From the NCBI RefSeq assembly GCF_010747475.1, contig NZ_VSLZ01000005.1:1-64000 (forward strand): a stretch of DNA of 64,000 nt. Direction: 5' to 3'. Positions 1 through 64,000 of the stretch are shown in pieces. Every line of letters begins with the position of its first letter. Position 1 is the first letter of the stretch. A program made the translations under genes and the position numbers. The DNA comes from Halorussus sp. MSC15.2. Its GTDB lineage: Archaea > Halobacteriota > Halobacteria > Halobacteriales > Haladaptataceae. The notes beneath the pieces were generated by a model that worked only from the letters and a program-made list of their open reading frames with translations, was not told the origin of the DNA and did no database searches.

Positions 1-2
1 CG

Positions 3-650
3 TTCGACTCCGAGACCGACGCCCACCGCCGGGCCAGAGAACTCTCGGACGACGGCGACTCGCCGGTCAAGGTCCAGCGGGCCGCGCCGCAGGACCCCGA
101 CGACGTGGACGGCTATCTGGTCGCGTGGCCGGAGCGCCGGACGCGGACCCCGGAGGGGTCGCCGACCGAGGGACTGACGTTCGACACCGAGGCCAACCAA
201 TACGGTGCGCTCGGCGAGGCGCTCGTCTGCACGCCCGCGGTGAACCCGCCGCTGTTGACCCACTTCGCGCAGGTAGACGCCGACCTCGCCGAGAGCGAAT
301 TCGACGCCGAGGACCTGCGGGTCGAACTCGACACCGACCCCGACCCGGTGTCGGTCCGGTCGGACCGGCGGTGGGAACCCGACTGCCGCGCGGTCGTCCG
401 GACGGGTCCCGGCCGGCCGGTCCTCACCGAGTACTGGTGCGAGGTCAAGGCCGGGGACGGGTCGTTCGAGCGGAGTCAGCGCGAGGCCATGCGGGCGAAG
501 GCCCGCGAGGCGACCGTCCTCAAGATTCGCGTGGAGTTGGACGACCTGCCCGACAGGTACACCGCGTGGGTCAGGAAAGTGAGTCCCGAAGGCGGCGAGG
601 CAGACGAGAGCGAGCGGTATCGCGTCAACGCCAGTCTGGACAGTTTCTGA
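3..650 (+). CDS. PD-(D/E)XK nuclease-like haloarchaeal protein, 5' end outside window
   Basis: The frame is open to the left edge, so the true start lies upstream; the GTG at 105 is only an internal candidate. Counted from that GTG, Asp93, the Glu113-Val-Lys115 triplet and Gln125 are spaced like the catalytic D...ExK...Q of the PD-(D/E)XK nuclease fold, with strand-like hydrophobic stretches around them. The tail is acidic and polar. I do not recognise a named family. A DNA-cleaving or DNA-processing role is an inference from the motif alone, and the fold is common in archaeal restriction and repair proteins. The gene converges on the SOUL gene, 19 bases beyond its stop. Confidence 0.55.
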   Translation, partial: FDSETDAHRRARELSDDGDSPVKVQRAAPQDPDDVDGYLVAWPERRTRTPEGSPTEGLTFDTEANQYGALGEALVCTPAVNPPLLTHFAQVDADLAESEFDAEDLRVELDTDPDPVSVRSDRRWEPDCRAVVRTGPGRPVLTEYWCEVKAGDGSFERSQREAMRAKAREATVLKIRVELDDLPDRYTAWVRKVSPEGGEADESERYRVNASLDSF

Positions 651-669
651 GCGTCGGTCGCCCGCGGAC

Positions 670-1364
670 TCACTGGCGCTCCTCGCCGAGTTCCACCTCG
701 ACCGCGACCTCGTTGCGGCGCATGAACGGCGGGGTCCACGGGTCGTCGTACTGGAAGACCACGGCGCCGTGGGGTTCGACCTCGCGGCCGTCGAGCGCGT
801 CGCGCATCTCCCGGAGGTTCCGCTCGACGCGGTCGTCGGTCGCGTACCACGAGAACCGCCGGACCGCGAGCGTTCGGGGCGGTTCGACCACGAGTCGGAC
901 ACGGGGGTCGGTGGGCGTCGGCGCGCTCCCGGGCGTGTACTCGGCCGGGAGGTAGAACGCCATGGTGACGCCGCCGTCCGGCCCGTCCGACCCGGCGGAC
1001 GTGCGGACCGGCGCGGTCATCGGCACGTTCTCGCCGCCGGTCAGCGCGGTGCGGACCGGGGCCGTCGTCGGCACGTCGGTGCCCGCCGCGTCGGTCGCCA
1101 CGGGCGCGGTCATCGAGAGTTCCTCGTCGGCCGCGTTCTCGCCGGAGATGTACCGGAAGAGGCGACCGAAGGCGGTGGACTGGTCGTCGGCCGTCGTCTC
1201 CACGAGGACCGTCCGGGGGTATCGACGGAGTTCCACGCCGTCGAACGTGTCGATGGTCTCGGCGGGCACGCGCTCGGTCGTGCGACGACGTAGGCTCCCC
1301 AACCGACCCACGCGGCGAGGAGTCCGCCGGCGCCCGCCAGCAGCGCCTTGGTTCTGGTGCGCAT
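670..1364 (-). CDS. SOUL-family haem-binding protein with apparent 1-base frameshift near the N-terminus
   Basis: The main frame (670-1311) carries SOUL/HBP hallmarks: 'GVELRRYP' near the start and repeated 'MTAPV' motifs in the middle. SOUL proteins bind haem or other hydrophobic ligands. In that frame the only start is a GTG at 1311 giving an unnatural leader. One frame over, an ATG at 1364 encodes '[14 protein letters not shown]' followed by a hydrophobic stretch ending 'GAYV', a typical membrane anchor for haloarchaeal SOUL proteins. Adding one base near 1287-1291 joins 'GAYV' to 'RRTTERVP' and gives 232 codons including stop. I read this as one membrane-anchored protein interrupted by a one-base deletion. 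A shorter protein from 1311 is the alternative. Confidence 0.8.
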
Positions 1365-1493
1365 ACGTCGGGTACGACCGAGAGGGTGAAAAGTTCGCGC
1401 GACGAGTTCACGCCGACCGAAGCGAAATCTACGCGCCGAGTCGCCCGACGCCCTCCGCGTCCGGCCCGGGGACGGACCCGTGGCACTTCGACG

Positions 1494-1501
1494 TATTTTT
1501 A
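1494..1501 (+). promoter_or_regulatory. TATA-like box for the S6e gene
   Basis: An AT-rich octamer 'tattttta' lies 25-32 bases before the S6e ATG in otherwise GC-rich DNA, the expected place for an archaeal TATA box driving a nearly leaderless transcript. Confidence 0.6.
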
Positions 1502-1525
1502 GGTAGCGTCCTCTTTCTGACCCGT

Positions 1526-1930
1526 ATGGCAGACTTTCAGGTCGTCGTCGCGGACCCCGACTCCGGGGCGACCTACCAGCGCGACGTGGACGGACAGGAC
1601 GCGAACCGATTCCTCGGCAAATCCATCGGCGAGGAAGTCGACGGCGGCGCGGTCGGTCTCGACGGCTACACGGTCGAGATTACCGGCGGCTCCGACGACG
1701 CGGGTCGTCCGATGCGCGGCGACGTCGCGGGTCCGGACCTCAAGGAAGTCCTCCTCGACGGCGGCGTCGGCTACGAACCCAAGCGCGACGGCGAGCGCAA
1801 GCGCGTGACCGTCCGCGGCGCGGAAGCCAGCGACGCGACGGCCCAGCTCAACGTCAAAATCACCGAGCGCGGCGACGAGTCCGTCGAGGACCTCTTCGGC
1901 GAAGGCGGCGACGAGGAAGACGACGAGTAG
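1526..1930 (+). CDS. rps6e: 30S ribosomal protein S6e
   Basis: This 134-residue protein has the S6e core, including '[10 protein letters not shown]', '[20 protein letters not shown]' and the basic stretch '[16 protein letters not shown]', and ends in an acidic tail typical of haloarchaeal versions. S6e is an archaeal/eukaryotic small-subunit ribosomal protein. The ATG at 1526 is preferred because the family sequence begins there ('[11 protein letters not shown]') and the TATA-like box is correctly spaced; the longer upstream opening is antisense to the SOUL gene and has no family similarity. Confidence 0.96.
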
Positions 1931-1990
1931 AGCGCAGTTCGACCGTAGCGGTTTTCTCTCTCACGCTCAAATTCTCAGTCAGCACTTGCT

Positions 1991-2437
1991 ATGGCCGACC
2001 GCATCTCCAGCGACCACTCCTCGCTGACGACAGTCCGCGCGACGCTCGTCCGAAGCGGCGGACTCGACCGCCCGAAAGTCGAGATTCCCGCGGAGCACGC
2101 CGCCGACGACCGATTTCCGGACGGCGAACTCGTCCGCGTCGTCGCCGACGACACCGAGTACCGCGCCCACATCGAGTCGCCGCTGACCGACGACGGCCGC
2201 GAGATTCGCGGTCTCTACGAGTCGCCGACCCTCGCGCGCAACCCCGAAGACGGCGAGAACCACCTCTCGACGTGGGCCGAGGGGACCGGCGTCGAGTTCG
2301 GCCAGTCCGTCCTCGTGGACGTCATCGAACCCGGATTCAAGTACGGCCTGCGCGAACCCGGCGAGCGAACGTTCTACGAGGCCACCGAGTCGCCCGACGA
2401 GAGTCTGAGCGACATCGCAGAGCAACTCGACGGATGA
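1991..2437 (+). CDS. conserved haloarchaeal protein, DUF7112-like
   Basis: This is a soluble, acidic 148-residue protein with no signal peptide or membrane segment. It starts 'MADRISSDHSS' and contains 'PGFKYGLREPGER' near its C-terminus, which I remember from a haloarchaea-only family (DUF7112). The beta-rich look of its first half resembles a small barrel, but no catalytic motif is visible and I assign no function. It follows the S6e gene on the same strand after 60 bases, so co-transcription is possible. Confidence 0.75.
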   Translation: MADRISSDHSSLTTVRATLVRSGGLDRPKVEIPAEHAADDRFPDGELVRVVADDTEYRAHIESPLTDDGREIRGLYESPTLARNPEDGENHLSTWAEGTGVEFGQSVLVDVIEPGFKYGLREPGERTFYEATESPDESLSDIAEQLDG

Positions 2438-2552
2438 GCGAGGAGCGTTGGGCGAGGAGAAGCGGCGACCGACGAGACACGCCGGATTCTCACTGATTCT
2501 GATTCTCCTGCGTACTCCGTCCCGTATCCTCGTCCCGACACCGAGTACCAAG

Positions 2553-2560
2553 ACTTTTAG
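2553..2560 (+). promoter_or_regulatory. TATA-like box before the gene at 2584
   Basis: 'acttttag' lies 24-31 bases ahead of the ATG at 2584, consistent with a leaderless or short-leader haloarchaeal promoter. Confidence 0.45.
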
Positions 2561-2583
2561 CCCGTAACGTCCCGTGTGAAACC

Positions 2584-3210
2584 ATGAGCGACGACGCCGA
2601 GGACCACGCGGAGTTGGAGGACGACGGGCCGGTTTCCGAGGACCTGACCGACGAGGAACTCGAAGCACTCGCCGAGGAGGACCCGGCCGCGGCGTTCGAG
2701 CAGACGGGCGACGTTCCCGGCACGCACCTCCGCGCGGCGGAGTTCTGGGACGACATCCTCGCGGACATGGAGGCGACTGCCGGAGAGTACGAGAGCGACG
2801 GGTGGGACACCCTGCAACTCCACCCCGGCGACGTGACCGCGCTCGTGCCAGACGAGGACGACGAGCGGTTCGGTATCGACGTGCTGGTCCCGGACGACGA
2901 GTTCGGGGAACTCGAAACGCTGCTCGAAGACGAGGTGACCTTCGACGCCTACGAGGTGTTTCAAGCGACGGGAGACGGACTCGTGTTGTTCGTGGTCGCC
3001 ATGGAGGACTCCGACGCGGAGACGGCCGTCCTCTATCCGGCCTACTACGACGCCCAGAACGCGCAGGGGATGCTCGCGGCCGCCCGGACCGCCGGAGAGA
3101 TGCGGACCTACGTTCGGACGCTGACGAACGAGCAAATCGAGTTCACCCACGACGAACCCGGGAACTTCGGACCGCCGACGGGCGAGGGCGACGACGCCGT
3201 CGAGCAGTGA
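2584..3210 (+). CDS. conserved haloarchaeal protein, DUF7529-like
   Basis: This 208-residue, very acidic soluble protein has a low-complexity Asp/Glu head (about 50 residues) and then a globular domain containing 'LHPGDVTAL', 'GIDVLVPDDEF' and 'AGEMRTYVR'. I recognise the pattern as a haloarchaeal family of unknown function (DUF7529, from memory). No enzymatic motif, signal peptide or membrane span is seen. It has its own TATA-like box and converges on the oxidoreductase that follows. Confidence 0.75.
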   Translation: MSDDAEDHAELEDDGPVSEDLTDEELEALAEEDPAAAFEQTGDVPGTHLRAAEFWDDILADMEATAGEYESDGWDTLQLHPGDVTALVPDEDDERFGIDVLVPDDEFGELETLLEDEVTFDAYEVFQATGDGLVLFVVAMEDSDAETAVLYPAYYDAQNAQGMLAAARTAGEMRTYVRTLTNEQIEFTHDEPGNFGPPTGEGDDAVEQ

Positions 3211-3231
3211 CGCTCCGGCAGCGACCCGCGT

Positions 3232-4182
3232 TCAGTTTTCCGCGGTCGAAGGCTCCGATAACTGTTCTGCGCGCCGACGGATTACCTCGTCGTCGAGTGC
3301 GGCGAGGAGCGCGTCGTCGTCCAGATGCTCGGCGAGTCGCCGCTGGCCGCGCGCTCGGCGGGTCGCTATCTCGTCGGAGTCGAGGTACGTCTCCAGCGAG
3401 CGGTCGATGACCTCCTCGCGGACGCGTTCCACCGTCGCCTCGTCGCGGTCGAGGTCGTCGGGGACTCGGTGGTCGTGGAACCACTCCACCCACCGGTCTC
3501 GGTCGTCCCACTCGGCGTCGAGTTCGGCGGCCCGACGCCGCCAGTCGTACGGTTCGAGCGCCTCGTCCCAGTATCCCCGCTCTCGGCGGACGTCCCTGAT
3601 GACGTTCTGGCCGACCGCCGCCCCGTGGCCGGCGGCGATAATCGCTTGGTCGGTGCGGTCCGCGAGTACCCCGGCGACGTAGAGGTTCGGGACGGGCGTC
3701 CGCCCGTCGTCGTCCGGGTAGTCGCGGGCGAACCGTTCGCGCTCCTCGCCGTGGTGTTCGTCCTTCTCGAACAGCGCGGCGTCGTCGTCCAGACCGCGGA
3801 GGTACTCGCCGTCGTACTTCGTCGCGGCGACGACTCGACGCGCCGTCATGTCGCGTCCTTCCGCCGTCTCGACGCGAAAGCCAGCGGCGTCCGAATCGAC
3901 GCGACCGACGGTCGTGACGCGTTCGGAGACGAGAGTGCAACCGACCTCCCGGACGTGGTCGTGCATCAGCGCGTACAGCGTCTCGACGTCGATACCCGCT
4001 GGGAATCCGAGGTAGTTCTCCAGATGCGCGCAACTGGCGATGGACGACCGACCGCGGTCGAAGAGGACCGTGTCGAGTCCGTACCGCGCCGTGAACACGC
4101 CCGCGGAGCAACCGGTCGGGCCGCCGCCGACGATGGCCACGTCGTACTCGAAGTCCGCGTCTGAGCCTACGGAATCTGTCAT
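3232..4182 (-). CDS. FAD-dependent oxidoreductase, thioredoxin-reductase-like but lacking CxxC
   Basis: This 316-residue protein opens with a dinucleotide-binding motif ('VAIVGGGPTGCSAG'), continues with 'NYLGFP' as in thioredoxin-reductase-like flavoproteins, and has a second FAD signature 'NLYVAGVLADRTDQAI'. The redox CxxC of thioredoxin reductase is absent, and the NADPH-binding domain is much reduced. The last ~120 residues are a charged helical extension instead. It may be a ferredoxin-linked or orphan flavoprotein; electron donor and substrate are unknown. The ATG at 4182 fits a TATA-like box 26 bases upstream. Confidence 0.82.
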   Translation of the reverse strand: MTDSVGSDADFEYDVAIVGGGPTGCSAGVFTARYGLDTVLFDRGRSSIASCAHLENYLGFPAGIDVETLYALMHDHVREVGCTLVSERVTTVGRVDSDAAGFRVETAEGRDMTARRVVAATKYDGEYLRGLDDDAALFEKDEHHGEERERFARDYPDDDGRTPVPNLYVAGVLADRTDQAIIAAGHGAAVGQNVIRDVRRERGYWDEALEPYDWRRRAAELDAEWDDRDRWVEWFHDHRVPDDLDRDEATVERVREEVIDRSLETYLDSDEIATRRARGQRRLAEHLDDDALLAALDDEVIRRRAEQLSEPSTAEN

Positions 4183-4207
4183 ACGATGTAGGTGGGCCGA
4201 AGAACCA

Positions 4208-4219
4208 CTTAGATATTTT
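4208..4219 (-). promoter_or_regulatory. TATA-like box for the FAD oxidoreductase
   Basis: Read on the reverse strand, 'aaaatatctaag' starts 26 bases before the ATG at 4182, a typical archaeal promoter position. Confidence 0.55.
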
Positions 4220-4403
4220 GGTCGGCCTAAAAATCGGCGCGTCTGCGCTTCGCGGTCTCGACACGGCGGCCGCTCCGCTATCAGGTTCGTCAGTAACGGT
4301 CCCGAGTGCGGACGAACGGAAGCAATCGCTCAGCGGGAGAATACCGTCGAGAGAGCGTCGCCAAGAGGAGTTGGGTCACTCCCGTTCACAGGTTCGGCGG
4401 CGC

Positions 4404-5243
4404 TCAGTCGTCGGCCTGCGCGCTCGCGTCGGCGTCGTCTTTGGCCTCCATCTCGTGGCCGCAGTTCGGGCACGCTAGTTCGTCGTGACGGAGTTCCTCG
4501 CTGGCCGACCGGACTTCGCGCATCACGTCGGAGATGCGGTCTTCGGCCTCTAGTTCCTCCTCGACCGAGAGGTCCACGCCCTCGACTTCGAGCAGGAACT
4601 TGGCGACTTCGGTCACTTCGTACATCATGTCGTCGAGTTCCTCGGCCGTGAAGAATCCCGACATCGCGCCGTAGAGGAACGTCGCACCGGCCTGCCGCAC
4701 CTTGTCCTCGAACGAGGACCGGGCCTGATTGACCGCCTGCGGGGTGTAGGTGTCGGTCATGAACGGGACGAGTTCCGGCAGGTTCTCGCCGATTTTGGTC
4801 ATCTCGACGCCGGTCTCGGTCCGGAAGTCGGCGCAGAGGCGGGCGATGGCCCACTCGCGGGCGGTGATGTACGTCCGGTCGCGCAGGAACTCGTTGACCC
4901 GGTCGTACTGCGCGCCGTCCATCTTCTGGAACCTCGCGTACTTCTGGACGTCGGCGGGGACGTCCGCGGACGGCGTCTCGGCGGACTCGTCGCGCTCCTG
5001 CTCGGGCCGAGTGGTCTCGGACTCGTCGGTCACGGCGTCGGTGTCGGGGTCGTCGCGCTCCTGCTCGGCGTCGGCGGTCTCAGCGTCGTCGGTCGCGGCG
5101 TCGGCCGGTTCGGTCTCCGAGTCGGTCGCGGAAGAATCGTCGTCGGACCGTCGGACCTCGCTGTCGGTTTCCGGGGTGCGAGGCGTTTCACCGCGGGCGT
5201 CCTGGTTGTCGTTTTCGGTCGGACGCGGTTGGTCGTCTGCCAT
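4404..5243 (-). CDS. conserved haloarchaeal protein, DUF5806-like, with acidic repeat-bearing N-terminus
   Basis: The first ~95 of 279 residues are a disordered Asp/Glu/Thr-rich head containing two related ~21-residue units (about 50-69 and 70-90), each with 'EQERD'. The conserved core follows, including 'YARFQKMDGAQYDRVNEFL' and 'ITAREWAIARLCADF', the latter resembling a helix-turn-helix stretch. Near the C-terminus is a single CPNC knuckle, half of a zinc ribbon. I recognise the core as a haloarchaeal family (DUF5806, from memory). A nucleic-acid-binding role is suggested by these elements but not shown. Confidence 0.75.
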   Translation of the reverse strand: MADDQPRPTENDNQDARGETPRTPETDSEVRRSDDDSSATDSETEPADAATDDAETADAEQERDDPDTDAVTDESETTRPEQERDESAETPSADVPADVQKYARFQKMDGAQYDRVNEFLRDRTYITAREWAIARLCADFRTETGVEMTKIGENLPELVPFMTDTYTPQAVNQARSSFEDKVRQAGATFLYGAMSGFFTAEELDDMMYEVTEVAKFLLEVEGVDLSVEEELEAEDRISDVMREVRSASEELRHDELACPNCGHEMEAKDDADASAQADD

Positions 5244-5348
5244 GAATCGGGGTTACGAGTGGAGGTGGAAAAGCGTGTCGTCTGGCGGTTGTTCACACAC
5301 TGTAGCGTCCACACAACTGTTTTGACGCCGGGGCCGGTTGGGGCAGGT

Positions 5349-5717
5349 ATGAACGTCTTACTCGGCATCGGCGGCAGCGAAGACTCCCTCCGCGCGCTCG
5401 ACGAGACCATAGAGCGCGCGAAGGCCACGGGCGACGACCTGACGGTAGTCATCCTCGAAAACCCCGAGAGCGACCGCGATACCGAAGACATCGAGTCGGC
5501 GGTGTTCGAGGCGCTGGAATCCGCCGAGTTCACCGCCGGGGTCCGGCACCTCTCGGGCGACCCCGGAAGCCAACTCGTGGACCTCGCCGAACGCGAAGGG
5601 TTCGACCAGATTGTCCTCGGCGGCGGCCAGCGCAGTCCGATGGGGAAGATACAGCTGGGCCACATCTCGGAGTTCGTCCTGCTGAACTCCCCGGTCAGCG
5701 TCAAACTGGTACGATGA
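5349..5717 (+). CDS. universal stress protein (UspA family)
   Basis: This 122-residue protein has the UspA fold pattern: 'MNVLLGIGGSEDS' as first strand and loop, 'DQIVLGGG' before the phosphate-binding region, and a closing 'SPVSVKLVR' strand. The ATP-binding G-x2-G-x9-G-S/T motif is only partly recognisable ('GGGQRSPMGKIQLGHISEFV'), so nucleotide binding is uncertain. The ATG at 5349 is chosen because the family's first strand begins there. Its stop overlaps the start of the acetyltransferase by four bases (ATGA), implying translational coupling. Confidence 0.88.
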   Translation: MNVLLGIGGSEDSLRALDETIERAKATGDDLTVVILENPESDRDTEDIESAVFEALESAEFTAGVRHLSGDPGSQLVDLAEREGFDQIVLGGGQRSPMGKIQLGHISEFVLLNSPVSVKLVR

Positions 5718-6235
5718 CTCGCGACGACCGCGAGTACCCCGACGGGGAGGCCGACTCCTTCCGGGAACCGCCGGTGTCGTTCACCGACAAGGAGGACCGC
5801 GAGATAGAGATTCGACCGTACGAGGACGGGGACTTCGAGGCCCTCGTGGAGATGTACACCGACTTCGACCCCGCGGACCGCGCGCAGGGCATCCCGCCGG
5901 CCACCGAGTCGCAGGTCCGCGACTGGTTCGAGAACCTGCTGGAGGGCCTGAACGTCGTCGCGTGGCACGACGACCGAGCGGTCGGCCACGCCACGCTGGT
6001 CCCCGACGAGGAGTCCTACGAACTCGCCATCTTCGTGCATCAGGAGTACCAGCGCGCTGGCACCGGGTCGAGACTCATCCGAGCGCTGTTGGGTCACGGA
6101 CAGGCCAACGGCGTGGAGCAGGTCTGGCTGACGGTCGAACGCTGGAACCACGCCGCCGTCAACCTCTACGAGTCGGTCGGGTTCGAGACCCACGGCACCG
6201 AGAGCTTCGAGTTGGAGATGGTGCTGCGGTTGTAA
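5714..6235 (+). CDS. GNAT-family N-acetyltransferase
   Basis: This 173-residue protein shows the GNAT acetyl-CoA motif 'YQRAGTGSRLIRALL' (Q/R-x-x-G-x-G/A) and the downstream 'NHAAVNLYESVGFE' motif B. The N-terminal ~30 residues are an acidic extension. The acceptor substrate is unknown. It is coupled to the preceding UspA gene by an ATGA overlap and converges on a second UspA gene, so stress-linked expression is plausible but inferred. Confidence 0.9.
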   Translation: MTRDDREYPDGEADSFREPPVSFTDKEDREIEIRPYEDGDFEALVEMYTDFDPADRAQGIPPATESQVRDWFENLLEGLNVVAWHDDRAVGHATLVPDEESYELAIFVHQEYQRAGTGSRLIRALLGHGQANGVEQVWLTVERWNHAAVNLYESVGFETHGTESFELEMVLRL

Positions 6236-6313
6236 GACGGTCTCTCGCTCGCGCTGCTCGTTCCAGTCCTCTCAGTCCGCTCGCTCACGTTCGTTCACTC
6301 GCGGTAGAACAGT

Positions 6314-6769
6314 TCACACCGACAGCACGGGCTGGCTCGCGTACAGCAGGACGTACTCGGCGGCCTTCTCCAGCACTTCGCCGGGTTCACCGCTGAGGGG
6401 TTCGCGGGGGATGACGAGGAAGTCCGCGTCGATGTCCTCGGCGGTGTCGAGGACCGCGCTTCCGGGATGCTGGGTCTTTCTGACGGTCGAGAACCCGTAC
6501 GCGTTCGAAGTGGAGACGCTCACGTCGGAGTCCGCCGCGAGGTCCCGCACTCGGTCCAGAAACGTCTCGGTCTCCGAGACGACGTCCTCCTCGGCGACCG
6601 CTCCGCTCTCGATGCTCCGGACGAGTTCCTCGCCGAGGACGTACATCGCGTGGACCGAAGCGCCGTACTGTTCGGCGATGGCGACGGCGTACTCGACGGC
6701 GTCGGCCGACTCGTCGCTCCCGTCGACTGGGACGAGGACGCTATCGACTTCGAGCGGCGGTTCGGTCAT
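6314..6769 (-). CDS. universal stress protein (UspA family)
   Basis: The 151-residue protein begins 'MTEPPLEVDSVLVPVDGSDES', a classic UspA first strand and loop, and ends 'ASQPVLSV', the family's last strand. The middle carries 'ADFLVIPREPLSG' where many Usp proteins have the ATP-binding loop, so nucleotide binding may be lost. The ATG at 6769 is preferred over the longer opening to 6904, which adds a non-family leader. It faces the acetyltransferase gene convergently. Confidence 0.88.
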   Translation of the reverse strand: MTEPPLEVDSVLVPVDGSDESADAVEYAVAIAEQYGASVHAMYVLGEELVRSIESGAVAEEDVVSETETFLDRVRDLAADSDVSVSTSNAYGFSTVRKTQHPGSAVLDTAEDIDADFLVIPREPLSGEPGEVLEKAAEYVLLYASQPVLSV

Positions 6770-6930
6770 GTGCGTACGTGTGAGGCCGCCCGGCAAAAAT
6801 CCTCGCTTCGCAACGCGGCCGAGGAGCGACTCGGTTTCCCCGGAACCGACGCGCGTTCCGGCCGGCCGCGTCGGCGCTTCGATTCCGCGATTCCAAACGT
6901 TCAAACCCGAAGACGACCAACCTCGCCCCA

Positions 6931-9288
6931 GTGACGTCCAGCGATTCGTGGCTCGACGTGTTCGGTCACCCGGAACCCTACGACGAGCAGGTGGACGGCA
7001 TCGAGACGGCCATCGACACCGCCGGGGAGGGCGGGTTCACGGTCGTGGAGGGTGCCTGCGGAACTGGCAAGACCATGCTGGCGCTGACCGCGGGCATCCA
7101 CCTCGTCCGCGACCCCGACAGCGACTACGAGCGCGTGGTCGTCCTCACCAGCGTCAAGCAGCAACTCCGGCAGTTCGAGACGGACCTCCGGACCATCAAC
7201 TCGAACCTGCCGACCGACTGGGACCCCGTGACCGGACTCACCCTCGTCGGGAAGGCCGACGTTTGCCCCTACAACCGCGAGAACGCGGGCGGCATCGACG
7301 ACGGCAACGTCTACGAGCGGTGCGAGTCGCTCCGGGAGGACACCCGCGCGATAACCGGGGAGGGTGGCTCGACCACCGCGGAGAACCTCGTCTCGCGCGC
7401 CCAGAGCCAGCAGACCGGACTGGCCGACTCCGGCGCGCAGGGCCGGGCCGCGGCGTCGTACCTCGAAACGGCGGGTGAACCGACGCCCTACCCGCCGGAG
7501 ATGCCCGAGTACGACGACGTGGAGTACTGCCCGTTCTACGCCCAGTTCCTCGAAGACGTGCCCGAGGACGGCGACCCCGTGGAGGCCGTCCCCTTCGACT
7601 TCGACGGGATGGGACACATCGACACCGAGGAGTTGGTCTCGCTCTCGGTCCAGCACGGCACCTGCCCTCACTCGATGATGGGCGCGATACTGGGCCACGC
7701 GGAGGTGGTCGTTGGGAATTACTACCACGCATTCGACCCCGTAACGACCGGCGGATTCACGGGCGCGCTGCTGGACGACTCCACCTTCGTCGTCTGCGAC
7801 GAGGCCCACATGCTCGAACCCCGCGTCCGGGACCTCGTGAGCGACGCGGTGGGCGACAAGACGCTGCGGGACGCCGAGTCGGAACTCACGCGGGTCGTTC
7901 AGCCGCTCAAGTTCGACGGCGACAAGGAGACCCACACGACCGCCGACGCCGACCTCGTCCGGGGCGAACTCGAAGACAGCGACGTGTCGCTGTCGGACAT
8001 CGAGGCGACCCGCGACTTCTTCCGGGACCTCCGCGAGGAACTGGACCGCCGGGTCACGGCCCACCTCGAACGCGAGCACCGGGGCTGGAAGTCGAACCTC
8101 CACGACCTGCCCGACGACGAGATTCCCCTGCGCGACCCTACGGAGCCCCAACCCGACGAAATTTCGGAGTGGGCCGAGTCGGCGGGCCACCACGACGGCG
8201 TCTGGGTCAAGGCCGAAGCCGTGGGCGCAGTGGTCGCGCGCATCCTGAACGAGGCCGAGGACGAGGAGAAGGAGCGCGCCGCCCCCGCCGCGGGCAGGGT
8301 TCTCGGCGAGTGGTACCGCAACGACCACGAGCGCTACTTCCGGGAGATAGAACTCGAACGGACGTGGAACGAGAAGGAACCCGACACCTCGTGGCGGCGG
8401 GCGTACAACGCCAGCCTCGCCATGCAGAACTGCGTGCCCAGCGACGCCATCGGCGAGCAGCTCGCGGAGTTCGGCGGCGGCGTCCTGATGAGCGCGACCC
8501 TCGAACCCATCGACGTGTTCGAGGAGGTGACGGGCCTGAATCATATGGCGGGCGAGGAAGGTCGTCCGGTCGTCGAGCGGACCTACGGGCTGAACTTCCC
8601 CGAGGAGAACCGCGAGAGCTTCGCGGTGGACGCCCCGAAGTTCACCTACGACAATCGAGGGGCACCGGGAGAAGAGACCCAAGCCCGGCGGATGTACGCC
8701 GACGCGCTCCGCGAGGTGGCGACCGAGACGCCGGGCAACGTCCTCGTCGGGATGCCCAACTACGCCGAGGCCGAGTGGGCCGCCGAGACCCTCCGGGAGA
8801 ACTCGCGCGTCGAGAAAGCGGTCCTGCTCGACGCGAGCACCGACGACGACGTGACCGAGGACCTCAAGGCCGAGTTCTTCGGGGGCGACGGCAAGGTCCT
8901 CGTGACGAGTCTCCGGGGGACGCTCACCGAGGGCGTCGATTACGAGGGCGACAAACTCAGCGCCGCGGTGGTCTGCGGAGTCCCCATCATCAACACCGCC
9001 AGCCCCCGGACCAAGGCGGTTCGCACGGCCTACGACCGCGCGTTCGGCGACGGCTTCGAGTACGCGCTCACGGTCCCCGCCGTCAGGAAGGCCCGGCAGG
9101 CGCTCGGCCGGGTGATTCGCGGCCCGGAGGAGGTCGGCGTTCGCGTCCTCGTGGACTCGCGCTACGCCCGCGACTCGTGGGACAGCGTCCGGAAGTACTT
9201 CCCCGAGACCGAGCGCGAGGAGTTCCAGCCCGTGAGTCCCGACATGCTGTCGCTCGGACTGGAGCGGTTCTGGCGCGGGCAGGAGTAG
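6931..9288 (+). CDS. XPD/Rad3-like ATP-dependent DNA helicase with iron-sulfur cluster
   Basis: The 785-residue protein is a superfamily 2 helicase of the XPD/DinG group: Walker A 'GACGTGKT' at residues 41-48, DEAH box at 290-293, and C-terminal motifs including 'GVDYEGDKLSAAVVCGVP' and 'ALGRVIRG'. Four cysteines at 112, 131, 200 and 245 between motifs I and II match the XPD 4Fe-4S ligand pattern. It would unwind DNA 5'-3' in repair or transcription-coupled processes. The GTG at 6931 is the only start giving a normal N-terminus. This is one of several repair genes in the window, although haloarchaea also use the UvrABC route. Confidence 0.93.
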   Translation: MTSSDSWLDVFGHPEPYDEQVDGIETAIDTAGEGGFTVVEGACGTGKTMLALTAGIHLVRDPDSDYERVVVLTSVKQQLRQFETDLRTINSNLPTDWDPVTGLTLVGKADVCPYNRENAGGIDDGNVYERCESLREDTRAITGEGGSTTAENLVSRAQSQQTGLADSGAQGRAAASYLETAGEPTPYPPEMPEYDDVEYCPFYAQFLEDVPEDGDPVEAVPFDFDGMGHIDTEELVSLSVQHGTCPHSMMGAILGHAEVVVGNYYHAFDPVTTGGFTGALLDDSTFVVCDEAHMLEPRVRDLVSDAVGDKTLRDAESELTRVVQPLKFDGDKETHTTADADLVRGELEDSDVSLSDIEATRDFFRDLREELDRRVTAHLEREHRGWKSNLHDLPDDEIPLRDPTEPQPDEISEWAESAGHHDGVWVKAEAVGAVVARILNEAEDEEKERAAPAAGRVLGEWYRNDHERYFREIELERTWNEKEPDTSWRRAYNASLAMQNCVPSDAIGEQLAEFGGGVLMSATLEPIDVFEEVTGLNHMAGEEGRPVVERTYGLNFPEENRESFAVDAPKFTYDNRGAPGEETQARRMYADALREVATETPGNVLVGMPNYAEAEWAAETLRENSRVEKAVLLDASTDDDVTEDLKAEFFGGDGKVLVTSLRGTLTEGVDYEGDKLSAAVVCGVPIINTASPRTKAVRTAYDRAFGDGFEYALTVPAVRKARQALGRVIRGPEEVGVRVLVDSRYARDSWDSVRKYFPETEREEFQPVSPDMLSLGLERFWRGQE

Positions 9289-9313
9289 GTGTTCTCGGTC
9301 GGGAGCGCTCCGA

Positions 9314-10126
9314 CTACGCCCGCCCCGAGGTCACGTCGATTTCAGCGGTCTGCGAGAACGTCCTGTCGTCACGTTCGTCGCGGCGTTCGCGCAGACGCTC
9401 GCGGAGGTCGGCCTCGAACGCGTCCTTCTCGTCGCCGAACCGCTCCGGCGAGCAGAACGACAGCGAGAAGACGTAGCCCACGGCTTCGTCTATCGTCCAC
9501 TCGCGCTCGACCCGGAGCGTTCGGACCTCCACGTCGGCGAACCCGCGGGCTTCGAGCAGTTCGTCCCACGGGTCGTCATACTCCTCGACCGGACCGGTTC
9601 GCTCAGGCAGGTCGTCGAGGTACTCGTCGGCGACGTCGTACGCCGCCGCCTCCCAATCCTCCACTCCCCTCGTGAGCCACTCGGTGTCGGCGACAGTGGC
9701 TACGCCGCCGCCCGGTTCGGTCATCCGATGGACGCAGTCGAGGGTCGCGCCCTGCTGCATCCAGTGGAACGACCGGCCCATCGTCGTGAGTCGGACGGTC
9801 CCGAGGTCGCTCCAGAGGCCCTCGCGCAGGTCGGCGTCGGACCCGACGACCCACTCGACGTTCTCCACCCCGGCCTCTCTGGCCTTCCGGCGGGCCTCTC
9901 GAAGCATCTCCTCGTTCGGGTCCATCCCGACCACCTCGCCGACGCGGGCCGCGAGGGGGATAGCGAGCTGGCCCGTCCCACACCCGAGGTCGAGGACGCT
10001 GGCGGACTCGTCTAACTCGAATCGGTCTTCGAGGTACCGGACGACGCGCTCGCCGTAGTCGGGGCGATACTCGGCGTAGTACTCCTCGGTCCCGTCGAAC
10101 CGAGAGGTCGAATCGTCGTCGCTCAT
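9314..10126 (-). CDS. class I SAM-dependent methyltransferase
   Basis: This 270-residue protein has motif I 'VLDLGCGTGQLA', an acidic residue after the second strand ('VVGMDPNEEM'), and motif II/III regions of the UbiE/type-11 methyltransferases. The N-terminal 'YYAEYRPDYGERV' stretch is common in this group. The substrate cannot be told; a small molecule is likelier than nucleic acid. It lies convergent with the helicase gene, 25 bases from its stop. Confidence 0.9.
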   Translation of the reverse strand: MSDDDSTSRFDGTEEYYAEYRPDYGERVVRYLEDRFELDESASVLDLGCGTGQLAIPLAARVGEVVGMDPNEEMLREARRKAREAGVENVEWVVGSDADLREGLWSDLGTVRLTTMGRSFHWMQQGATLDCVHRMTEPGGGVATVADTEWLTRGVEDWEAAAYDVADEYLDDLPERTGPVEEYDDPWDELLEARGFADVEVRTLRVEREWTIDEAVGYVFSLSFCSPERFGDEKDAFEADLRERLRERRDERDDRTFSQTAEIDVTSGRA

Positions 10127-10296
10127 AGTTCGCCTTCGTGACCGCGCTCGGAGAAAGCGTCGCTCGATGACGGTTCTCGCGTCGCACCGCTACCGCGCCC
10201 TCGGCCACCTCGTCCACTTTCACTTTCACCGCGCCCATGGCTCGCGTTTAACCCCGTCAGGCGACTATCCTGTATCACCCAACGGGAGGCAATTAA

Positions 10297-10467
10297 ATGA
10301 AACAACCAGCCACCCCACCCGCCGACGAAGCGGCCGTCCGAATCGAGTCGTACGAGCGTACCAACAGCGACGGGAACCCGGAACTCGTCCTCTACAACCC
10401 CGACGAGAGCCACGAGTGGATAAACGCCGCACCGGCGAGTACCGTCGAACTGGAGGACTGGCGATGA
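10297..10467 (+). CDS. 56-residue conserved-looking small protein
   Basis: The frame from ATG 10297 to TGA 10467 encodes an acidic peptide with the segment 'NPELVLYNPDESHEWINA', resembling small haloarchaeal proteins of the DUF7331 type (memory-based, tentative). There is no signal peptide or membrane segment. It ends in an ATGA overlap with the next small gene, and this tight coupling is the main support that both are real. An A/T-rich patch ('aattaaatga') surrounds the start. Confidence 0.55.
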   Translation: MKQPATPPADEAAVRIESYERTNSDGNPELVLYNPDESHEWINAAPASTVELEDWR

Positions 10468-10694
10468 GCGCGGAACGCGACGCGGCGGAGAGCGACGCGC
10501 CCGAACGCACCGCGGAGTACTACGTCGTCAGTCCGTCGCCGACCACGAAGAAGCGCCACCGACCGGACGAGACCGGCGACGAACCTGCGTGTCGGGCGTT
10601 CCTCCACCGGGACGACGCCGAGTGGCGGAAACTCACGCCCCGCCAGACGGTCTTCTACGACGACTGCACGAACTGCTTCCCTCGCGAGTCGTAG
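10464..10694 (+). CDS. 76-residue small protein with C-terminal CxxC
   Basis: It starts at the ATG overlapping the preceding stop (ATGA) and encodes an acidic head followed by 'AEYYVVSPSPTTKKRH' and a tail with 'ACRAF' and 'DDCTNCF'. The three cysteines, two as CxxC, suggest metal or redox chemistry, but a full zinc-finger set is not seen. Function unknown. It ends a few bases before the convergent ABC ATPase gene. Confidence 0.6.
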   Translation: MSAERDAAESDAPERTAEYYVVSPSPTTKKRHRPDETGDEPACRAFLHRDDAEWRKLTPRQTVFYDDCTNCFPRES

Positions 10695-10698
10695 TCCG

Positions 10699-11751
10699 TC
10701 ACCGCTCCTCGACGACCTCGCGCTCCCGCCCGCCACCGGACACGACGTGCGCGTCCTCGGGGGCGAACCCGACCAACAGGCGTTCGGTCTCGGGTCGCTC
10801 GGCCATCCGGAGGGTCACGTCCCGGCCCTGCCACTCCAGATGCACGCGGAACGACTCGCCGAGGAACTCCACCGTCTCCACGCTCGCCTCGAAGGCGTTT
10901 CGATTGGCGTCGCGGACCAGATGCTCCGGGCGGACGCAGAAGACGACCTCGCTCCCGTCCGGGGCGTCGAGGGCGAGGTGGAAGGAGGTCCCGCCGACGC
11001 GGACCGCCCCGTCGTCGGCCTCGCCCGCGAAGACGTTGTTCTCGCCGAGGAACTCCGCGACGAACCGGGTGTTCGGGCGGCGGTACACGTCCTCCGGCCG
11101 ACCGACCTGCTCGACGCGGCCGTCGCTCATCACCGCCACCCTGTCGCTCACCGCGAGGGCCTCCTCTTGGTCGTGGGTGACGTAGACGGTCGTAATCCCC
11201 AACTCGGACTGGATGGCCTTGACCTGCGTCCGGAGGGTCTGGCGGAGTCTGGCGTCGAGCGCGCTCATGGGTTCGTCGAGCAGGAGCACGTCCGGGCCGG
11301 GCGCGAGCGCCCGCGCCAGCGCGACGCGCTGGCGCTGTCCGCCCGAGAGTTCGCCCGGAGCGCGGTCCTCGAAGCCCGGTAGGTCCACCAGTTCGAGCAG
11401 GTCGGCCACGCGGGCCGCCTTCGACTGACCGCCGGGCGGGTCCCGGAATCGTAGGCCGTAGCCGACGTTCTCGCCCACGGTCATGTGCGAGAACAGCGCG
11501 TAGTTCTGGAAGACGATGCCCACGTCGCGGTCCTCCGGGGGAACCCCGGTCATCTCCCGACCGCCGAATCGAACCGTCCCCGAGTCCGGCGACTCGAACC
11601 CGGCGATGGCTCTGAGTGTGGTCGTCTTCCCGCACCCCGAGGGACCGACGAGCGTGAAGAACTCGCCGTCGTCCACGTCGAGGCTCACGTCCCGCAGGGC
11701 GGTCACACCGTCGAACGACTTCGAGATGCCGTCCAACCGCAGGTCACTCAC
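10699..11751 (-). CDS. ABC transporter ATP-binding protein, probable thiamine importer
   Basis: The 350-residue protein has Walker A 'GPSGCGKTTT', Q-loop 'VFQNYALF', signature 'LSGGQRQRVALARAL', Walker B 'VLLLDEP' and an H-loop 'YVTHDQEEA', plus a C-terminal OB-like regulatory region as in PotA/FbpC/ThiQ-type ATPases. It powers the adjacent two-domain permease. The GTG at 11751 ('MSDLRLDGISKSF') is chosen as start because it sits directly behind 'GGAGG' and the family begins there; an upstream opening runs through a duplicated spacer. Thiamine as substrate is inferred from the binding protein. Confidence 0.9.
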   Translation of the reverse strand: MSDLRLDGISKSFDGVTALRDVSLDVDDGEFFTLVGPSGCGKTTTLRAIAGFESPDSGTVRFGGREMTGVPPEDRDVGIVFQNYALFSHMTVGENVGYGLRFRDPPGGQSKAARVADLLELVDLPGFEDRAPGELSGGQRQRVALARALAPGPDVLLLDEPMSALDARLRQTLRTQVKAIQSELGITTVYVTHDQEEALAVSDRVAVMSDGRVEQVGRPEDVYRRPNTRFVAEFLGENNVFAGEADDGAVRVGGTSFHLALDAPDGSEVVFCVRPEHLVRDANRNAFEASVETVEFLGESFRVHLEWQGRDVTLRMAERPETERLLVGFAPEDAHVVSGGGREREVVEER

Positions 11752-11831
11752 GCCTCCCACCTCCGGCGGCGTTCGTGGCTTGCGCCGCCTCGCCTCGGGA
11801 GGCGTTCGTCCCTCACGCCTCCCACCTCCCA
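11747..11831 (-). repeat. short direct duplication between permease and ATPase genes
   Basis: The stretch 'ctcacgcctcccacctcc' that ends the permease gene recurs 66-67 bases away at the start of the ATPase gene, and the bases between hold a second similar pair ('gaggcgttcgt' and 'ggcggcgttcgtgg'). In a compact operon the permease stop and the GTG start would overlap or nearly so. Here the junction looks duplicated, leaving a spacer and a second copy of the ribosome-binding 'GGAGG'. Confidence 0.55.
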
Positions 11832-13755
11832 CCGAGTCGGTCCACGACGACGAAACTGAGGCTGGTGACGACCAGCAGGACCGTCCCCATCGCGGTCGCG
11901 GGACCGAGCGTGCGGTTGCCGATATAGCGCTCGACGGCGACTGGCATCGTGTAGCTACTGCTTCCGGTGGCCAAAATCACCGTCGAATCGAACTCGCCGA
12001 TGCTGATGGCGAAGGCGAAGGCGGCCCCGGCCGCGACGCCCGACGCCACGAGCGGGAGTTCCACGTCGAGCAACGCCCGGACGCGGGTCGCGCCGAGCGC
12101 CCGCGCCGACTCCACGACCGAGCGGTCCACCCCCGCCAGCAGGGGCGAGACGTTCCGGACCACGAAGGGGTAGGCCGCGACGGCGTGGGCCGCGACGATG
12201 GCGACCGGTCCCGTGACCTGCAGGCGGTGACCGAACAGTTCGACCCCGAAGACTAGTCCCCGGAGCATGCCGAGACCGACGACGACGCCGCTGACCGCGA
12301 GCGGGGCCATCGCCGCGGCGTCCGCGAGTCTGCCGCGCTCGCCGCCCCGCGAGGTGAGGACCGAGACGGTGACGCCCATCGGGAGCGCGACCAGCAGGGC
12401 GGCGACGCCGAACAGGAGGGAGTTGCGGACCGCGACGCCGGGCTTGGTCTGAAACGACGCCCCTTCGACCTGTCGCTGGACGAGGAACTGGTAGTACTGG
12501 AGGGTGACGCCGTTGGGTCCGGTCAGGCTCTCGGTCACCATGGTCGCTATCGGACCGACGAACACCACGGCGACCACGAGCGCGTAGGTGACGACGCCTG
12601 CGCGTTCGAGCGCGGCGAGCGCCGAGGGCGACTCGGGGAGGAGTCGCTTGCGGGGCGGCGGGTTCGCGGCCCGGCCGCCGCCCGACTGGCGCGCCTCGTA
12701 CCGGAGGTAGCCGTAGGTCAGCGCGAGCGAGACGACGGTCTCGGCCACCGCGAGCGTCGCGGCCTCCGCGTACTCCAACTCCTGCACAAGCGAGTAGACC
12801 CACACCTCGACCGTGGCGAGTCGGAACCCGCCGAGCGCCAGCACGATGGGGAACGACATGAACGTGAAGACGAACGTCAGGAGCGCGCCCGTCAGAACCG
12901 CGGGCAGGAGTTGGGGTGCCAGCACGTCCCGGAACGCGCGCCACGGGTTCGCGCCGAGCGACCGAGCGGTCTCGACCATCCGGGCGTCCACGCTCTCCCA
13001 CGCCGCCGTCGTGACGCGGGCGACCAGCGGCGCGTTGTAGAAGGCGTGGGCGACCACGATGGCTTCGAGCGTGAACAGCAGGTTCACGCGGCCGACCCCG
13101 AGCGCCGCGAGCAGGTCGTTCAGCGGGCCGTTCGTGCCGAAGAAGGCGACGAAACCGATGGCGACCATGATGGAGGGCATCACGAACGGGAGGATGGTCA
13201 GCGACCGGAGCGTCCGCCTGCCGGGGAACTCGTAGCGCGAGAGGACGTAGGCACCGGGCAGGCCGAGCAGGACGCTCGCAATCGTCGAGAGGAGCGCCTG
13301 ATACGCGGTGAACCCGAACAGGCCGAGGGGCGAGTCGGCGGCGACCGACGCCACGTCGCCGAACTCCCCGGCGAAAACCGGGGCGAGCGCGCCGAAGTAG
13401 AACGGGTCGGTCAGCACGTCGGCGACCACGTCGGGGGTCCACTCGCCGCGACCCGAACCGCGTCGGCGAACACCGTGAGGACCGGGTAGTAGAAGACGAC
13501 CGCGAGAACGACGGCAGTCGCGACTCCGAGGAGACCGATGGCGTGGCGTTCGAACCATCGGGCAGACCCACCGCGCCGCGTCGGTGCGCGCGGTTCGCCG
13601 GAGCGGGGCGTTCCGGAGGGGTCGGCGCGCTCGGCGGCGTCGCCGCGCCCGTCGGTGAGCACCCGACGACTTCCGTCTGAAGTCGTGTCCCCGCCGACCT
13701 CATCTCCGGATGTGTTCCCGCCGACCCCGTCTCCGGGTCCGTCGCCTCGGGTCAC
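11813..13755 (-). pseudogene. ABC transporter permease (ThiP-like, two MetI domains) with apparent 1-base frameshift
   Basis: The long frame ending at 11813 encodes most of a two-domain binding-protein-dependent permease: many membrane spans and two 'EAA' loops around 'ETARSLGANPWRAFRDV' and 'ESARALGATRVRALLDV'. Its first transmembrane segment ('GLLGVATAVVLAVVFYYPVL') lies in another frame beginning at GTG 13755 and running out near 13418. One extra base in the C pair at 13446-13447 joins '...FADAVRV' to 'GEWTPDVVADVL' and gives 648 codons including stop. I read one intact permease hidden by a one-base deletion, probably a sequencing error. Its start is 7 bases from the binding-protein stop. 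Confidence 0.85.
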
Positions 13756-13762
13756 GCGCCGC

Positions 13763-14908
13763 TTACGACCCGCCCGCTATCTGGCGCGCCCACTCGTCCA
13801 CCCACTGGTCCACGTTCCCCTGCAGTTCCTCGTAGGTGAAGGTGACGGGGTTCTCGGGCACCTTGGCGTACTTCTCGAACTCGTCGCTGAGCGGTGCCCA
13901 GTCGGTCGCGGGGAACTGGACGTTGAGTTGCGCTATTTTCTTCTGGGCCTGCTTCGAGAGCAGGAAGTTCATGAACGCTTCGGCGAGTTCCGGGTTGTCG
14001 GTGTCCGCGAACTTCGCCATCCCTTCGGGGTTGGCGTACCCCTGATTGTTCAGGAAGCCGACCTGATGCTTCGACAGGTCCTTGTCCTGCCGGTTCGCGT
14101 ACACTTGGTCGGTCGAGTACGAGACCACCATCGGAGCCTCGCCGTTCTCGTAGGCGGTGTAGGCGTCGCTCCACGACCCCAGAATCGTGATGCCGTTGTC
14201 GTCGAGTTTCTTCCAGTAGTCGAGGTACTGGTCCTCGCCGATGGTGTTGACCGTCCACAGGAGGAACGCCCGGCCCGTGGCGGCGGTCTTGGCGTTCTGG
14301 ACGATGAGGTCGCCCTGATAGCGGTCCTTCAGCAGGTCCTGAAACGTCTCGGGGGGTTTCTGTATCTCGTTGCCGTTGTAGACGAGACTGATGTATCCCG
14401 TGTCGTAGGGAATCGCCCGGTTCTCGGGGTCGAACTTGAGACCCTCCTTCACGTGGCCGTAGTGCGAGAGACCGTCGGCCACCGGTTCGAACAGACGCTT
14501 CTGGCCGAGTTTCTCGTCGATGCGGATGAGGTGGTCCACGTTGAGTCCGACGTACACGTCGGTGTCGATATCGACGCCCTGTGAGGCCTGCTGGATGTAG
14601 TGGTTGAGTTCGTTCTCGGGCGTCTCCCACTCGACGGTCACGTCGGGGTGGCGCTCCTCGAAGGTGTTCTTGAGCCACGCGCCCGGCGAGGAACTCGGCG
14701 CGTCCACGAACGAACTGTAGGTCGCGACCTTCAGCGTCCCGCTCAGACTGTCCTGCGTCGTGGTCTCGGCGGTCGTCTCCTCGGTAGTCGTCTGGGTCTC
14801 CGTCTCCGTGGTGGTCGTCGCCTGCTCGCTCTCGCCGCCACCCACGCATCCGGCGAGACCGAGAAGCGTCGTCGTCGCGCCGCTCTTCAGCACCGTGCGT
14901 CGTTTCAT
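13763..14908 (-). CDS. thiamine ABC transporter substrate-binding lipoprotein (probable)
   Basis: This 381-residue protein begins with a Tat/lipoprotein signal ('MKRRTVLKSG' then lipobox 'LAGC'), followed by a Thr/Glu linker about 25 residues long and a class II binding-protein fold. Segments such as 'ATYSSFVDAPSSSPGAWL' and 'NAKTAATGRAFLLWTVNTIG' match what I know as haloarchaeal thiamine-binding proteins (TbpA-like). It would catch substrate outside the membrane and hand it to the downstream permease and ATPase. Iron or polyamine specificity is the alternative. It is the first gene of the operon, with a TATA-like box upstream. Confidence 0.87.
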   Translation of the reverse strand: MKRRTVLKSGATTTLLGLAGCVGGGESEQATTTTETETQTTTEETTAETTTQDSLSGTLKVATYSSFVDAPSSSPGAWLKNTFEERHPDVTVEWETPENELNHYIQQASQGVDIDTDVYVGLNVDHLIRIDEKLGQKRLFEPVADGLSHYGHVKEGLKFDPENRAIPYDTGYISLVYNGNEIQKPPETFQDLLKDRYQGDLIVQNAKTAATGRAFLLWTVNTIGEDQYLDYWKKLDDNGITILGSWSDAYTAYENGEAPMVVSYSTDQVYANRQDKDLSKHQVGFLNNQGYANPEGMAKFADTDNPELAEAFMNFLLSKQAQKKIAQLNVQFPATDWAPLSDEFEKYAKVPENPVTFTYEELQGNVDQWVDEWARQIAGGS

Positions 14909-14930
14909 TACCGGGTGGTTACAGCCGGTG

Positions 14931-14940
14931 ATACTTAATT
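14931..14940 (-). promoter_or_regulatory. TATA-like box for the ABC importer operon
   Basis: Reverse-strand 'aattaagtat' lies about 23-32 bases before the ATG at 14908, indicating a near-leaderless transcript. The bases between carry a loose inverted pair 'accgg...ccggt' (14910-14929) that could be an operator; I see no thi-box riboswitch. Confidence 0.5.
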
Positions 14941-15011
14941 GGCGTCATCCGCGCCGAGGGCGCGCGGTCGATAGCCGAAAGACTTTGACATGGGGGTTCG
15001 ACGTGCGGAGT

Positions 15012-16016
15012 ATGTCCGCTCGGCGACAATGGGTGTTAGCAGGTGTCCTCGTGCTGCTGGGCCTGCTCTCTGCCGCAGTGCTGTTCGACGTTCTCGGCAC
15101 CGTCTTCTTCGCCGTTACGGTGGCGTACGTCCTCGTACCGCTTCACCAGCGTTTCGTCGAGCGAGGGATGCCGTCGTGGTGGGCCAGCGCCGCCTCGACG
15201 GTCGTCGCGTTCGTCGGCGTCCTCCTGTTCTTCGCGTCGTTCGGCTTTCTGGTCTACCGGCGACGAGACGACCTGCTCCGATTCCTCGTCGGACTCCCCG
15301 AGAGTTTCACCGTCGAACTACTCGGCGCGGCGTACACCATCGACGCCGGGGTCCTGACGGAACTCGCCCGCACGTACCTCGGGGCCGGAGTGATAGCACT
15401 GGCGCGACTCGCTCCGGTGCTGGCCCTCAAGGGGACGCTGTTCGCGCTGTTGGTGTTCGCACTGCTGGTACGGCGTCGAGAGGCGCGTCGTGCCCTGCTC
15501 GCGCCGATTCCCCACGCCTACAGGGACGTCGTGGCCGCGCTACACGAGCGCACCCGAGAGACGCTCTCGGCCATCTACGTACTGCAGGCCGCGACCGCCG
15601 TGGGCACCTTCCTCGTCGCGCTTCCGGTGTTCTACGTGCTGGGTTACGAATTCGTCTTCACGCTCGCGCTCGTGGCGGGGTTCCTCCAGTTCCTGCCCAT
15701 CGTCGGCCCGTCGTTTCTGGTCGTCCTGCTGGCAGTTTACCGCCTGACCGCCAACGACGTGGTCGGGGCGGCGCTGGTCCTCGTCCTCGGCGGGGTCGTC
15801 GTCGGATGGCTCCCCGACGCGGTCATCCGGACGCGTCTGGCGCGCCAGACGGCCAACCTCCCGGGGAGTCTCTACTTCATCGGATTCACCGGCGGTCTGC
15901 TCAGTGTCGGTCCAATCGGGTTCATCGCGGGACCGCTGGTGGTCGCGCTCCTCGCTGAGGCCACCGAGTTGCTCGCCGCCGAGGTCAACGGGTACGACCG
16001 CGCGCAGACCGAGTAG
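15012..16016 (+). CDS. AI-2E/PerM-family membrane transporter
   Basis: The 334-residue protein has about eight hydrophobic spans, beginning 'MSARRQWVLAGVLVLLGLLS'. It carries the family's conserved late segment 'GFLQFLPIVGPSFLVV' and a penultimate 'GPIGFIAGPLVVALL' span. AI-2E family permeases export or exchange small molecules or Na+/H+; the substrate here is unknown. The ATG at 15012 removes an unlikely upstream extension that overlaps the ABC operon promoter. A second family member lies at 50.6 kb. Confidence 0.9.
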   Translation: MSARRQWVLAGVLVLLGLLSAAVLFDVLGTVFFAVTVAYVLVPLHQRFVERGMPSWWASAASTVVAFVGVLLFFASFGFLVYRRRDDLLRFLVGLPESFTVELLGAAYTIDAGVLTELARTYLGAGVIALARLAPVLALKGTLFALLVFALLVRRREARRALLAPIPHAYRDVVAALHERTRETLSAIYVLQAATAVGTFLVALPVFYVLGYEFVFTLALVAGFLQFLPIVGPSFLVVLLAVYRLTANDVVGAALVLVLGGVVVGWLPDAVIRTRLARQTANLPGSLYFIGFTGGLLSVGPIGFIAGPLVVALLAEATELLAAEVNGYDRAQTE

Positions 16017-16197
16017 GACACGCCGAAGTGGGAGAGTTCGTCGAGGGGAGTTCTCCGCTGTCGCAGTCCGCCAGATTCGAGTAGTAGATGGCTTCCCCGG
16101 TATCGCCGCGTTCGGGTCACGGCGGATGGAAGCGGGGTATCCCACCGCGCGGAACGCTCCGCAACTCGGAGGTGACTACCTCGACACCGCCGACGCT

Positions 16198-16980
16198 TCA
16201 CGACCCCGTCTCGATGGGTCCGCCGACCGTCTCCCACTCGGTCAAACTCCCCTCGTAGAACCCCACGTCATCGTAGCCCAGCGACGAGAGGACGACGTAG
16301 GTGTGGCTGATTCGCCGGGCGGTGTTGCAGTAGAGGACCACCCGCTTGTCCGGCGTGATGCCGTGGGCGGCCAGAATCTCCGCCAGTTCGTCACGGGGTT
16401 TCAGCCCACGGGTCTCGTCGTCTACGAGTTCCTTCCAGTCGAGGTTGACCGCGCCGGGGACGTGGCCCTCCTCGTACTCCCAGTCGTCGCGGGTGTCCAC
16501 GATAACGCTGTCCGGGTCCTCGATGGCCGCCTCGACGTCCTCGTGGTCCACGAGCGGCGAGTCGGTCGGGTCCCGAACCTCGTAGTCGGCGGGTTCGACC
16601 GCGGGTGGTTCGCTGCTCGTCTCGTACTCGCGCATCCACGAACTGAAGTCGCCGTCGAGCAGTCGGAGGTCGGTGTGTCCGTACAGTTCCGCGGTCACGA
16701 GGAACCGCGCGGCGAACACGCCGTGGGTGTCGTCGTAGGCGACGATGGTATCGTCGGCGGTGATGCCTGCCGCGCCCAGCAGGTCAGCCCACGCGTCCGC
16801 GCCGGGCAACATCCCCTCGCTCTCGTCGGTGTCGCTCCGGAACTCGTCGAAGGGGATGCTGACCGCGCCGGGGACGTGGCCGATGCCGTCGTACTCCCAC
16901 CCGTCGCGCACGTCCACCACCGTCACGTCGTCGAGGTGGTCCGCGAGCCACTCGGCGCTCACTACGACGTTCTCGTTCAT
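16198..16980 (-). CDS. tssA: thiosulfate sulfurtransferase, two rhodanese domains
   Basis: The 260-residue protein has an N-terminal inactive rhodanese domain ('VTVVDVRDGWEYDGIGHVPG', with Asp where the catalytic Cys would be) and a C-terminal active one with 'VLYCNTARRISH' (Cys218). It would move sulfane sulfur from thiosulfate to an acceptor. A close relative is encoded divergently at 17234, the arrangement I know from haloarchaeal tssA/tssB. The loop after Cys218 (NTARR) differs from that of its partner (RIGER), suggesting different acceptors. Confidence 0.9.
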   Translation of the reverse strand: MNENVVVSAEWLADHLDDVTVVDVRDGWEYDGIGHVPGAVSIPFDEFRSDTDESEGMLPGADAWADLLGAAGITADDTIVAYDDTHGVFAARFLVTAELYGHTDLRLLDGDFSSWMREYETSSEPPAVEPADYEVRDPTDSPLVDHEDVEAAIEDPDSVIVDTRDDWEYEEGHVPGAVNLDWKELVDDETRGLKPRDELAEILAAHGITPDKRVVLYCNTARRISHTYVVLSSLGYDDVGFYEGSLTEWETVGGPIETGS

Positions 16981-17200
16981 GCCCGGGACGTAGACGTGCG
17001 GGGAGTAAATGCGCCCGGGTTCGGTCGTCTCTCGCCCGAACTCACAGGTACCGGAAGGAATTGCGGGTTCCGGACGCGGCGGTTCGGAGCGTTCGCGCCC
17101 GGGACTGTATCAGTTCGGGGATACTTCTCGGACAGGAGAGACAACCGGCAACAGTTTCCGGTAGGGCCGACAGAAGGCGTTACCTACCGTTAGTAAAGAG

Positions 17201-17208
17201 GATATAAC
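17201..17208 (+). promoter_or_regulatory. TATA-like box for the sulfurtransferase at 17234
   Basis: 'gatataac' is 26-33 bases before the ATG, which places the transcription start at or within a base or two of the start codon and inside the palindrome described next. Confidence 0.6.
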
Positions 17209-17219
17209 GTGAGGGCGTC

Positions 17220-17233
17220 TACGTCTAGACGTA
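17220..17233. promoter_or_regulatory. 14-base perfect palindrome abutting the start codon, candidate operator
   Basis: The bases 'tacgtctagacgta' form a perfect palindrome ending one base before the ATG at 17234, covering the predicted transcription start. A dimeric repressor bound here would block initiation. No second copy was noticed at the divergent gene's promoter. Confidence 0.5.
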
Positions 17234-18100
17234 ATGAGCGACACCGAGTACGCAAACGACGTTCTCGTCTCCGCCGACTGGGTGGAGAATCACCTCGACG
17301 AGTTCCAGAGCGACGACCCCGAGTACCGACTCGTGGAAGTCGACGTAGACACCGAAGCCTACGACGAGGACCACGCACCGGGCGCTATCGGCTTCAACTG
17401 GGAGACCCAACTGCAGGACCAGACCCAGCGCGACATCCTCGAGAAGGGCGACTTCGAGGACCTGCTCGGGAGCCACGGCATCACCGAGGACTCGACGGTC
17501 GTCCTCTACGGCGATAACTCGAACTGGTTCGCGGCCTACGCCTACTGGCAGTTCAAGTACTACGGCCACGACGACGTGCGCCTCCTCGACGGCGGCCGCG
17601 AGTACTGGCTCGACAACGACTACCCGACCACCGACGAGGTGCCGGAGTTCTCCGAACAGAGCTACGACGCCGGTGGCCCCCGCGAGTCCATCCGCGCGTA
17701 CCGCGACGACGTCGAGAAGGCCATCGACCGCGGCGTCCCGCTCGTGGACGTCCGGTCGCCCGAGGAGTACAGCGGCGAGGTCCTCGCCCCGCCGGGACTC
17801 CAAGAGACCGCCCAGCGCGGCGGCCACATCCCCGGCGCGAAGAACATCTCGTGGGCCGCGGTCACCAACGAGGACGGCACGTTCAAGACCCGCGACGAAC
17901 TCGCGGACCTCTACAGCGAGGAGGGCATCGACGGCGAGGGCACCACCGTCGCCTACTGCCGCATCGGCGAGCGCTCCTCGGTCGCGTGGTTCGCGCTCCA
18001 CGAACTGCTCGGCTACGACGACACCGTCAACTACGACGGGTCGTGGACCGAGTGGGGGAACCTCGTGGACGCCCCCATCGAGACCGGTAGCGGAGAATAA
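17234..18100 (+). CDS. tssB: thiosulfate sulfurtransferase, two rhodanese domains
   Basis: This 288-residue protein has an inactive first rhodanese domain ('VLYGDNSNWFAAYAYWQF', Gly-Asp in place of Cys) and an active second one with 'VAYCRIGERSS' (Cys242), the loop typical of thiosulfate:cyanide sulfurtransferases. It contains the family's 'GHIPGAKNI' segment. It likely handles thiosulfate-derived sulfur for detoxification or sulfur transfer. It is transcribed away from its paralogue across a 253-base gap that holds a TATA-like box and a perfect palindrome. Confidence 0.93.
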   Translation: MSDTEYANDVLVSADWVENHLDEFQSDDPEYRLVEVDVDTEAYDEDHAPGAIGFNWETQLQDQTQRDILEKGDFEDLLGSHGITEDSTVVLYGDNSNWFAAYAYWQFKYYGHDDVRLLDGGREYWLDNDYPTTDEVPEFSEQSYDAGGPRESIRAYRDDVEKAIDRGVPLVDVRSPEEYSGEVLAPPGLQETAQRGGHIPGAKNISWAAVTNEDGTFKTRDELADLYSEEGIDGEGTTVAYCRIGERSSVAWFALHELLGYDDTVNYDGSWTEWGNLVDAPIETGSGE

Positions 18101-18320
18101 GGTCGGGTTTCGGGACAAAAGACGTGCCGCTGGCGGTTCATCTGCTCCGACCGCTCAATACCAAATGGATTTCTTTAGACGCACCGGAGATTCGACAGTA
18201 CTGTAGTCGCCTTTTCGTCGGTTCCGGACCGTTCCTGTTCGTGAACCTCGGCGAAAATTGACCCGCTAATAACCTGCGTATAAATACATATAAACAAGGA
18301 CTGGGAATCGACACGATACG

Positions 18321-19136
18321 ATGCGAAGAACGGTATTAGCAGTCTGTTTGTTCGGCATACTCGTTCTCTCAGGATGTGCGGGTTCGCTGAGCGGAACCAC
18401 CGATTCGAGAACGTCAGTCCCGCTCGAGAAGGTGAGTTTCCCGGAAGGGACGAACGAATCCGGAATCGAAAATCGGCAGACAGTCGTCAACAATCACGAC
18501 GACTTTCTCGCCGACAAGAACTACGAAGCGACGTTCGAGATTCGAAGGGACCGAGGCGGAAACACTACCGTCATTCGTTCGGTCACGGAGAGCAATCTCG
18601 ATACGAGACGGCTCAGAGTTCGGATGGAACGAGGAGACGGGACCGCGCCCGCCCTCTTCGTCAACGAAACGACCGTGTTTCGGAAACAGGACATGAGCGG
18701 GACGTCCCCGTTGTACATCGTCAAACCTCGGAAGGAGGCCGGTTTCGACGACGCGAGCCACCGAGAGTGGCACCGGAAAAACACGTGGGCCAACGACACC
18801 GTTTCCATCTTGCCGACTTCCGCGACAGAACTCCTTCGGACGGTGAACTACACGGAAGCAGAAGCCTACCGCCGGGACGGCCGAACGTTCATCGAGTACC
18901 GATTCCACCAAGAGAACTACACGTGGTTCCCGGTAGACGCGACAAACTTCACCAGTACGGCGGTAATCGACGAGCGAGGTCTCATTCATCGAATCACCCA
19001 CCGATACACCCTGTCGAAGGGGAACGAGACGGTGAGCGTTCGCCGACAGTATCGGGTCGAAGTAGGTGGCAACGTGACGGTGGAACAGCCGGACTGGCTC
19101 GGGGAAGCGTACGAACAGTCGAAGGGCAGGTCGTAG
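18321..19136 (+). CDS. secreted lipoprotein of unknown function
   Basis: The 271-residue protein starts 'MRRTVLAVCLFGILVLSGCAG', a Sec-type signal with lipobox 'LSGC', followed by a beta-rich, Asn-Thr/Ser-rich exterior domain with several N-glycosylation sequons. It contains 'DFLADKNYEATFEI' and repeated beta-strand pairs resembling haloarchaeal lipoprotein families that look like outer lipid carriers, but I cannot name it. Upstream DNA (18100-18320) is notably AT-rich with 'tataaata' near 18280. Codon use is less GC-biased than in its neighbours, so recent acquisition is possible. Confidence 0.75.
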   Translation: MRRTVLAVCLFGILVLSGCAGSLSGTTDSRTSVPLEKVSFPEGTNESGIENRQTVVNNHDDFLADKNYEATFEIRRDRGGNTTVIRSVTESNLDTRRLRVRMERGDGTAPALFVNETTVFRKQDMSGTSPLYIVKPRKEAGFDDASHREWHRKNTWANDTVSILPTSATELLRTVNYTEAEAYRRDGRTFIEYRFHQENYTWFPVDATNFTSTAVIDERGLIHRITHRYTLSKGNETVSVRRQYRVEVGGNVTVEQPDWLGEAYEQSKGRS

Positions 19137-19481
19137 CGTCGGCGTCCGCAAGTCCCGAGTCGCAGACAGGGAGCGCGCCGGAGGCGAGACCGAGCGAACG
19201 CTCTCGACGGGTCACACCGTCGAACTTCCCCTGAAAGTCGAGTTCGCGACGGCGGGTGGCCTGTTTCCGGCCTCGGCCCGGCGACTCTCGGCGCGGCGTT
19301 TCTACTCCCGCACGTGTTCGGGCCAAGGACGAAGGAATTTACGCGACATCTGCCAGATGGGCGACACGCCCGGCTTCTACCATTCCCTTCCATCGTCCGC
19401 GGAGCAGGACGTACTCCTCGACCGCTCCGACGTTTCGCCGCAGACGCTACTTACAAGCGACTGGTGTCCGTAGACCCGGAC
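19137..19481. other. intergenic region, no gene seen
   Basis: These 345 bases lie between the lipoprotein and the rubrerythrin-like gene. Openings on either strand are short and have no family look. The only signal is 'cttacaag' about 26-33 bases before the next ATG, a probable TATA-like box. Confidence 0.5.
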
Positions 19482-20114
19482 ATGAACGCCGACGAGTTCC
19501 TCGACACCGTTCGTGACGAGAACGAGACTGCGCTCTCGCGGCTCGGGTCCTCGAAGTCGCTCTACGCCGAGACCGAGGGCGAGATGGAACCGGAGACCGT
19601 GTTCCGCGCCGCCGCGGAGGCCGAGTACGCCGCCAGCGAGACGTTCCAGCAGTGGGCCGACGACGAGGAGAGCGACCAGCGAGTTCGCGACGCCTTCGAG
19701 GAGTTCGCCGAGCAAGAGCGCGACCACTACGAGCAGGTCGTGGCGAAACTCGACGAGGACCACGAACCGAGCGAGGTGCCCGCGATTCACGAGTACCTCC
19801 GCGGCGTCGAGGGCGACCCCGGCCGCGTCGGTGGGTTCTTGGGGCGGACGCTCGCCAGCGAGAAGTCCAAAGAGCAGATGGTCGGGTTCTTCGTCGGGCA
19901 GGCCGACCCCCAGACCGCCCAACTGTTCCGCGATTTGGGCGACGACTTAGACGGGCAACTGGAGCACGGAAGGGAGCTTCTGGAGTCGGTCTGCGAGAGC
20001 GACGAGGACCGTGACGCCGCGCTAGAGGCCGCCAACGGCGCGATTCAGGTCGCCTACGAGGAGTACACCGAGACGTTGGAAGGGATGGGCGTGAATCCGA
20101 AACCGGTCTGTTGA
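19482..20114 (+). CDS. rubrerythrin/ferritin-like domain protein
   Basis: This 210-residue, all-helical protein carries ferritin-like diiron ligand patterns: 'EAEYAASETFQQWAD' and 'EFAEQERDHYEQV' (E...ExxH spacing), with a weaker second half ('QVAYEEYTETLEGMG'). It resembles haloarchaeal rubrerythrin-like proteins without a rubredoxin tail. A peroxide or iron role is likely by family. The start at 19482 matches a TATA-like box 26-33 bases upstream and the family N-terminus 'MNADEFL'. Confidence 0.8.
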   Translation: MNADEFLDTVRDENETALSRLGSSKSLYAETEGEMEPETVFRAAAEAEYAASETFQQWADDEESDQRVRDAFEEFAEQERDHYEQVVAKLDEDHEPSEVPAIHEYLRGVEGDPGRVGGFLGRTLASEKSKEQMVGFFVGQADPQTAQLFRDLGDDLDGQLEHGRELLESVCESDEDRDAALEAANGAIQVAYEEYTETLEGMGVNPKPVC

Positions 20115-20244
20115 CGCACTCCTATCGGTCAGCGTCCGATTTACTCTAGCAATACTTTGACATTTTCCCGTTCGGCGCCCGATTTACTAGAGAAACGTGC
20201 CGGAATACGAGACTTAATCAGGATACCCGCGTCTCGGTCGTAAC

Positions 20245-20610
20245 GTGACAGGTTCAGACTGGGAGCTATACACCCAAGAGAACGTCTTGGTCGCGAAGTT
20301 TCCCGAAGGGATGCCAGCGGACGAGGAGGAGTTCGCAAAGGTCAACGAACGCTTCGAAGAACTTGCCGCGAGAGACGGCGTGACGTCGCACATCTCGTTC
20401 GTCCAGATGGACGACGCGTTACACGAGGGCGTGTACGAGAAGGCGGCCGAGGCCGCACGCGTCGGCAAAACCTACGGTATCACGAAGTGGGCGATGGTCT
20501 CGGAGGGCATCAAGAAGATGGCCATCGCGAGTTCCATCAAGGAGATAGATGGGGTCGAGACGACGACGACGTCGAGTTTCGACGACGCGATGGAGTGGGC
20601 GCGGGAGTGA
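20245..20610 (+). CDS. small conserved protein, possible STAS/SpoIIAA-like fold
   Basis: This 121-residue soluble protein ('MTGSDWELYTQENVLVAKFPEG') alternates strands and helices, and the segment 'GKTYGITKWAMVSEGIKKMAIASSI' would fit a SpoIIAA-like domain. No enzyme motif is visible. It uses a GTG start with 'acttaatc' about 26-33 bases before it, implying a leaderless mRNA. The upstream gap (20115-20244) contains a near-duplicated 'cgatttact' element. Confidence 0.6.
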   Translation: MTGSDWELYTQENVLVAKFPEGMPADEEEFAKVNERFEELAARDGVTSHISFVQMDDALHEGVYEKAAEAARVGKTYGITKWAMVSEGIKKMAIASSIKEIDGVETTTTSSFDDAMEWARE

Positions 20611-20715
20611 CGGCGGTCTCTCGGTAACCCTGCGTGAACGGTCCTCTCGCAGGACGTCACCCCCCGAAGTTGCGACGAGAGGGTAAAGTAGCTTCAATCC
20701 CTACCTCGCGTTACA

Positions 20716-22779
<2,064 letters not shown>

Positions 22780-22855
22780 GAGTTTTCCCGGCTAACGTCG
22801 GTCAGACTGGTTTTGGAGTTGTCGAAGAGAGGCAGCCCGGTCGCCCGACACGAAC

Positions 22856-24022
22856 TCACTCCGTCTCGGATTCGGGCGCGTTGGTCAGTTTCTCGCCCGC
22901 GTCGTCCGCGTCCGCGCCGTCCAGGTCCATCTCGCCGTCCCCGTCCGCATCATCGAACTCCGCCAGCATCTCGTCCATGTCGTCCAGTCCGAGCAGTTCC
23001 GCCGTCTCGGCGTCGAAGTCGAGGCTCTCCAGCGATTCGCCGTCGCCGACGGGACTTACGTCGCTCCCGGTCAGGTGCTTGCCGTACCGACCCACGAGCG
23101 ATGTGAGTTCCTGCGGCAGGACGAAACTCGTCGAGTCGCCCTGTCCGATGGCGTCCAGCGTCTCCATCCCCTTGTCGATGACCGCGCGCTCGCCCATCGA
23201 CTCGGCGGACTTCGCGCGGAGCACGGTCGAAATCGAGTCGCCCTGCGCCTCCAGAATCTGGCTCTGCTTCTCGCCCTGCGCGCGGATGACGTTCGACGCT
23301 CTCTCGCCTTGGGCCTTCTCGACCGCGCTCCGGCGCTCGCCCTGCGCTTCGAGAATCATCGCCCGGCGGCGGCGCTCGGCCGCAGTCTGTTGCTCCATCG
23401 CGCTCACGACGGTCGGCGTGGGCATCACCGACTGCACCTCCACCGCCTCGACACGGACGCCCCAGTCGTCGGTCGGCCGGTCGAGTTGGTCGTGGATGCG
23501 GGAGTTTATCTCCTTCTGCTCTCGCAACGTGTCGTCGAGTTCCATGTCGCCGACCACCGCACGGAGCGTGGTCTGGGCGAGGTCCGAGACCGCCTTCTCG
23601 TAGTTATCGACCTCCAGATACGCCTTCTCGGCGTCCATCACGCGGATGTAGATGACCGCGTCGGCGGTCACGGGCGAGTTGTCCTCCGTGATGGCCTCCT
23701 GCTGGGGCACGTCGAGCGTCTGGGTCCGCATGTCGAAGGTGTGGGTCTCGCTGACGAGCGGCGGAATCACGTTCAGACCGGGACCCAACAGTCCCCGGTA
23801 CTCGCCGAACACCGTCAGCGCGCGCTTCTCGTAGGGACCGACGATTTCGACAGCGCTGGCGAGGACCGCGAGGACGAGTCCCAGCGCGAGGAGTCCCAGT
23901 ACGGTCACGAGATTCAGGGACGGGAGGAGGAAGAGGACCGCGAGGACCGCGAGGACGCCCGCCAGCGCGCGAGAGAGGTTCGCGCCCGCGGTGAGTCGCC
24001 CCAGTTCGTAGAAGGGATTCAT
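22856..24022 (-). CDS. SPFH/band 7 (stomatin-prohibitin) membrane protein
   Basis: The 388-residue protein has an N-terminal hydrophobic region (residues ~20-58), a band 7 domain ('GPYEKRALTVFGEYRGLLGPG') and a helical stretch in which 'AQG' recurs at exact 11-residue intervals (226, 237, 248, 259), the hendecad coiled coil typical of SPFH oligomers. The C-terminus is Asp/Glu-rich. Such proteins form large rings in the membrane, often with an NfeD protease partner; no NfeD is adjacent, but a small membrane protein is encoded divergently. Confidence 0.93.
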   Translation of the reverse strand: MNPFYELGRLTAGANLSRALAGVLAVLAVLFLLPSLNLVTVLGLLALGLVLAVLASAVEIVGPYEKRALTVFGEYRGLLGPGLNVIPPLVSETHTFDMRTQTLDVPQQEAITEDNSPVTADAVIYIRVMDAEKAYLEVDNYEKAVSDLAQTTLRAVVGDMELDDTLREQKEINSRIHDQLDRPTDDWGVRVEAVEVQSVMPTPTVVSAMEQQTAAERRRRAMILEAQGERRSAVEKAQGERASNVIRAQGEKQSQILEAQGDSISTVLRAKSAESMGERAVIDKGMETLDAIGQGDSTSFVLPQELTSLVGRYGKHLTGSDVSPVGDGESLESLDFDAETAELLGLDDMDEMLAEFDDADGDGEMDLDGADADDAGEKLTNAPESETE

Positions 24023-24089
24023 GTTTCTCAGTCGATGCTATAGGGGCTTAACGTTTGACGTTTATGTTGCTCGCCGGACAATGGGACGT
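24023..24089. promoter_or_regulatory. divergent promoter region
   Basis: The gap between the SPFH gene and the small membrane protein gene carries a reverse-strand TATA-like 'gttaagcc' near 24045-24052 and a forward 'gtttatgt' near 24058-24066, each about 25-32 bases from its start codon. The two genes may be co-regulated. Confidence 0.45.
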
Positions 24090-24416
24090 ATGGCGAACAC
24101 GCGCGTCGCTGTCGCGAAGGGGTTCTCGGTCGCGGTGGTGGTCCTGCTCGCGGTCATCGGAGCGTACGTCCTCCTCGCGCTCGGCGGCTTCTCGGACTCG
24201 GGACTGCTGGTCTACCTGCTGACGCTCTCGTTCGCGCTCACCGGCACCCGGGGCGTCTGGACCGGCCGGTACAAGGTCGCGGCCGTCGGCGCCGTCGGGA
24301 TGGCGGTCGCGGCGGCACTGCAGGCCGCGTTTCTGGTCGGTCTGGCGGCGATGCTGGTGGTGGCGGTGGTGCTGGGGTACTCCGGACGGGCGCGGGAGCA
24401 TCTCGACTCGGAGTAG
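24090..24416 (+). CDS. small integral membrane protein
   Basis: This ~108-residue protein has about four hydrophobic helices ('VAVVVLLAVIGAYVLLALGG', then spans near residues 43-57, 65-83 and 86-100) and a short charged tail. No family is recognised. ATG 24090 is preferred over 24081 because of the TATA-like box spacing. It is divergent from the SPFH gene and could be a membrane partner, which is inference only. Confidence 0.7.
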   Translation: MANTRVAVAKGFSVAVVVLLAVIGAYVLLALGGFSDSGLLVYLLTLSFALTGTRGVWTGRYKVAAVGAVGMAVAAALQAAFLVGLAAMLVVAVVLGYSGRAREHLDSE

Positions 24417-24428
24417 TCCGGGAGCGAC

Positions 24429-26243
24429 CTACAACTGCGTCTCGATGGTCTCGGCGGTCTTCTCGCCGACGCCCTCCACTTCCCGCAACTCCGCGGCCGA
24501 CGCGGCCCGAATCCCCTCGACGCTCCCGAACCGCCGGAGGAGTTTCCGGCGGGTCTCCGGGCCGATGCCCGGCACGTTGTCGAGTTCGGTCGAGACGTCG
24601 TCGCGCAGGGTCTGGTGGTACTGGACCGCGAACCGGTGGGCCTCGTCGCGGACGCGCTGGAGGACGTGGAGGTGGTCGGCGTCGCTCGGCCAGTCGAAGG
24701 TGCCGTCCGGCGTAATCACGACCTCCTCGTCCTTGGCGAGCGCGATTGCGGGCACGTCCCAACCGGCCTCGGCCAGCGCCTCTCTAGCCGCGGCGAGTTG
24801 CCCCTCGCCGCCGTCGATGAGCAGGAGGTCGGGGTCCGGTCTATCGTCGCGGCCCTCGACCGCGCGAGTGGCCCGCCAGCGCACGAGGTCGTACATGTTG
24901 GCGTAGTCGTCGTTCTCGTCGGTGAGTTTCTTCCGGCGGTAGCCCGACTTGTCGGCCGACCCGTCCTCGAACACCACGTCGCTCCCGACCGCGTGCTTGC
25001 CCTGCGCGTGACTCACGTCGAAGCCCTCGATGCGTCGCGGAACCCGGTCGAGGTCGAGAGCGTCGCGGAGCGCCGCGAGGGCGTCGGGTTCGCTCGCGCC
25101 GCGTCGAGCGTTCTTCAGCGCGAGGTCCACCAGCGTCGCCTCTCGACCGGCACCGGGGACGCGGGCCGCGACGCCCTCGCGTTCGAGCCAGTCGAGGACG
25201 TCCGCGTCGTCCGGTCGGTCGGAGAACAGGAGCGCGTCGGGCAACTCGCGCTCGGTGTAGTACTGGGTCACGAACGCCGAGAGGACCGCGCCCGGCCGGG
25301 TGTCGGCGTCGGGCGCGTCGGTCTCCGCGTCGCCCTCGGGGACCGTCACGGCGTGGCGCTCGCGGGCGACGAGTTGGCCCGACTCGCTGTGGAGGCGCGC
25401 CACGGTCGCGGTGTCGCCCTCCAGCGCGACGCCCAGCACGTCCACGGTGCGCTCGTCGCTCTCGCTGGCGACCACTTGGCCCGCGCCGCCGTGGAACCCC
25501 TCGACGGCCTCCAGTTTGTCCCGGAGGTTGGCCGCGCGCTCGAACTCCTGATTCGCGGCGGCCTCCTCCATCTCCCTGCGGAGCGGGTCGGCGAGGACGC
25601 CGGTCTCGCCCTCGAAGAACCGGACGACCGACTCCACGTCGGCGACGTAGGAGTCCCGGTCGATTTCGGCGGTACAGGGACCCGTACAGAGACCGATGTC
25701 GTAGTCGAGACAGGGTCGGTCGCGGTTGGCGAACTTGTGGTCCGAACACCCCCGGACGCCGTAGGTCTCCCGGAGCGCCTTCACGACCGTCTCGACCCGC
25801 GTCTTCTGGGTGAACGGACCGAAGACTCGCGGACCCGCGGCGTCCGGACCGCGGACGCCGCCCCCGTCGCTCCGGGCGCGGGCCTCCGGGTCGGGGTCGC
25901 GGGTTATCTCGATGCGGGGGAACTCGTGGTCGGTGAGTTGGACCAGCGGGTAGGACTTGTCGTCCTTCAGTCGGACGTTGTACTTCGGCTGGAACCGCTT
26001 GATGAGGTTGGCCTCCAGCAGGAGCGCCTGCGTCTCGGTGTCGGTGACCGAGTAGTCGATGCTGTCTGCGCGCTGGACCATCCGGCGGATTCGCTCGCCC
26101 CGCGGGTCGGCGTACGACCGAACCCGGTCGCGGAGGTCCACGGCCTTGCCGACGTAGACCACCGTCTCACCGTCCTCGAACTGGTAGACCCCCGGTTCGC
26201 GTGGCAACTCCGCCGCGCGCTCGCGGACCGCGTCCCCGTCCAT
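24429..26243 (-). CDS. uvrC: excinuclease ABC subunit C
   Basis: The 604-residue protein has the full UvrC order: an N-terminal GIY-YIG nuclease ('[18 protein letters not shown]'), a cysteine cluster near '[20 protein letters not shown]', a UVR motif, the RNase H-like second nuclease with '[17 protein letters not shown]' and '[10 protein letters not shown]', and C-terminal helix-hairpin-helix motifs. It makes both incisions beside a lesion with UvrB. It is convergent with the small membrane gene, 12 bases from its stop. Confidence 0.98.
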
Positions 26244-26252
26244 CGAGCGCGG

Positions 26253-26867
26253 CTAGTCGCTACGTGGCTTTGAACCTGTTCCTACCGCCGCCCGAAGCCG
26301 TCGGGCGACGTCCTCGGCGTCGTCGTCGCGGACCGGCACTCGCATCGGGTCGTCGCCGGCGCGTTCGATGACGAGTTCGCGCTCGCGGGAACTGAGGTAG
26401 AGCGCGACGAGCGCGAGGGCCGCGAGGACGAGTAACGCGCCGCCGACGAGCAGGCCGGTCGTGAGGGTGCCGAGCGCCTTCGGGAGAAGAGAGACGAGTT
26501 CCGTGACGCCGGTCTCCGGCGTGTTTTCGGGCGGGTTCGCGGCTCCGAGTTGGTCGAGGATACCGCTTGTCTTCAGGAGGAAGCCGCCGCCGAACAGGAC
26601 CGCACCGTAGACGCCGGTCCGGACGCCCCACTCGACGTAGGAGTCCTGTCCGGTGGTCTCGACGTTCGCGTCGAGGACGTTGGGCCGGTCGGCGTGGTCG
26701 AACCGCCGCCCGTCGCCGTCGGGGGTGAACACGAGGACCCGGTGGGTCGTGACCGCGACGCGTGCGCCTTCGACGGTGAACTCGTCTTCGACCTCCTCCC
26801 CTTGGAACAGCATCTCGGAGAGGCGGTCGTCCGTCGCCTCGGACAGCGGAGACTGACTCATCTTCAT
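26253..26867 (-). CDS. two-span membrane protein with PH-like head
   Basis: The 204-residue protein has an N-terminal ~75-residue domain ('EDEFTVEGARVAVTTHRVLVF') like bacterial PH domains, then two hydrophobic segments around residues 86-100 and 140-165, and a charged tail. Haloarchaeal relatives are annotated only as membrane or PH domain proteins. It precedes uvrC on the same strand by 9 bases, so the two may be co-transcribed; that does not imply a repair role. Confidence 0.72.
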   Translation of the reverse strand: MKMSQSPLSEATDDRLSEMLFQGEEVEDEFTVEGARVAVTTHRVLVFTPDGDGRRFDHADRPNVLDANVETTGQDSYVEWGVRTGVYGAVLFGGGFLLKTSGILDQLGAANPPENTPETGVTELVSLLPKALGTLTTGLLVGGALLVLAALALVALYLSSRERELVIERAGDDPMRVPVRDDDAEDVARRLRAAVGTGSKPRSD

Positions 26868-27071
26868 TACGTCGCCGAGAGAGAACTACGACGGTCGTGG
26901 CCGATACTTCGTACTCCGTGTCCCCAGCGTTCCTGCCACCCGTAGTCCATCATTCACAGACTAATACGCCGCTTTCCGTCTTAACACTACTGGCACGTCA
27001 GGAGCAAAAAGTAGAGACTGGTCGGGGCGTGAACCCGGTGGATTCAACTCGCTCGCCGAGAAGGTGTGGAC

Positions 27072-27335
27072 ATGGACGACGAGCGACTCTGGCTCGTAGA
27101 GCGCACGTACACCGACAAAGGACTCGTCTCGCTGGTGTACGCCACGACCGACGGCGAATACAGCGTGCAGCGCCAGCGCTCGATGAACATGCTCCGGCAA
27201 GGGGCGGGCGTGACCGCCGCCACCGACGCCGACCCCGAGAGCCTGAACCCCGTCGAGGACGACGAGACTCGCGACCGATACGCCGACGAAGCGACCCGGA
27301 TGGCCGAGAAGCACGACCCCGACGAGACGGTGTGA
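27072..27335 (+). CDS. small conserved haloarchaeal protein
   Basis: This acidic 87-residue protein begins 'MDDERLWLVERTYTDKGLVSLVYATTDG' and ends with a charged helix. Its opening forms a beta-hairpin-like pattern. I know of similar short haloarchaeal proteins without function. The ATG at 27072 is preferred over a GTG two codons earlier. It converges on the secreted nuclease gene. Confidence 0.65.
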   Translation: MDDERLWLVERTYTDKGLVSLVYATTDGEYSVQRQRSMNMLRQGAGVTAATDADPESLNPVEDDETRDRYADEATRMAEKHDPDETV

Positions 27336-27386
27336 GAACCGACGCTCCGAACGACTGCAAAGAAAGAGACTGCGGCAGGGAATCGG

Positions 27387-28313
27387 TCAGTACGACCGAC
27401 TATCGACTTCGTTTCCGTTCTCGTCGTAGAGGTGCGCGGTGTCGCCGTAGTCGTTCCAGATTTCGTGACCGAACGCGGCGTAGAGGTCGTCGGCGTCGTC
27501 GGAACCGCTTCCGGAATGGACCCAGACGGACGCGCCGGACGCGAGGGTGAAACCGCTCGGGAACGTGTAGCTGTTCCCGGCCTCGTCCACGAGAGTGTAG
27601 CCCGAGAGGTCGAGTTCGCCGCTTCCGGTGTTCTTGATTTGGACGCGCTCGTCGTTCGTGCTGCTGGCCTCGGCGTAGACCCACTCGATGGAGGCCGTTC
27701 CGCTGTCGCTACCACCGTCACCGCCGTCACCGCCGTCGTCGACGGTCCGACAGTGCCAGAGGCCGCGGAGGTTGGCCTGCGACTCGTTCTCGGCGCTGTA
27801 GAACGACTCGCTCTGGCTGAACGTACTGTCGTAGACGCGGGCGTGGCCCTTCTCCACGAGACCGAGGTTGAAGTTCTGGCCGTCCACGTAGACGTACGCG
27901 AGCAGGCGACCGTAGTCGCCGCGTCGGTCGGACTGACTGTCGAACTTCAGCGTGACCGTCCGTCCGACCAGCGTGTTCTTGGTGTACTTACTCGCGTTCT
28001 CGCCCGCACTGCGGAGACAGTCCTTACCCGCCTGCGTGTTCGGGACGCCCTCGAACTCGCCGGGCGTGTTCTCGACGTTTACTTCCGGGGTATCCACGCC
28101 GAGGAGTCTGACCGTCTCGGTGGTGCCGTTCTCGTAGCGGACGTCCACCGTGTCGCCGTCCGCTACGCCGGTGACGGTCACGGTCACTGAGCCACTGATA
28201 CTACTCGTCGTCGCGTCTTCGGTCGTCGAAACGACCGCCGCACCCGCGGGAAACGCCATGCTCCCGACGAGCGCGACGACCAACATCGCCGTAAGGAATC
28301 GTTTTCGTGCCAC
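27387..28313 (-). CDS. secreted thermonuclease-like nuclease with C-terminal lamin-tail domain
   Basis: The 308-residue protein has a Sec signal (residues ~1-25, ending 'AGA'), a staphylococcal-nuclease-like domain (about 40-195) with 'DGDTVDVRY', 'VRLLGVDTPE', 'DYGRLLAYVYVDG' and 'EKGHARVY', a Gly/Asp linker, and a lamin-tail domain (about 208-308, 'NTGSGELDLSGYTLVDEAG'). It would degrade external nucleic acid for nutrients. The start is GTG 28313, preceded by a good ribosome-binding site 'GGAGGA', unusual among the leaderless genes here. The upstream DNA is AT-rich and holds an inverted repeat. Confidence 0.9.
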   Translation of the reverse strand: MARKRFLTAMLVVALVGSMAFPAGAAVVSTTEDATTSSISGSVTVTVTGVADGDTVDVRYENGTTETVRLLGVDTPEVNVENTPGEFEGVPNTQAGKDCLRSAGENASKYTKNTLVGRTVTLKFDSQSDRRGDYGRLLAYVYVDGQNFNLGLVEKGHARVYDSTFSQSESFYSAENESQANLRGLWHCRTVDDGGDGGDGGSDSGTASIEWVYAEASSTNDERVQIKNTGSGELDLSGYTLVDEAGNSYTFPSGFTLASGASVWVHSGSGSDDADDLYAAFGHEIWNDYGDTAHLYDENGNEVDSRSY

Positions 28314-28325
28314 GTCCTCCAGATT

Positions 28326-28360
28326 AGACTATTAATTGAAAGTCTTTTCTAATAAATTTA
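28326..28360 (-). promoter_or_regulatory. promoter region of the secreted nuclease, with inverted repeat
   Basis: An inverted repeat 'agact-N10-agtct' (28326-28345) lies beside a TATA-like 'taaatttatt' (28351-28360, reverse strand). The position fits an mRNA with a short leader carrying the 'GGAGGA' site. A regulator such as a phosphate or stress repressor could bind the repeat; this is inference. Confidence 0.4.
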
Positions 28361-28467
28361 GTTCCCTTACGTTCGAGTATAGTTCGCAAACCGACGCGTC
28401 ACCGAATCGCGTCTCGCCTCGTGAGATAAGACAAGGGTTTACGTAGGGGAACGCAAAAAGCGCGACT

Positions 28468-29394
28468 ATGGCTGCCATCGAAATCGACGGCGTAACAAAG
28501 CGGTACGGCGACGTGGTCGCCGTCCGCGACCTCTCCTTCGAGGTCGAAGAAGGCGAGGTGTTTGGCTTCCTCGGCCCGAACGGCGCGGGCAAGTCCACGA
28601 CTATCAATATGCTGTTGGACTTCGTACGCCCGACCGAAGGAGAGATACGGGTACTCGGGAAGGACGTCCACGACGAGAGCGTCGCGGTCCGCGAACACCT
28701 CGGCGTCCTCCCCGAGGGGTTCTCGGTGTACGACCGACTGACCGGGAGACAGCACCTCGAATTCGCCATCGAGTCGAAGGAGGCCGACGAGGACCCCGAC
28801 GCCATCTTGGAGCGCGTCGGTCTCGACGGCGACGGCGACCGGAAGGCCGGTGGCTACTCCAAGGGGATGGCCCAGCGCCTCGTCCTCGGGATGGCGCTGG
28901 TCGGCGACCCCGACCTGCTCGTCCTCGACGAACCCTCCACGGGACTCGACCCGCAGGGCGCGCGCCAGATGCGCGACATCGTCCGCGAGGAGGCCGACCG
29001 GGGTGCGACCGTCTTCTTCTCCAGTCACATCCTCGGACAGGTCGAGTCCGTCTGTGACCGCGTGGGTATCCTCCGCGACGGGCAACTCGTCGCCGAGGAC
29101 TCCATCGAGGGTCTCCGCGAGACGACCAGCGCCGACACCGTCCTCCGGATTACGGTTGGCGACGTGCCCCAGCAGGCCATCGCCGACGTGGGCGCGCTCG
29201 ACGGCGTCTCGGAGGTCGAACGCAACGAGAGCGGCGACCGCCTGACCGTCTCCTGCCAGAGCGACGTGAAGACCACCGTCCTCTCGACGCTGGAGGAGGC
29301 GGGTGCAGAGGTAATCGACTTCGAGACCGAAGAGGCCTCGCTGGAGGACCTGTTCATGGCCTACACCACCGACGGACAGGAGGTGACAGCATGA
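28468..29394 (+). CDS. ABC-2 type transporter ATP-binding protein
   Basis: The 308-residue protein has Walker A 'GPNGAGKST', a slightly atypical signature 'YSKGMAQRLVLG', Walker B 'LLVLDEPSTGLDP' and an H-loop 'FFSSHILGQVE', then the ~70-residue C-terminal region of CcmA/NatA-type ATPases. It overlaps the permease gene by four bases (ATGA), so the two form an exporter operon. The substrate is unknown. Confidence 0.95.
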   Translation: MAAIEIDGVTKRYGDVVAVRDLSFEVEEGEVFGFLGPNGAGKSTTINMLLDFVRPTEGEIRVLGKDVHDESVAVREHLGVLPEGFSVYDRLTGRQHLEFAIESKEADEDPDAILERVGLDGDGDRKAGGYSKGMAQRLVLGMALVGDPDLLVLDEPSTGLDPQGARQMRDIVREEADRGATVFFSSHILGQVESVCDRVGILRDGQLVAEDSIEGLRETTSADTVLRITVGDVPQQAIADVGALDGVSEVERNESGDRLTVSCQSDVKTTVLSTLEEAGAEVIDFETEEASLEDLFMAYTTDGQEVTA

Positions 29395-30275
29395 CGTGGC
29401 AGGCCATCGCCCGGAAGGACTTCCGGGACGCGGTGCGCTCGAAGTGGCTGTGGGGCCTGTCGGCCGTCTTCTTCGGCCTGTTCGTCGGGAGCGCCTACCT
29501 CATCGGGTCGGGCGTCCAGTCGAACGGCAACCAACCGCTCACCTCAGAGGTGTTCGTCCCGACGCTCGGCAACCGCGTCGTCGCGCTCGTGGTGCCGATA
29601 GTCGCCATCGTCGTCGCCTACAGTTCCATCATCGGCGAGCGCGAGTCCGGGTCGCTGAAGTTGCTGCTCTCGCTGCCCCACTCCCGACAGGACGTCGTCG
29701 CCGGGAAGGCGACCGGACGGAGTACGGTCCTCGCGCTCCCGGTGCTCGTCTCGATGCTGCTCGCGGCCGTCGTCCTCGCCATCTACGGCATCGACGTGGA
29801 ACCGCTGAAGTATCTGGCGTTCGTCGGCCTGACGCTGCTGCTCGGGGTCGTGTTCGTCAACCTCGCGGTGGGCGTCTCCGCCGCGGCGTCCTCGAACCGC
29901 CGCGCCATGCTCGGCACGGTCGGTCTCTACGTCGTCCTGACGATGCTCTGGACGCAAGTACGACGCGTCCTGCTCGTGTTCAACGACAAACTCGGTCTCG
30001 GGTGGGAGCAGATGACGCTCGTGAAGTACGGCCTGTTCATCAAGTACTTCAACCCGGTCCGGGCCTACGAGAGCCTCGTCACCCGCCTGTACACCGACAG
30101 CGTCCTCGGCGCGCGACTCTACGGTGTTCCCAGAATGCAACAGCAGATAATCTCCCAGCGACTCGGCGAAGCGCCGTTCTACCTCTCGGACTGGGTCGTA
30201 CTCGCCCAGTTCCTGCTGTGGTTGCTCGTCCCCGTCGCGCTGGGCTATCTGGTGTTCCGGGAGTCGGACCTCTAA
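29391..30275 (+). CDS. ABC-2 type transporter permease
   Basis: This 294-residue membrane protein has about six spans, beginning with 'KWLWGLSAVFFGLFVGSAYL', and the typical 'IIGERESGSLKLLLSLPHSRQDVVAGK' cytoplasmic loop of NosY-like ABC-2 permeases. It is translationally coupled to the ATPase upstream. The substrate is unknown. Confidence 0.93.
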   Translation: MTWQAIARKDFRDAVRSKWLWGLSAVFFGLFVGSAYLIGSGVQSNGNQPLTSEVFVPTLGNRVVALVVPIVAIVVAYSSIIGERESGSLKLLLSLPHSRQDVVAGKATGRSTVLALPVLVSMLLAAVVLAIYGIDVEPLKYLAFVGLTLLLGVVFVNLAVGVSAAASSNRRAMLGTVGLYVVLTMLWTQVRRVLLVFNDKLGLGWEQMTLVKYGLFIKYFNPVRAYESLVTRLYTDSVLGARLYGVPRMQQQIISQRLGEAPFYLSDWVVLAQFLLWLLVPVALGYLVFRESDL

Positions 30276-30307
30276 CCCGGACGTAACTCCCCACCGGCGA
30301 CGGACCG

Positions 30308-32381
30308 CTATTTCTCGATGCCGCGCTCCGCCAACAGTCGGTCGAACTCTTCGCCGTCCAGCACCGGCACGTTGTTCTCCTCGGCCGCGTCGAGTTTGGT
30401 CTGGCCCGGACTGTCGCCCGCGACGAGGTAGTCCGTGTTGCCAGAGACGCTGCTGGTGGCGTTCCCCCCCGTGGTCTTCGACCAGTTCCTGCGCCTCGCT
30501 CCGGGTGTAGCCGTCGAGCGACCCCGTGAACACGAACGTCAGACCCTCCAACTCGTCGCCGGTCTCGGTCTCGCTCGGGGTTTCGAGGGGTCCGACGGCG
30601 TCGAGCAGGTCGTCGATGACGCGCTCGTTCTCCGGCGAGTCGAAGAACTCCGCAATCTGGTCGGCGACCTTCGGGCCGATGCCGTCGACCGACTCCAGTC
30701 GCTCGCGGGACGCGGACTGGACGGCGTCCAACTCGCCGAACTCGCGGGCGAGGTCGGCCGCCGTCGCCGGGCCGACCTTCGGGATGCCGATGGCCGAGAG
30801 GAACTCCCGCAGGCGAGGGTGCTTCGAGTCCTCGAGTTCGCGCAGGAGGTTCTCGGCGCTGGTCTCGCCCCAGCCTTCGAGGTCGGTCAGGTCGGACTCC
30901 TCGATTCGGTAGAGGTCCGCGAGACTGTCCTCGATTAGCCCGGCGTCGATGAGTTGGTCCACGCGCTCGCCGCCGAGACCTTCGATGTCCAGTCCGTCCT
31001 CGCTGGCGTAGTACTCGACCGCGCGCCGCAACTGGGCGTCGCAGGCCAGTCCGCCGGTGCAGTAGGCCATCGGACCGTCGAACTCTACCGCGCTCTCGCA
31101 GACCGGGCACTCCTCGGGGAACTCGTAGTGACCCTCGGCGCGCTTCTCGACCACCTCGGCGACGTAGGGAATCACGTCGCCCGCGCGCTCGACTCTCACC
31201 TCGTCGCCGACGCCGACGTTCATCTCCGCGATTTCCTCCGGGTTGTGGAGGCTGGCGCGCGAGACGGTGACGCCGCCGACGTCCACGGGGTCGAGGAGCG
31301 CGACAGGGGTAAGGCGGCCGGTCCGGCCGACCTGTACCGTGATGTCGGTGATGGTCGTGACCTCCGAGCGCGCGGGGAACTTGTAGGCGTACGCCCAGCG
31401 GTAGTGGCGCTCGGTGGTCCCCAGTTGCGCGCAGGTGTCGAGGTCGTCCACCTTGATGACGACGCCGTCTATCTCGTAGTTGAGTTCGGGCCGGTCGTCC
31501 ATCAGGCGGTCGCGGTAGTCGAGCGCGTCCTCGATGTCGTCGGTGCGCTCCGACCGGTCGTTGACCCGTAGCCCCCACTCGGGCAGGGTCTCGTGTTGCT
31601 CCCAGTGGGAGTCGAAGTCGTAACTAGAGTCGAGGACGTCGAAGAAGAACACGTCGAGCGGTCGCCCGGCGGTCACGGAGGGGTCCAACTGCCGGAGGGT
31701 TCCGGCCGCCGCGTTCCGGGGGTTGGCGAAGGGGTCCTCGCCGCGCTCGACGCGCTCGCGGTTGAGTCGCTGGAACGCGTCCTCGGGGATGTGGACCTCG
31801 CCCCGGAGGACCAGATAATCGGGGTAGTCGCCCCGGAGTCGGTGGGGCACGCTGGCGATGGTCCGGACGTTCTCGGTCACGTCGTCGCCCTCGTAGCCGT
31901 CGCCGCGCGTGGCGGCCCGGACGTACTCGCCGTCCTCGTAGACCACTTCGACCGAGAGGCCGTCGAACTTGGGTTCGCAGACGTAGGTCACGCCGTCGCC
32001 GACCGACCGGCGAACCCGCCGGTCGAACTCCCGCACGTCCTCGGCCTCGCCGCCGGAGTCGATGGAGAGCATCGGCGCGACGTGTTCGACCGTGTCGAGT
32101 TCGTCCAGCGGTTCGCCGCCGACCCGACGGGTCGGACTGTCCTCGGTCCGAACGTCGAAGGCGTCTTCGAGGTCCTGCAGGCGGGTGAACAGCGCGTCGT
32201 AGGTCCGGTCGGCGATTGCGGGGTCGTTCTCGACGTAGTAGCGGTAGTCGTGGTACCGAATCGCCTCCCGGAGCAGGCGGGCCTCCTCGGCGGCCTCGGT
32301 CTCACTGAGTTGCTCGACGGGGTCGAAGTCGGTCGGCGGGTCCTCGACGTAGGGGTTCTCGTCGGCGCTGACGGTGGTCAT
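30308..32381 (-). pseudogene. ligA: NAD-dependent DNA ligase, frame broken by one extra base in a C7 run
   Basis: The frame from ATG 32381 ('MTTVSADENPYV') encodes the Ia domain, adenylation domain with Lys138 in 'CEPKFDG', OB fold, a four-cysteine zinc finger ('CPVC'...'C'...'C'), helix-hairpin-helix region and most of a BRCT domain. At a run of seven C (30464-30470) the frame shifts after 'EDHGG' and then runs antisense through the ABC-2 permease. With six C it continues '[16 protein letters not shown]' to a stop at 30308-30310, 690 residues, the normal LigA length. The enzyme seals nicks using NAD. A base-call error in the homopolymer is likelier than a dead gene. Confidence 0.93.
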
Positions 32382-32520
32382 TACCGGGAGTTTGTCGGGT
32401 ATCCCGTAAAAGTTCCAGTCTTCGACCACCGGTGGACGGCGCGAGTTCTCTCGGTCGGATTCCCAACCCCGCCGAATCCAAAAGGACTATCAGTGGTGCG
32501 TGAAAGCACCATCCAAGCCG

Positions 32521-33321
32521 ATGCCCTCCCCGGATTCGACCGACTCCGCGAACCCCTCCGACGACCGACCTGACTCCGCAGACGACCGAACAGAATCGCC
32601 AGACGACCGGCCCGACTCCGCCGACCCCCGGATGAACGACGAGTACGTCCGCAGACTTCCCCACGTGGGCGTAACTCTCGTCGGCGTCGTCCACGACCAC
32701 CCCGCGAGCGTCCACCGCGCCCGCGAGGTCGTCCGCGAGCGCGACCCCGCGGTCGTCGCGCTCGAATCGCCGCCGCTGGCGACGCCGCTCTACGAGACCT
32801 ACGCCCGCGAGTCGCGGACGCCGCCCTCGTTCGGCGGCGAGATGAGCGCCGCGGCGCAGGCCGCCCACGAGTGCGACGCCGAGGTGGTCGGCATCGACGC
32901 GCCGACCGGCAGTTTCTTCGTCCGACTCGCCCGCAACTGCTGGCGCGACGGCGCGTCGCTCGGGACGCTCCGGAAGGTCGCCTCGGGCGTCACCTCGGTG
33001 ACCTGCCACGCGCTGGTCTGCCGGGTCGCGGCCGCCGTCGCCGACCGGACGTCACTCCGAGTCGAGGTGGACCACCCCGTCGAACACGACTGCGACGTGA
33101 CCGACCCGCCCGCGATGCAGGCCCGCGACGAGGTGTCGCAGGCCCGGCGCTCCCAGTCGCTCCTCCGGGCGTTCGACCCGCCCCGTCCGGTCCGCCTCCG
33201 CGACGAGACCCGCGAGGAGTGCATGGCCGCGAATCTGAACTCGCTCCGGCGTCGGGGCGAGACGGTCGCCGTCGTCGGTCTCGACCACCTCGACGGAATC
33301 GCCGAACAGTTGGACGAGTGA
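32521..33321 (+). CDS. TraB/PrgY-like domain protein
   Basis: This 266-residue protein has a disordered 40-residue head with repeated 'DDRPDSAD'-like units, then a domain with 'GVTLVGVVHDHPASV', 'DPAVVALESPPLA' and a closing 'VAVVGLDHLDGI', matching the GxxH-type signature of the TraB family. Members are proposed metal-dependent hydrolases or peptidases; the archaeal role is unknown. A start at Met 32632 would omit the repeat head. No transmembrane C-terminus is present, unlike full-length archaeal TraB proteins. Confidence 0.75.
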   Translation: MPSPDSTDSANPSDDRPDSADDRTESPDDRPDSADPRMNDEYVRRLPHVGVTLVGVVHDHPASVHRAREVVRERDPAVVALESPPLATPLYETYARESRTPPSFGGEMSAAAQAAHECDAEVVGIDAPTGSFFVRLARNCWRDGASLGTLRKVASGVTSVTCHALVCRVAAAVADRTSLRVEVDHPVEHDCDVTDPPAMQARDEVSQARRSQSLLRAFDPPRPVRLRDETREECMAANLNSLRRRGETVAVVGLDHLDGIAEQLDE

Positions 33322-33336
33322 GCACCCCGCCGAGGC

Positions 33337-33573
33337 CTACAGGTCGGTGCGAAGCAGCACCTCGTCGTCGGTTATCGCGTCGATTTCGGTCTCGTCGAGG
33401 GGGTAGAGTCGGTCGTCGCGGTCGCCCCAGTCGAGTTTCGCCAGCACGCGGTCCGGCGCGTCGGCGCTCGGGTCGACGTAGGCCGTGTCGTCGTCGCCGA
33501 TGACGACCGTGCCGACGGTCTCGCCGTCGAGCGTGACGGGCTTCCCCTCGTCCTGCGTCGTGAAGTCAGCCAT
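33337..33573 (-). CDS. PRC-barrel-like small protein
   Basis: The 78-residue acidic protein ('GKPVTLDGETVGTVVIGDDDTAYVDPS') has the strand pattern of a PRC-barrel, the small fold used in RNA processing and membrane-associated adaptor proteins. It is convergent with the TraB-like gene and divergent from the aminotransferase gene. No function is assigned. Confidence 0.72.
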   Translation of the reverse strand: MADFTTQDEGKPVTLDGETVGTVVIGDDDTAYVDPSADAPDRVLAKLDWGDRDDRLYPLDETEIDAITDDEVLLRTDL

Positions 33574-33635
33574 CGCCGTGCGCTACGGTCGCGGGGGCAA
33601 TCACCGCTGGGGCCGGCGGGAATTGTGAAGACCCC

Positions 33636-33647
33636 GCTTATTTAAGC
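33636..33647 (+). promoter_or_regulatory. TATA-like box for the aminotransferase gene
   Basis: 'gcttatttaagc' is itself palindromic and lies 24-35 bases before the ATG at 33671, an expected promoter position. Confidence 0.55.
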
Positions 33648-33670
33648 CGAATCCGACGTAGTGTGTAGGT

Positions 33671-34840
33671 ATGCGCGAGGACTTCCTCCTCCTGAACCCC
33701 GGACCCGTCCCCGTGACCCGCGACGTACGGCAGGCGATGAACGAACCGATGGTCTCGCACCGCTCGGCCGAGTTCGAGGCGGTGTACGAGCGAGCGCAGG
33801 ACGCGCTCGACTACGTCTTCACCGAGTCCACGCTCGACGGGTCGTCCACCGCGAGCGACGGTACAAGCCTCATCTTCAACGGGACCGCGACGATGGCGAT
33901 GGAGGCCGCGGTGGCGAATCTGGTCGGCGACGGCGGGAACGTCGTCCCGCTGGTCAACGGCAAGTTCGGGCGGCGGTTCAAGCGAATCGCCGACCGGTAC
34001 GCCTCGGTGGACCCCGTCGAGACGACGTGGGGCCAGTCCATCGACCTCAACGCGGTCGAAGAGGCCGTGGACGACGACACCGACGTGGTGACGATGGTCC
34101 ACAACGAGACCAGCACCGGCCTGCTGAACCCCGTCGAGGAAGTCGGCGGAATCGCCGCGGAGTACGACGCCACCTTCGTCGTGGACGGCGTGACCTCCAT
34201 CGGCGGCGACGAGTTCCGCATCGACGACTGGAACGTGGACGTGGCGGTCACCGACGCCCAGAAGTGCCTCGCGGCACCGCCGGGCACCTCGGCGATGTAC
34301 GCCACCGAGGCCGCACAGGAGCGGTTCGACGGGGACGCCGCGCCGTTCTACGAGGACCTCGACTGGCACCTCCGGAAGGCCGACTCCCACCAGACCCCCT
34401 TCACGAGCGCGGTGCCGCTGTTCCGGGCGCTCGCGGTGGCGGTCGAGAACATCGAGGAGGAGGGGATGGCCGAGCGAATCGAGCGCCACCGCCGCCAGTC
34501 GCGGGCGTTCCGCGAGGCGTTCACCGCGATGGGACTCGACCTGTTCGCCGAGCGCAACGAGGCGACCGAGTACTCCAACACCCTGACCGGGGTGTCGCTC
34601 CCGACCCACACGCGCGAGAACCCCGACGCCTTCTTCGAGGCCATCGAGGAGCGCGGCGTCTCCATCTCGGGCGGACAGGCCCACCTCGGCGGCGAAATCT
34701 TCCGCGTGAGCAACATGGGGAACCTCTCCAGCGAGCAGATTCTCCGCGGCGTGCGCACTATCGGCGAGGCCTTTGAGGAGACCGGCGAGGACGTGGATAC
34801 CGAGGCGGGCGTCGAGGCGGCCCGCGCGGAACTGCGGTAA
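33671..34840 (+). CDS. class V aminotransferase (alanine-glyoxylate/serine-pyruvate type)
   Basis: This 389-residue PLP enzyme begins 'LLNPGPVPVTRDVRQAMNEP', a hallmark of the alanine-glyoxylate aminotransferase group, with 'VDGVTSIGGDEF' (PLP Asp) and the Schiff-base Lys198 in 'TDAQKCLAAPPG'. It likely transfers amino groups among serine, alanine, glyoxylate or pyruvate; the exact pair is not fixed by motif. It stands alone with its own TATA-like box. Confidence 0.9.
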   Translation: MREDFLLLNPGPVPVTRDVRQAMNEPMVSHRSAEFEAVYERAQDALDYVFTESTLDGSSTASDGTSLIFNGTATMAMEAAVANLVGDGGNVVPLVNGKFGRRFKRIADRYASVDPVETTWGQSIDLNAVEEAVDDDTDVVTMVHNETSTGLLNPVEEVGGIAAEYDATFVVDGVTSIGGDEFRIDDWNVDVAVTDAQKCLAAPPGTSAMYATEAAQERFDGDAAPFYEDLDWHLRKADSHQTPFTSAVPLFRALAVAVENIEEEGMAERIERHRRQSRAFREAFTAMGLDLFAERNEATEYSNTLTGVSLPTHTRENPDAFFEAIEERGVSISGGQAHLGGEIFRVSNMGNLSSEQILRGVRTIGEAFEETGEDVDTEAGVEAARAELR

Positions 34841-34893
34841 GCCCGCGATTGCGGGCCGAAGAACGGCTTTTTTCAACGCGGTCTGTGAATCGT

Positions 34894-35073
34894 ATGCCGA
34901 TGTCCCGAGACGGGTCCCCGGACCTCGCCGCGAAACTCGACCGCATAACCTACCTGCTGGTCGTCGTCGTCGTCCTCCAACTCGTGAACGCACTCGACCT
35001 CGGCGTGAACGGACTCGCTCTGCTCGCCGTCGTCGGGTTCTTCTTCGGCATGCTGTACAACGCCGACCTGTAG
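34894..35073 (+). CDS. 59-residue membrane protein of the LDR small-protein set
   Basis: The peptide has a polar head ('MPMSRDGSPDLAAK'), the motif 'LDRITYLLVVVVVLQL' leading into one span, and a second hydrophobic span. The same 'LDR[IV]xxLLV' turn into a membrane helix recurs in the two small genes at 37550 and 37790, so it appears to belong to a paralogous family. It lies 53 bases after the aminotransferase gene. Function unknown. Confidence 0.65.
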   Translation: MPMSRDGSPDLAAKLDRITYLLVVVVVLQLVNALDLGVNGLALLAVVGFFFGMLYNADL

Positions 35074-35128
35074 CCGAGAGAGCGGGAGTCCCGGACCGTC
35101 GTTCGACTCCCCACCGAGTGGCGTTCGA

Positions 35129-36337
35129 TTACCCGCCGAACACGCTCGCCCCGCCGGTGTCGATTCGGAAGAACGCCGGAATCGAGACCAGCGCGATGGC
35201 GGTCTCCAGCGCACCGGCGACGAGGAACGCTGCGAGGAAGCCGAACTCGTCGGCGACCGTCCCGCCGACGAGGATGCCCGCGAGGAAGCCCAGACTCCCG
35301 AAGACGTTGAACCCTGCCATCGCGGTCCCGCGGGCGGAGTCGTCGGCGAGATCGGTCACGAGCGCCATCGTCGCGGGGGCCATCAGCGCGCCGATGACGC
35401 CCACGAGGACCATCGCGCCGCCCGCGATTTCGACGGTGGGCGAGAGACCGACGCCGACCACCGCGAGACCGTAGAGCGCCGACCCGGCCGCGATGGGAAT
35501 CGCTCGTCCGATGCGGTCCGAGAGGACGCCGAAGGGGTACTGCAGCAGGGCGAACGGACCGAAGAACAGGCCGAGCATCAGCCCCGTCGCCGCGGCGTCG
35601 AGACCGAACGCCTCTCGGAAGTAGACCGTGCCGACGAGCGCGAAGAAGCCCGCGGTGAATCGGTCGAGGAATCCAAACGCGTACGGAATCCCGAGCGACG
35701 GCCGGTCCGAGAGGGTGGCGAGCGCACGGGAGACGCGCCCGCGGCGGTCCGAAGACGCGCCGTCGGCGGGCGCGCGGTCGGGAATCAGAAGCGCCAGTCC
35801 CGCGGCGCAGACCAGCAGGCCGCCAGCCGCGTACAGCGGAACGAACGGTCCGAATCCGTAGAGTTGACCGCCGAGCGGCGCGCCGACGGCGGTGCCGAGA
35901 CCGATGGCGATGCCCGCCGCCCCCATGTTCTTGCCGTGGCCGCCCTCCAAGTCCATCAGCATCGTCATCGACAGCGAGAACGCGCCGATGGTGGTCGCGC
36001 CCTGAAGCACGCGAATCGCCAGCACCGCCGGGAACGACAGCGACAGCGCCGCGGGCAGCAGCGCCAGCGCGAAGTATCCGACGGCACCGCCGAGCGCGCC
36101 CGCGACGACGAACGGGACGCGGCGTCCGGCGGTGTCGCTGACCGCGCCCCAGAGACCCGCGCAGACGACGAACGCCGCGAACTCCGCGGCGAGGAACCAC
36201 ATGCTCGCGTCGAGGGCGGTGGTCGCGCCGACCGCCGCGACGAGGTCCGGGACGCCGGGATAGAGCAGTACCTGCGCGAGCAGGACGGCGAACACCACGG
36301 CGGCGAGTATCGGTCGGTCGCGTCGAGCGAGCGTCAC
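35129..36337 (-). CDS. MFS transporter
   Basis: The 402-residue protein has the two six-span halves of a major facilitator, with the motif-A loop 'LWGAVSDTAGRRVPFVV' after span 2 and a matching loop 'GVLSDRIGRAIPIAAG' in the second half, and a central loop with 'DRRGRVSRAL'. It resembles drug- or sugar-efflux MFS proteins; the substrate is unknown. Confidence 0.93.
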   Translation of the reverse strand: MTLARRDRPILAAVVFAVLLAQVLLYPGVPDLVAAVGATTALDASMWFLAAEFAAFVVCAGLWGAVSDTAGRRVPFVVAGALGGAVGYFALALLPAALSLSFPAVLAIRVLQGATTIGAFSLSMTMLMDLEGGHGKNMGAAGIAIGLGTAVGAPLGGQLYGFGPFVPLYAAGGLLVCAAGLALLIPDRAPADGASSDRRGRVSRALATLSDRPSLGIPYAFGFLDRFTAGFFALVGTVYFREAFGLDAAATGLMLGLFFGPFALLQYPFGVLSDRIGRAIPIAAGSALYGLAVVGVGLSPTVEIAGGAMVLVGVIGALMAPATMALVTDLADDSARGTAMAGFNVFGSLGFLAGILVGGTVADEFGFLAAFLVAGALETAIALVSIPAFFRIDTGGASVFGG

Positions 36338-36392
36338 GGTGAGACGGTCGGAGATGGGGACCGCTCGGCCTTATATGCCGGTGAATCCGGAC

Positions 36393-37481
36393 TCACCCGC
36401 CGACAGTGACGGTCTCGTCGGTCGGGTCGAGTTCGACGTGTCCGCCGACGGGAATCGGCGCTATCGGCGCGGTGTGGCCGAACTCCGCGTCGAAGACGAC
36501 CGGCGCGTCCGGGTTGTACTCCGCCAGCACGTCCGCGATGGTCTCGCGCTGGTCCTCGCGGTAGTCGGCGCGGCCCTCCGGGCCGGGGTCCTCGAAGAGG
36601 CTACGGGCCTTGGCGCGACCGACCAGCACGCCCGCGAACCGCTCCAGCAGGCCGCGCTCGCCCATCCCGATGAGGAACTGTCGAACGTCCATCGCGGAGG
36701 GGAGTTCCTCGGAGGTCTCCAGCAGGAGGATTCGACCGTCGAGGTCCTCGGCCGGAGGGAGGTACCGGTCGGTGCGCAACTGCATGTCGAGCGTGCTGAC
36801 GCACCCGCCCCACGTCCGGCCCGAGACGGCGCGGTCGCCGCCCCGCCACGTCCGCCCCGGACTCGGTTCCGTCTCGCGGTGGCGGTCCAGATTGTCGGGG
36901 TCCGCCCAGTCGAGGTCCTCGTCGGTGAACTCGTCGGCGGGGCGAATCTCGCCGAACGCGTCGAGGTCCTCCGCGAAGAACGCCGTTTCGAGGTACTCGA
37001 CGGTGTAGTCGTGCATCGACCCCTGCATGGCGAGGTCGGTCATCACGGTGCCGCCGTAGAACGAGACGACGCCGAGGTTCCAGAGGTAGCACGCGAGGTT
37101 GGTGTTGTCGCTGATGCCGTAGAATCTGGTGGGGTTCTCCCGGAGGACTTCGGGGTCGAGGTGCTTCAGGATGCGAACCTGTTCGAAGCCCCCGATGACG
37201 GTCACGACGCCCGAAATCTCGGGGTCGGCAAAGGCGTCCATCACGTCCCGGGCGCGTTCCTCGGAATGGTCGTAGAGGTAGTCGGTGTCCTTCGTCGCGG
37301 TCGGGAACTCGACCGGTTCGAGGTCGAACACCTCCCGCAGGCGCTTCAGGCCGAGTTCGTAGACGTGCGGGTACTCGGTCGCTCGATTGGACCCGGGCGC
37401 GACGACCGCCACCCTGTCGCCGCGGTCCAGCGCGGGCGGGACGACGAAGTCGTTCATGGTTGGGAGTTGGGTGTCGGGCAT
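36393..37481 (-). CDS. S66-family peptidase (LD-carboxypeptidase/MccF-like)
   Basis: The 362-residue protein shows the S66 triad: Ser124 in 'YGISDNT', Glu in 'ILLLETSEE' near residue 245, and His in 'EFGHTAPI' near residue 336. Family members cleave murein tetrapeptides or detoxify microcin C-like peptide-nucleotides. Haloarchaea have no murein, so the second role, or hydrolysis of another amide, is more plausible. Met at 37481 or 37457 could be the start. Confidence 0.88.
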   Translation of the reverse strand: MPDTQLPTMNDFVVPPALDRGDRVAVVAPGSNRATEYPHVYELGLKRLREVFDLEPVEFPTATKDTDYLYDHSEERARDVMDAFADPEISGVVTVIGGFEQVRILKHLDPEVLRENPTRFYGISDNTNLACYLWNLGVVSFYGGTVMTDLAMQGSMHDYTVEYLETAFFAEDLDAFGEIRPADEFTDEDLDWADPDNLDRHRETEPSPGRTWRGGDRAVSGRTWGGCVSTLDMQLRTDRYLPPAEDLDGRILLLETSEELPSAMDVRQFLIGMGERGLLERFAGVLVGRAKARSLFEDPGPEGRADYREDQRETIADVLAEYNPDAPVVFDAEFGHTAPIAPIPVGGHVELDPTDETVTVGG

Positions 37482-37549
37482 GCTATGATTTTCGGAGGGG
37501 AGAGAGCGAACCCCACACGTTGATGTTGAGTCGCTGCCAGCACTCGCGC

Positions 37550-37786
37550 ATGGCCGACCCCGAACTGCTCGCCTCGCTCACGGTTTCATCGTTCGCATTT
37601 CGAGACGCGAAGCGTCTCGCCCGCCTCGACAGAATCGCCCTCCTCCTCGTCGCCCTCCTCGCGGTCGAACTGCTCGAACTGCTGAACGTGGACGCCCTGC
37701 TGGCCAGTGTCGCGGTGTTCGTCTTCGGCTTCGCGTACCTCTGGGGCAGGTCGGTCGTCGGACTGCTGTCCGGGGAGGGTATCTGA
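37550..37786 (+). CDS. 78-residue membrane protein of the LDR small-protein set
   Basis: After a 26-residue head the motif 'LDRIALLLVALLAVELLELL' enters a first span, and a second span follows ('LLASVAVFVFGFAYLWG'). It is adjacent to, and shares the motif with, the gene at 37790, and resembles that at 34894. The tail carries a short charged end. No known family name. Confidence 0.6.
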   Translation: MADPELLASLTVSSFAFRDAKRLARLDRIALLLVALLAVELLELLNVDALLASVAVFVFGFAYLWGRSVVGLLSGEGI

Positions 37787-37789
37787 CCG

Positions 37790-37996
37790 ATGACCGATTC
37801 GGACGAGCTCGCGGCCGAACTCGACGCGCTCGGCGACAGACTCGACCGCGTCACGGCCCTGCTGGTGGTGGTACTGGTGGTCCAACTCTTCCACGTTCTC
37901 GGCGACGTGATGGTCGACCTCACGCTGGTCGCGCTCGGCGTCGGGTTCGTCGGTCTCGTCGCCGTCTTCCTCGTCGCCCTCGGCGAAGGACTGTAG
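37790..37996 (+). CDS. 68-residue membrane protein of the LDR small-protein set
   Basis: It begins three bases after the previous small gene's stop and contains 'LDRVTALLVVVLVVQLFHVL' then a second span. With the neighbour it forms a two-gene unit of related proteins, most likely by duplication. It converges on the GH43-like gene. Confidence 0.62.
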   Translation: MTDSDELAAELDALGDRLDRVTALLVVVLVVQLFHVLGDVMVDLTLVALGVGFVGLVAVFLVALGEGL

Positions 37997-37998
37997 AG

Positions 37999-39089
37999 TC
38001 ACTCCTCGACCGGCGGGACTCTCCCCGTCGCGCTCGGCGTGCCGTCCTCGCCGACCACGGGCCACCCGTTCTCCCACCGAATCCGGTCGAGCATCAGCAG
38101 TCGTCTCGGGGTGTCGCCGACCCACGCGTTCCCGGCGACGTAGGCGTGGTAGAGCATCCACCACCCGCCGTTTCGGTCGCGGACCACCGCACAGTGACCC
38201 GGCGCGAGGAACCGCTCGCCGCCCTCCAGTATCGTCGTCCCGGTCGCGTCGGCGAGCGTGAGTCGCTCCCCGGCGCGGTTGCGGTACGGTCCCCGGAGAT
38301 TCTCGGACCGGCCGACGACGACGTAGTAGGTGCTCTTCGCGCCCGCACAGCAGGTGCCCCGGGAGCCGAAGAAGTAGAAGTAGCCGCCGCGCTCGACGAC
38401 GTAGGGCGCTTCGACGCCGCGGGCCGCTATCTGGAACTTCTCGCCCGCCACGGAGAGTCCGTCCCCGGCGAGTCGAATCCCGTAGATTCCGCGGTGGCTC
38501 CCCCAGAACAGGTACGGCGTCCCGTCGCGGACGAACAGCATCGGGTCGATGGAGTTGGGCACCCCGATTCGCTCGCTCCGGAAGAGACCGCCCCGCGGTT
38601 CGAAGGGTCCCGTGGGGTCGGGCGCGGTGGCGACCCCGATTCCGGGGTTGTCGGCCCCGAACTCGGAGTCGGAATAGTAGAGCGCGGTCCGGCCGTCGAG
38701 TCGCCCCACGCCGGGTGCCCAGAGGCCGCGGTACTGCGACCACGGTGGTTCCTCCTCGAAGGCCGGACCGACCGGCGTCCAGTCCACGAGGTTCGGCGAC
38801 CGCAGGATGGGGACGAGTTCACGCTCGGGACCCTCGTCCGGTTTCCACGGGTGGTACGTTCCGTAGGCGTAGTAGGTGCCATCGACGTGAAGCACGTCGG
38901 GGTCCGGGAAGACGTGCTCGTAGACCGGGTTGCGGTAGGTGTCCTGCGACTGCCCTCGGGAGTAGTTTCGGTCGCGGTGGTCGTCGTGGTCGCGGAGTCA
39001 TCTGTCTCGAAACGGGGGACGTCGCTGAAAGGAGCGACGCCGCCGAGACAGGCGACCCCCGCGCTGGCGAGGAGTTCGCGCCGGTTCAC
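37999..39089 (-). pseudogene. GH43-like glycoside hydrolase lipoprotein with apparent 1-base frameshift
   Basis: The main frame holds a five-bladed-propeller glycosidase pattern: 'TYYAYGTYHPW', 'SIDPMLFVRDGTPYLFWGS', 'VEAPYVVERGGYFYFFGS' and 'GPYRNRAG' around likely catalytic acids. A Tat-like signal ('VNRRELLASAGVACLGG') starting at GTG 39089 lies in another frame. Adding one base at the C run 38953-38955 joins 'TTPEG' to 'QSQDTYRNPVYEHVFPDPDV' (the usual GH43 first blade) and gives 364 codons including stop. I read an exported, possibly anchored, arabinan/xylan-type hydrolase interrupted by a one-base loss. Confidence 0.85.
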
Positions 39090-39246
39090 GCCGGGGGTAC
39101 ACCGACGTCGTGGAAAAGTGTTCTTGCGCAATGGTTCTGGTCGGTCGAATCGGTGGTGGATGCCGGAATTGGCGGAGTCGATGGCAGAATTGGGGACGGA
39201 ACAGGACGGCTAATAGTCGAAGTGAGAGACAGAATGGGAAAGGACG

Positions 39247-39433
39247 GCTAGCTACTGCTTGAGCCACGGAGTCACCGCAACCGCACCGCGACAGCCTCAC
39301 ACCTCCCCAACCTCCTCGCTCACTTCGTTCGCTCGTCCCTCGCACGCCTCGGCGGACCACGCGGGTCCGCCGGAAGACAACCCGCGTCTTCCGAGCAATC
39401 GCGCCACGGCGCGATGACGCCAGCACGCGCCGA
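39247..39433 (+). repeat. intergenic repeat copy A with three hairpins, in gap 39090-39558
   Basis: The 469-base gap between the GH43-like gene and metY holds no gene. From about 39247 it carries module 1 of a repeat ('gctagctactgc' ... 'cctcctcgctcacttcgttc' ... 'cctcgcac') and then module 2: three adjacent perfect hairpins at 39351-39371 (8-base stem, 5-base loop), 39372-39392 (7-base stem, 7-base loop) and 39398-39415 (8-base stem, 2-base loop). A near copy lies at 48789-48986, and degenerate reverse copies of module 1 at 47974 and 57100. Confidence 0.8.
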
Positions 39434-39558
39434 GCAGAAGGTACTCCGAGGTCAGCAAACGACGAACAGCGGGTGACAAATCACCGTCATCCCCTCCGTC
39501 TTGCAAGCCTTGCCGTAACTCTCGGTTATAACTCTCCGTAGAAATATGAGTGTAGTAC

Positions 39559-40875
39559 ATGACCTCCGAGGACGACCAGCCGCGCTTCGACACGCGAAGC
39601 CTCCACGCGGGGTACGGGGCCGACCCCGCGACCGGGGCGCGAGCGCCGCCCATCTACCAGACGACCTCCTACCAGTTCGGCGACGCCGACCACGCCGCGG
39701 ACCTCTACGCGCTCGACGCCGAGGGCGACGTCTACTCGCGCATCTCGAACCCGACGACTCGCGCGCTCGAAGACCGCGTCGCCTCGCTGGAGGGCGGCGC
39801 TGGGGCGGTCGCCACCGCGAGCGGGATGGCCGCCTTCGACTCGCTGGTCCTCGTCCTCGCCGGGCAGGGCGACAACGTGGTCTGCTCGACAGACACCTAC
39901 GGCGGGACCACCGCACACCTCAGACACACTGCCAGCAGGCGCGGGGTCGAACCCCGATTCGTGGACACGCTGGACTACGAGGCCTACGAGGAGGCCGTGG
40001 ACGAGGACACCGCGTTCGTCCACGTCGAGACCATCGGCAACCCCTCGCTGGTGACGCCGGACTTCGAGCGCGTCGCCGCCATCGCCCACGACGCCGGAGC
40101 GCCTCTCGTCGTGGACAACACCTTCGCCACGCCCGCGCTCTGTCGGCCCCTCGAACACGGCGCAGATGCGGTCTGGGAGTCCACCACGAAGTGGCTCCAC
40201 GGGAGCGGCACCACGGTCGGCGGCGTACTGGTGGACGGCGGAAGCTTCGACTGGCAGGCCCACGCCGACGACTACCCCGAACTCGCGGGGGAGAATCCGG
40301 CCTACCACGACACCGACTTCTCGGCGGACTTCCCCGACGCGCCGCTCGCGGCCGCGGTCCGGTTCCGCGCGCTCCGGAGTCTGGGCAACCAGCAGTCGCC
40401 GTTCGACGCGTGGCAGACCATGCAGGGCATCGAGTCGTTCCCGCTCCGGATAGAGCGCCACTGCGAGAACGCCGCGATTCTGGCGGAGTACCTCGCGGAC
40501 CGCGACGACGTGGCGTGGGTCGCCTACCCCGGACTGGAGGGCCACGAGACTCACGACAACGCCAGCGAGTATCTGGAGGGCGGCTACGGCGGCATGATAG
40601 CGTTCGGACTGGAGGAGGGGTTCGAGGCGGGCAAGCGGTTCTGCGAGAACGTCGAACTCGCCAGTTTCCTCGCCAACGTCGGCGACGCCAAGACCCTCGT
40701 CATCCACCCCGCCAGCACGACCCACGCCCAACTGTCGCGCGAGGAACAGCGCGACGCCGGGGTCTCGCCCGACCTGATTCGGCTCTCGGTCGGCATCGAG
40801 GACCCGGCCGACCTGCTGGCCGACGTGGAGCGCGCCATCGAGCAATCGACGAGCGACGCGACGGGCGGAACATGA
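39559..40875 (+). CDS. metY: O-acetylhomoserine sulfhydrylase
   Basis: The 438-residue protein is a Cys/Met-metabolism PLP enzyme: '[20 protein letters not shown]' at the N-terminus, 'VYSRISNPT', '[15 protein letters not shown]' and the PLP lysine 211 in '[12 protein letters not shown]'. Length and N-terminus fit O-acetylhomoserine aminocarboxypropyltransferase, which makes homocysteine from O-acetylhomoserine and sulfide. It overlaps metX by four bases (ATGA), so the two steps are coupled. Confidence 0.95.
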
Positions 40876-42119
40876 ACCGCGTCCGCGACACCGCCGACCT
40901 CGGGGCATTCGAGTTCGAGTGCGGCCGGTCGGTCCCGCTGGAGGTCGCCTACGAGACCTACGGCGAGTACGACGGGAACAACGCGGTGCTGGTCTGTCAC
41001 GCCCTGACCGGGAGTCAGCACGTCACGGGACCGGCCCGCGACGACGCGACCGACGGGCAGGCCGCGGCGTGGTGGAGCGACGTGGTCGGCCCGGGCAAGG
41101 CCATCGACACCCGCGAGTACTACGTCGTCTGCGCGAACGTGCCGGGGTCGTGCTACGGGACGACCGGTCCCGCCAGCATCGACCCCGAGACCGGCGACCC
41201 GTACGGCACCGACTTCCCGGCCGTGACGGTCGGCGACTGGACCGAGGCGCAGGCCCGCCTGCTCGACCACCTCGGGGTCGGCCCGCTCCATGCCGTCGTG
41301 GGCGGGAGCGTCGGCGGGATGAACGTCTTGGAGTGGGCCAAGCGCTACCCCGAGCGCGTGGACCGCGTGATTCCGGTCGCCACCGCGGCGCGACTCGACC
41401 CCCAGATGCTCGCCATCGACGCCATCGCGCGCCGGGCCATCACGACCGACCCCAACTGGAACGGCGGCGACTACTACGGGACCTCCGAGGACGAAGCGAC
41501 CGGGGACTCCTCGGACGAGTCCGCGGCCGATGGACGGGGCGAACCCGACGACGGTCTCGCAGTCGCCCGTCAGTTGGGACACGTCAGCTACCTCTCGAAG
41601 GAGTCGATGGACCGGAAGTTCGGCAGGCGGTCTGCGGGCCGTGCCGCGATGGCCGACGCCTTCGCGCCGGACGACCCCGCGGGCGACTTCTTCCCCTACC
41701 GCGAAGTCGAGTCGTACCTCGACTATCAGGCCGAGAAGTTCGTGGAACGGTTCGACGCCAACAGTTACCTCTACCTGACACGGGCGATGGACGACTACGA
41801 CCTCTCGTCGGGCTACGACTCGGACGCCGACGCGCTCGCCGGGTTCTCCGGCGAGGCGCTGGTTATCAGTTTCACCGGCGACTGGCACTTCACCGTCGAA
41901 CAGGCCGAGCGCCTCTCGGCGGCGTTCGAGACGGCGGGCGTGGACGTCGCCAACCACGTCGTCGAGAGCGACCACGGCCACGACGCCTTCCTCGTGGAAC
42001 CCGAGGAGGTCGGCCCGCCGATTCGGGACTTCCTCGCGGCGGGCGTCGAGGGCCGGGCGGTCAGCGACGCCGACGAGCGCGAGTTCGCGCCGGTGCACGC
42101 GAGTCTGTTCGGCGACTGA
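40872..42119 (+). CDS. metX: homoserine O-acetyltransferase
   Basis: The 415-residue alpha/beta hydrolase has '[17 protein letters not shown]', the nucleophile Ser146 in '[13 protein letters not shown]', and catalytic Asp and His in the last quarter ('DWHFTVEQ', 'DHGHDAFLV'). It acetylates homoserine for the metY step. An acidic loop of about 24 residues (204-227) interrupts a region that is short in other MetX proteins. Confidence 0.95.
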
Positions 42120-42121
42120 TT

Positions 42122-42596
42122 CTACGGCCGCGACACGTTCGCGTGGCGTCGCGCCTCCTCGCGCGAGTGGTACTTCGGGACGTATCCGGAGACCCCGCTC
42201 TCGTCGACGACGAACACGAAATCGAGCCACGGCAGGTCGTGGAGCGGGCTATCCGACGACGCCGCGACTCGGTCGGTTCCGAGCGTCAGCGAGTCGCCGG
42301 ACGCTCGAACCGTGGTCTCGTAGCGCGCCAGTTCGTCCATCCACGGGGCCGAGACACGGTAGGTACCCAGTTTCGAACCGTCGGCCGCGTCGATTTCGAC
42401 GGTCCGGTCGAACACCGGTTCGCCGTCCTTCTGAACCGTCACGTCTACCGAGAACGGTCTTTCGACGCGGTTGCCCACGTCCACCACGTTGAGACGGAAC
42501 CGTTCTCTGTCGGTCAAGTCTTCGACGTCCGTCGAACACCCCGCGAACGGGACGAGCGCGCACCCGCGAGGAGTTTGCGCGCGAGATGGGCGTCAC
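42122..42596 (-). pseudogene. Tat lipoprotein of unknown function with two apparent 1-base frameshifts
   Basis: The exterior domain (from about 42520 down to 42122) is a beta-rich ~130-residue protein ('LNVVDVGNRVERPFSVDV', 'GSKLGTYRVSAPW', ending 'HANVSRP'). Its natural signal is spread over three frames. Adding a G near 42578 and a C at 42563-42565 rebuilds 'MTPISRRKLLAGCALVPFAG' then Cys-Ser-Thr-Asp, a textbook Tat lipoprotein signal starting at GTG 42596, and gives 159 codons including stop. Without repair only a TTG start inside the mature domain would be available. Function unknown. Confidence 0.7.
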
Positions 42597-42687
42597 AGCG
42601 GGATACGTTCGACCGGGACGCAATAAGTCGTTCGTCTGAAACGAATCCGGATATTCATTGCCTCCGCCGTCGTGACGGCAGTCGGGA

Positions 42688-44040
42688 ATGGGGAACCGAC
42701 TGCTCGCGGGGCTTCTCGTCCTCGCACTGGTGAGCGCGGGGTCCGTCGGCGGAGTGACGAGTCCGGGAGTACAGCACGCGCAACCGAGCGACGCGACCGG
42801 CGGAGCGAGCGCGGAAGCGAGCGTCGCATCGCAGGCACCGGCGAGCGACGTGTCGGCGTCTTCCGGTGCGGTCCGTACGGACGCGGCGGCAGACCGGCGG
42901 CAAGCGACCTGTAACTACCGGCAGTTGTACGACAGGGTGTCGAACGGAACCGTCGCCATCAACGCCTCGAACGAGACGGGCGTCCTCGGCGGCGGGTCGG
43001 GATGGGTCTACCGAATCGAGGACTCGACGGCGTACGTCGTCACGAACTGGCACGTCGCGTTCAACGCGACCGAGTACGACGTGCAGTTCGCCGGCGGTCG
43101 GTGGCGCGAGGCCGAACTCGTCGGGGCGGACTTAGCGACCGACCTCGCGGTGCTCAGAGTCGAGAACGCGCCCGAATCGGCCACCGCGCTCGAACTCGCG
43201 CGACAACCGGCCGAGCGCGGGCAACCCGTCGCGGTGTTCGGGAACCCGCTCGGTCTCGAAGAGTCGATAAGTACCGGCGTCGTCAGCGGCACCGAGCGGG
43301 CCGTCACGGTCCAGTACCCGCACAACCTCACCAGCGTCATCCCGAACACGATACAGATAGACGCCGCCGTGAATCCGGGGAACAGCGGCGGACCGCTGGT
43401 CAACTGCGAGGGGCGGGTCGTCGGCGTGAACTACGCCGGTGCGGGTCCCCTCGACGCGGGCATCAACTTCGCCATCGACGCCACGGTCGTCCGCGAGGTC
43501 GTTCCGGCGCTCGTCGAGAACGGGACCTACCGACACTCGTTCCTCGGGATTCGACCCGTGACCGTCGGGCCGACGTTGGCCGAGGTGAACAACCTCAGCG
43601 TCGTTCGGGGCGTCATGGTGGCCGACGTCGTGCTGGGCAGTCCGGCCGCCGAGGAGTTGCAACCGGCACCGGCCATCGACAAGCGGACCGGTCTGCCGTA
43701 CGACGGCGACGTCATCCTCGCGGCCGACGGGCAGGCCATCGAGGACAAGGAGGACCTGCTGACGTTCCTGCTGCTCGAAACGCGACCGGGCGAGACGGTG
43801 AACCTGACAGTGCTCCGGGACGGCGTGAATCGGACGGTTCAGGTGACGCTCGGCGAGCGGCCGTCGATTCCGGCGCAACCGCGGACGACCACGCCGGGCA
43901 CGACCGCGACTACGACGGAGACGACTACGACCACCGAGACCACGACTGAAACGCCTACGACGGAGACGACCGTCGTCCAACCCGCGTCGGCGGCGGACGC
44001 CGCGCGGACGAACGCCACGAGACAGGGGACCACCGAGTGA
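42688..44040 (+). CDS. HtrA/DegP-like secreted trypsin-type protease with PDZ domain
   Basis: The 450-residue protein has a Sec signal (residues ~1-25), an Ala/Ser-rich linker, and a trypsin-like domain with the triad His in 'VTNWHVAFN', Asp in 'LATDLAVLRV' and Ser in 'NPGNSGGPLVN', then a PDZ domain (about 285-395, 'VVLGSPAAEEL', 'DGDVILAADGQAI'). A Thr/Glu-rich tail of about 50 residues resembles a glycosylated stalk, but no CTERM sorting motif is seen. It likely performs protein quality control outside the membrane. Confidence 0.93.
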   Translation: MGNRLLAGLLVLALVSAGSVGGVTSPGVQHAQPSDATGGASAEASVASQAPASDVSASSGAVRTDAAADRRQATCNYRQLYDRVSNGTVAINASNETGVLGGGSGWVYRIEDSTAYVVTNWHVAFNATEYDVQFAGGRWREAELVGADLATDLAVLRVENAPESATALELARQPAERGQPVAVFGNPLGLEESISTGVVSGTERAVTVQYPHNLTSVIPNTIQIDAAVNPGNSGGPLVNCEGRVVGVNYAGAGPLDAGINFAIDATVVREVVPALVENGTYRHSFLGIRPVTVGPTLAEVNNLSVVRGVMVADVVLGSPAAEELQPAPAIDKRTGLPYDGDVILAADGQAIEDKEDLLTFLLLETRPGETVNLTVLRDGVNRTVQVTLGERPSIPAQPRTTTPGTTATTTETTTTTETTTETPTTETTVVQPASAADAARTNATRQGTTE

Positions 44041-44061
44041 GAACCGAGACCGCCGACGGAC

Positions 44062-44343
44062 TCAGAAGTCCAGCACGTCTTCGCCGCGTTCGAGTTTCTC
44101 GTCGGCGGTTAGCCCCTCAGTGTCGAACGACCCCTGCGAGACCCACCCGTCGAGTTCGTAGAGCAGGACGTGGGCGGTCCCGCTCGTCTCGATAACCCAC
44201 GCATTGACCATGTTTCGCCGCGGGCCGTTTCCGGTCCGCAGGGTCTCGACCCAATCGACCGCGTCGCTGTCGCCGAGTTCCTCGACTTCGGACCGCTTCA
44301 TCGAACGGTCGGGAAGCGACTCCAAGACGGCAGGTTCGGACAT
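44062..44343 (-). CDS. small conserved haloarchaeal protein
   Basis: This 93-residue acidic protein ('MSEPAVLESLPDRSMKRSEV') has a strand-rich second half ('AWVIETSGTAHVLLYELDGW'). I know of similar haloarchaeal proteins without function. It is convergent with the protease gene. ATG 44343 is preferred over longer openings that run into the next gene's coding bases. Confidence 0.65.
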   Translation of the reverse strand: MSEPAVLESLPDRSMKRSEVEELGDSDAVDWVETLRTGNGPRRNMVNAWVIETSGTAHVLLYELDGWVSQGSFDTEGLTADEKLERGEDVLDF

Positions 44344-44423
44344 GGCCGTCGATTGACGCGGCGGCCCAAAAAGGTCCGCCATTCCGAACAGTTCCGAGCG
44401 GAGTCGAGACTGAAGGGAGTCGT

Positions 44424-45461
44424 TCAGAGCGTCTCGGCGATTCGCTCGCCCGTTTCGAGACCGCTGCGGAGCGCGGCGTGAACTCGGCCCTCGCCGACCA
44501 CCCAGTCGCCCGCGAAGAAGAGGTCGGCCTCGGCCCCGCGGTCGAGGACTGCGCGGTCGGCCCCCGAGTCCGGGAGCGCGTCGCGCCACCGCACCACGTC
44601 GGCCCAGTCGAACTGGTAGCGGTCGGGGTCGTCCAGCAGTTCGGCGACCCGGTCGGCGGCCGCCATCGCGATTTCGTCGTCAGCGTCGTCGTAGCGGTTC
44701 CGCGACCACTCGGGGGAGGGCTGGACGATTAGCAGGCTCTCGCCTCCGGGGACGTGGCCGGGCTTGCACTCCTCGCGGGAAACCCAGCCGAGTTCGTGGT
44801 CCTTGTCGGCGTTCACGAGAGCGTAGTAGGGTAGGTCAGCGCGGGAGGGGTAGTGGAGCGCGACCGAGAGCAGGGTCCGGTAGGGAACGTTGGCCGCGGT
44901 CTCCACGAGGTCCCCGCACAGCGACTCGTCCCAGTCGGCCCGGTCGAGCAGGTAGGCGGTCGTCGGCGCGGGCGGGGTCAGGACGAGCGCGTCCGCCGCG
45001 AGTTCGTCGCCGGCGTCGGTCTCGACGTGCCACCGGTCGCCGGTAGCCGCGCTCTCACGCGTGAGCGTCCTGACCTCGGTCCCGGTTCTGACAGTCGCTC
45101 CGCCGGCCCCGCGGAGTCGGTCGCCCAGCGTCGCCAGTCCCTCGCGGTAGGTCCACTTCGGGGCGTCGTCGCCTCGGCCCTCGGATACCTCTCCGTCGGC
45201 GTCGAAGGTCCAGACCGGTCCCTCGGTTTCGACGAGTCCGTCGGCGAGTTCCTCGGTGAGGAGTCGAGAGACGCGCTCGTCGTCGTCCTTGCAGTAGTTC
45301 GCCCCCACGTCGTAGACGCAGTCGTCGCGGCGGCGGGTCGCCGCCCGGCCGCCGACCGACTCGCGGCGCTCGAAGACGGTGACCTCGGCGTCGGTCTCGC
45401 GGAGCGCGTAGGCGACCCCGAGTCCGGCCGCGCCCGCGCCCACGACGGCGATTCGGGTCAT
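44424..45461 (-). CDS. FAD-dependent amine oxidase/renalase-like oxidoreductase
   Basis: The 345-residue protein has a strong FAD motif ('VVGAGAAGLGVAYALRETDAEVTVFE'-like beginning, then 'RRESVGGRAATRR') and a C-terminal FAD-contact 'LFFAGDWVVGEGRVHAALRS'. The 'GGRAATRR' segment is typical of renalase-like NAD(P)/FAD oxidoreductases. It probably oxidises an amine or reduced nicotinamide isomer; the substrate is unknown. The start is ATG 45461. Confidence 0.9.
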   Translation of the reverse strand: MTRIAVVGAGAAGLGVAYALRETDAEVTVFERRESVGGRAATRRRDDCVYDVGANYCKDDDERVSRLLTEELADGLVETEGPVWTFDADGEVSEGRGDDAPKWTYREGLATLGDRLRGAGGATVRTGTEVRTLTRESAATGDRWHVETDAGDELAADALVLTPPAPTTAYLLDRADWDESLCGDLVETAANVPYRTLLSVALHYPSRADLPYYALVNADKDHELGWVSREECKPGHVPGGESLLIVQPSPEWSRNRYDDADDEIAMAAADRVAELLDDPDRYQFDWADVVRWRDALPDSGADRAVLDRGAEADLFFAGDWVVGEGRVHAALRSGLETGERIAETL

Positions 45462-45530
45462 GGTGAAGTCGTCGGAGTCCGGCGGGAAAAGGGTGTCTGC
45501 CTCGAGTCGGCGGTGTGTCCGGATAGCGAC

Positions 45531-46169
45531 TCAGTCCAGCAGTCCCTCCTCGTCGAACACCTCTCGGAGTCGCTCCATCGTGGAGACCGTCACGTCGCAG
45601 GAGGGCCGAACCGCGGGCTTGGGCGAGAAGCCGACCGCGAGACCCGCCACCTCCAGCATCGGGAGGTCGTTCGCGCCGTCGCCGACCGCGACGGTGTCGC
45701 GGATGTCGATTTCGCGCTCGCCGGCGAGGCGTTCGAGCGCGTCGTCCTTCGTCCCCTCGATGAGCGGGCCTTCCACCTCGCCGGTGAGTTCGCCGTCCGC
45801 GACCGGCAGACGGTTGGCGACGATGGTATCGACCGAGACGCCCTCGCGCTCCAGCGCGACTTCGACGCCGCGCTCGAACCCGCCGGTCAGGATGGCGGTG
45901 GTCACGCCCGCCTCGTTCAGTTCGCGGATGACCGTGCCGGCGTCGGGGCGGAGGTACACCTCCTCGAAAGCGTCCTCGGCGTCGGCCTCCGGGAGACCCT
46001 CCAGCAGGGCGGCCCGGTCGCGCAGGCTCTCGGCGTAGCTGATTTCGTCGTTCATCGCTCGCTCGGTGATGTCGGCCATCTCGTCGGCCACACCCTTCTG
46101 CTCGCCGAGCAGGACCGTCATCTCCGAGTCCGACAGCGTCCCGTCGAAGTCGAACGCGACCAGTGACAT
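45531..46169 (-). CDS. serB: phosphoserine phosphatase
   Basis: This 212-residue HAD hydrolase has the nucleophile pair in 'FDFDGTLSDSE', motif II 'AILTGGFERG', a conserved Lys region 'EGTKDDALERL' and motif III/IV 'AVGDGANDLPMLEVAG', as in archaeal SerB. It makes serine from phosphoserine. The haem/flavin gene downstream (same strand, 69-base gap) is unrelated in function. Confidence 0.92.
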   Translation of the reverse strand: MSLVAFDFDGTLSDSEMTVLLGEQKGVADEMADITERAMNDEISYAESLRDRAALLEGLPEADAEDAFEEVYLRPDAGTVIRELNEAGVTTAILTGGFERGVEVALEREGVSVDTIVANRLPVADGELTGEVEGPLIEGTKDDALERLAGEREIDIRDTVAVGDGANDLPMLEVAGLAVGFSPKPAVRPSCDVTVSTMERLREVFDEEGLLD

Positions 46170-46311
46170 GGCCGGGGGTTCGTCTGCCGGGGGCTTGAAA
46201 CGACCGGAAGGCGCAGGTAGCGCGAGACGGACGACGACGGGCGAACAGCACGGGAAGAAGGACGACGGGCGAAGGGTGAGCCTTTAACCGCCGCTCCGCC
46301 TATCGACGCCC

Positions 46312-47040
46312 ATGACGCACTTCCCCGAGTTCGAGGTCGTCCCCGCCGTCGATATGCAGGACGGCGAGGTCGTCCAGTTGGTGCAGGGCGAGCGCGGCAC
46401 CGAGAAGAGCTACGGCGACCCCGTCGAGGCGGCCCGGCGGTGGGTCGAGCAGGGCGCGGAGACGCTCCACCTCGTGGACCTCGACGGCGCGTTCGAGGGC
46501 GAGCGAGCGAACGCCGCGGCGGTCGAGGCGGTCCTCGACGCGGTGGACGAGGACATTGACGTGCAGTTGGGCGGCGGGATTCGGACCGTGGCGGACGCGA
46601 CCGACCTGCTCGAACGCGGGGTGGACCGCGTGATTCTGGGCACGGCGGCGGTCGAGAACCCCGAGATAGTCGAGGAGATTTCCGCGGAGTATCCGGGGTC
46701 GGTGACGGTCAGCCTCGACGCGAAGGACGGCGAAGTCGTCGTCTCGGGGTGGACCGAGGGGACGGGTCTCGACCCCGCAGAGGCCGCGGCGCGCTACGAG
46801 GAACTGGGCGCGGGAGCGATTCTGTTCACCGACGTGGACGTGGAAGGACAGCTCGCGGGCGTCCAGACCGACCGCGTGCGCGAGGTGGTCGAAGCGGTCG
46901 AGATTCCGGTCGTGGCGTCGGGCGGCGTCGCCACGCTCTCGGACGTGCGGGCGCTCCGCGACGCGGGGGCCGCGGCGGTCGTCGTCGGGACCGCGCTTTA
47001 CGAGGGCGAGTTCACGCTCGAAGAGGCCAACTCGGCTTAG
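46312..47040 (+). CDS. hisA: ProFAR isomerase, histidine biosynthesis
   Basis: The 242-residue TIM barrel has the HisA signatures 'EVVPAVDMQDGEVVQLVQGE' with its catalytic Asp, 'LHLVDLDGAFEGE', 'VQLGGGIRT' and 'VASGGVATLSD'. It isomerises ProFAR to PRFAR in histidine biosynthesis. A TATA-like 'cctttaacc' is about 23-31 bases upstream. Its stop overlaps by three bases the 3' end of the small antisense gene that follows. Confidence 0.96.
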   Translation: MTHFPEFEVVPAVDMQDGEVVQLVQGERGTEKSYGDPVEAARRWVEQGAETLHLVDLDGAFEGERANAAAVEAVLDAVDEDIDVQLGGGIRTVADATDLLERGVDRVILGTAAVENPEIVEEISAEYPGSVTVSLDAKDGEVVVSGWTEGTGLDPAEAAARYEELGAGAILFTDVDVEGQLAGVQTDRVREVVEAVEIPVVASGGVATLSDVRALRDAGAAAVVVGTALYEGEFTLEEANSA

Positions 47041-47216
47041 CGCGACCGGGCAGTCGCCGCGGTCGTACCGCGCTCTCTGGTCCGGCGCGCTCGCGGTTTC
47101 GCCAGCAGGTAGGCGCTGGCGAGGAGCAGCGGAACGCCCACGACCGCGCCGTCGCCGAGCGACAGCAGACTCCCGTGGAACAGGGCGAGCAACATCAGTA
47201 CGTCGATTTTTCGCAT
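47037..47216 (-). CDS. 59-residue membrane protein between hisA and hisB
   Basis: The reverse-strand frame from ATG 47216 to TAA 47037 encodes 'MRKIDVLMLLALFHGSLLSL', then 'VVGVPLLLASAYLLA' and a basic tail with several Arg. Two hydrophobic segments and a positive tail fit a small membrane protein. It fills the hisA-hisB gap almost exactly and overlaps the hisA stop, and its codons prefer G/C in third position like its neighbours. No family name. Confidence 0.55.
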   Translation of the reverse strand: MRKIDVLMLLALFHGSLLSLGDGAVVGVPLLLASAYLLAKPRARRTRERGTTAATARSR

Positions 47217-47326
47217 TGGTTACGGACGACTCTACCGTGAGCAAACACAAATAACTTTGTCAGACGTTCGTCATCTCCGGCGCGCCCGAAGGTAACGACC
47301 TTGTGCGTGGGGGCTAACTGTCGAGT

Positions 47327-47914
47327 ATGAGCGACCGAACCGCCGCGGTGACCCGCGAGACCGCCGAGACGGACATCGAGGTGACCCTCGACGTGGACGG
47401 CGACGGCGACGCCACGGTCGAGACGGGCGTCGGCTTCTTCGACCACATGCTCGAAAGCTTCGCCAAGCACGGCCTGTTCGACCTGACGGTGCGCTGCGAC
47501 GGCGACCTCGAAATCGACGACCACCACACCGTCGAGGACGTTGCCATCACGCTCGGCGACGCCCTCGAAGAGGCGCTGGGCGACAAGCGCGGTATCGTGC
47601 GATTCGCCGACCGGAAGGTCCCGCTGGACGAGGCCGTCGCGGGCGTCGTCGTGGACGTGAGCGGGCGACCCCTCTTCGAGTTCGACGGCGAGTTCTCGCA
47701 GGCCAGCGTCGGGGACATGACCAGCCACATGGCGAAGCACTTCGCGCGTTCGCTGGCCACGAACGCCGGACTGACGCTCCACGTCGAGGTCTCGGGCGAG
47801 AACGCCCACCACGAAATCGAAGCGATGTTCAAGTCGCTGGCGCGGGCGCTGGACGACGCGACGCGAATCGACGATAGGCGGAGTGACGTGGCGAGTACGA
47901 AGGGGAAGTTGTAG
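47327..47914 (+). CDS. hisB: imidazoleglycerol-phosphate dehydratase
   Basis: The 195-residue single-function HisB has the manganese-binding histidine motifs '[16 protein letters not shown]', '[11 protein letters not shown]', '[13 protein letters not shown]' and '[19 protein letters not shown]'. It dehydrates imidazoleglycerol phosphate. It is on the same strand as hisA, separated by the small antisense gene and a promoter-sized gap. Confidence 0.97.
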
Positions 47915-47973
47915 CGCGCTATCGAATTTTCGGACCGGCGCGCGCTGCGCGACCCTCGTGTCGCGCCAATTCC

Positions 47974-48096
47974 GTGCGAGGGATGAGGACCGCAGGTCGG
48001 AGCGGAGCGAAGACCGAGGACCGCAATCGGTTGGGGAGGGTGTGGCCCGCTGTGGCGGTGCAGTCGCGGTATAATAGGCTCAAGCCTGTCGCTAGT
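47974..48096 (-). repeat. degenerate reverse copy C of the intergenic repeat, module 1 only
   Basis: The gap 47915-48207 holds, in reverse orientation, 'gtgcgaggga', 'ggttggggagg', 'ggcggtgcagtcgcggt' and a tail 'ggctcaagc...gctag', matching the reverse complement of module 1 of the copy at 39247. The three-hairpin module is missing. No gene is seen in this gap. Confidence 0.6.
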
Positions 48097-48207
48097 TCGC
48101 TCAGCCCACGGTACCTTTACCCGATTCGGACAAATCCTGCATTCTCGACGGGACACGTTGCGAGAGACAACGACTAAGCACCCTGCCATCCCATTATCTG
48201 CCAACAG

Positions 48208-48711
48208 ATGTTCGACGAGATTATGCAGAAGTTCGAGGGGAGTCCCTCCCAGCAAGCCGTGATACGACTCCTCCTCGAACGCGGGTTCTCGGTCAACGAC
48301 GAGGGCCGGGTCGTCTCCGGGTCCATCGAGATTCCGAACACCCAGATAGCCCGCGAAATCGACGTGGACCGCCGGGTCGTGGACTCGACCACCGACGCCA
48401 TCCTCGCCGACGAGGAGTTGCGCCGCATCTTCCAGAACATCTCCTCGATTCCGAGTCTGATGGACCTCGCGCCCGTCCTCGACCTGAACGTCCTGACCGT
48501 CAACGTGAACGACGCCGACCAACCCGGCATCGTGGCGACGGTCACGACCATGCTGGCCGAGAACGACATCTCGATTCGCCAAACCGTCAGCGAGGACCCG
48601 GAGTTCACCGACGAACCCCGCCTCTACCTCGTCACCGACGACGACGTTCCCGGCGACGTGCTGAACGAGTTGAAGAACCTCGAGTTCGTGCGCAAAATCG
48701 AGTTGAAGTAA
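48208..48711 (+). CDS. HTH and ACT domain regulator
   Basis: The 167-residue protein has an N-terminal winged-helix-like part (residues ~10-70, 'IPNTQIAREIDVDRRVVDSTTD') and a C-terminal ACT domain (about 95-165, 'VNVNDADQPGIVATVTTMLAENDISI'). ACT domains bind amino acids, so a ligand-responsive regulator of amino acid metabolism is likely. Its place next to hisB is suggestive, but the ligand is not known. Confidence 0.9.
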   Translation: MFDEIMQKFEGSPSQQAVIRLLLERGFSVNDEGRVVSGSIEIPNTQIAREIDVDRRVVDSTTDAILADEELRRIFQNISSIPSLMDLAPVLDLNVLTVNVNDADQPGIVATVTTMLAENDISIRQTVSEDPEFTDEPRLYLVTDDDVPGDVLNELKNLEFVRKIELK

Positions 48712-48788
48712 GGGGTCGGTTTCGGGGGCAGTTGCGAATCGCCGGGGAATCGTCTCGTACTGGCGAAGTGGAGGAAGCCGAACCGAGA

Positions 48789-48986
48789 AGCTAGCCATTG
48801 CCGACACCGAGGAGTTACCGCGACCGCACGGCGCCGCACCGCGGCAGCCTCACGCCTCCCCAGCCTCCTCGCTCACTTCGTTCGCTCGTCCCTCGCACAG
48901 CGTTGGCGGACCACGAGGGTCCGCCGGAAGACAACCCGCGTCTTCCGAGCAATCGCGCCACGGCGCGATGACGCCAGTACGCGCCG
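48789..48986 (+). repeat. intergenic repeat copy B with three hairpins, in gap 48712-49074
   Basis: Module 1 runs from 'gctagccattgc' to 'cctcgcac' and module 2 from about 48905 to 48969 repeats the three hairpins of copy A with identical stems. Only the loop of the first hairpin differs (acgag for acgcg). Identical stems over about 65 bases with changes confined to flanks and a loop suggest selection or a recent copying event. No gene is seen in the gap. Confidence 0.8.
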
Positions 48987-49074
48987 GAGATGGCTGTGTC
49001 AGTAAGTGTTTCGAGAGGTCAGTGTCTCACCCAGCGCGCCCAACTATTTCCGTTTCCGACCCCACACCACTCCT

Positions 49075-50427
49075 ATGACCTTCGGTTCGACGCGACGACA
49101 GTTCCTCGCGTTCGCGGCCGCGAGCGCGACGGCGGGACTCGCCGGTTGCTCGCAGTTGGCCGACGGACCGGCGGAGAGCGAGCAGACGACGACCGATTCG
49201 GGCGCGACCGGAACCACGACAGCAGTCGAGTCGCTTCCCGATTCAGTCGGTCTCGAAACGCTGGCGTCCGGGTTCGGGGTACCCCTCGACGTGGCGTTCG
49301 CGCCCGACGCCGACCGGCGGTACGTCGCCGACCAGCAGGGTCTCGTCCACGTCCACGAGTCGGGCGGCCTGCGCGACCACCCGTTCCTCGACCTGCGCGA
49401 GACGGTCGTGTCCGGGGGCGAGACCGGTCTGCTGGGTATCGCTCTCCACCCTGAGTTCGCCGAGAATCGCCGGATGTTCGTGCGCTACAGCGCGCCGCCG
49501 CGCTCGGGCACGCCAGACGACTACGACCACACGTTCGTCCTCTCGGAGTTCGAGGCGACCGACGACGGGACGCGAGCCGAGCCGGACTCCGAGCGGACGC
49601 TTCTGGAGATTCCCGAACCGCAGGGCAACCACAACGCCGGGTCCGTCCTCTTCGGGCCGGACGGCTACCTCTACGTCGGCGTGGGCGACGGCGGGTCCGC
49701 CGGCGACCGAGGCGAGGGACACGTCGAGGACTGGTACGACGCCGTCCCCGGCGGTAACGGGCAGGACGTGACCCGGAACCTGCTCGGGAGCGTCCTGCGA
49801 CTCGACGTGGACAGCGAGGCGTCGGGGAACCGAAGTTACGCCATCCCCGACGACAACCCCTTCGCGGACGGCGGCGAGAGACTCCCCGAACACTACGCGT
49901 GGGGGTTCCGGAACCCGTGGCGGATGGCGTTCGACCGCGGGCGGTTGCTCGTCGCGGACGTGGGGCAGAGCGGGTACGAGGAGGTGAGTCTGGTCGAGAA
50001 GGGCGGTAACTACGGCTGGAACGTCAAAGAGGGCACCCACTGCTACTCGGCGGACGACTGTCCGGACAGCACGCCAGACGATGTGCGCGGCGGCGAACCT
50101 CTTGTAGACCCCGTCATCGAGTATCCGCACTCGGGCGACGGCGTCAGTGGCGTCTCGGTCATCGGCGGCCACGTCTACCGCGGGGCGGCGCTCCCGGACC
50201 TGACCGGCGCGTACGTCTTCGCCGACCTGTCGGCCGAGGGGCGGTTGTTCGTCGCGATTCCCTCCGACGACGGTCTCTGGCCGACACGCGTCCTGCCGGT
50301 GGCCGGGGACGACGCCCAGAAGGTCGGTCGCGTCTACTCGTTCGGCCGCGGCCCCGACGGCGAACTCTACGTCCTCGGCGGCGGGAGCGACGCCGACGGA
50401 CTCCACCGGGTCGTCCCCGCCGAGTGA
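49075..50427 (+). CDS. PQQ-type glucose/sorbosone dehydrogenase-like lipoprotein
   Basis: The 450-residue protein has a Tat lipoprotein signal ('MTFGSTRRQFLAFAAASATA' with lipobox 'LAGC'), a short linker, then a six-bladed propeller with 'GETGLLGIALHPEFAENR', 'NHNAGSVLFGPDGYLYVGVGDGG' and 'AWGFRNPWRMAFD', the core of soluble aldose sugar dehydrogenases. It likely oxidises sugars outside the membrane with PQQ. ATG 49075 is chosen for the signal peptide. Confidence 0.92.
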   Translation: MTFGSTRRQFLAFAAASATAGLAGCSQLADGPAESEQTTTDSGATGTTTAVESLPDSVGLETLASGFGVPLDVAFAPDADRRYVADQQGLVHVHESGGLRDHPFLDLRETVVSGGETGLLGIALHPEFAENRRMFVRYSAPPRSGTPDDYDHTFVLSEFEATDDGTRAEPDSERTLLEIPEPQGNHNAGSVLFGPDGYLYVGVGDGGSAGDRGEGHVEDWYDAVPGGNGQDVTRNLLGSVLRLDVDSEASGNRSYAIPDDNPFADGGERLPEHYAWGFRNPWRMAFDRGRLLVADVGQSGYEEVSLVEKGGNYGWNVKEGTHCYSADDCPDSTPDDVRGGEPLVDPVIEYPHSGDGVSGVSVIGGHVYRGAALPDLTGAYVFADLSAEGRLFVAIPSDDGLWPTRVLPVAGDDAQKVGRVYSFGRGPDGELYVLGGGSDADGLHRVVPAE

Positions 50428-50550
50428 CGGTCGCGCCGACCCGGCGATTCACTCAGTCTGTTCTGAGTACTCGGCCCACCGCCGCACGCTCGGCCCGCTA
50501 CCCGGAGGTCGGCCCGCGCTCCTTTACCGCTCGACTGACAACAGTAGCCC

Positions 50551-51732
50551 ATGGCGATTCTCCCGGAGGACCGAGAGCGCCTCGCGTGGTGGGTGTTCAC
50601 CGCCGCGATGCTCGGACTCCTCGCGTTCGTCCTCTGGTCGTTCGTCGGGACGGTCGTGTTCGGCGTCTTCCTCTACTACGGGATGCGACCGCTCGACAGG
50701 CGGTTGCGCCGCCGACTCTCCTCGGACACCGCCGCCGACCTGACCATGGTTCTGGTGACGGTGCCCGTGGTACTGCTGGTCGGCTACACCGCCGTGGTCG
50801 GGATACAGGAGTTGAGTCAACTGACCGGGAGCGACCCCTCGTCGTTCGCGCGGTTCGTCCCGTGGTCGCCCCAGAATCCGACGGCGTTGGTCGAGGACCT
50901 CCAGAAAGTCCTCGGTCCCGAACCCGCCCGGACGAACAGTCAGGAGTTGCTCTCGGCGGTCGTGTCGGGCCTCTCGACGGCGGCGACCGCACTGGCGCAC
51001 TTCTTCCTGTCGCTGCTGCTGGCGTTCGTCCTCCTGCGCGAGGACGGCCGACTCGCGGCGTGGTACCGCGACCAGTTCGGGTCCGAGGGGTCGGCGGCCT
51101 ACACCTACGCGCTGGCGGTGGACCGGGACCTCCACTCGGTCTACGTCGGCAACGTCCTGACCGTCTTCGCGGTCACGGTGCTGGGTCTCGTGGTCTACAA
51201 CGGCCTGAACCTCGTCGCGCCGCCGGACCTCGCGGTCCCGGCCCCGGCGCTGGTCGCGCTGTTGACCGGGTTGGCGACGCTGGTTCCGCTCGTCGTGGGC
51301 AAGATAGTCTACGTCCCGGTCGGCCTCCTGCTGACGTATCAGGCGACGAGGGGACCGGGGTCGGGGGCGCTCTGGTTCCCGATGCTGTTCTTCGCGGTCT
51401 GCTTTCTCGTCCTCGACCTGCTCCCGGTGGCGATACTCCGACCGATAATCGCGGGCCGGAACGTCCACGGCGGACTCATGGTGTTCGCCTACATCGGCGG
51501 CACCATGCTGTTCGGCTGGTACGGACTGTTCCTCGGCCCGCTGTTGGTCGTCCTCGGCGTCCAACTCGCGCGAATCGTGGTGCCCGAACTGATTCACGGC
51601 GACCCGGTCACCCGGGAGGTCGAGGCGGCCGAGTCGCTCGGGACGACGCCCGAGAACGCCGCGTCCGACGACGTGACGACCGACGGAGGCAAGTCGGACG
51701 AGACCGAAGCCGACGGCGAGACGAATGGGTGA
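50551..51732 (+). CDS. AI-2E/PerM-family membrane transporter
   Basis: The 393-residue protein has about eight spans, a soluble loop (residues ~90-130), 'FLSLLLAFVLLRED' and a C-terminal acidic tail. It overlaps the next gene by eight bases. Family members export small molecules or act as Na+/H+ antiporters; substrate unknown. It is the second family member in the window and is only distantly similar to the one at 15012. Confidence 0.9.
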   Translation: MAILPEDRERLAWWVFTAAMLGLLAFVLWSFVGTVVFGVFLYYGMRPLDRRLRRRLSSDTAADLTMVLVTVPVVLLVGYTAVVGIQELSQLTGSDPSSFARFVPWSPQNPTALVEDLQKVLGPEPARTNSQELLSAVVSGLSTAATALAHFFLSLLLAFVLLREDGRLAAWYRDQFGSEGSAAYTYALAVDRDLHSVYVGNVLTVFAVTVLGLVVYNGLNLVAPPDLAVPAPALVALLTGLATLVPLVVGKIVYVPVGLLLTYQATRGPGSGALWFPMLFFAVCFLVLDLLPVAILRPIIAGRNVHGGLMVFAYIGGTMLFGWYGLFLGPLLVVLGVQLARIVVPELIHGDPVTREVEAAESLGTTPENAASDDVTTDGGKSDETEADGETNG

Positions 51733-52366
51733 AGACACCTTCCGGACGGTCGCTGGCCGGGGCCGAGCGACGTTCGAGATTCGCGGGTCGGAGTTTATCG
51801 GTCACGCCGCGCCCGCCGCGGACCGCGAGGCGGCCGAGGCGTTCATCGCCGAGATTCGCGAGCGGTACGACGACGCGACCCACAACGTCCCGGCCTACCG
51901 GGTACGCGAGTCGAGCGACGACGGCGCTCGCGGGTCCGGCGGCGGACTGCTCCGGGAGTACGGCGACGACGACGGCGAACCCTCCGGGTCGGCGGGCAAG
52001 CCCGCGCTCAACGTCCTCCAGCAGGAGGGCGTGGAGAACGTCGTCGCGGTCGTGACCCGGTACTACGGCGGGACGAACCTCGGCGTCGGCGGGTTGGCGC
52101 GCTCGTACTCCCGCGGCGTCAAGGACGCCATCGAGGACGCCGAAATCGTCGAGGAGCGCCCCCGCGAGCGGTTCTCGGTCGCGGTCGAGTACGACGACTC
52201 GGGGACCGTGCGCGGGATTCTGGAGAGCGCGGAGACCGAGTTCGACGCCGACTACGAGGAGCGCGTCGCCTTCGAAGTCCGGGTGCCGGTCGAGGAGGCC
52301 GAACCGCTCCGGGACCGTATCCGGAGCGCGACGAGCGGTCGGGCCGACATCGACGGCGACGAGTGA
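51725..52366 (+). CDS. IMPACT/YigZ-family protein
   Basis: The 213-residue protein has the YigZ motif set: 'EFIGHAAPAADREAAEAFI', 'DGEPSGSAGKPALNVLQQEG' and 'VVTRYYGGTNLGVGGLARSY', then a RNA-binding-like C-terminal domain. These proteins act in translation control or proline peptide processing; the archaeal role is unclear. Translational coupling to the transporter is implied by the overlap. Confidence 0.93.
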   Translation: MGEDTFRTVAGRGRATFEIRGSEFIGHAAPAADREAAEAFIAEIRERYDDATHNVPAYRVRESSDDGARGSGGGLLREYGDDDGEPSGSAGKPALNVLQQEGVENVVAVVTRYYGGTNLGVGGLARSYSRGVKDAIEDAEIVEERPRERFSVAVEYDDSGTVRGILESAETEFDADYEERVAFEVRVPVEEAEPLRDRIRSATSGRADIDGDE

Positions 52367-52379
52367 ACGAGACGTCGGT

Positions 52380-53639
52380 TCACCCGCCCAGCGGAACCCC
52401 GCCGAACACGGTGAGCGCAATCGCCCAGTAGGCGACGTAGCACCCGCCGAGCAGGAGCCCGTGCCACCGCTTCATTCGGCCCCCGCGGAGGAAGTAGGCC
52501 GCGAGCGCGGTGACGACGACGACCGCGGGGAGGTGGAACGTCAGCACCGACCGCGAGATAGTGAGGTCGCTCACCAGCATGATGACCCCGACGTTGCCGG
52601 TCAGCGAGAAGAGGACGCTCCCGAGGACGTTGCCGACGCCGATTTCCGGGACGCCGCGCCGGACCGGTTCCAGCGTGAGCATCACGTCCTCGAAGGTCAG
52701 GATGGCGGTCAGGACGGTCGCGCCGAAGACGGTGCCCGCGATGCCAGTTTCATCCACGACGACGCCCGACCCCGTCTCCAACAGCATCGAGGCCAAGACG
52801 ATTCCCCCGAGCGCGACGAGCGCCAGCGTCACCCAGAGCCACCCGGCCCCGGTGCGACCCGCGACCACCCGGTCCTCCGGAATCTCCGCCACCGAGGAGG
52901 GCACTGAGACCCCGCCGTCGGTCCGCTCCGCTTTTCGACGAGAATCGCGCTCGCTTCGCTCGCGCTCACCCCCGTCGGAGCGTATCGACGCGCCGAGGTC
53001 GGTGGTCCGGAAGACGGGCGTGTCGCGCCGGTACTCTCGGACGAGGATGTAGCCGAACGCCAGAGCGAACGCGCCGACGAGCAGGAGTCCGTGGACGAAC
53101 GTCAGCGTGCCAGCGAAGACGAACGGCACGACGAACACCGGCGCGAGCGCGAACAGCACGAGGTAGTCGGTCGGCAGGTCGACGGAGAACGGTCGCACGA
53201 CGGCGGCGACGGCGAGCGTGACGCCGACGATGGCGAGCGCCGTCCCGAGCGCGGTTCCGAGCGCAGCGCCTTCGAGGTTCCCGCCCGAGAGGACGAGCGC
53301 CAGCACCGTGTCGTCGAGTTCGACCCCGGTGAACAGGATGGCGAGACCGAACAGCGACACCCGCAGGCCGAACGCCGCGCGAGTCAGGTAGCTGATGAGT
53401 CGGTTGACGCTAGCGGTCAGCAGGAGACCGCCTGCAGCGAGCACGAGTACCGCGCCGACCAGTCCGTGTCCCGCGACGACGCTCTCGACGAGACCCTCGA
53501 TACCGCCCTCGTCCTCGTCGCCCTCCGCGGCGTCGCTCGCCTGTCCGTCCTGCGCCAACGCGGGCGCGACCGGACCCGCGACGACCGCGACGAGCAACGC
53601 GACTACGGCCACCCCGACGCCGACCCCCCAGCGTGACAT
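52380..53639 (-). CDS. CaCA-family sodium/calcium antiporter-like membrane protein
   Basis: The ~419-residue protein has a signal-like first span, an Asp/Glu segment, and two groups of about five spans. The second carries an alpha-repeat-like 'EIGVGNVLGSVLFSLTGNVG' and the first a weaker 'GVELDDTVLALVLSGGNLEG', in keeping with calcium/cation antiporters. The two halves are split by a charged cytoplasmic loop with Arg/Glu runs. ATG 53639 gives the best signal start. Ion specificity is unknown. Confidence 0.85.
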   Translation of the reverse strand: MSRWGVGVGVAVVALLVAVVAGPVAPALAQDGQASDAAEGDEDEGGIEGLVESVVAGHGLVGAVLVLAAGGLLLTASVNRLISYLTRAAFGLRVSLFGLAILFTGVELDDTVLALVLSGGNLEGAALGTALGTALAIVGVTLAVAAVVRPFSVDLPTDYLVLFALAPVFVVPFVFAGTLTFVHGLLLVGAFALAFGYILVREYRRDTPVFRTTDLGASIRSDGGERERSERDSRRKAERTDGGVSVPSSVAEIPEDRVVAGRTGAGWLWVTLALVALGGIVLASMLLETGSGVVVDETGIAGTVFGATVLTAILTFEDVMLTLEPVRRGVPEIGVGNVLGSVLFSLTGNVGVIMLVSDLTISRSVLTFHLPAVVVVTALAAYFLRGGRMKRWHGLLLGGCYVAYWAIALTVFGGVPLGG

Positions 53640-53799
53640 GCGCCTTCCTACCACGCGGAGCCACATGTAGCTTCGAGTCCGCGTAGACGAGTCCGTTGAA
53701 AAGTTCTACACGCGTCCGGCGAACGCGCCGGGGTCGTCCGCCTCCGACCCGCCGACCGACACACAAAACATATCGCCGGGAAAGCCGAACTACTTCGTC

Positions 53800-54237
53800 A
53801 TGACCGACGCCCACAGCGCCGAGGCGGACGCGAGCGCCGAGGCGGAACCCGGCGACGACTCCGAAGCCGAGGCGAGCGCCGTCGAACTCGATTTCGGGGA
53901 GACGGGTCGCATCCCCACGATTGCACAGGACGCCGACACCGGCGAGGTGTTGATGCTCGCGTACGTCACCCCAGAGGCCGTCGAGCAGACCCGCGAGACG
54001 GGACTGGCTCACTACTACTCGCGCAGTCGCGAGGAGTTGTGGCAGAAGGGCGCGACCAGCGGGCACGTCCAGCACGTCCGGGAAGTCCGGGCCGACTGCG
54101 ACGGCGACGCGCTGCTCTACCTCGTCGAACAGGAGGGCGGCGCGTGCCACACCGGCCACGAATCGTGTTTCCACCGGACGCTCGACGGTGAGGTCGTCGG
54201 CGAGAAAGTCTTCGACCCGGACGACGTGTACGAATGA
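53800..54237 (+). CDS. hisI: phosphoribosyl-AMP cyclohydrolase
   Basis: The 145-residue protein has an acidic head and then the HisI core: '[21 protein letters not shown]', '[18 protein letters not shown]', '[11 protein letters not shown]' and '[13 protein letters not shown]' with the metal-binding cysteines. It opens the purine ring of PR-AMP in histidine synthesis. It is followed on the same strand by a coiled-coil protein and is 6 kb from hisB. Confidence 0.96.
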
Positions 54238-54265
54238 CGGACACACGAGCGCACCACCGACAACG

Positions 54266-55414
54266 ATGAGCGAATCACAGACCGCGACGACAGCGACCGA
54301 CCTGCCCGCCAAGTTCGCCGACGCCGACGCCGCCTACCGCGACGTGGACGCCGAAATCGCCGACTACGGCGAGGAGACCGTCGAAGCGGTGGCCGACGCC
54401 TACGACCGGGCGACCGACCTCCTCGACCGCTACGAGGGGCAGGCGACCGGCACGGGTAAGGAGAACTTCAGGAACTTCATCAAGTTTCAGGAGAAGTTCG
54501 CGTCGCTGGTCGAGGGCCTGCCCGACGACCTCCCCGAGCGCGACGCCTTCGAGGCCGCCAACGACCGATTCGACAAGCGCCGACTCAGCGACGAGGACTT
54601 CGAGCGCGCCCGCGACGACCTCAAACCCGCGGGCGAGGTCGCCGGACTCCTCGCCGAGCGGGCGGCGGCGCTCGAACGCTACCACGAGGTGCGACGCGAC
54701 GTGGGCCACGCCATCGCGGACCTCCGCGACGAAATCGCCGAGCGCGAGCGACTGGTGGAACTCGGCGACGCCGACCTCGACGCGCCGGTCGAGGAGATTC
54801 GAGACCCCATCGAGCGCTACGACGAGTCCGTGAGCGAGGCGTTCGAGGCGTTCAAGTCGGAGGCCAGCGCCCGCGAGGTGCTGGAGTTCGTGGCTACGAC
54901 AGACGACTACCCGCTGGTCGAGTTCGACGACCCGCCCGAGACGCTCCGAGAGTACGTCCGGAACAACGAGACCGGGACCGAACCCATCTCGGAGTTACTG
55001 AAGTACGCCCGGTACTCCAACTCGAAACTCGACCACTACGTCGAGAGTCCCGCCGCGCTGAAGCGCGCGGTGGCGACTAACGAGACGTATCTCGAACGAC
55101 TCGACGCCGAACCGCTGCAACTCGAATGGCCGCCCCGGCCCGCCGCGGAACTGCGCTGGCGCGTCGAGGAACTGGTGTCGGTCGTCTCGCGGTTCGCGCC
55201 CGACGAGGTAGTCGCGGACCTGCGCGAGGTCCTGTCGGTGGTCCACGACGCCGAGCGGTTCGAGCGCCTGCGGACCGCCGCGGAGGCGAAGACCGAACTC
55301 TCCGACGCGGAGCGCGAGAAGGTGGCGAGCGGTGCGGTCGAGGACGAACTGGCCGACCTGCGCGAGCAGAAAGAACTGTTAGAAGAGGCGCTGGCGGAGT
55401 ATCCCGAGCGATAG
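54266..55414 (+). CDS. conserved haloarchaeal helical protein, DUF7118-like
   Basis: The 382-residue protein is almost wholly helical and highly charged, with coiled-coil-like stretches in residues 120-200 and 320-380. It starts 'MSESQTATTATDLPAKFADA'. No enzyme motif is visible. I remember a haloarchaeal family of this kind (DUF7118). A structural or DNA-associated role is possible but unproven. It follows hisI by 28 bases and converges on glmM. Confidence 0.72.
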   Translation: MSESQTATTATDLPAKFADADAAYRDVDAEIADYGEETVEAVADAYDRATDLLDRYEGQATGTGKENFRNFIKFQEKFASLVEGLPDDLPERDAFEAANDRFDKRRLSDEDFERARDDLKPAGEVAGLLAERAAALERYHEVRRDVGHAIADLRDEIAERERLVELGDADLDAPVEEIRDPIERYDESVSEAFEAFKSEASAREVLEFVATTDDYPLVEFDDPPETLREYVRNNETGTEPISELLKYARYSNSKLDHYVESPAALKRAVATNETYLERLDAEPLQLEWPPRPAAELRWRVEELVSVVSRFAPDEVVADLREVLSVVHDAERFERLRTAAEAKTELSDAEREKVASGAVEDELADLREQKELLEEALAEYPER

Positions 55415-55419
55415 CGGTC

Positions 55420-56784
55420 TCAGACCTCTGCTTTCGCCGCCCGCAACTGGCCTTCGAGTTCCTCGGCCAGTTCCTCGGCGCGGGCCTCGTCGCGGGCCTC
55501 GGCGTAGATGCGGACCATCGGTTCGGTGCCGCTGGGCCGGGCCAGCACCCACGCGTCGCCGTAATCGACGCGATAGCCGTCGAGCGTCGTGGTGTCGGCC
55601 TCCGAGTTCCGGGCCTCGCGTTCGGCCGCGTCCAGCAGGGCCTCGCGCTCGGCGTCGTCGTCGTACTCGATGTTGATGCGGACGTTGTGGTAGCCGTCGT
55701 AGGGCGCGACGACCTCGCTTGCCGGGCGGTCGGCGAGGAGTTCGAGGAACTGCGCGGCGGTGTAGGCACCGTCGCGCGCGAGTCGGTAGTTCGGGAAGAA
55801 GATGCCACCGTTGCCCTCGCCGGCGACCGGGACGGACTTGCCCTGACTCTGGAGTTCGCGGATTCGGGTGATGATGTTGGTCGAACCGATGGGCGTGAGT
55901 TCGAGGTAGGCGTCCCGCTCGTCGGCCACGTCCACGAGGCGCTGGGAGACGTTGACCGCCGAGACGACCGAGTCGCCGGCGTCGAGTTTCGCGGCGGCGA
56001 GCGCCGCGAGCGTGGCGTCGCCCTCGACGTACTCGCCGTTCTCGTCGTAGAAGATGGCGCGGTCGGCGTCGCCGTCGTGGGCGATTCCCACGTCGGCGTC
56101 GGTCGCCTCCACGAGTCGGCCGAGGTCGCCGAGGTTCTCCGGGACGGGTTCGGGGTCCCGACCCGGGAAGTGGCCGTCGGGTTGGCTGTTGGCGGTGACG
56201 ACTCGACAGCCAAGTTTGCGGAAGAACTCCGGGGTGGTGAGCGAACCAGCGCCGTGGCCGGGGTCCAGCGCGACCGTGAGGTCGGCGTCGGCGATTTTCT
56301 CGCGGTCCACCGCGTCGAGCAGGCCGTCGACGTACGCGCGGCGAGCGCCCTCGACGTGGCGGCTCTCGCCGGTCTCGCTCCAGCGGGCGGTGTCGAACTT
56401 CTCGGCGAGGAACTTCTGTTCGATGCGCTCTAGCTCTTCGACCGCGAGTTCCACCCCGTCGTCCCCGATTAGCTTGACGCCGTTGTACTGCGGCGGGTTG
56501 TGCGAAGCGGTTATCATCACGACGGGAGTCTCCTCGCGCTCGGCGTAGGCCTGCGCGCCCGGCGTCGGGATGATTCCGAGTCTGTCAACGTCTGCGCCGA
56601 CGCTGGCGAGACCGCTGGCGGCGGCGTCCGAGAGCATCTTTCCGGTCGCGCGAGTGTCCCGAGCGACCCCCACTCGGTCGGCCCGCCACACCGTCCCCGC
56701 GGCCTTGGCGACTTTAAGTACGAACTCGGGGGTCAGCGCCTCGTTGGCGACCCCGCGAGTACCACTGGACCCGAACACTTTCAT
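55420..56784 (-). CDS. glmM: phosphoglucosamine/phosphohexomutase
   Basis: The 454-residue protein has the phosphohexomutase motifs: 'MKVFGSSGTRGVANEALTPE', the phosphoserine Ser94 in 'ITASHNPPQYNG', the metal loop 'HDGDADRAIF', and the phosphate-binding 'ARPSGTEPMVRIYAEA'. GlmM makes glucosamine-1-phosphate for UDP-GlcNAc, although archaeal family members also handle mannose or glucose phosphates. ATG 56784 is the family start. Confidence 0.92.
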   Translation of the reverse strand: MKVFGSSGTRGVANEALTPEFVLKVAKAAGTVWRADRVGVARDTRATGKMLSDAAASGLASVGADVDRLGIIPTPGAQAYAEREETPVVMITASHNPPQYNGVKLIGDDGVELAVEELERIEQKFLAEKFDTARWSETGESRHVEGARRAYVDGLLDAVDREKIADADLTVALDPGHGAGSLTTPEFFRKLGCRVVTANSQPDGHFPGRDPEPVPENLGDLGRLVEATDADVGIAHDGDADRAIFYDENGEYVEGDATLAALAAAKLDAGDSVVSAVNVSQRLVDVADERDAYLELTPIGSTNIITRIRELQSQGKSVPVAGEGNGGIFFPNYRLARDGAYTAAQFLELLADRPASEVVAPYDGYHNVRINIEYDDDAEREALLDAAEREARNSEADTTTLDGYRVDYGDAWVLARPSGTEPMVRIYAEARDEARAEELAEELEGQLRAAKAEV

Positions 56785-57310
56785 GTCCGAGGGTGAGGAC
56801 CCGCGGGCAAAAGTTATTCCGGAGCGCGACGCGGTGAGGGAGTGGTTCACGGTCGGGAGATAGGCCCACCTCACCGGCGAAAATACCCCGCAATCGAGCG
56901 TGAATCGACGGTTTCCGAGGGCGGCGACCGGGAGAGTGAAATCGGTCTAACGTTTCCCGGAACGTCCGCCCGCACCCGGACCGCGCCGCCCGGGACTACC
57001 GACCGGTTCACTTCTCCGCAAACCTCGAATTACGCCGACCTCAGCAGACCCCGGGTTGCCCGACCTCCGCAAACCACGGGACGCGCCGCGAGCGCGGTCG
57101 TGCGCTCGCAAGCGGGGAGGCACGGGGCGCGGTCGCGGTGCCGTGTTGTCCGGTGCAGTTGCGGTCCGATTCGCTCAAACGGTAACTAGCCGTCCCGATA
57201 GAACGGTTCCGGTCGCGCGTTGGCGGTCGCCGCGGTCGTCAGGGGACTCGCCGAGTGGAGCGTCGGACGCAATCCGAACGTTTTCACTCCCCCGCGACGC
57301 CCGTTCGAGC
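56785..57310. other. 526-base intergenic region with repeat copy D and short tandem pattern
   Basis: No gene is seen. At 57100-57190 (reverse orientation) lies a degenerate copy of module 1 of the dispersed repeat: 'ggggagg', 'ggtgcagttgcggt', and the tail 'gctcaaacggtaactagc'. Just before it, 'ctccgca' or close variants recur at 57014, 57040 and 57065, a weak ~25-base tandem pattern. Confidence 0.5.
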
Positions 57311-58229
57311 ATGGGCATCAGCATCGACGAGAAGCGGGTGTACGACGCCAGCGAGGGACGACGCCGGTGTACGTCGTCGGCGAGTTCGGCGTCGCCCGCG
57401 TGAACACCTCCGACGACCTCGTGGGCGAGTTCGGACTGGCCCACCAGTGTTCGGCCCGCGACGCGCGGGCGCGGACGGTCGCCTCGCGGTCGCGACCGAC
57501 GAGGACGTGCTGGTCGGCGTGTTCGGCGACGGAGACGCGGACGAAAGTGAGAGTACGGGCGACGCGGAAAGCGAGAGCCAGAGCGAGGCCGACGCGGACC
57601 CGGAACCCGAACGGTTCCACGGTCTCGGCGTCGGCCCGGCCGCGGCGGTCGGATTCGTCGGGGACGGCGGACTGCTCGTCGCCAGCGACGACGGGACCGT
57701 CCTCCGCGGCGGCGAGGGCGATTGGACCGAACTCGGCGAACTGGCCGACGTGCGGGCCATCGACGGCGAGTTCGTCGCCGCGGCGTCGGGCGTCTACCGG
57801 GCGACCGGCGACGAACTGCGCCACGTCGGTCTCGAAGACGCCCGGGACGTGGCCGGGGGTGCAGTCCCGCTGGCGGCGACCGGCGAGGGTCTCTACCGAC
57901 TCGGGAACGGGTGGCTGGACGAACTCGACGGCGAGTTCCGCGCGGTCAGCGCCGCCGCCGAACCTCGAACGGAGGACGCCGGGACGGAGACCGGCGGAAC
58001 GGGACCGCTCGGGTGGGCACACGCCGCGGGCGAGAACGGCCTGTTCGCCCGCGAGAACGGCGAGTGGGCCGAGGCGGCGCTACCGGTCGAGGAGCGCGTG
58101 GTCGCGGTGGACCACGGCGAGGGGGCCTACGCGGTCACCGCGAACGGGACGTTCCTGCTGTCGGTCGGTGACGGGTGGCGACACCAGATACTCGGTCTCC
58201 GGGGCGTGCGTGCCGTCGCCGCGCCGTAG
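57311..58229 (+). pseudogene. beta-propeller protein (HVO_0234-like) with two apparent 1-base frameshifts
   Basis: Three frames hold consecutive parts: 'MGISIDEKRVYDASEG' from ATG 57311; 'TTPVYVVGEFGVARVNTSDD' through about 57470; and then 'DGRLAVATDEDVLVGVFGDG' to 58229. Adding one base at the GGG 57355-57357 and one near 57470 links them and gives 307 codons including stop. The rebuilt protein has repeated blades ('DVRAIDGEFVAAASGVYR', 'DARDVAGGAVPLAATGEGLYR') separated by an acidic Ser/Glu insert. I recognise a haloarchaeal family known to me as HVO_0234-like. Function unknown; the breaks look like base-call errors. Confidence 0.75.
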
Positions 58230-58336
58230 GCAGAGCGACAGTCGGGGTCCGAGGCCGCTCCGGCCGCGTTCGGCGACGGAAGTGAGACGGTCTCGGATTG
58301 AAAACCGATTTACCCGCCGACGTACACCCCTCGCAC

Positions 58337-59194
58337 ATGATTATCAGCGGGTCAACCTCGCAGGTCCTCGCGGCCGAACTCGCGGCCGAGTTGGACGAAC
58401 CCCTCGCCAGCGTCGAGTACGACCGATTCCCGGACGGCGAACTGCTGGCGGCCGCGCCCGGGTTCGCAGAGTCCGACGACGACCGGGCCGTCGTCGTCGC
58501 TTCGACCGTCTCCGCGGAGGCCCATGTCGAACTGCTCCAGCTGCAGGACGCCGCCCGCGAGTGGGGCGCGTCGGAGGTCGTGACCGTCCTGCCGTACATG
58601 GGCTACGCCCGGCAGGACGAGGCCTTCGAGGCGGGCCACCCGGTCTCGGCCCGGGCGGTCGCCCGCGCCATCTCCTCGGGCACCGACCGCGTGCTGACGG
58701 TCAACCCCCACGAGAACGCGGTCTGTGACTTCTTCGAGGTGCCCGCCGAACCCGTGGACGCCGCCGGACGACTCGCCGACCCGCTCCCGGCCGACCTCTC
58801 GGACCCCGTCTTCCTCTCGCCCGACGAGGGCGCGCTCGACATCGCCGCGACGGTCCGGGACGCCTACGGCGCTGGCGACACCGACTACTTCGAGAAGACG
58901 CGCCACTCCGGCACCGAAGTAGAACTGACTCCGAGCGACACCGACGTGTCGGGCCGCGACGTGGTCGTGACCGACGACATCATCGCCACCGGGTCCACGA
59001 TGTCCGGCGCGGTCGAGATTCTGGCGGCGAAGGGGGCCTCGCGGGTGTTCGTGACCTGCGTCCATCCGATGCTGGCGTCGAACGCGGTGACGAAGCTATC
59101 GAAGGCGGGCGTCGAGGCGATTTGCGGGACCGATACGATTGAACGACCTGTGAGCGAGGTGTCGGTCGCGCCCGCAATCGCGGAGCAGTTGTAG
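58337..59194 (+). CDS. prs: ribose-phosphate pyrophosphokinase
   Basis: The 285-residue protein is a full-length archaeal PRPP synthase: 'MIISGSTSQVLAAELAAEL', 'RFPDGELLAAAPG', 'LPYMGYARQDEAFEAGHPVS', and the PRPP loop 'VVVTDDIIATGSTM'. It makes PRPP for histidine, purine and pyrimidine synthesis. ATG 58337 is the family start; an upstream Met adds a non-family leader. Confidence 0.96.
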   Translation: MIISGSTSQVLAAELAAELDEPLASVEYDRFPDGELLAAAPGFAESDDDRAVVVASTVSAEAHVELLQLQDAAREWGASEVVTVLPYMGYARQDEAFEAGHPVSARAVARAISSGTDRVLTVNPHENAVCDFFEVPAEPVDAAGRLADPLPADLSDPVFLSPDEGALDIAATVRDAYGAGDTDYFEKTRHSGTEVELTPSDTDVSGRDVVVTDDIIATGSTMSGAVEILAAKGASRVFVTCVHPMLASNAVTKLSKAGVEAICGTDTIERPVSEVSVAPAIAEQL

Positions 59195-59376
59195 GAGCGC
59201 TTCGGTGGCAATTTGGGGAGATAGGGGAGGGCCGTGGTGATGGGCCAGTGGCATTCGGGTCTCGTGAGATTCGGAACGATTCGATTGCAGTCATGCTAAC
59301 TCTTCGCAGTCGCCCGGAAGGTTATTCGAGACATGGGGGTCAACAACTCCTTGTTCGTAGACCGAGTAACGGAGCT

Positions 59377-59526
59377 ATGGGCATCTCGGACAACTTGGAG
59401 GAAGTGGAACCGACGATACTCATCGGAATCGGGTTTATCCTCTTTCTAATTCCCGAGCCTGCGACCTCTACGCTCGGTATCGGGTTGATGTTGTTGGGTA
59501 TCGTCTGGTGGATTCAGTGGGCGTAA
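59377..59526 (+). CDS. 49-residue membrane protein
   Basis: The peptide 'MGISDNLEEVEPTILIGIGF' continues into two hydrophobic stretches and ends 'VWWIQWA'. A 'ggag' sits a few bases before the ATG. Third-position bias toward G/C is weaker than in core genes, and the surrounding kilobase is AT-richer. Longer openings upstream (to 59248) have no supporting sequence. No family name. Confidence 0.55.
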   Translation: MGISDNLEEVEPTILIGIGFILFLIPEPATSTLGIGLMLLGIVWWIQWA

Positions 59527-59639
59527 TCGAGGGAACAGCCGTTGCTGGATACGCACTCGGAAATGCATCGGTTGCCGGACGAACGCTCTACGCGTTTCGT
59601 GGCGGCGAGACGAGCGCCGAATCTGTGGTGCGAACGTAG
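59517..59639 (+). CDS. 40-residue possible small protein overlapping the previous gene
   Basis: A GTG at 59517, inside the last codons of the previous gene, opens a frame of 'GVIEGTAVAGYALGNASVAG' and 'RTLYAFRGG' ending at TAG 59637-59639. The overlap is suggestive of coupling, and the Gly/Ala pattern resembles a short membrane or gas-vesicle-like helix, but no homologue is known to me. It may be chance or a gene remnant. Confidence 0.2.
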   Translation: MGVIEGTAVAGYALGNASVAGRTLYAFRGGETSAESVVRT

Positions 59640-59706
59640 CGAACTCCTCGGAAGAGTTTGGGGCATGGGAGAAATCTTATTGAGAATGACTGACGGCTCG
59701 GTAATA

Positions 59707-60120
59707 ATGCCCTCCTCTCGGCGGACGTTCCTGACCGCGGTCGGTACGGGTCTAACGGTCGGGCTAAGTGGATGTACTGACGCGGGAAACCGACCAGTTT
59801 CTCTTTCCGTGTCGAATCTCACGCAAGAGAGTTACTCACTCTTTATCGAGATTCTCCCAGCGGATATAGAGCAGGACCTCTCTGAGAAGCAGTTGTTTGC
59901 AGAATGGATTGACGTCGGTAGAGACGACGAAGCATATACGGAGAGAGAGAACGTCTTCGACGCGGTAAAGGCGCTCGTTCGAGTGAAGAACGAGAGTGGA
60001 TACATTTGCGAGTACACCTTCGTTCCCGACTGTCCCGATTCAGAAACGGGTGAACACATCGAAATCACCCTCGTCTCGGAGAACACGGCAACGGTGACAC
60101 AGAACTGGTGCAGAACATAA
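59707..60120 (+). CDS. Tat lipoprotein of unknown function
   Basis: The 137-residue protein starts 'MPSSRRTFLTAVGTGLTVGL' with lipobox 'LSGC', followed by an immunoglobulin-like beta domain with cysteines in 'GYICEYTFVPDCPD' and near the end. ATG 59707 is preferred: 'tcttattg' at 59675-59682 is a TATA-like box 25-32 bases upstream and the Tat motif is complete. It lies in an AT-richer pocket (59.2-60.2 kb), unlike its neighbours, so horizontal acquisition is possible. Confidence 0.72.
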   Translation: MPSSRRTFLTAVGTGLTVGLSGCTDAGNRPVSLSVSNLTQESYSLFIEILPADIEQDLSEKQLFAEWIDVGRDDEAYTERENVFDAVKALVRVKNESGYICEYTFVPDCPDSETGEHIEITLVSENTATVTQNWCRT

Positions 60121-60313
60121 TAGTCTCCGCTGAGATATTCCAAGTAACTACCGAGAATACGAGTCGGTTAGCATACGCTCTGTATTTAGCACGCCGTTCT
60201 AGATAGCCACTCGCGGATATCTCCAAAACGGCAAGTACGCCCTCGCTTACTCGAACTTCACCCCCTCCGAGAGCCGCCGGAGCCGAAACGGCGGGACTCC
60301 GTCGGCTCCGACC

Positions 60314-63300
60314 CTACGCCTCGGCTTCCGCCAGCGGCGCGACGGCAATCTCCATCTCGACGCCTTCCACGTCCCACGTCTTCCGGTGGCCGTCCTCCAC
60401 GTCGCCCACCTCGTCGGCGCGGACCTCGCCCTTCACGAGGTCAATGCGCTCGGCCACGAGGTCGGCCACGCGCTCGTCGTCCACGTCGAGTTCGACGCGG
60501 ACGCGCTCCTCGATGTCGAGGTCCATCTGCTTGCGCATCTCCTGCACGCGTCGGATGACCTCGCGGGCGTAGCCCTCGCTCTCGATGTCCTCGGTGAGTT
60601 CGGTGTCCACGTAGACGACGCCGCGCCGGTCGCCGTCGGTGTCGAAGCCGACGCCCGTGACGCCCTCGGGCGTCTGAGTGACGAACTCGACCATCTCGTC
60701 GGTCAGGTCCACGTCCATGCCGGTCTCGGACTCGACCGCCGCTTCGAGCGCGTCGAGGCTGGGTTCCTCGACGCGGGCGGCGTTGAGCGCCTGCATGACG
60801 CGTCCGGCGTCGTCGCCGAACGCCGGGCCGAGGACGCTCATGTCGGCCTCGGCGCTGTACTGGAGTTCGCCCCAGTCGTCGCCGGGCGCGACGACCTGAA
60901 TCTCGCGGGCGTTGAGGCGGTCGGCCAGCAGGTCGCGGTGGCGCTCGACGGCTTCCACCGTGCGGTCGTCGTCTGCGTTGACGACGACGCGCGTGACCGG
61001 CCAGCGGAGCTTGCGCTCGGCCTGCTGGCGGGCGTTCGACCCGGCCTCCTCGACGGCCCGCAGGAGCGCCACGTCGGTCTCCAACTGCTCGTCGGCCCAG
61101 TACTCGTCGGCCTCGGGCCAGTCGCACATGTGGACCGTGTCGTAGCCCGAGTCGCCGGTGAGGTTCTGGTAGACCTCCTCGGCGACAAACGGAGCGTAGG
61201 GCGCGAACAGCGTGGCGAGTTTCGACAGCACCTCGTAGAAGGTGGCGTACGCCGCCTGCTTGCTCGCGCTGTCGTCCTCCTCCCACATGCGCTCGCGGAC
61301 CACCTGAATGTAGAACCGCGACACGTCCTCGACGACGAACTCCAGCAGGACCTCCAGCGCCTTGTCCTGTCGGAACTCCTCCCAGTGGTCGGTCATCTCG
61401 CCGACGACCGACTGGAGGCGCGCCAGCACCCACTCGTCCACGAGTTCGAGGTCCTCGTCCACCGCTTCGAGGGTCGTCTCGTCCGGGTCGAAGTCGTCGA
61501 GACGCATGTACGGCAGCGGGAACCGGAACACGTTCCAGAGGATGTTGAGGTCCCGCTGCATGTTCTGCATCTCGTCCCACGAGAACCGCATGTCGTCGCC
61601 CTGCGGGTTCTGGTGGAGGAGGAACGTGCGCATCGGGTCCGCGCCGTGGCGCTCGATGGCCTCGTCGGGCGCGACGATGTTGCCGATGGACTTCGACATC
61701 TTCCGGCCGTCCTCGGCGAGCGCCCACCCGTGCATCACGACGTCGTCGTAGGGGACTTCGCCGACGGCGGCGGTGCCCATGCCGAGTTGCGACCAGAACC
61801 ACCCGCGGGTCTGGTCGTGGGCCTCCATGATGAGGTCGGCGGGCCAGAGTTCCTCGAACTGCTCTTGCTCGCTCGGGTAGTTCAGGGTACCCCACGAGGC
61901 GACCGAGGAGTCGAGCCACACGTCGAACACGTCGTCGACGCGAGTGTAGGTCGTGCCGTCCTCGGTGATGGTGAGGTCGTCTACCGTCCCCTTGTGGAGG
62001 TCCACGTCCTCGGGGTCCACGTCCTGGTCGACGCGCTCGGCCAGTTCCTCGCGAGTGCCGACGACGACCACGTCGTCCATCCCGCCGTCCCAGTTCTCCG
62101 GCGTCCAGATGGGGATGGGGATGCCCCAGTAGCGCTGGCGCGAGACGTTCCAGTCGGGCGCGTCCTCCACGAAGTCGCGGAAGCGGTTGTCCCGCGCCCA
62201 TTCGGGGTGCCACTGGCTGTCCTCGACGTTGTCGAGCAGTTCGTCCTTGATGTCGGTGATGGTGATGAACCACTGGTCGGTGACTATCTGGATGATACCC
62301 GTGTCACAGCGCCAACAGTGGCCGTAACTGTGGGTCACGGTGCCCGACGAGAGCATCAGCCCCTTCGCTTCGAGGTCGGCGACGATGTCCTCGTCGGCGT
62401 CCTTGACGTACTGTCCGGCGTACTTCCCGGCGGAGTCGCCGTAGACCCCGTCGCTCCCGACCGGACAGAAGATGTCGAGACCGAGTTCCGTGCCGCGCTC
62501 GAAGTCCTCCTCACCGTGGCCCGGCGCGGAGTGGACGAGACCGGTGCGGTCCACTTCCACGTAGTCGGCGGTGTAGACCTGTAGGGCGTCCTCGCCGGTG
62601 GCGTGGTCGGGGACCTCCTCGTCGAGCGGGTGGTCGTACTCCCAACCGACCATCTCCTCGCCGGTGAACTCGTCTTCGACCTCGTAGTCGTCGTAGCGGC
62701 CCTTCTTCAGGACCTCCTCGACGCAACCGTCCGCGAGATAGAGCACTTCTTCCTCGCCGTCTCTGGTCGCGCGGACCTGCTGGTAGGTCACGTCGCCGTC
62801 CACCGCGACGAAGGTGTTGGCGGGGATGGTCCACGGGGTCGTGGTCCAGATGACGAGGTGTCCCTCGCGCTCGCGCAGGGGGAACTTGACGTAGATGGAG
62901 GGGTCCTCGACGTCCTCGTACTCGACCTCGTTGTTGGCGATGGCGGTCTCACAGCGCGGGCACTGGGAGATGGAGCGCTGGCCCTGCTCGACAAGTCCGC
63001 GCTCGTGGGCCTGCTCGAAGCCCCACCACGCGGCCTCCATGTACTCGGGGTTCACCGTCTTGTAGGGGTCGTCCCAGTCCATCCAGACGCCGAAGGACTT
63101 GAAGTCCTCCTGAAGCCCCTCCAACTGCTCCTCGGCGAACTGCTTGCACTCCTGAATGAAGTTCTCCTCGCCGAACTCCTCGATGTCCTTCTTGTTCTCG
63201 AAGCCGAGTCGCTCCTCGACTTTCGTCTCGATGGGCAGGCCGTGCATGTCGTAGCCCGGCCGGTCGGTCACGTCGTGGCCCTGCATCCGCAGGTAGCGGA

Positions 63301-63511
63301 TGTAGGCGTCCTTCAGCGTCTTGTTCCACGTCGTGCCCATGTGGGCCGCTCCGGAGGTGTACGGCGGCCCGTCCACGAAGAAGTACGGCTCCCCGTCGGC
63401 GCGATGCTCCTTGGCCTTTCGGTAGGCGTCCACGTCGTCCCAGTAGTCGAACACCCGGTCTTCGACCTCGTGGGGTTCGTACTGGTCCGCGACTTCGCCG
63501 AACCTGCTCAT
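60314..63511 (-). CDS. ileS: isoleucyl-tRNA synthetase
   Basis: The 1065-residue class I synthetase carries a HIGH-type motif 'YTSGAAHMGTTWN' near residue 55 and 'GRKMSKSIGN' around residues 602-611, with the editing domain between, the anticodon-binding region and an archaeal/eukaryote-type C-terminus. Length and N-terminus ('MSRFGEVADQYEPHEVEDRV') fit archaeal IleRS. It charges tRNA-Ile. It stands alone. Confidence 0.98.
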   Translation of the reverse strand: MSRFGEVADQYEPHEVEDRVFDYWDDVDAYRKAKEHRADGEPYFFVDGPPYTSGAAHMGTTWNKTLKDAYIRYLRMQGHDVTDRPGYDMHGLPIETKVEERLGFENKKDIEEFGEENFIQECKQFAEEQLEGLQEDFKSFGVWMDWDDPYKTVNPEYMEAAWWGFEQAHERGLVEQGQRSISQCPRCETAIANNEVEYEDVEDPSIYVKFPLREREGHLVIWTTTPWTIPANTFVAVDGDVTYQQVRATRDGEEEVLYLADGCVEEVLKKGRYDDYEVEDEFTGEEMVGWEYDHPLDEEVPDHATGEDALQVYTADYVEVDRTGLVHSAPGHGEEDFERGTELGLDIFCPVGSDGVYGDSAGKYAGQYVKDADEDIVADLEAKGLMLSSGTVTHSYGHCWRCDTGIIQIVTDQWFITITDIKDELLDNVEDSQWHPEWARDNRFRDFVEDAPDWNVSRQRYWGIPIPIWTPENWDGGMDDVVVVGTREELAERVDQDVDPEDVDLHKGTVDDLTITEDGTTYTRVDDVFDVWLDSSVASWGTLNYPSEQEQFEELWPADLIMEAHDQTRGWFWSQLGMGTAAVGEVPYDDVVMHGWALAEDGRKMSKSIGNIVAPDEAIERHGADPMRTFLLHQNPQGDDMRFSWDEMQNMQRDLNILWNVFRFPLPYMRLDDFDPDETTLEAVDEDLELVDEWVLARLQSVVGEMTDHWEEFRQDKALEVLLEFVVEDVSRFYIQVVRERMWEEDDSASKQAAYATFYEVLSKLATLFAPYAPFVAEEVYQNLTGDSGYDTVHMCDWPEADEYWADEQLETDVALLRAVEEAGSNARQQAERKLRWPVTRVVVNADDDRTVEAVERHRDLLADRLNAREIQVVAPGDDWGELQYSAEADMSVLGPAFGDDAGRVMQALNAARVEEPSLDALEAAVESETGMDVDLTDEMVEFVTQTPEGVTGVGFDTDGDRRGVVYVDTELTEDIESEGYAREVIRRVQEMRKQMDLDIEERVRVELDVDDERVADLVAERIDLVKGEVRADEVGDVEDGHRKTWDVEGVEMEIAVAPLAEAEA

Positions 63512-63559
63512 ACCTGTTGTGTTCTTCCCCGAAGTTAAATCGGGTTCGGTTGTGCAGTC

Positions 63560-63579
63560 GCGTCTGCGCGGGCAGACGC
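63560..63579 (-). terminator. perfect 8-base-stem hairpin between the GH13-type gene and ileS
   Basis: 'gcgtctgc-gcgg-gcagacgc' is a perfect hairpin 55 bases past the stop of the reverse-strand GH13-type gene and 49 bases before ileS. It could end the first transcript, but no T-run follows, so this is weak evidence for a terminator. Confidence 0.3.
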
Positions 63580-63633
63580 AGTGTCGATGGACTCGTGGTC
63601 CCCTCCGGGTCGCGACCTACCTCCGCCGACCGA

Positions 63634-64000
63634 CTACTGGCCGGTACTGTCCCACTCGTCGAAGCGAGACGGTTCGCCGCGAGCGCCGCGGAGCCACCGG
63701 TAGCCGTAGGGCGAGACCGCGAACTCGTGGGTCGTCCCGTCGAGCGGTTCGTAGTCGCGGTCGGCGAACATGTCCACGAGTTGGGTGGTTTCGGGTAACT
63801 CGAACGAGACCGTCGTCTCCTCGTCGGCGAGATTGTGGACCGCCACGACGCTCCGCCCGTCCCACGTACACCGGTGGACCATCACGCCCGGCGGCGTCGT
63901 CTCCACGAGGTCGAACTCCCCCCAACCGACTTCCGGATTCTGCTTCCGGAGGTGGACGAGTCGCTGTACCCAGTTGAACAGCGAGTCCGGGTCGAACTGC
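63634..64000 (-). CDS. glycoside hydrolase family 13-type enzyme (trehalose synthase-like), 3' end only
   Basis: The frame is open to the right edge, so only the last ~121 residues are visible. They include 'LFNWVQRLVHLRKQNPEVGW' at the helical barrel end and the C-terminal beta domain 'VVAVHNLADEETTVSFELP' through 'GYRWLRG'. The pattern fits the C-terminal part of trehalose synthase or alpha-glucosidase/amylase-type GH13 proteins. The catalytic part lies outside the window. Confidence 0.8.
   Translation of the reverse strand, partial: QFDPDSLFNWVQRLVHLRKQNPEVGWGEFDLVETTPPGVMVHRCTWDGRSVVAVHNLADEETTVSFELPETTQLVDMFADRDYEPLDGTTHEFAVSPYGYRWLRGARGEPSRFDEWDSTGQ

Follow-up and report, generated by a model that had tools for sequence, protein, structure and literature searches.

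The stretch at positions 39247–39433 of the window (the whole 64,000 nucleotides of DNA analysed here) is one copy of a structured repeat family that is widespread and conserved in Halobacteria. We tentatively favour the reading that the family is an old intergenic mosaic repeat, carried mostly on chromosomes, that behaves like bacterial REP/BIME repeats and has a boundary role at the 3′ ends of genes that we infer. The repeat consists of short conserved boxes in a fixed order, with interchangeable hairpins between them and structure on one strand.

Architecture of the repeat

The window holds three copies, A to C, and a degenerate relative:

39247–39433, minus strand: copy A, whole element, from the left-end GCTAGC to the right-end CGGCGCGTGC box; the structured strand is the minus strand
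39293–39345, minus strand: class-wide core of copy A, comprising the GCGAGGGA box, hairpin P2 and the GAGGTTGGGGAGG tract (model R1, 79 bits)
39315–39335, minus strand: hairpin P2 of copy A, minus-strand sequence CGAGCGAACGAAGTGAGCGAG, with tandem G.A steps and a C(GAA)G loop
39351–39371, minus strand: hairpin P1 of copy A (hairpin 1 of the preliminary description), exact stem GGCGGACC/GGTCCGCC
39372–39392, minus strand: first hairpin of the optional cassette of copy A (hairpin 2 of that description), exact stem GGAAGAC/GTCTTCC
39398–39415, minus strand: second hairpin of the optional cassette of copy A (hairpin 3), exact stem ATCGCGCC/GGCGCGAT
48790–48986, minus strand: copy B, whole element, from alignment to copy A and R1
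About 47936–48095, plus strand: copy C, diverged, weak in R1 (20.6 bits, E 0.007), and kept at the orthologous place in the sister genome G194
57078–57190 (ends approximate), plus strand: degenerate relative with a GGGACGCGCC hairpin, GCGGGGAGG and an ACTAGC end, read from alignment and missed by R1

Copy A is non-coding, as the preliminary description had proposed: no predicted gene covers 39247–39433, and the flanking genes are a minus-strand GH43 gene (PF04616, predicted end 38895) and a plus-strand gene for a Cys/Met metabolism PLP enzyme (PF01053, predicted start 39559). The three perfect hairpins of that description are exact at the positions it gave, and copy B repeats their stems without change from 48905 on, differing by one base in the first loop. 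Its two-module element is indeed a repeat, but the three hairpins are not what is conserved: the second and third are optional, and the class-wide core lies in the module that precedes them (module 1). The conserved G.A/GNA hairpin at 39315–39335 within module 1, copy C and the degenerate relative near 57078–57190 had gone unnoticed.

Copy B is 95% identical to copy A over 153 bp (E 4e-63), a third copy (G000:C1:203261-203438) is 84% identical over the full length, and the copy A sequence matches 30 places in its own genome (E ≤ 0.001). In the covariance model R1 (53 positions; genome threshold E ≤ 0.01), copies A and B each score 79 bits with E about 5e-16 in the window, a score that for copy A arises partly by construction, as its 53-nt core is among the training sequences. 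The degenerate relative (GGGACGCGCC hairpin, AAGCGGGGAGGC) is a shorter subtype that resembles those in L016, L025 and L029.

Aligned copies from this and other genomes share one design, read here on the minus strand of A and B. The boxes run from a right-end CGGCGCGYGC through P1, GCGYGAGGGA, P2, a purine-rich GAGGYTGGGGAGGYGTGAGG and a GCGGTTGCGGT-like stretch to the left-end module; in outline, the structured strand presents a variable hairpin P1, a GCGAGGGA box, the P2 hairpin and a conserved GAGGYTGGGGAGG tract. P1 and P2 differ wholly in sequence among many copies, with the hairpin retained, and the optional cassette (hairpins 2 and 3) sits between the right-end box and P1. The left-end module varies by genus: it is GTAGCTAGC in the genus of the window (g1 in our data is probably Halorussus), TGTTGCCACGATAG-like in two Natrinema copies, and GGGACTCAAAGGGGC..GGGGCTTTGG plus 57-bp tandem units in genus g7, which we take to be Halorubrum-like from recognising its sequences. 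Element length is about 150–190 bp in the window genome and about 350 bp in g7. At L148–L167 (g7), left ends hold one to several of the 57-bp units, each with TTTATAA and GGCTGGGGCTTTGGAGGTGTTC, in numbers that depend on the copy. A separate module, GGGACTGAAAGGGGC, a long hairpin and GGGGGCTTTC, stands alone beside one copy (L003, about 1735–1900) and forms the element's left end in other genera (also L200, L057 and L058). GTAG is confined to the left end in this genus, away from the hairpins, and GCTAGC is not exclusive to the element, most GCTAGC sites in 184 kb lying elsewhere.

Pairing and the folded strand

Covariation was counted for 33 copies over 24 pairs of P1 and P2, named by hand because differences in hairpin length made the raw alignment unsuited to RNAalifold; the structure was drawn from these same copies. 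Standard pairing occurs in 83.8% of cells compared with 72.1% after shuffling, and two-sided changes in 17 of the 24 pairs (93 two-sided cells vs. 34 expected); none of 500 shuffles attained the observed pairing, two-sided pairs or two-sided cells. When the partner was slid by 1–3 columns, pairing fell to 23–53%, a control that outweighs the shuffles, since these are related copies from which the structure itself was drawn, yet one that is itself favoured by that derivation. Among the simple P2 copies (n = 23), 22 contain a tandem GA/GA step and 20 a C(GNA)G loop, and the pair between step and loop is AT, CG or GC in 22.

Stem mismatches are asymmetric, with G.A exceeding T.C by 97:32 and G.U exceeding A.C by 46:22 (in stems detected regardless of G.U), which indicates that the selected fold belongs to one strand. 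RNA energies for P2 favour the structured strand; DNA energy parameters barely distinguish the two strands and, to our knowledge, do not model sheared G.A and GNA loops. The C(GNA)G motif, as in d(GCGAAGC), is reported to be extraordinarily stable in DNA (PMC4686876). Because this loop is exceptionally stable as a DNA mini-hairpin too, and the DNA parameters are uninformative, the folded molecule could be either DNA or RNA. The minimum-energy fold of the whole of copy A was no better than those of shuffled sequences.

Distribution, descent and exchange

A covariance search, as suggested in the preliminary description, returned many intergenic matches with compensatory stem changes in the window's own and in other haloarchaeal genomes. 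R1 found 25 copies in the window genome (E ≤ 0.01), at least 50 or nearly so in most g7 genomes, and matches in 70 of the 116 class genomes, spread over 26 of the 45 genera; some species have no copies or lack the entire family. In a sample of the phylum, 13 genomes had R1 matches, all in the window's own order; among the genomes listed or counted, none outside that order, and with it none outside the class, had a match. An exact 41-base pattern searched over 84,980 species matched in Halobacteria only (Natrinema, Halolamina, Natronorubrum, Haloterrigena, Halopiger, Halosimplex, Halococcus and two other archaea of the class). The 187-bp query had no match in a phage collection; a plasmid collection gave three Halorussus records. 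A search of the window and eight loci against Rfam (15) gave no relevant family at the gathering score, and we found no description of the family in the open-access literature on haloarchaeal intergenic repeats, MITEs, REPs and terminators, an absence that is no proof.

The sister genome G194 is about 94% identical to the window genome over shared stretches, and 20 of its 27 copies have an orthologous copy there. Over 18 orthologous pairs, identity is 94.8% in genes, 88.5–89.6% in element parts and 79.2% in the remaining spacer; gaps occupy 4% of the columns of core and left end, 15% of those of the hairpin part and 18% of those of spacer. The element exceeds the spacer in identity in 16 of the 18 pairs, though part of this edge could reflect gene conversion or alignment effects. 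Hairpins and cassette have been exchanged wholesale at orthologous sites: one of G000 and G194 has the cassette where the other lacks it, in both directions (L003/L242, L015/L260). At the place of the 57.1-kb relative, G194 carries a full copy of a different subtype in the same orientation. At one g7 site, species after species has a copy, of differing subtype and once inverted, and in G210 the site is just 46 bp long. The exchange of hairpins would be most simply explained by gene conversion or by recombination via the shared boxes. Copy A is missing from the metY spacer in most relatives of the genus, so gains or losses do happen. Orthologous spacers yielded neither clean insertion boundaries nor target duplications, because most of these spacers hold an element too or have diverged.

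The two genomes also differ in their content of GATC. It is nearly absent from 184 kb of the window genome (the window plus G000:C5:64001-184000), with 3 occurrences vs. about 650 expected by a Markov estimate; in G194 its depletion is only about sevenfold (154 in 280 kb), and CTAG is depleted in both. A strain-level difference in methylation or restriction is a possible cause of the GATC contrast.

These patterns bear on whether the repeat is a non-autonomous, PATE-like mobile element, moved on single-stranded DNA by an IS200/IS605-type Y1 transposase, with the hairpins as recognition sites and no host function. One-strand hairpins with C(GNA)G loops suit single-stranded DNA, copies A, B and C1:203261 resemble recent duplicates, copy A is absent from most genus members, no terminal inverted repeats are seen, and a closely similar GA/GNA mini-hairpin lies directly upstream of tnpA in haloarchaeal IS605-type elements (L229, L230, L233 and L237). 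In 30 Y1 loci searched with R1, this mini-hairpin alone is shared, in four loci; the likeness makes an ancient origin in single-strand transposition possible. However, element and Y1 transposase (PF01797) counts are uncorrelated (rho 0.006, a coarse test in which the genomes are related and the richest were counted as ≥50), several genomes with at least 38 copies have no Y1, one with ten Y1 has no element, sites are largely common to sister species and conserved above spacer, and all 27 G194 copies lie on its 3.6-Mb contig, with none on the other contigs, which make up about a quarter of the assembly. We rejected the Y1 transposase as driver, for want of correlation with element counts, and regard a purely mobile element as improbable. 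The mini-hairpin at the four IS605-type loci is GGAGCGACCGAAGGGAGCGG-like and lies within a longer stem, the P2 design.

Genomic context, proposed role and known systems

The neighbouring genes are our own calls, made on 464 kb from two genomes by a purpose-made gene finder based on codon usage, and not curated annotations. Of the 27 copies placed in the window genome, 14 are flanked by convergent genes, against 22 of 167 spacers of at least 150 bp (odds ratio 7.1, p 2e-5); for divergent genes the counts are 3 of 27 against 66 of 167 (p 0.004). In G194, 13 of 27 copies are convergent; among the 67 copies of a wider set, 29 are convergent and 8 divergent. In spacers between tandem genes, copies divide 18 to 12 between the two orientations, with no clear preference, and head-to-head pairs of copies occur at L193, L200, L202 and L184.

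Under the boundary reading, copies would have spread in the distant past through a process that works on single strands, and would now persist mainly by vertical descent, while recombination or gene conversion across the shared boxes would swap hairpins among them. Selection may then maintain the presence of a hairpin as such, the folded strand, whether read-through RNA or DNA extruded by supercoiling, serving at the 3′ ends of genes as a boundary that could curb read-through or keep supercoils from spreading from one facing gene to the other. Counting against this reading, copy A and the 57.1-kb relative lie between divergent genes and copies B and C between tandem genes, all outside the favoured context, copies in tandem contexts have no orientation bias, which is unexpected of a one-strand RNA role in 3′ UTRs, and some species live without copies or without the family.

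Another account would place the function in RNA only: a transcribed element, carried in read-through transcripts, that would determine where mRNAs end at the 3′ side or how stable they are, as a terminator or 3′-end protector and not as a boundary at the DNA level. Copies are positioned after gene 3′ ends, and both the excess of G.U over A.C in stems and the P2 RNA energies agree with it, as does hairpin-associated termination in Haloferax volcanii, where 503 of 1,543 termination sites are preceded by hairpins and a single hairpin put to the test ended 59% of transcripts (PMC7237163). Yet in Haloferax it is chiefly a T stretch that marks intergenic termination (PMC7237163), the whole-copy fold of copy A is unexceptional, and the 18 vs. 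12 split in tandem spacers does not favour the sense strand of the upstream gene. We consider this account unlikely. Least probable by far is a set of small-RNA genes, each independent and with a promoter to itself: the structure covaries and many g7 copies have TTTATAAAT 10–20 bases before the right end (47 overlapping TATA-like matches in that bin, 32 copies), but the 100-base upstream stretches of 44 copies of the window's genus contain one TATA-like string, far upstream, 15 copies of other genera have no box near the right end, the box persists without the element at one g7 site and so may be a neighbour's promoter, and no Rfam family matches. An own promoter was rejected for this genus, the 44 copies having no TATA-like box near the right end. 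As regards the interpretation in the preliminary description, the data support both a structured single strand and a dispersed palindromic repeat, and promoter search and orientation speak against a separate small-RNA gene in this genus.

Returning to the boundary reading, a bolder form of it is conceivable if doubtful: a class-wide, previously undescribed archaeal counterpart of the BIMEs without Y1/RAYT, forming a boundary of swappable hairpins whose single-strand fold, made of tandem G.A steps and C(GNA)G mini-hairpins, would have been under selection between genes that face each other for a large part of halobacterial history. Few non-coding repeats of bacteria are as well known as REP/BIME repeats, and the open-access papers searched contained no archaeal family (which again proves nothing by itself). 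If true, a whole archaeal class would carry tens of copies per genome of a selected structured element missing from Rfam 15, offering a handle on the separation of neighbouring archaeal transcription units and on how a repeat retains its fold despite sequence exchange.

Several known systems share features with the repeat. The PATEs and SMRs of Haloquadratum walsbyi are likewise short haloarchaeal repeats that lack a transposase, and PATEs have palindromes near their ends but neither terminal inverted repeats nor target duplications (PMC3119063). PATEs are linked to IS605-type transposons, whereas the element described here has no Y1 link and most of its sites are common to sister species; the comparison with HqIRS elements is by described traits. 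The GA-CC-GAA-GG-GA mini-hairpin upstream of tnpA in haloarchaeal IS200/IS605-type elements resembles P2, but the repeat contains no transposase gene and the IS elements lack the GCGAGGGA and GGGGAGG boxes. The terminal inverted repeats of MITEs were sought in the two ends, CGGCGCGYGC on the right and GTAGCTAGC on the left, which are not inverted copies. The apex of P2 is the same C(GNA)G as in the DNA mini-hairpin d(GCGAAGC); unlike that molecule, P2 is a natural genome-wide motif with additional tandem G.A steps, whether formed in DNA or RNA.

The closest parallel is with bacterial REP/BIME repeats, which are intergenic hairpins with G.T pairs, head-to-head pairs, a convergent or tandem bias and, in some families, no linked transposase (PMC3733652, PMC2817692). 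Three REP traits are absent here: no GTAG/GTGG or CGTC tag lies at the hairpin foot beside P1 or P2 in the alignments, the size exceeds the 20–40 bp of a REP unit, and a cognate RAYT (Y1) transposase is not indicated, with no PF01797 correlation and none in several element-rich genomes; in archaea, the IS200 subclass alone has been reported (PMC6006769). For these reasons we do not file the family as REP. Like the REP/BIME/REPIN repeats (GTAG and CGTC families), it nevertheless has many intergenic hairpin copies per genome, as imperfect palindromes outside genes (25 in the window genome, at least 50 elsewhere), with variable stems, G.T pairs, the alternating-orientation, head-to-head pairs typical of BIMEs and a bias to convergent spacers, and it differs from them in being larger, in its conserved single-stranded boxes between hairpins and in being archaeal.
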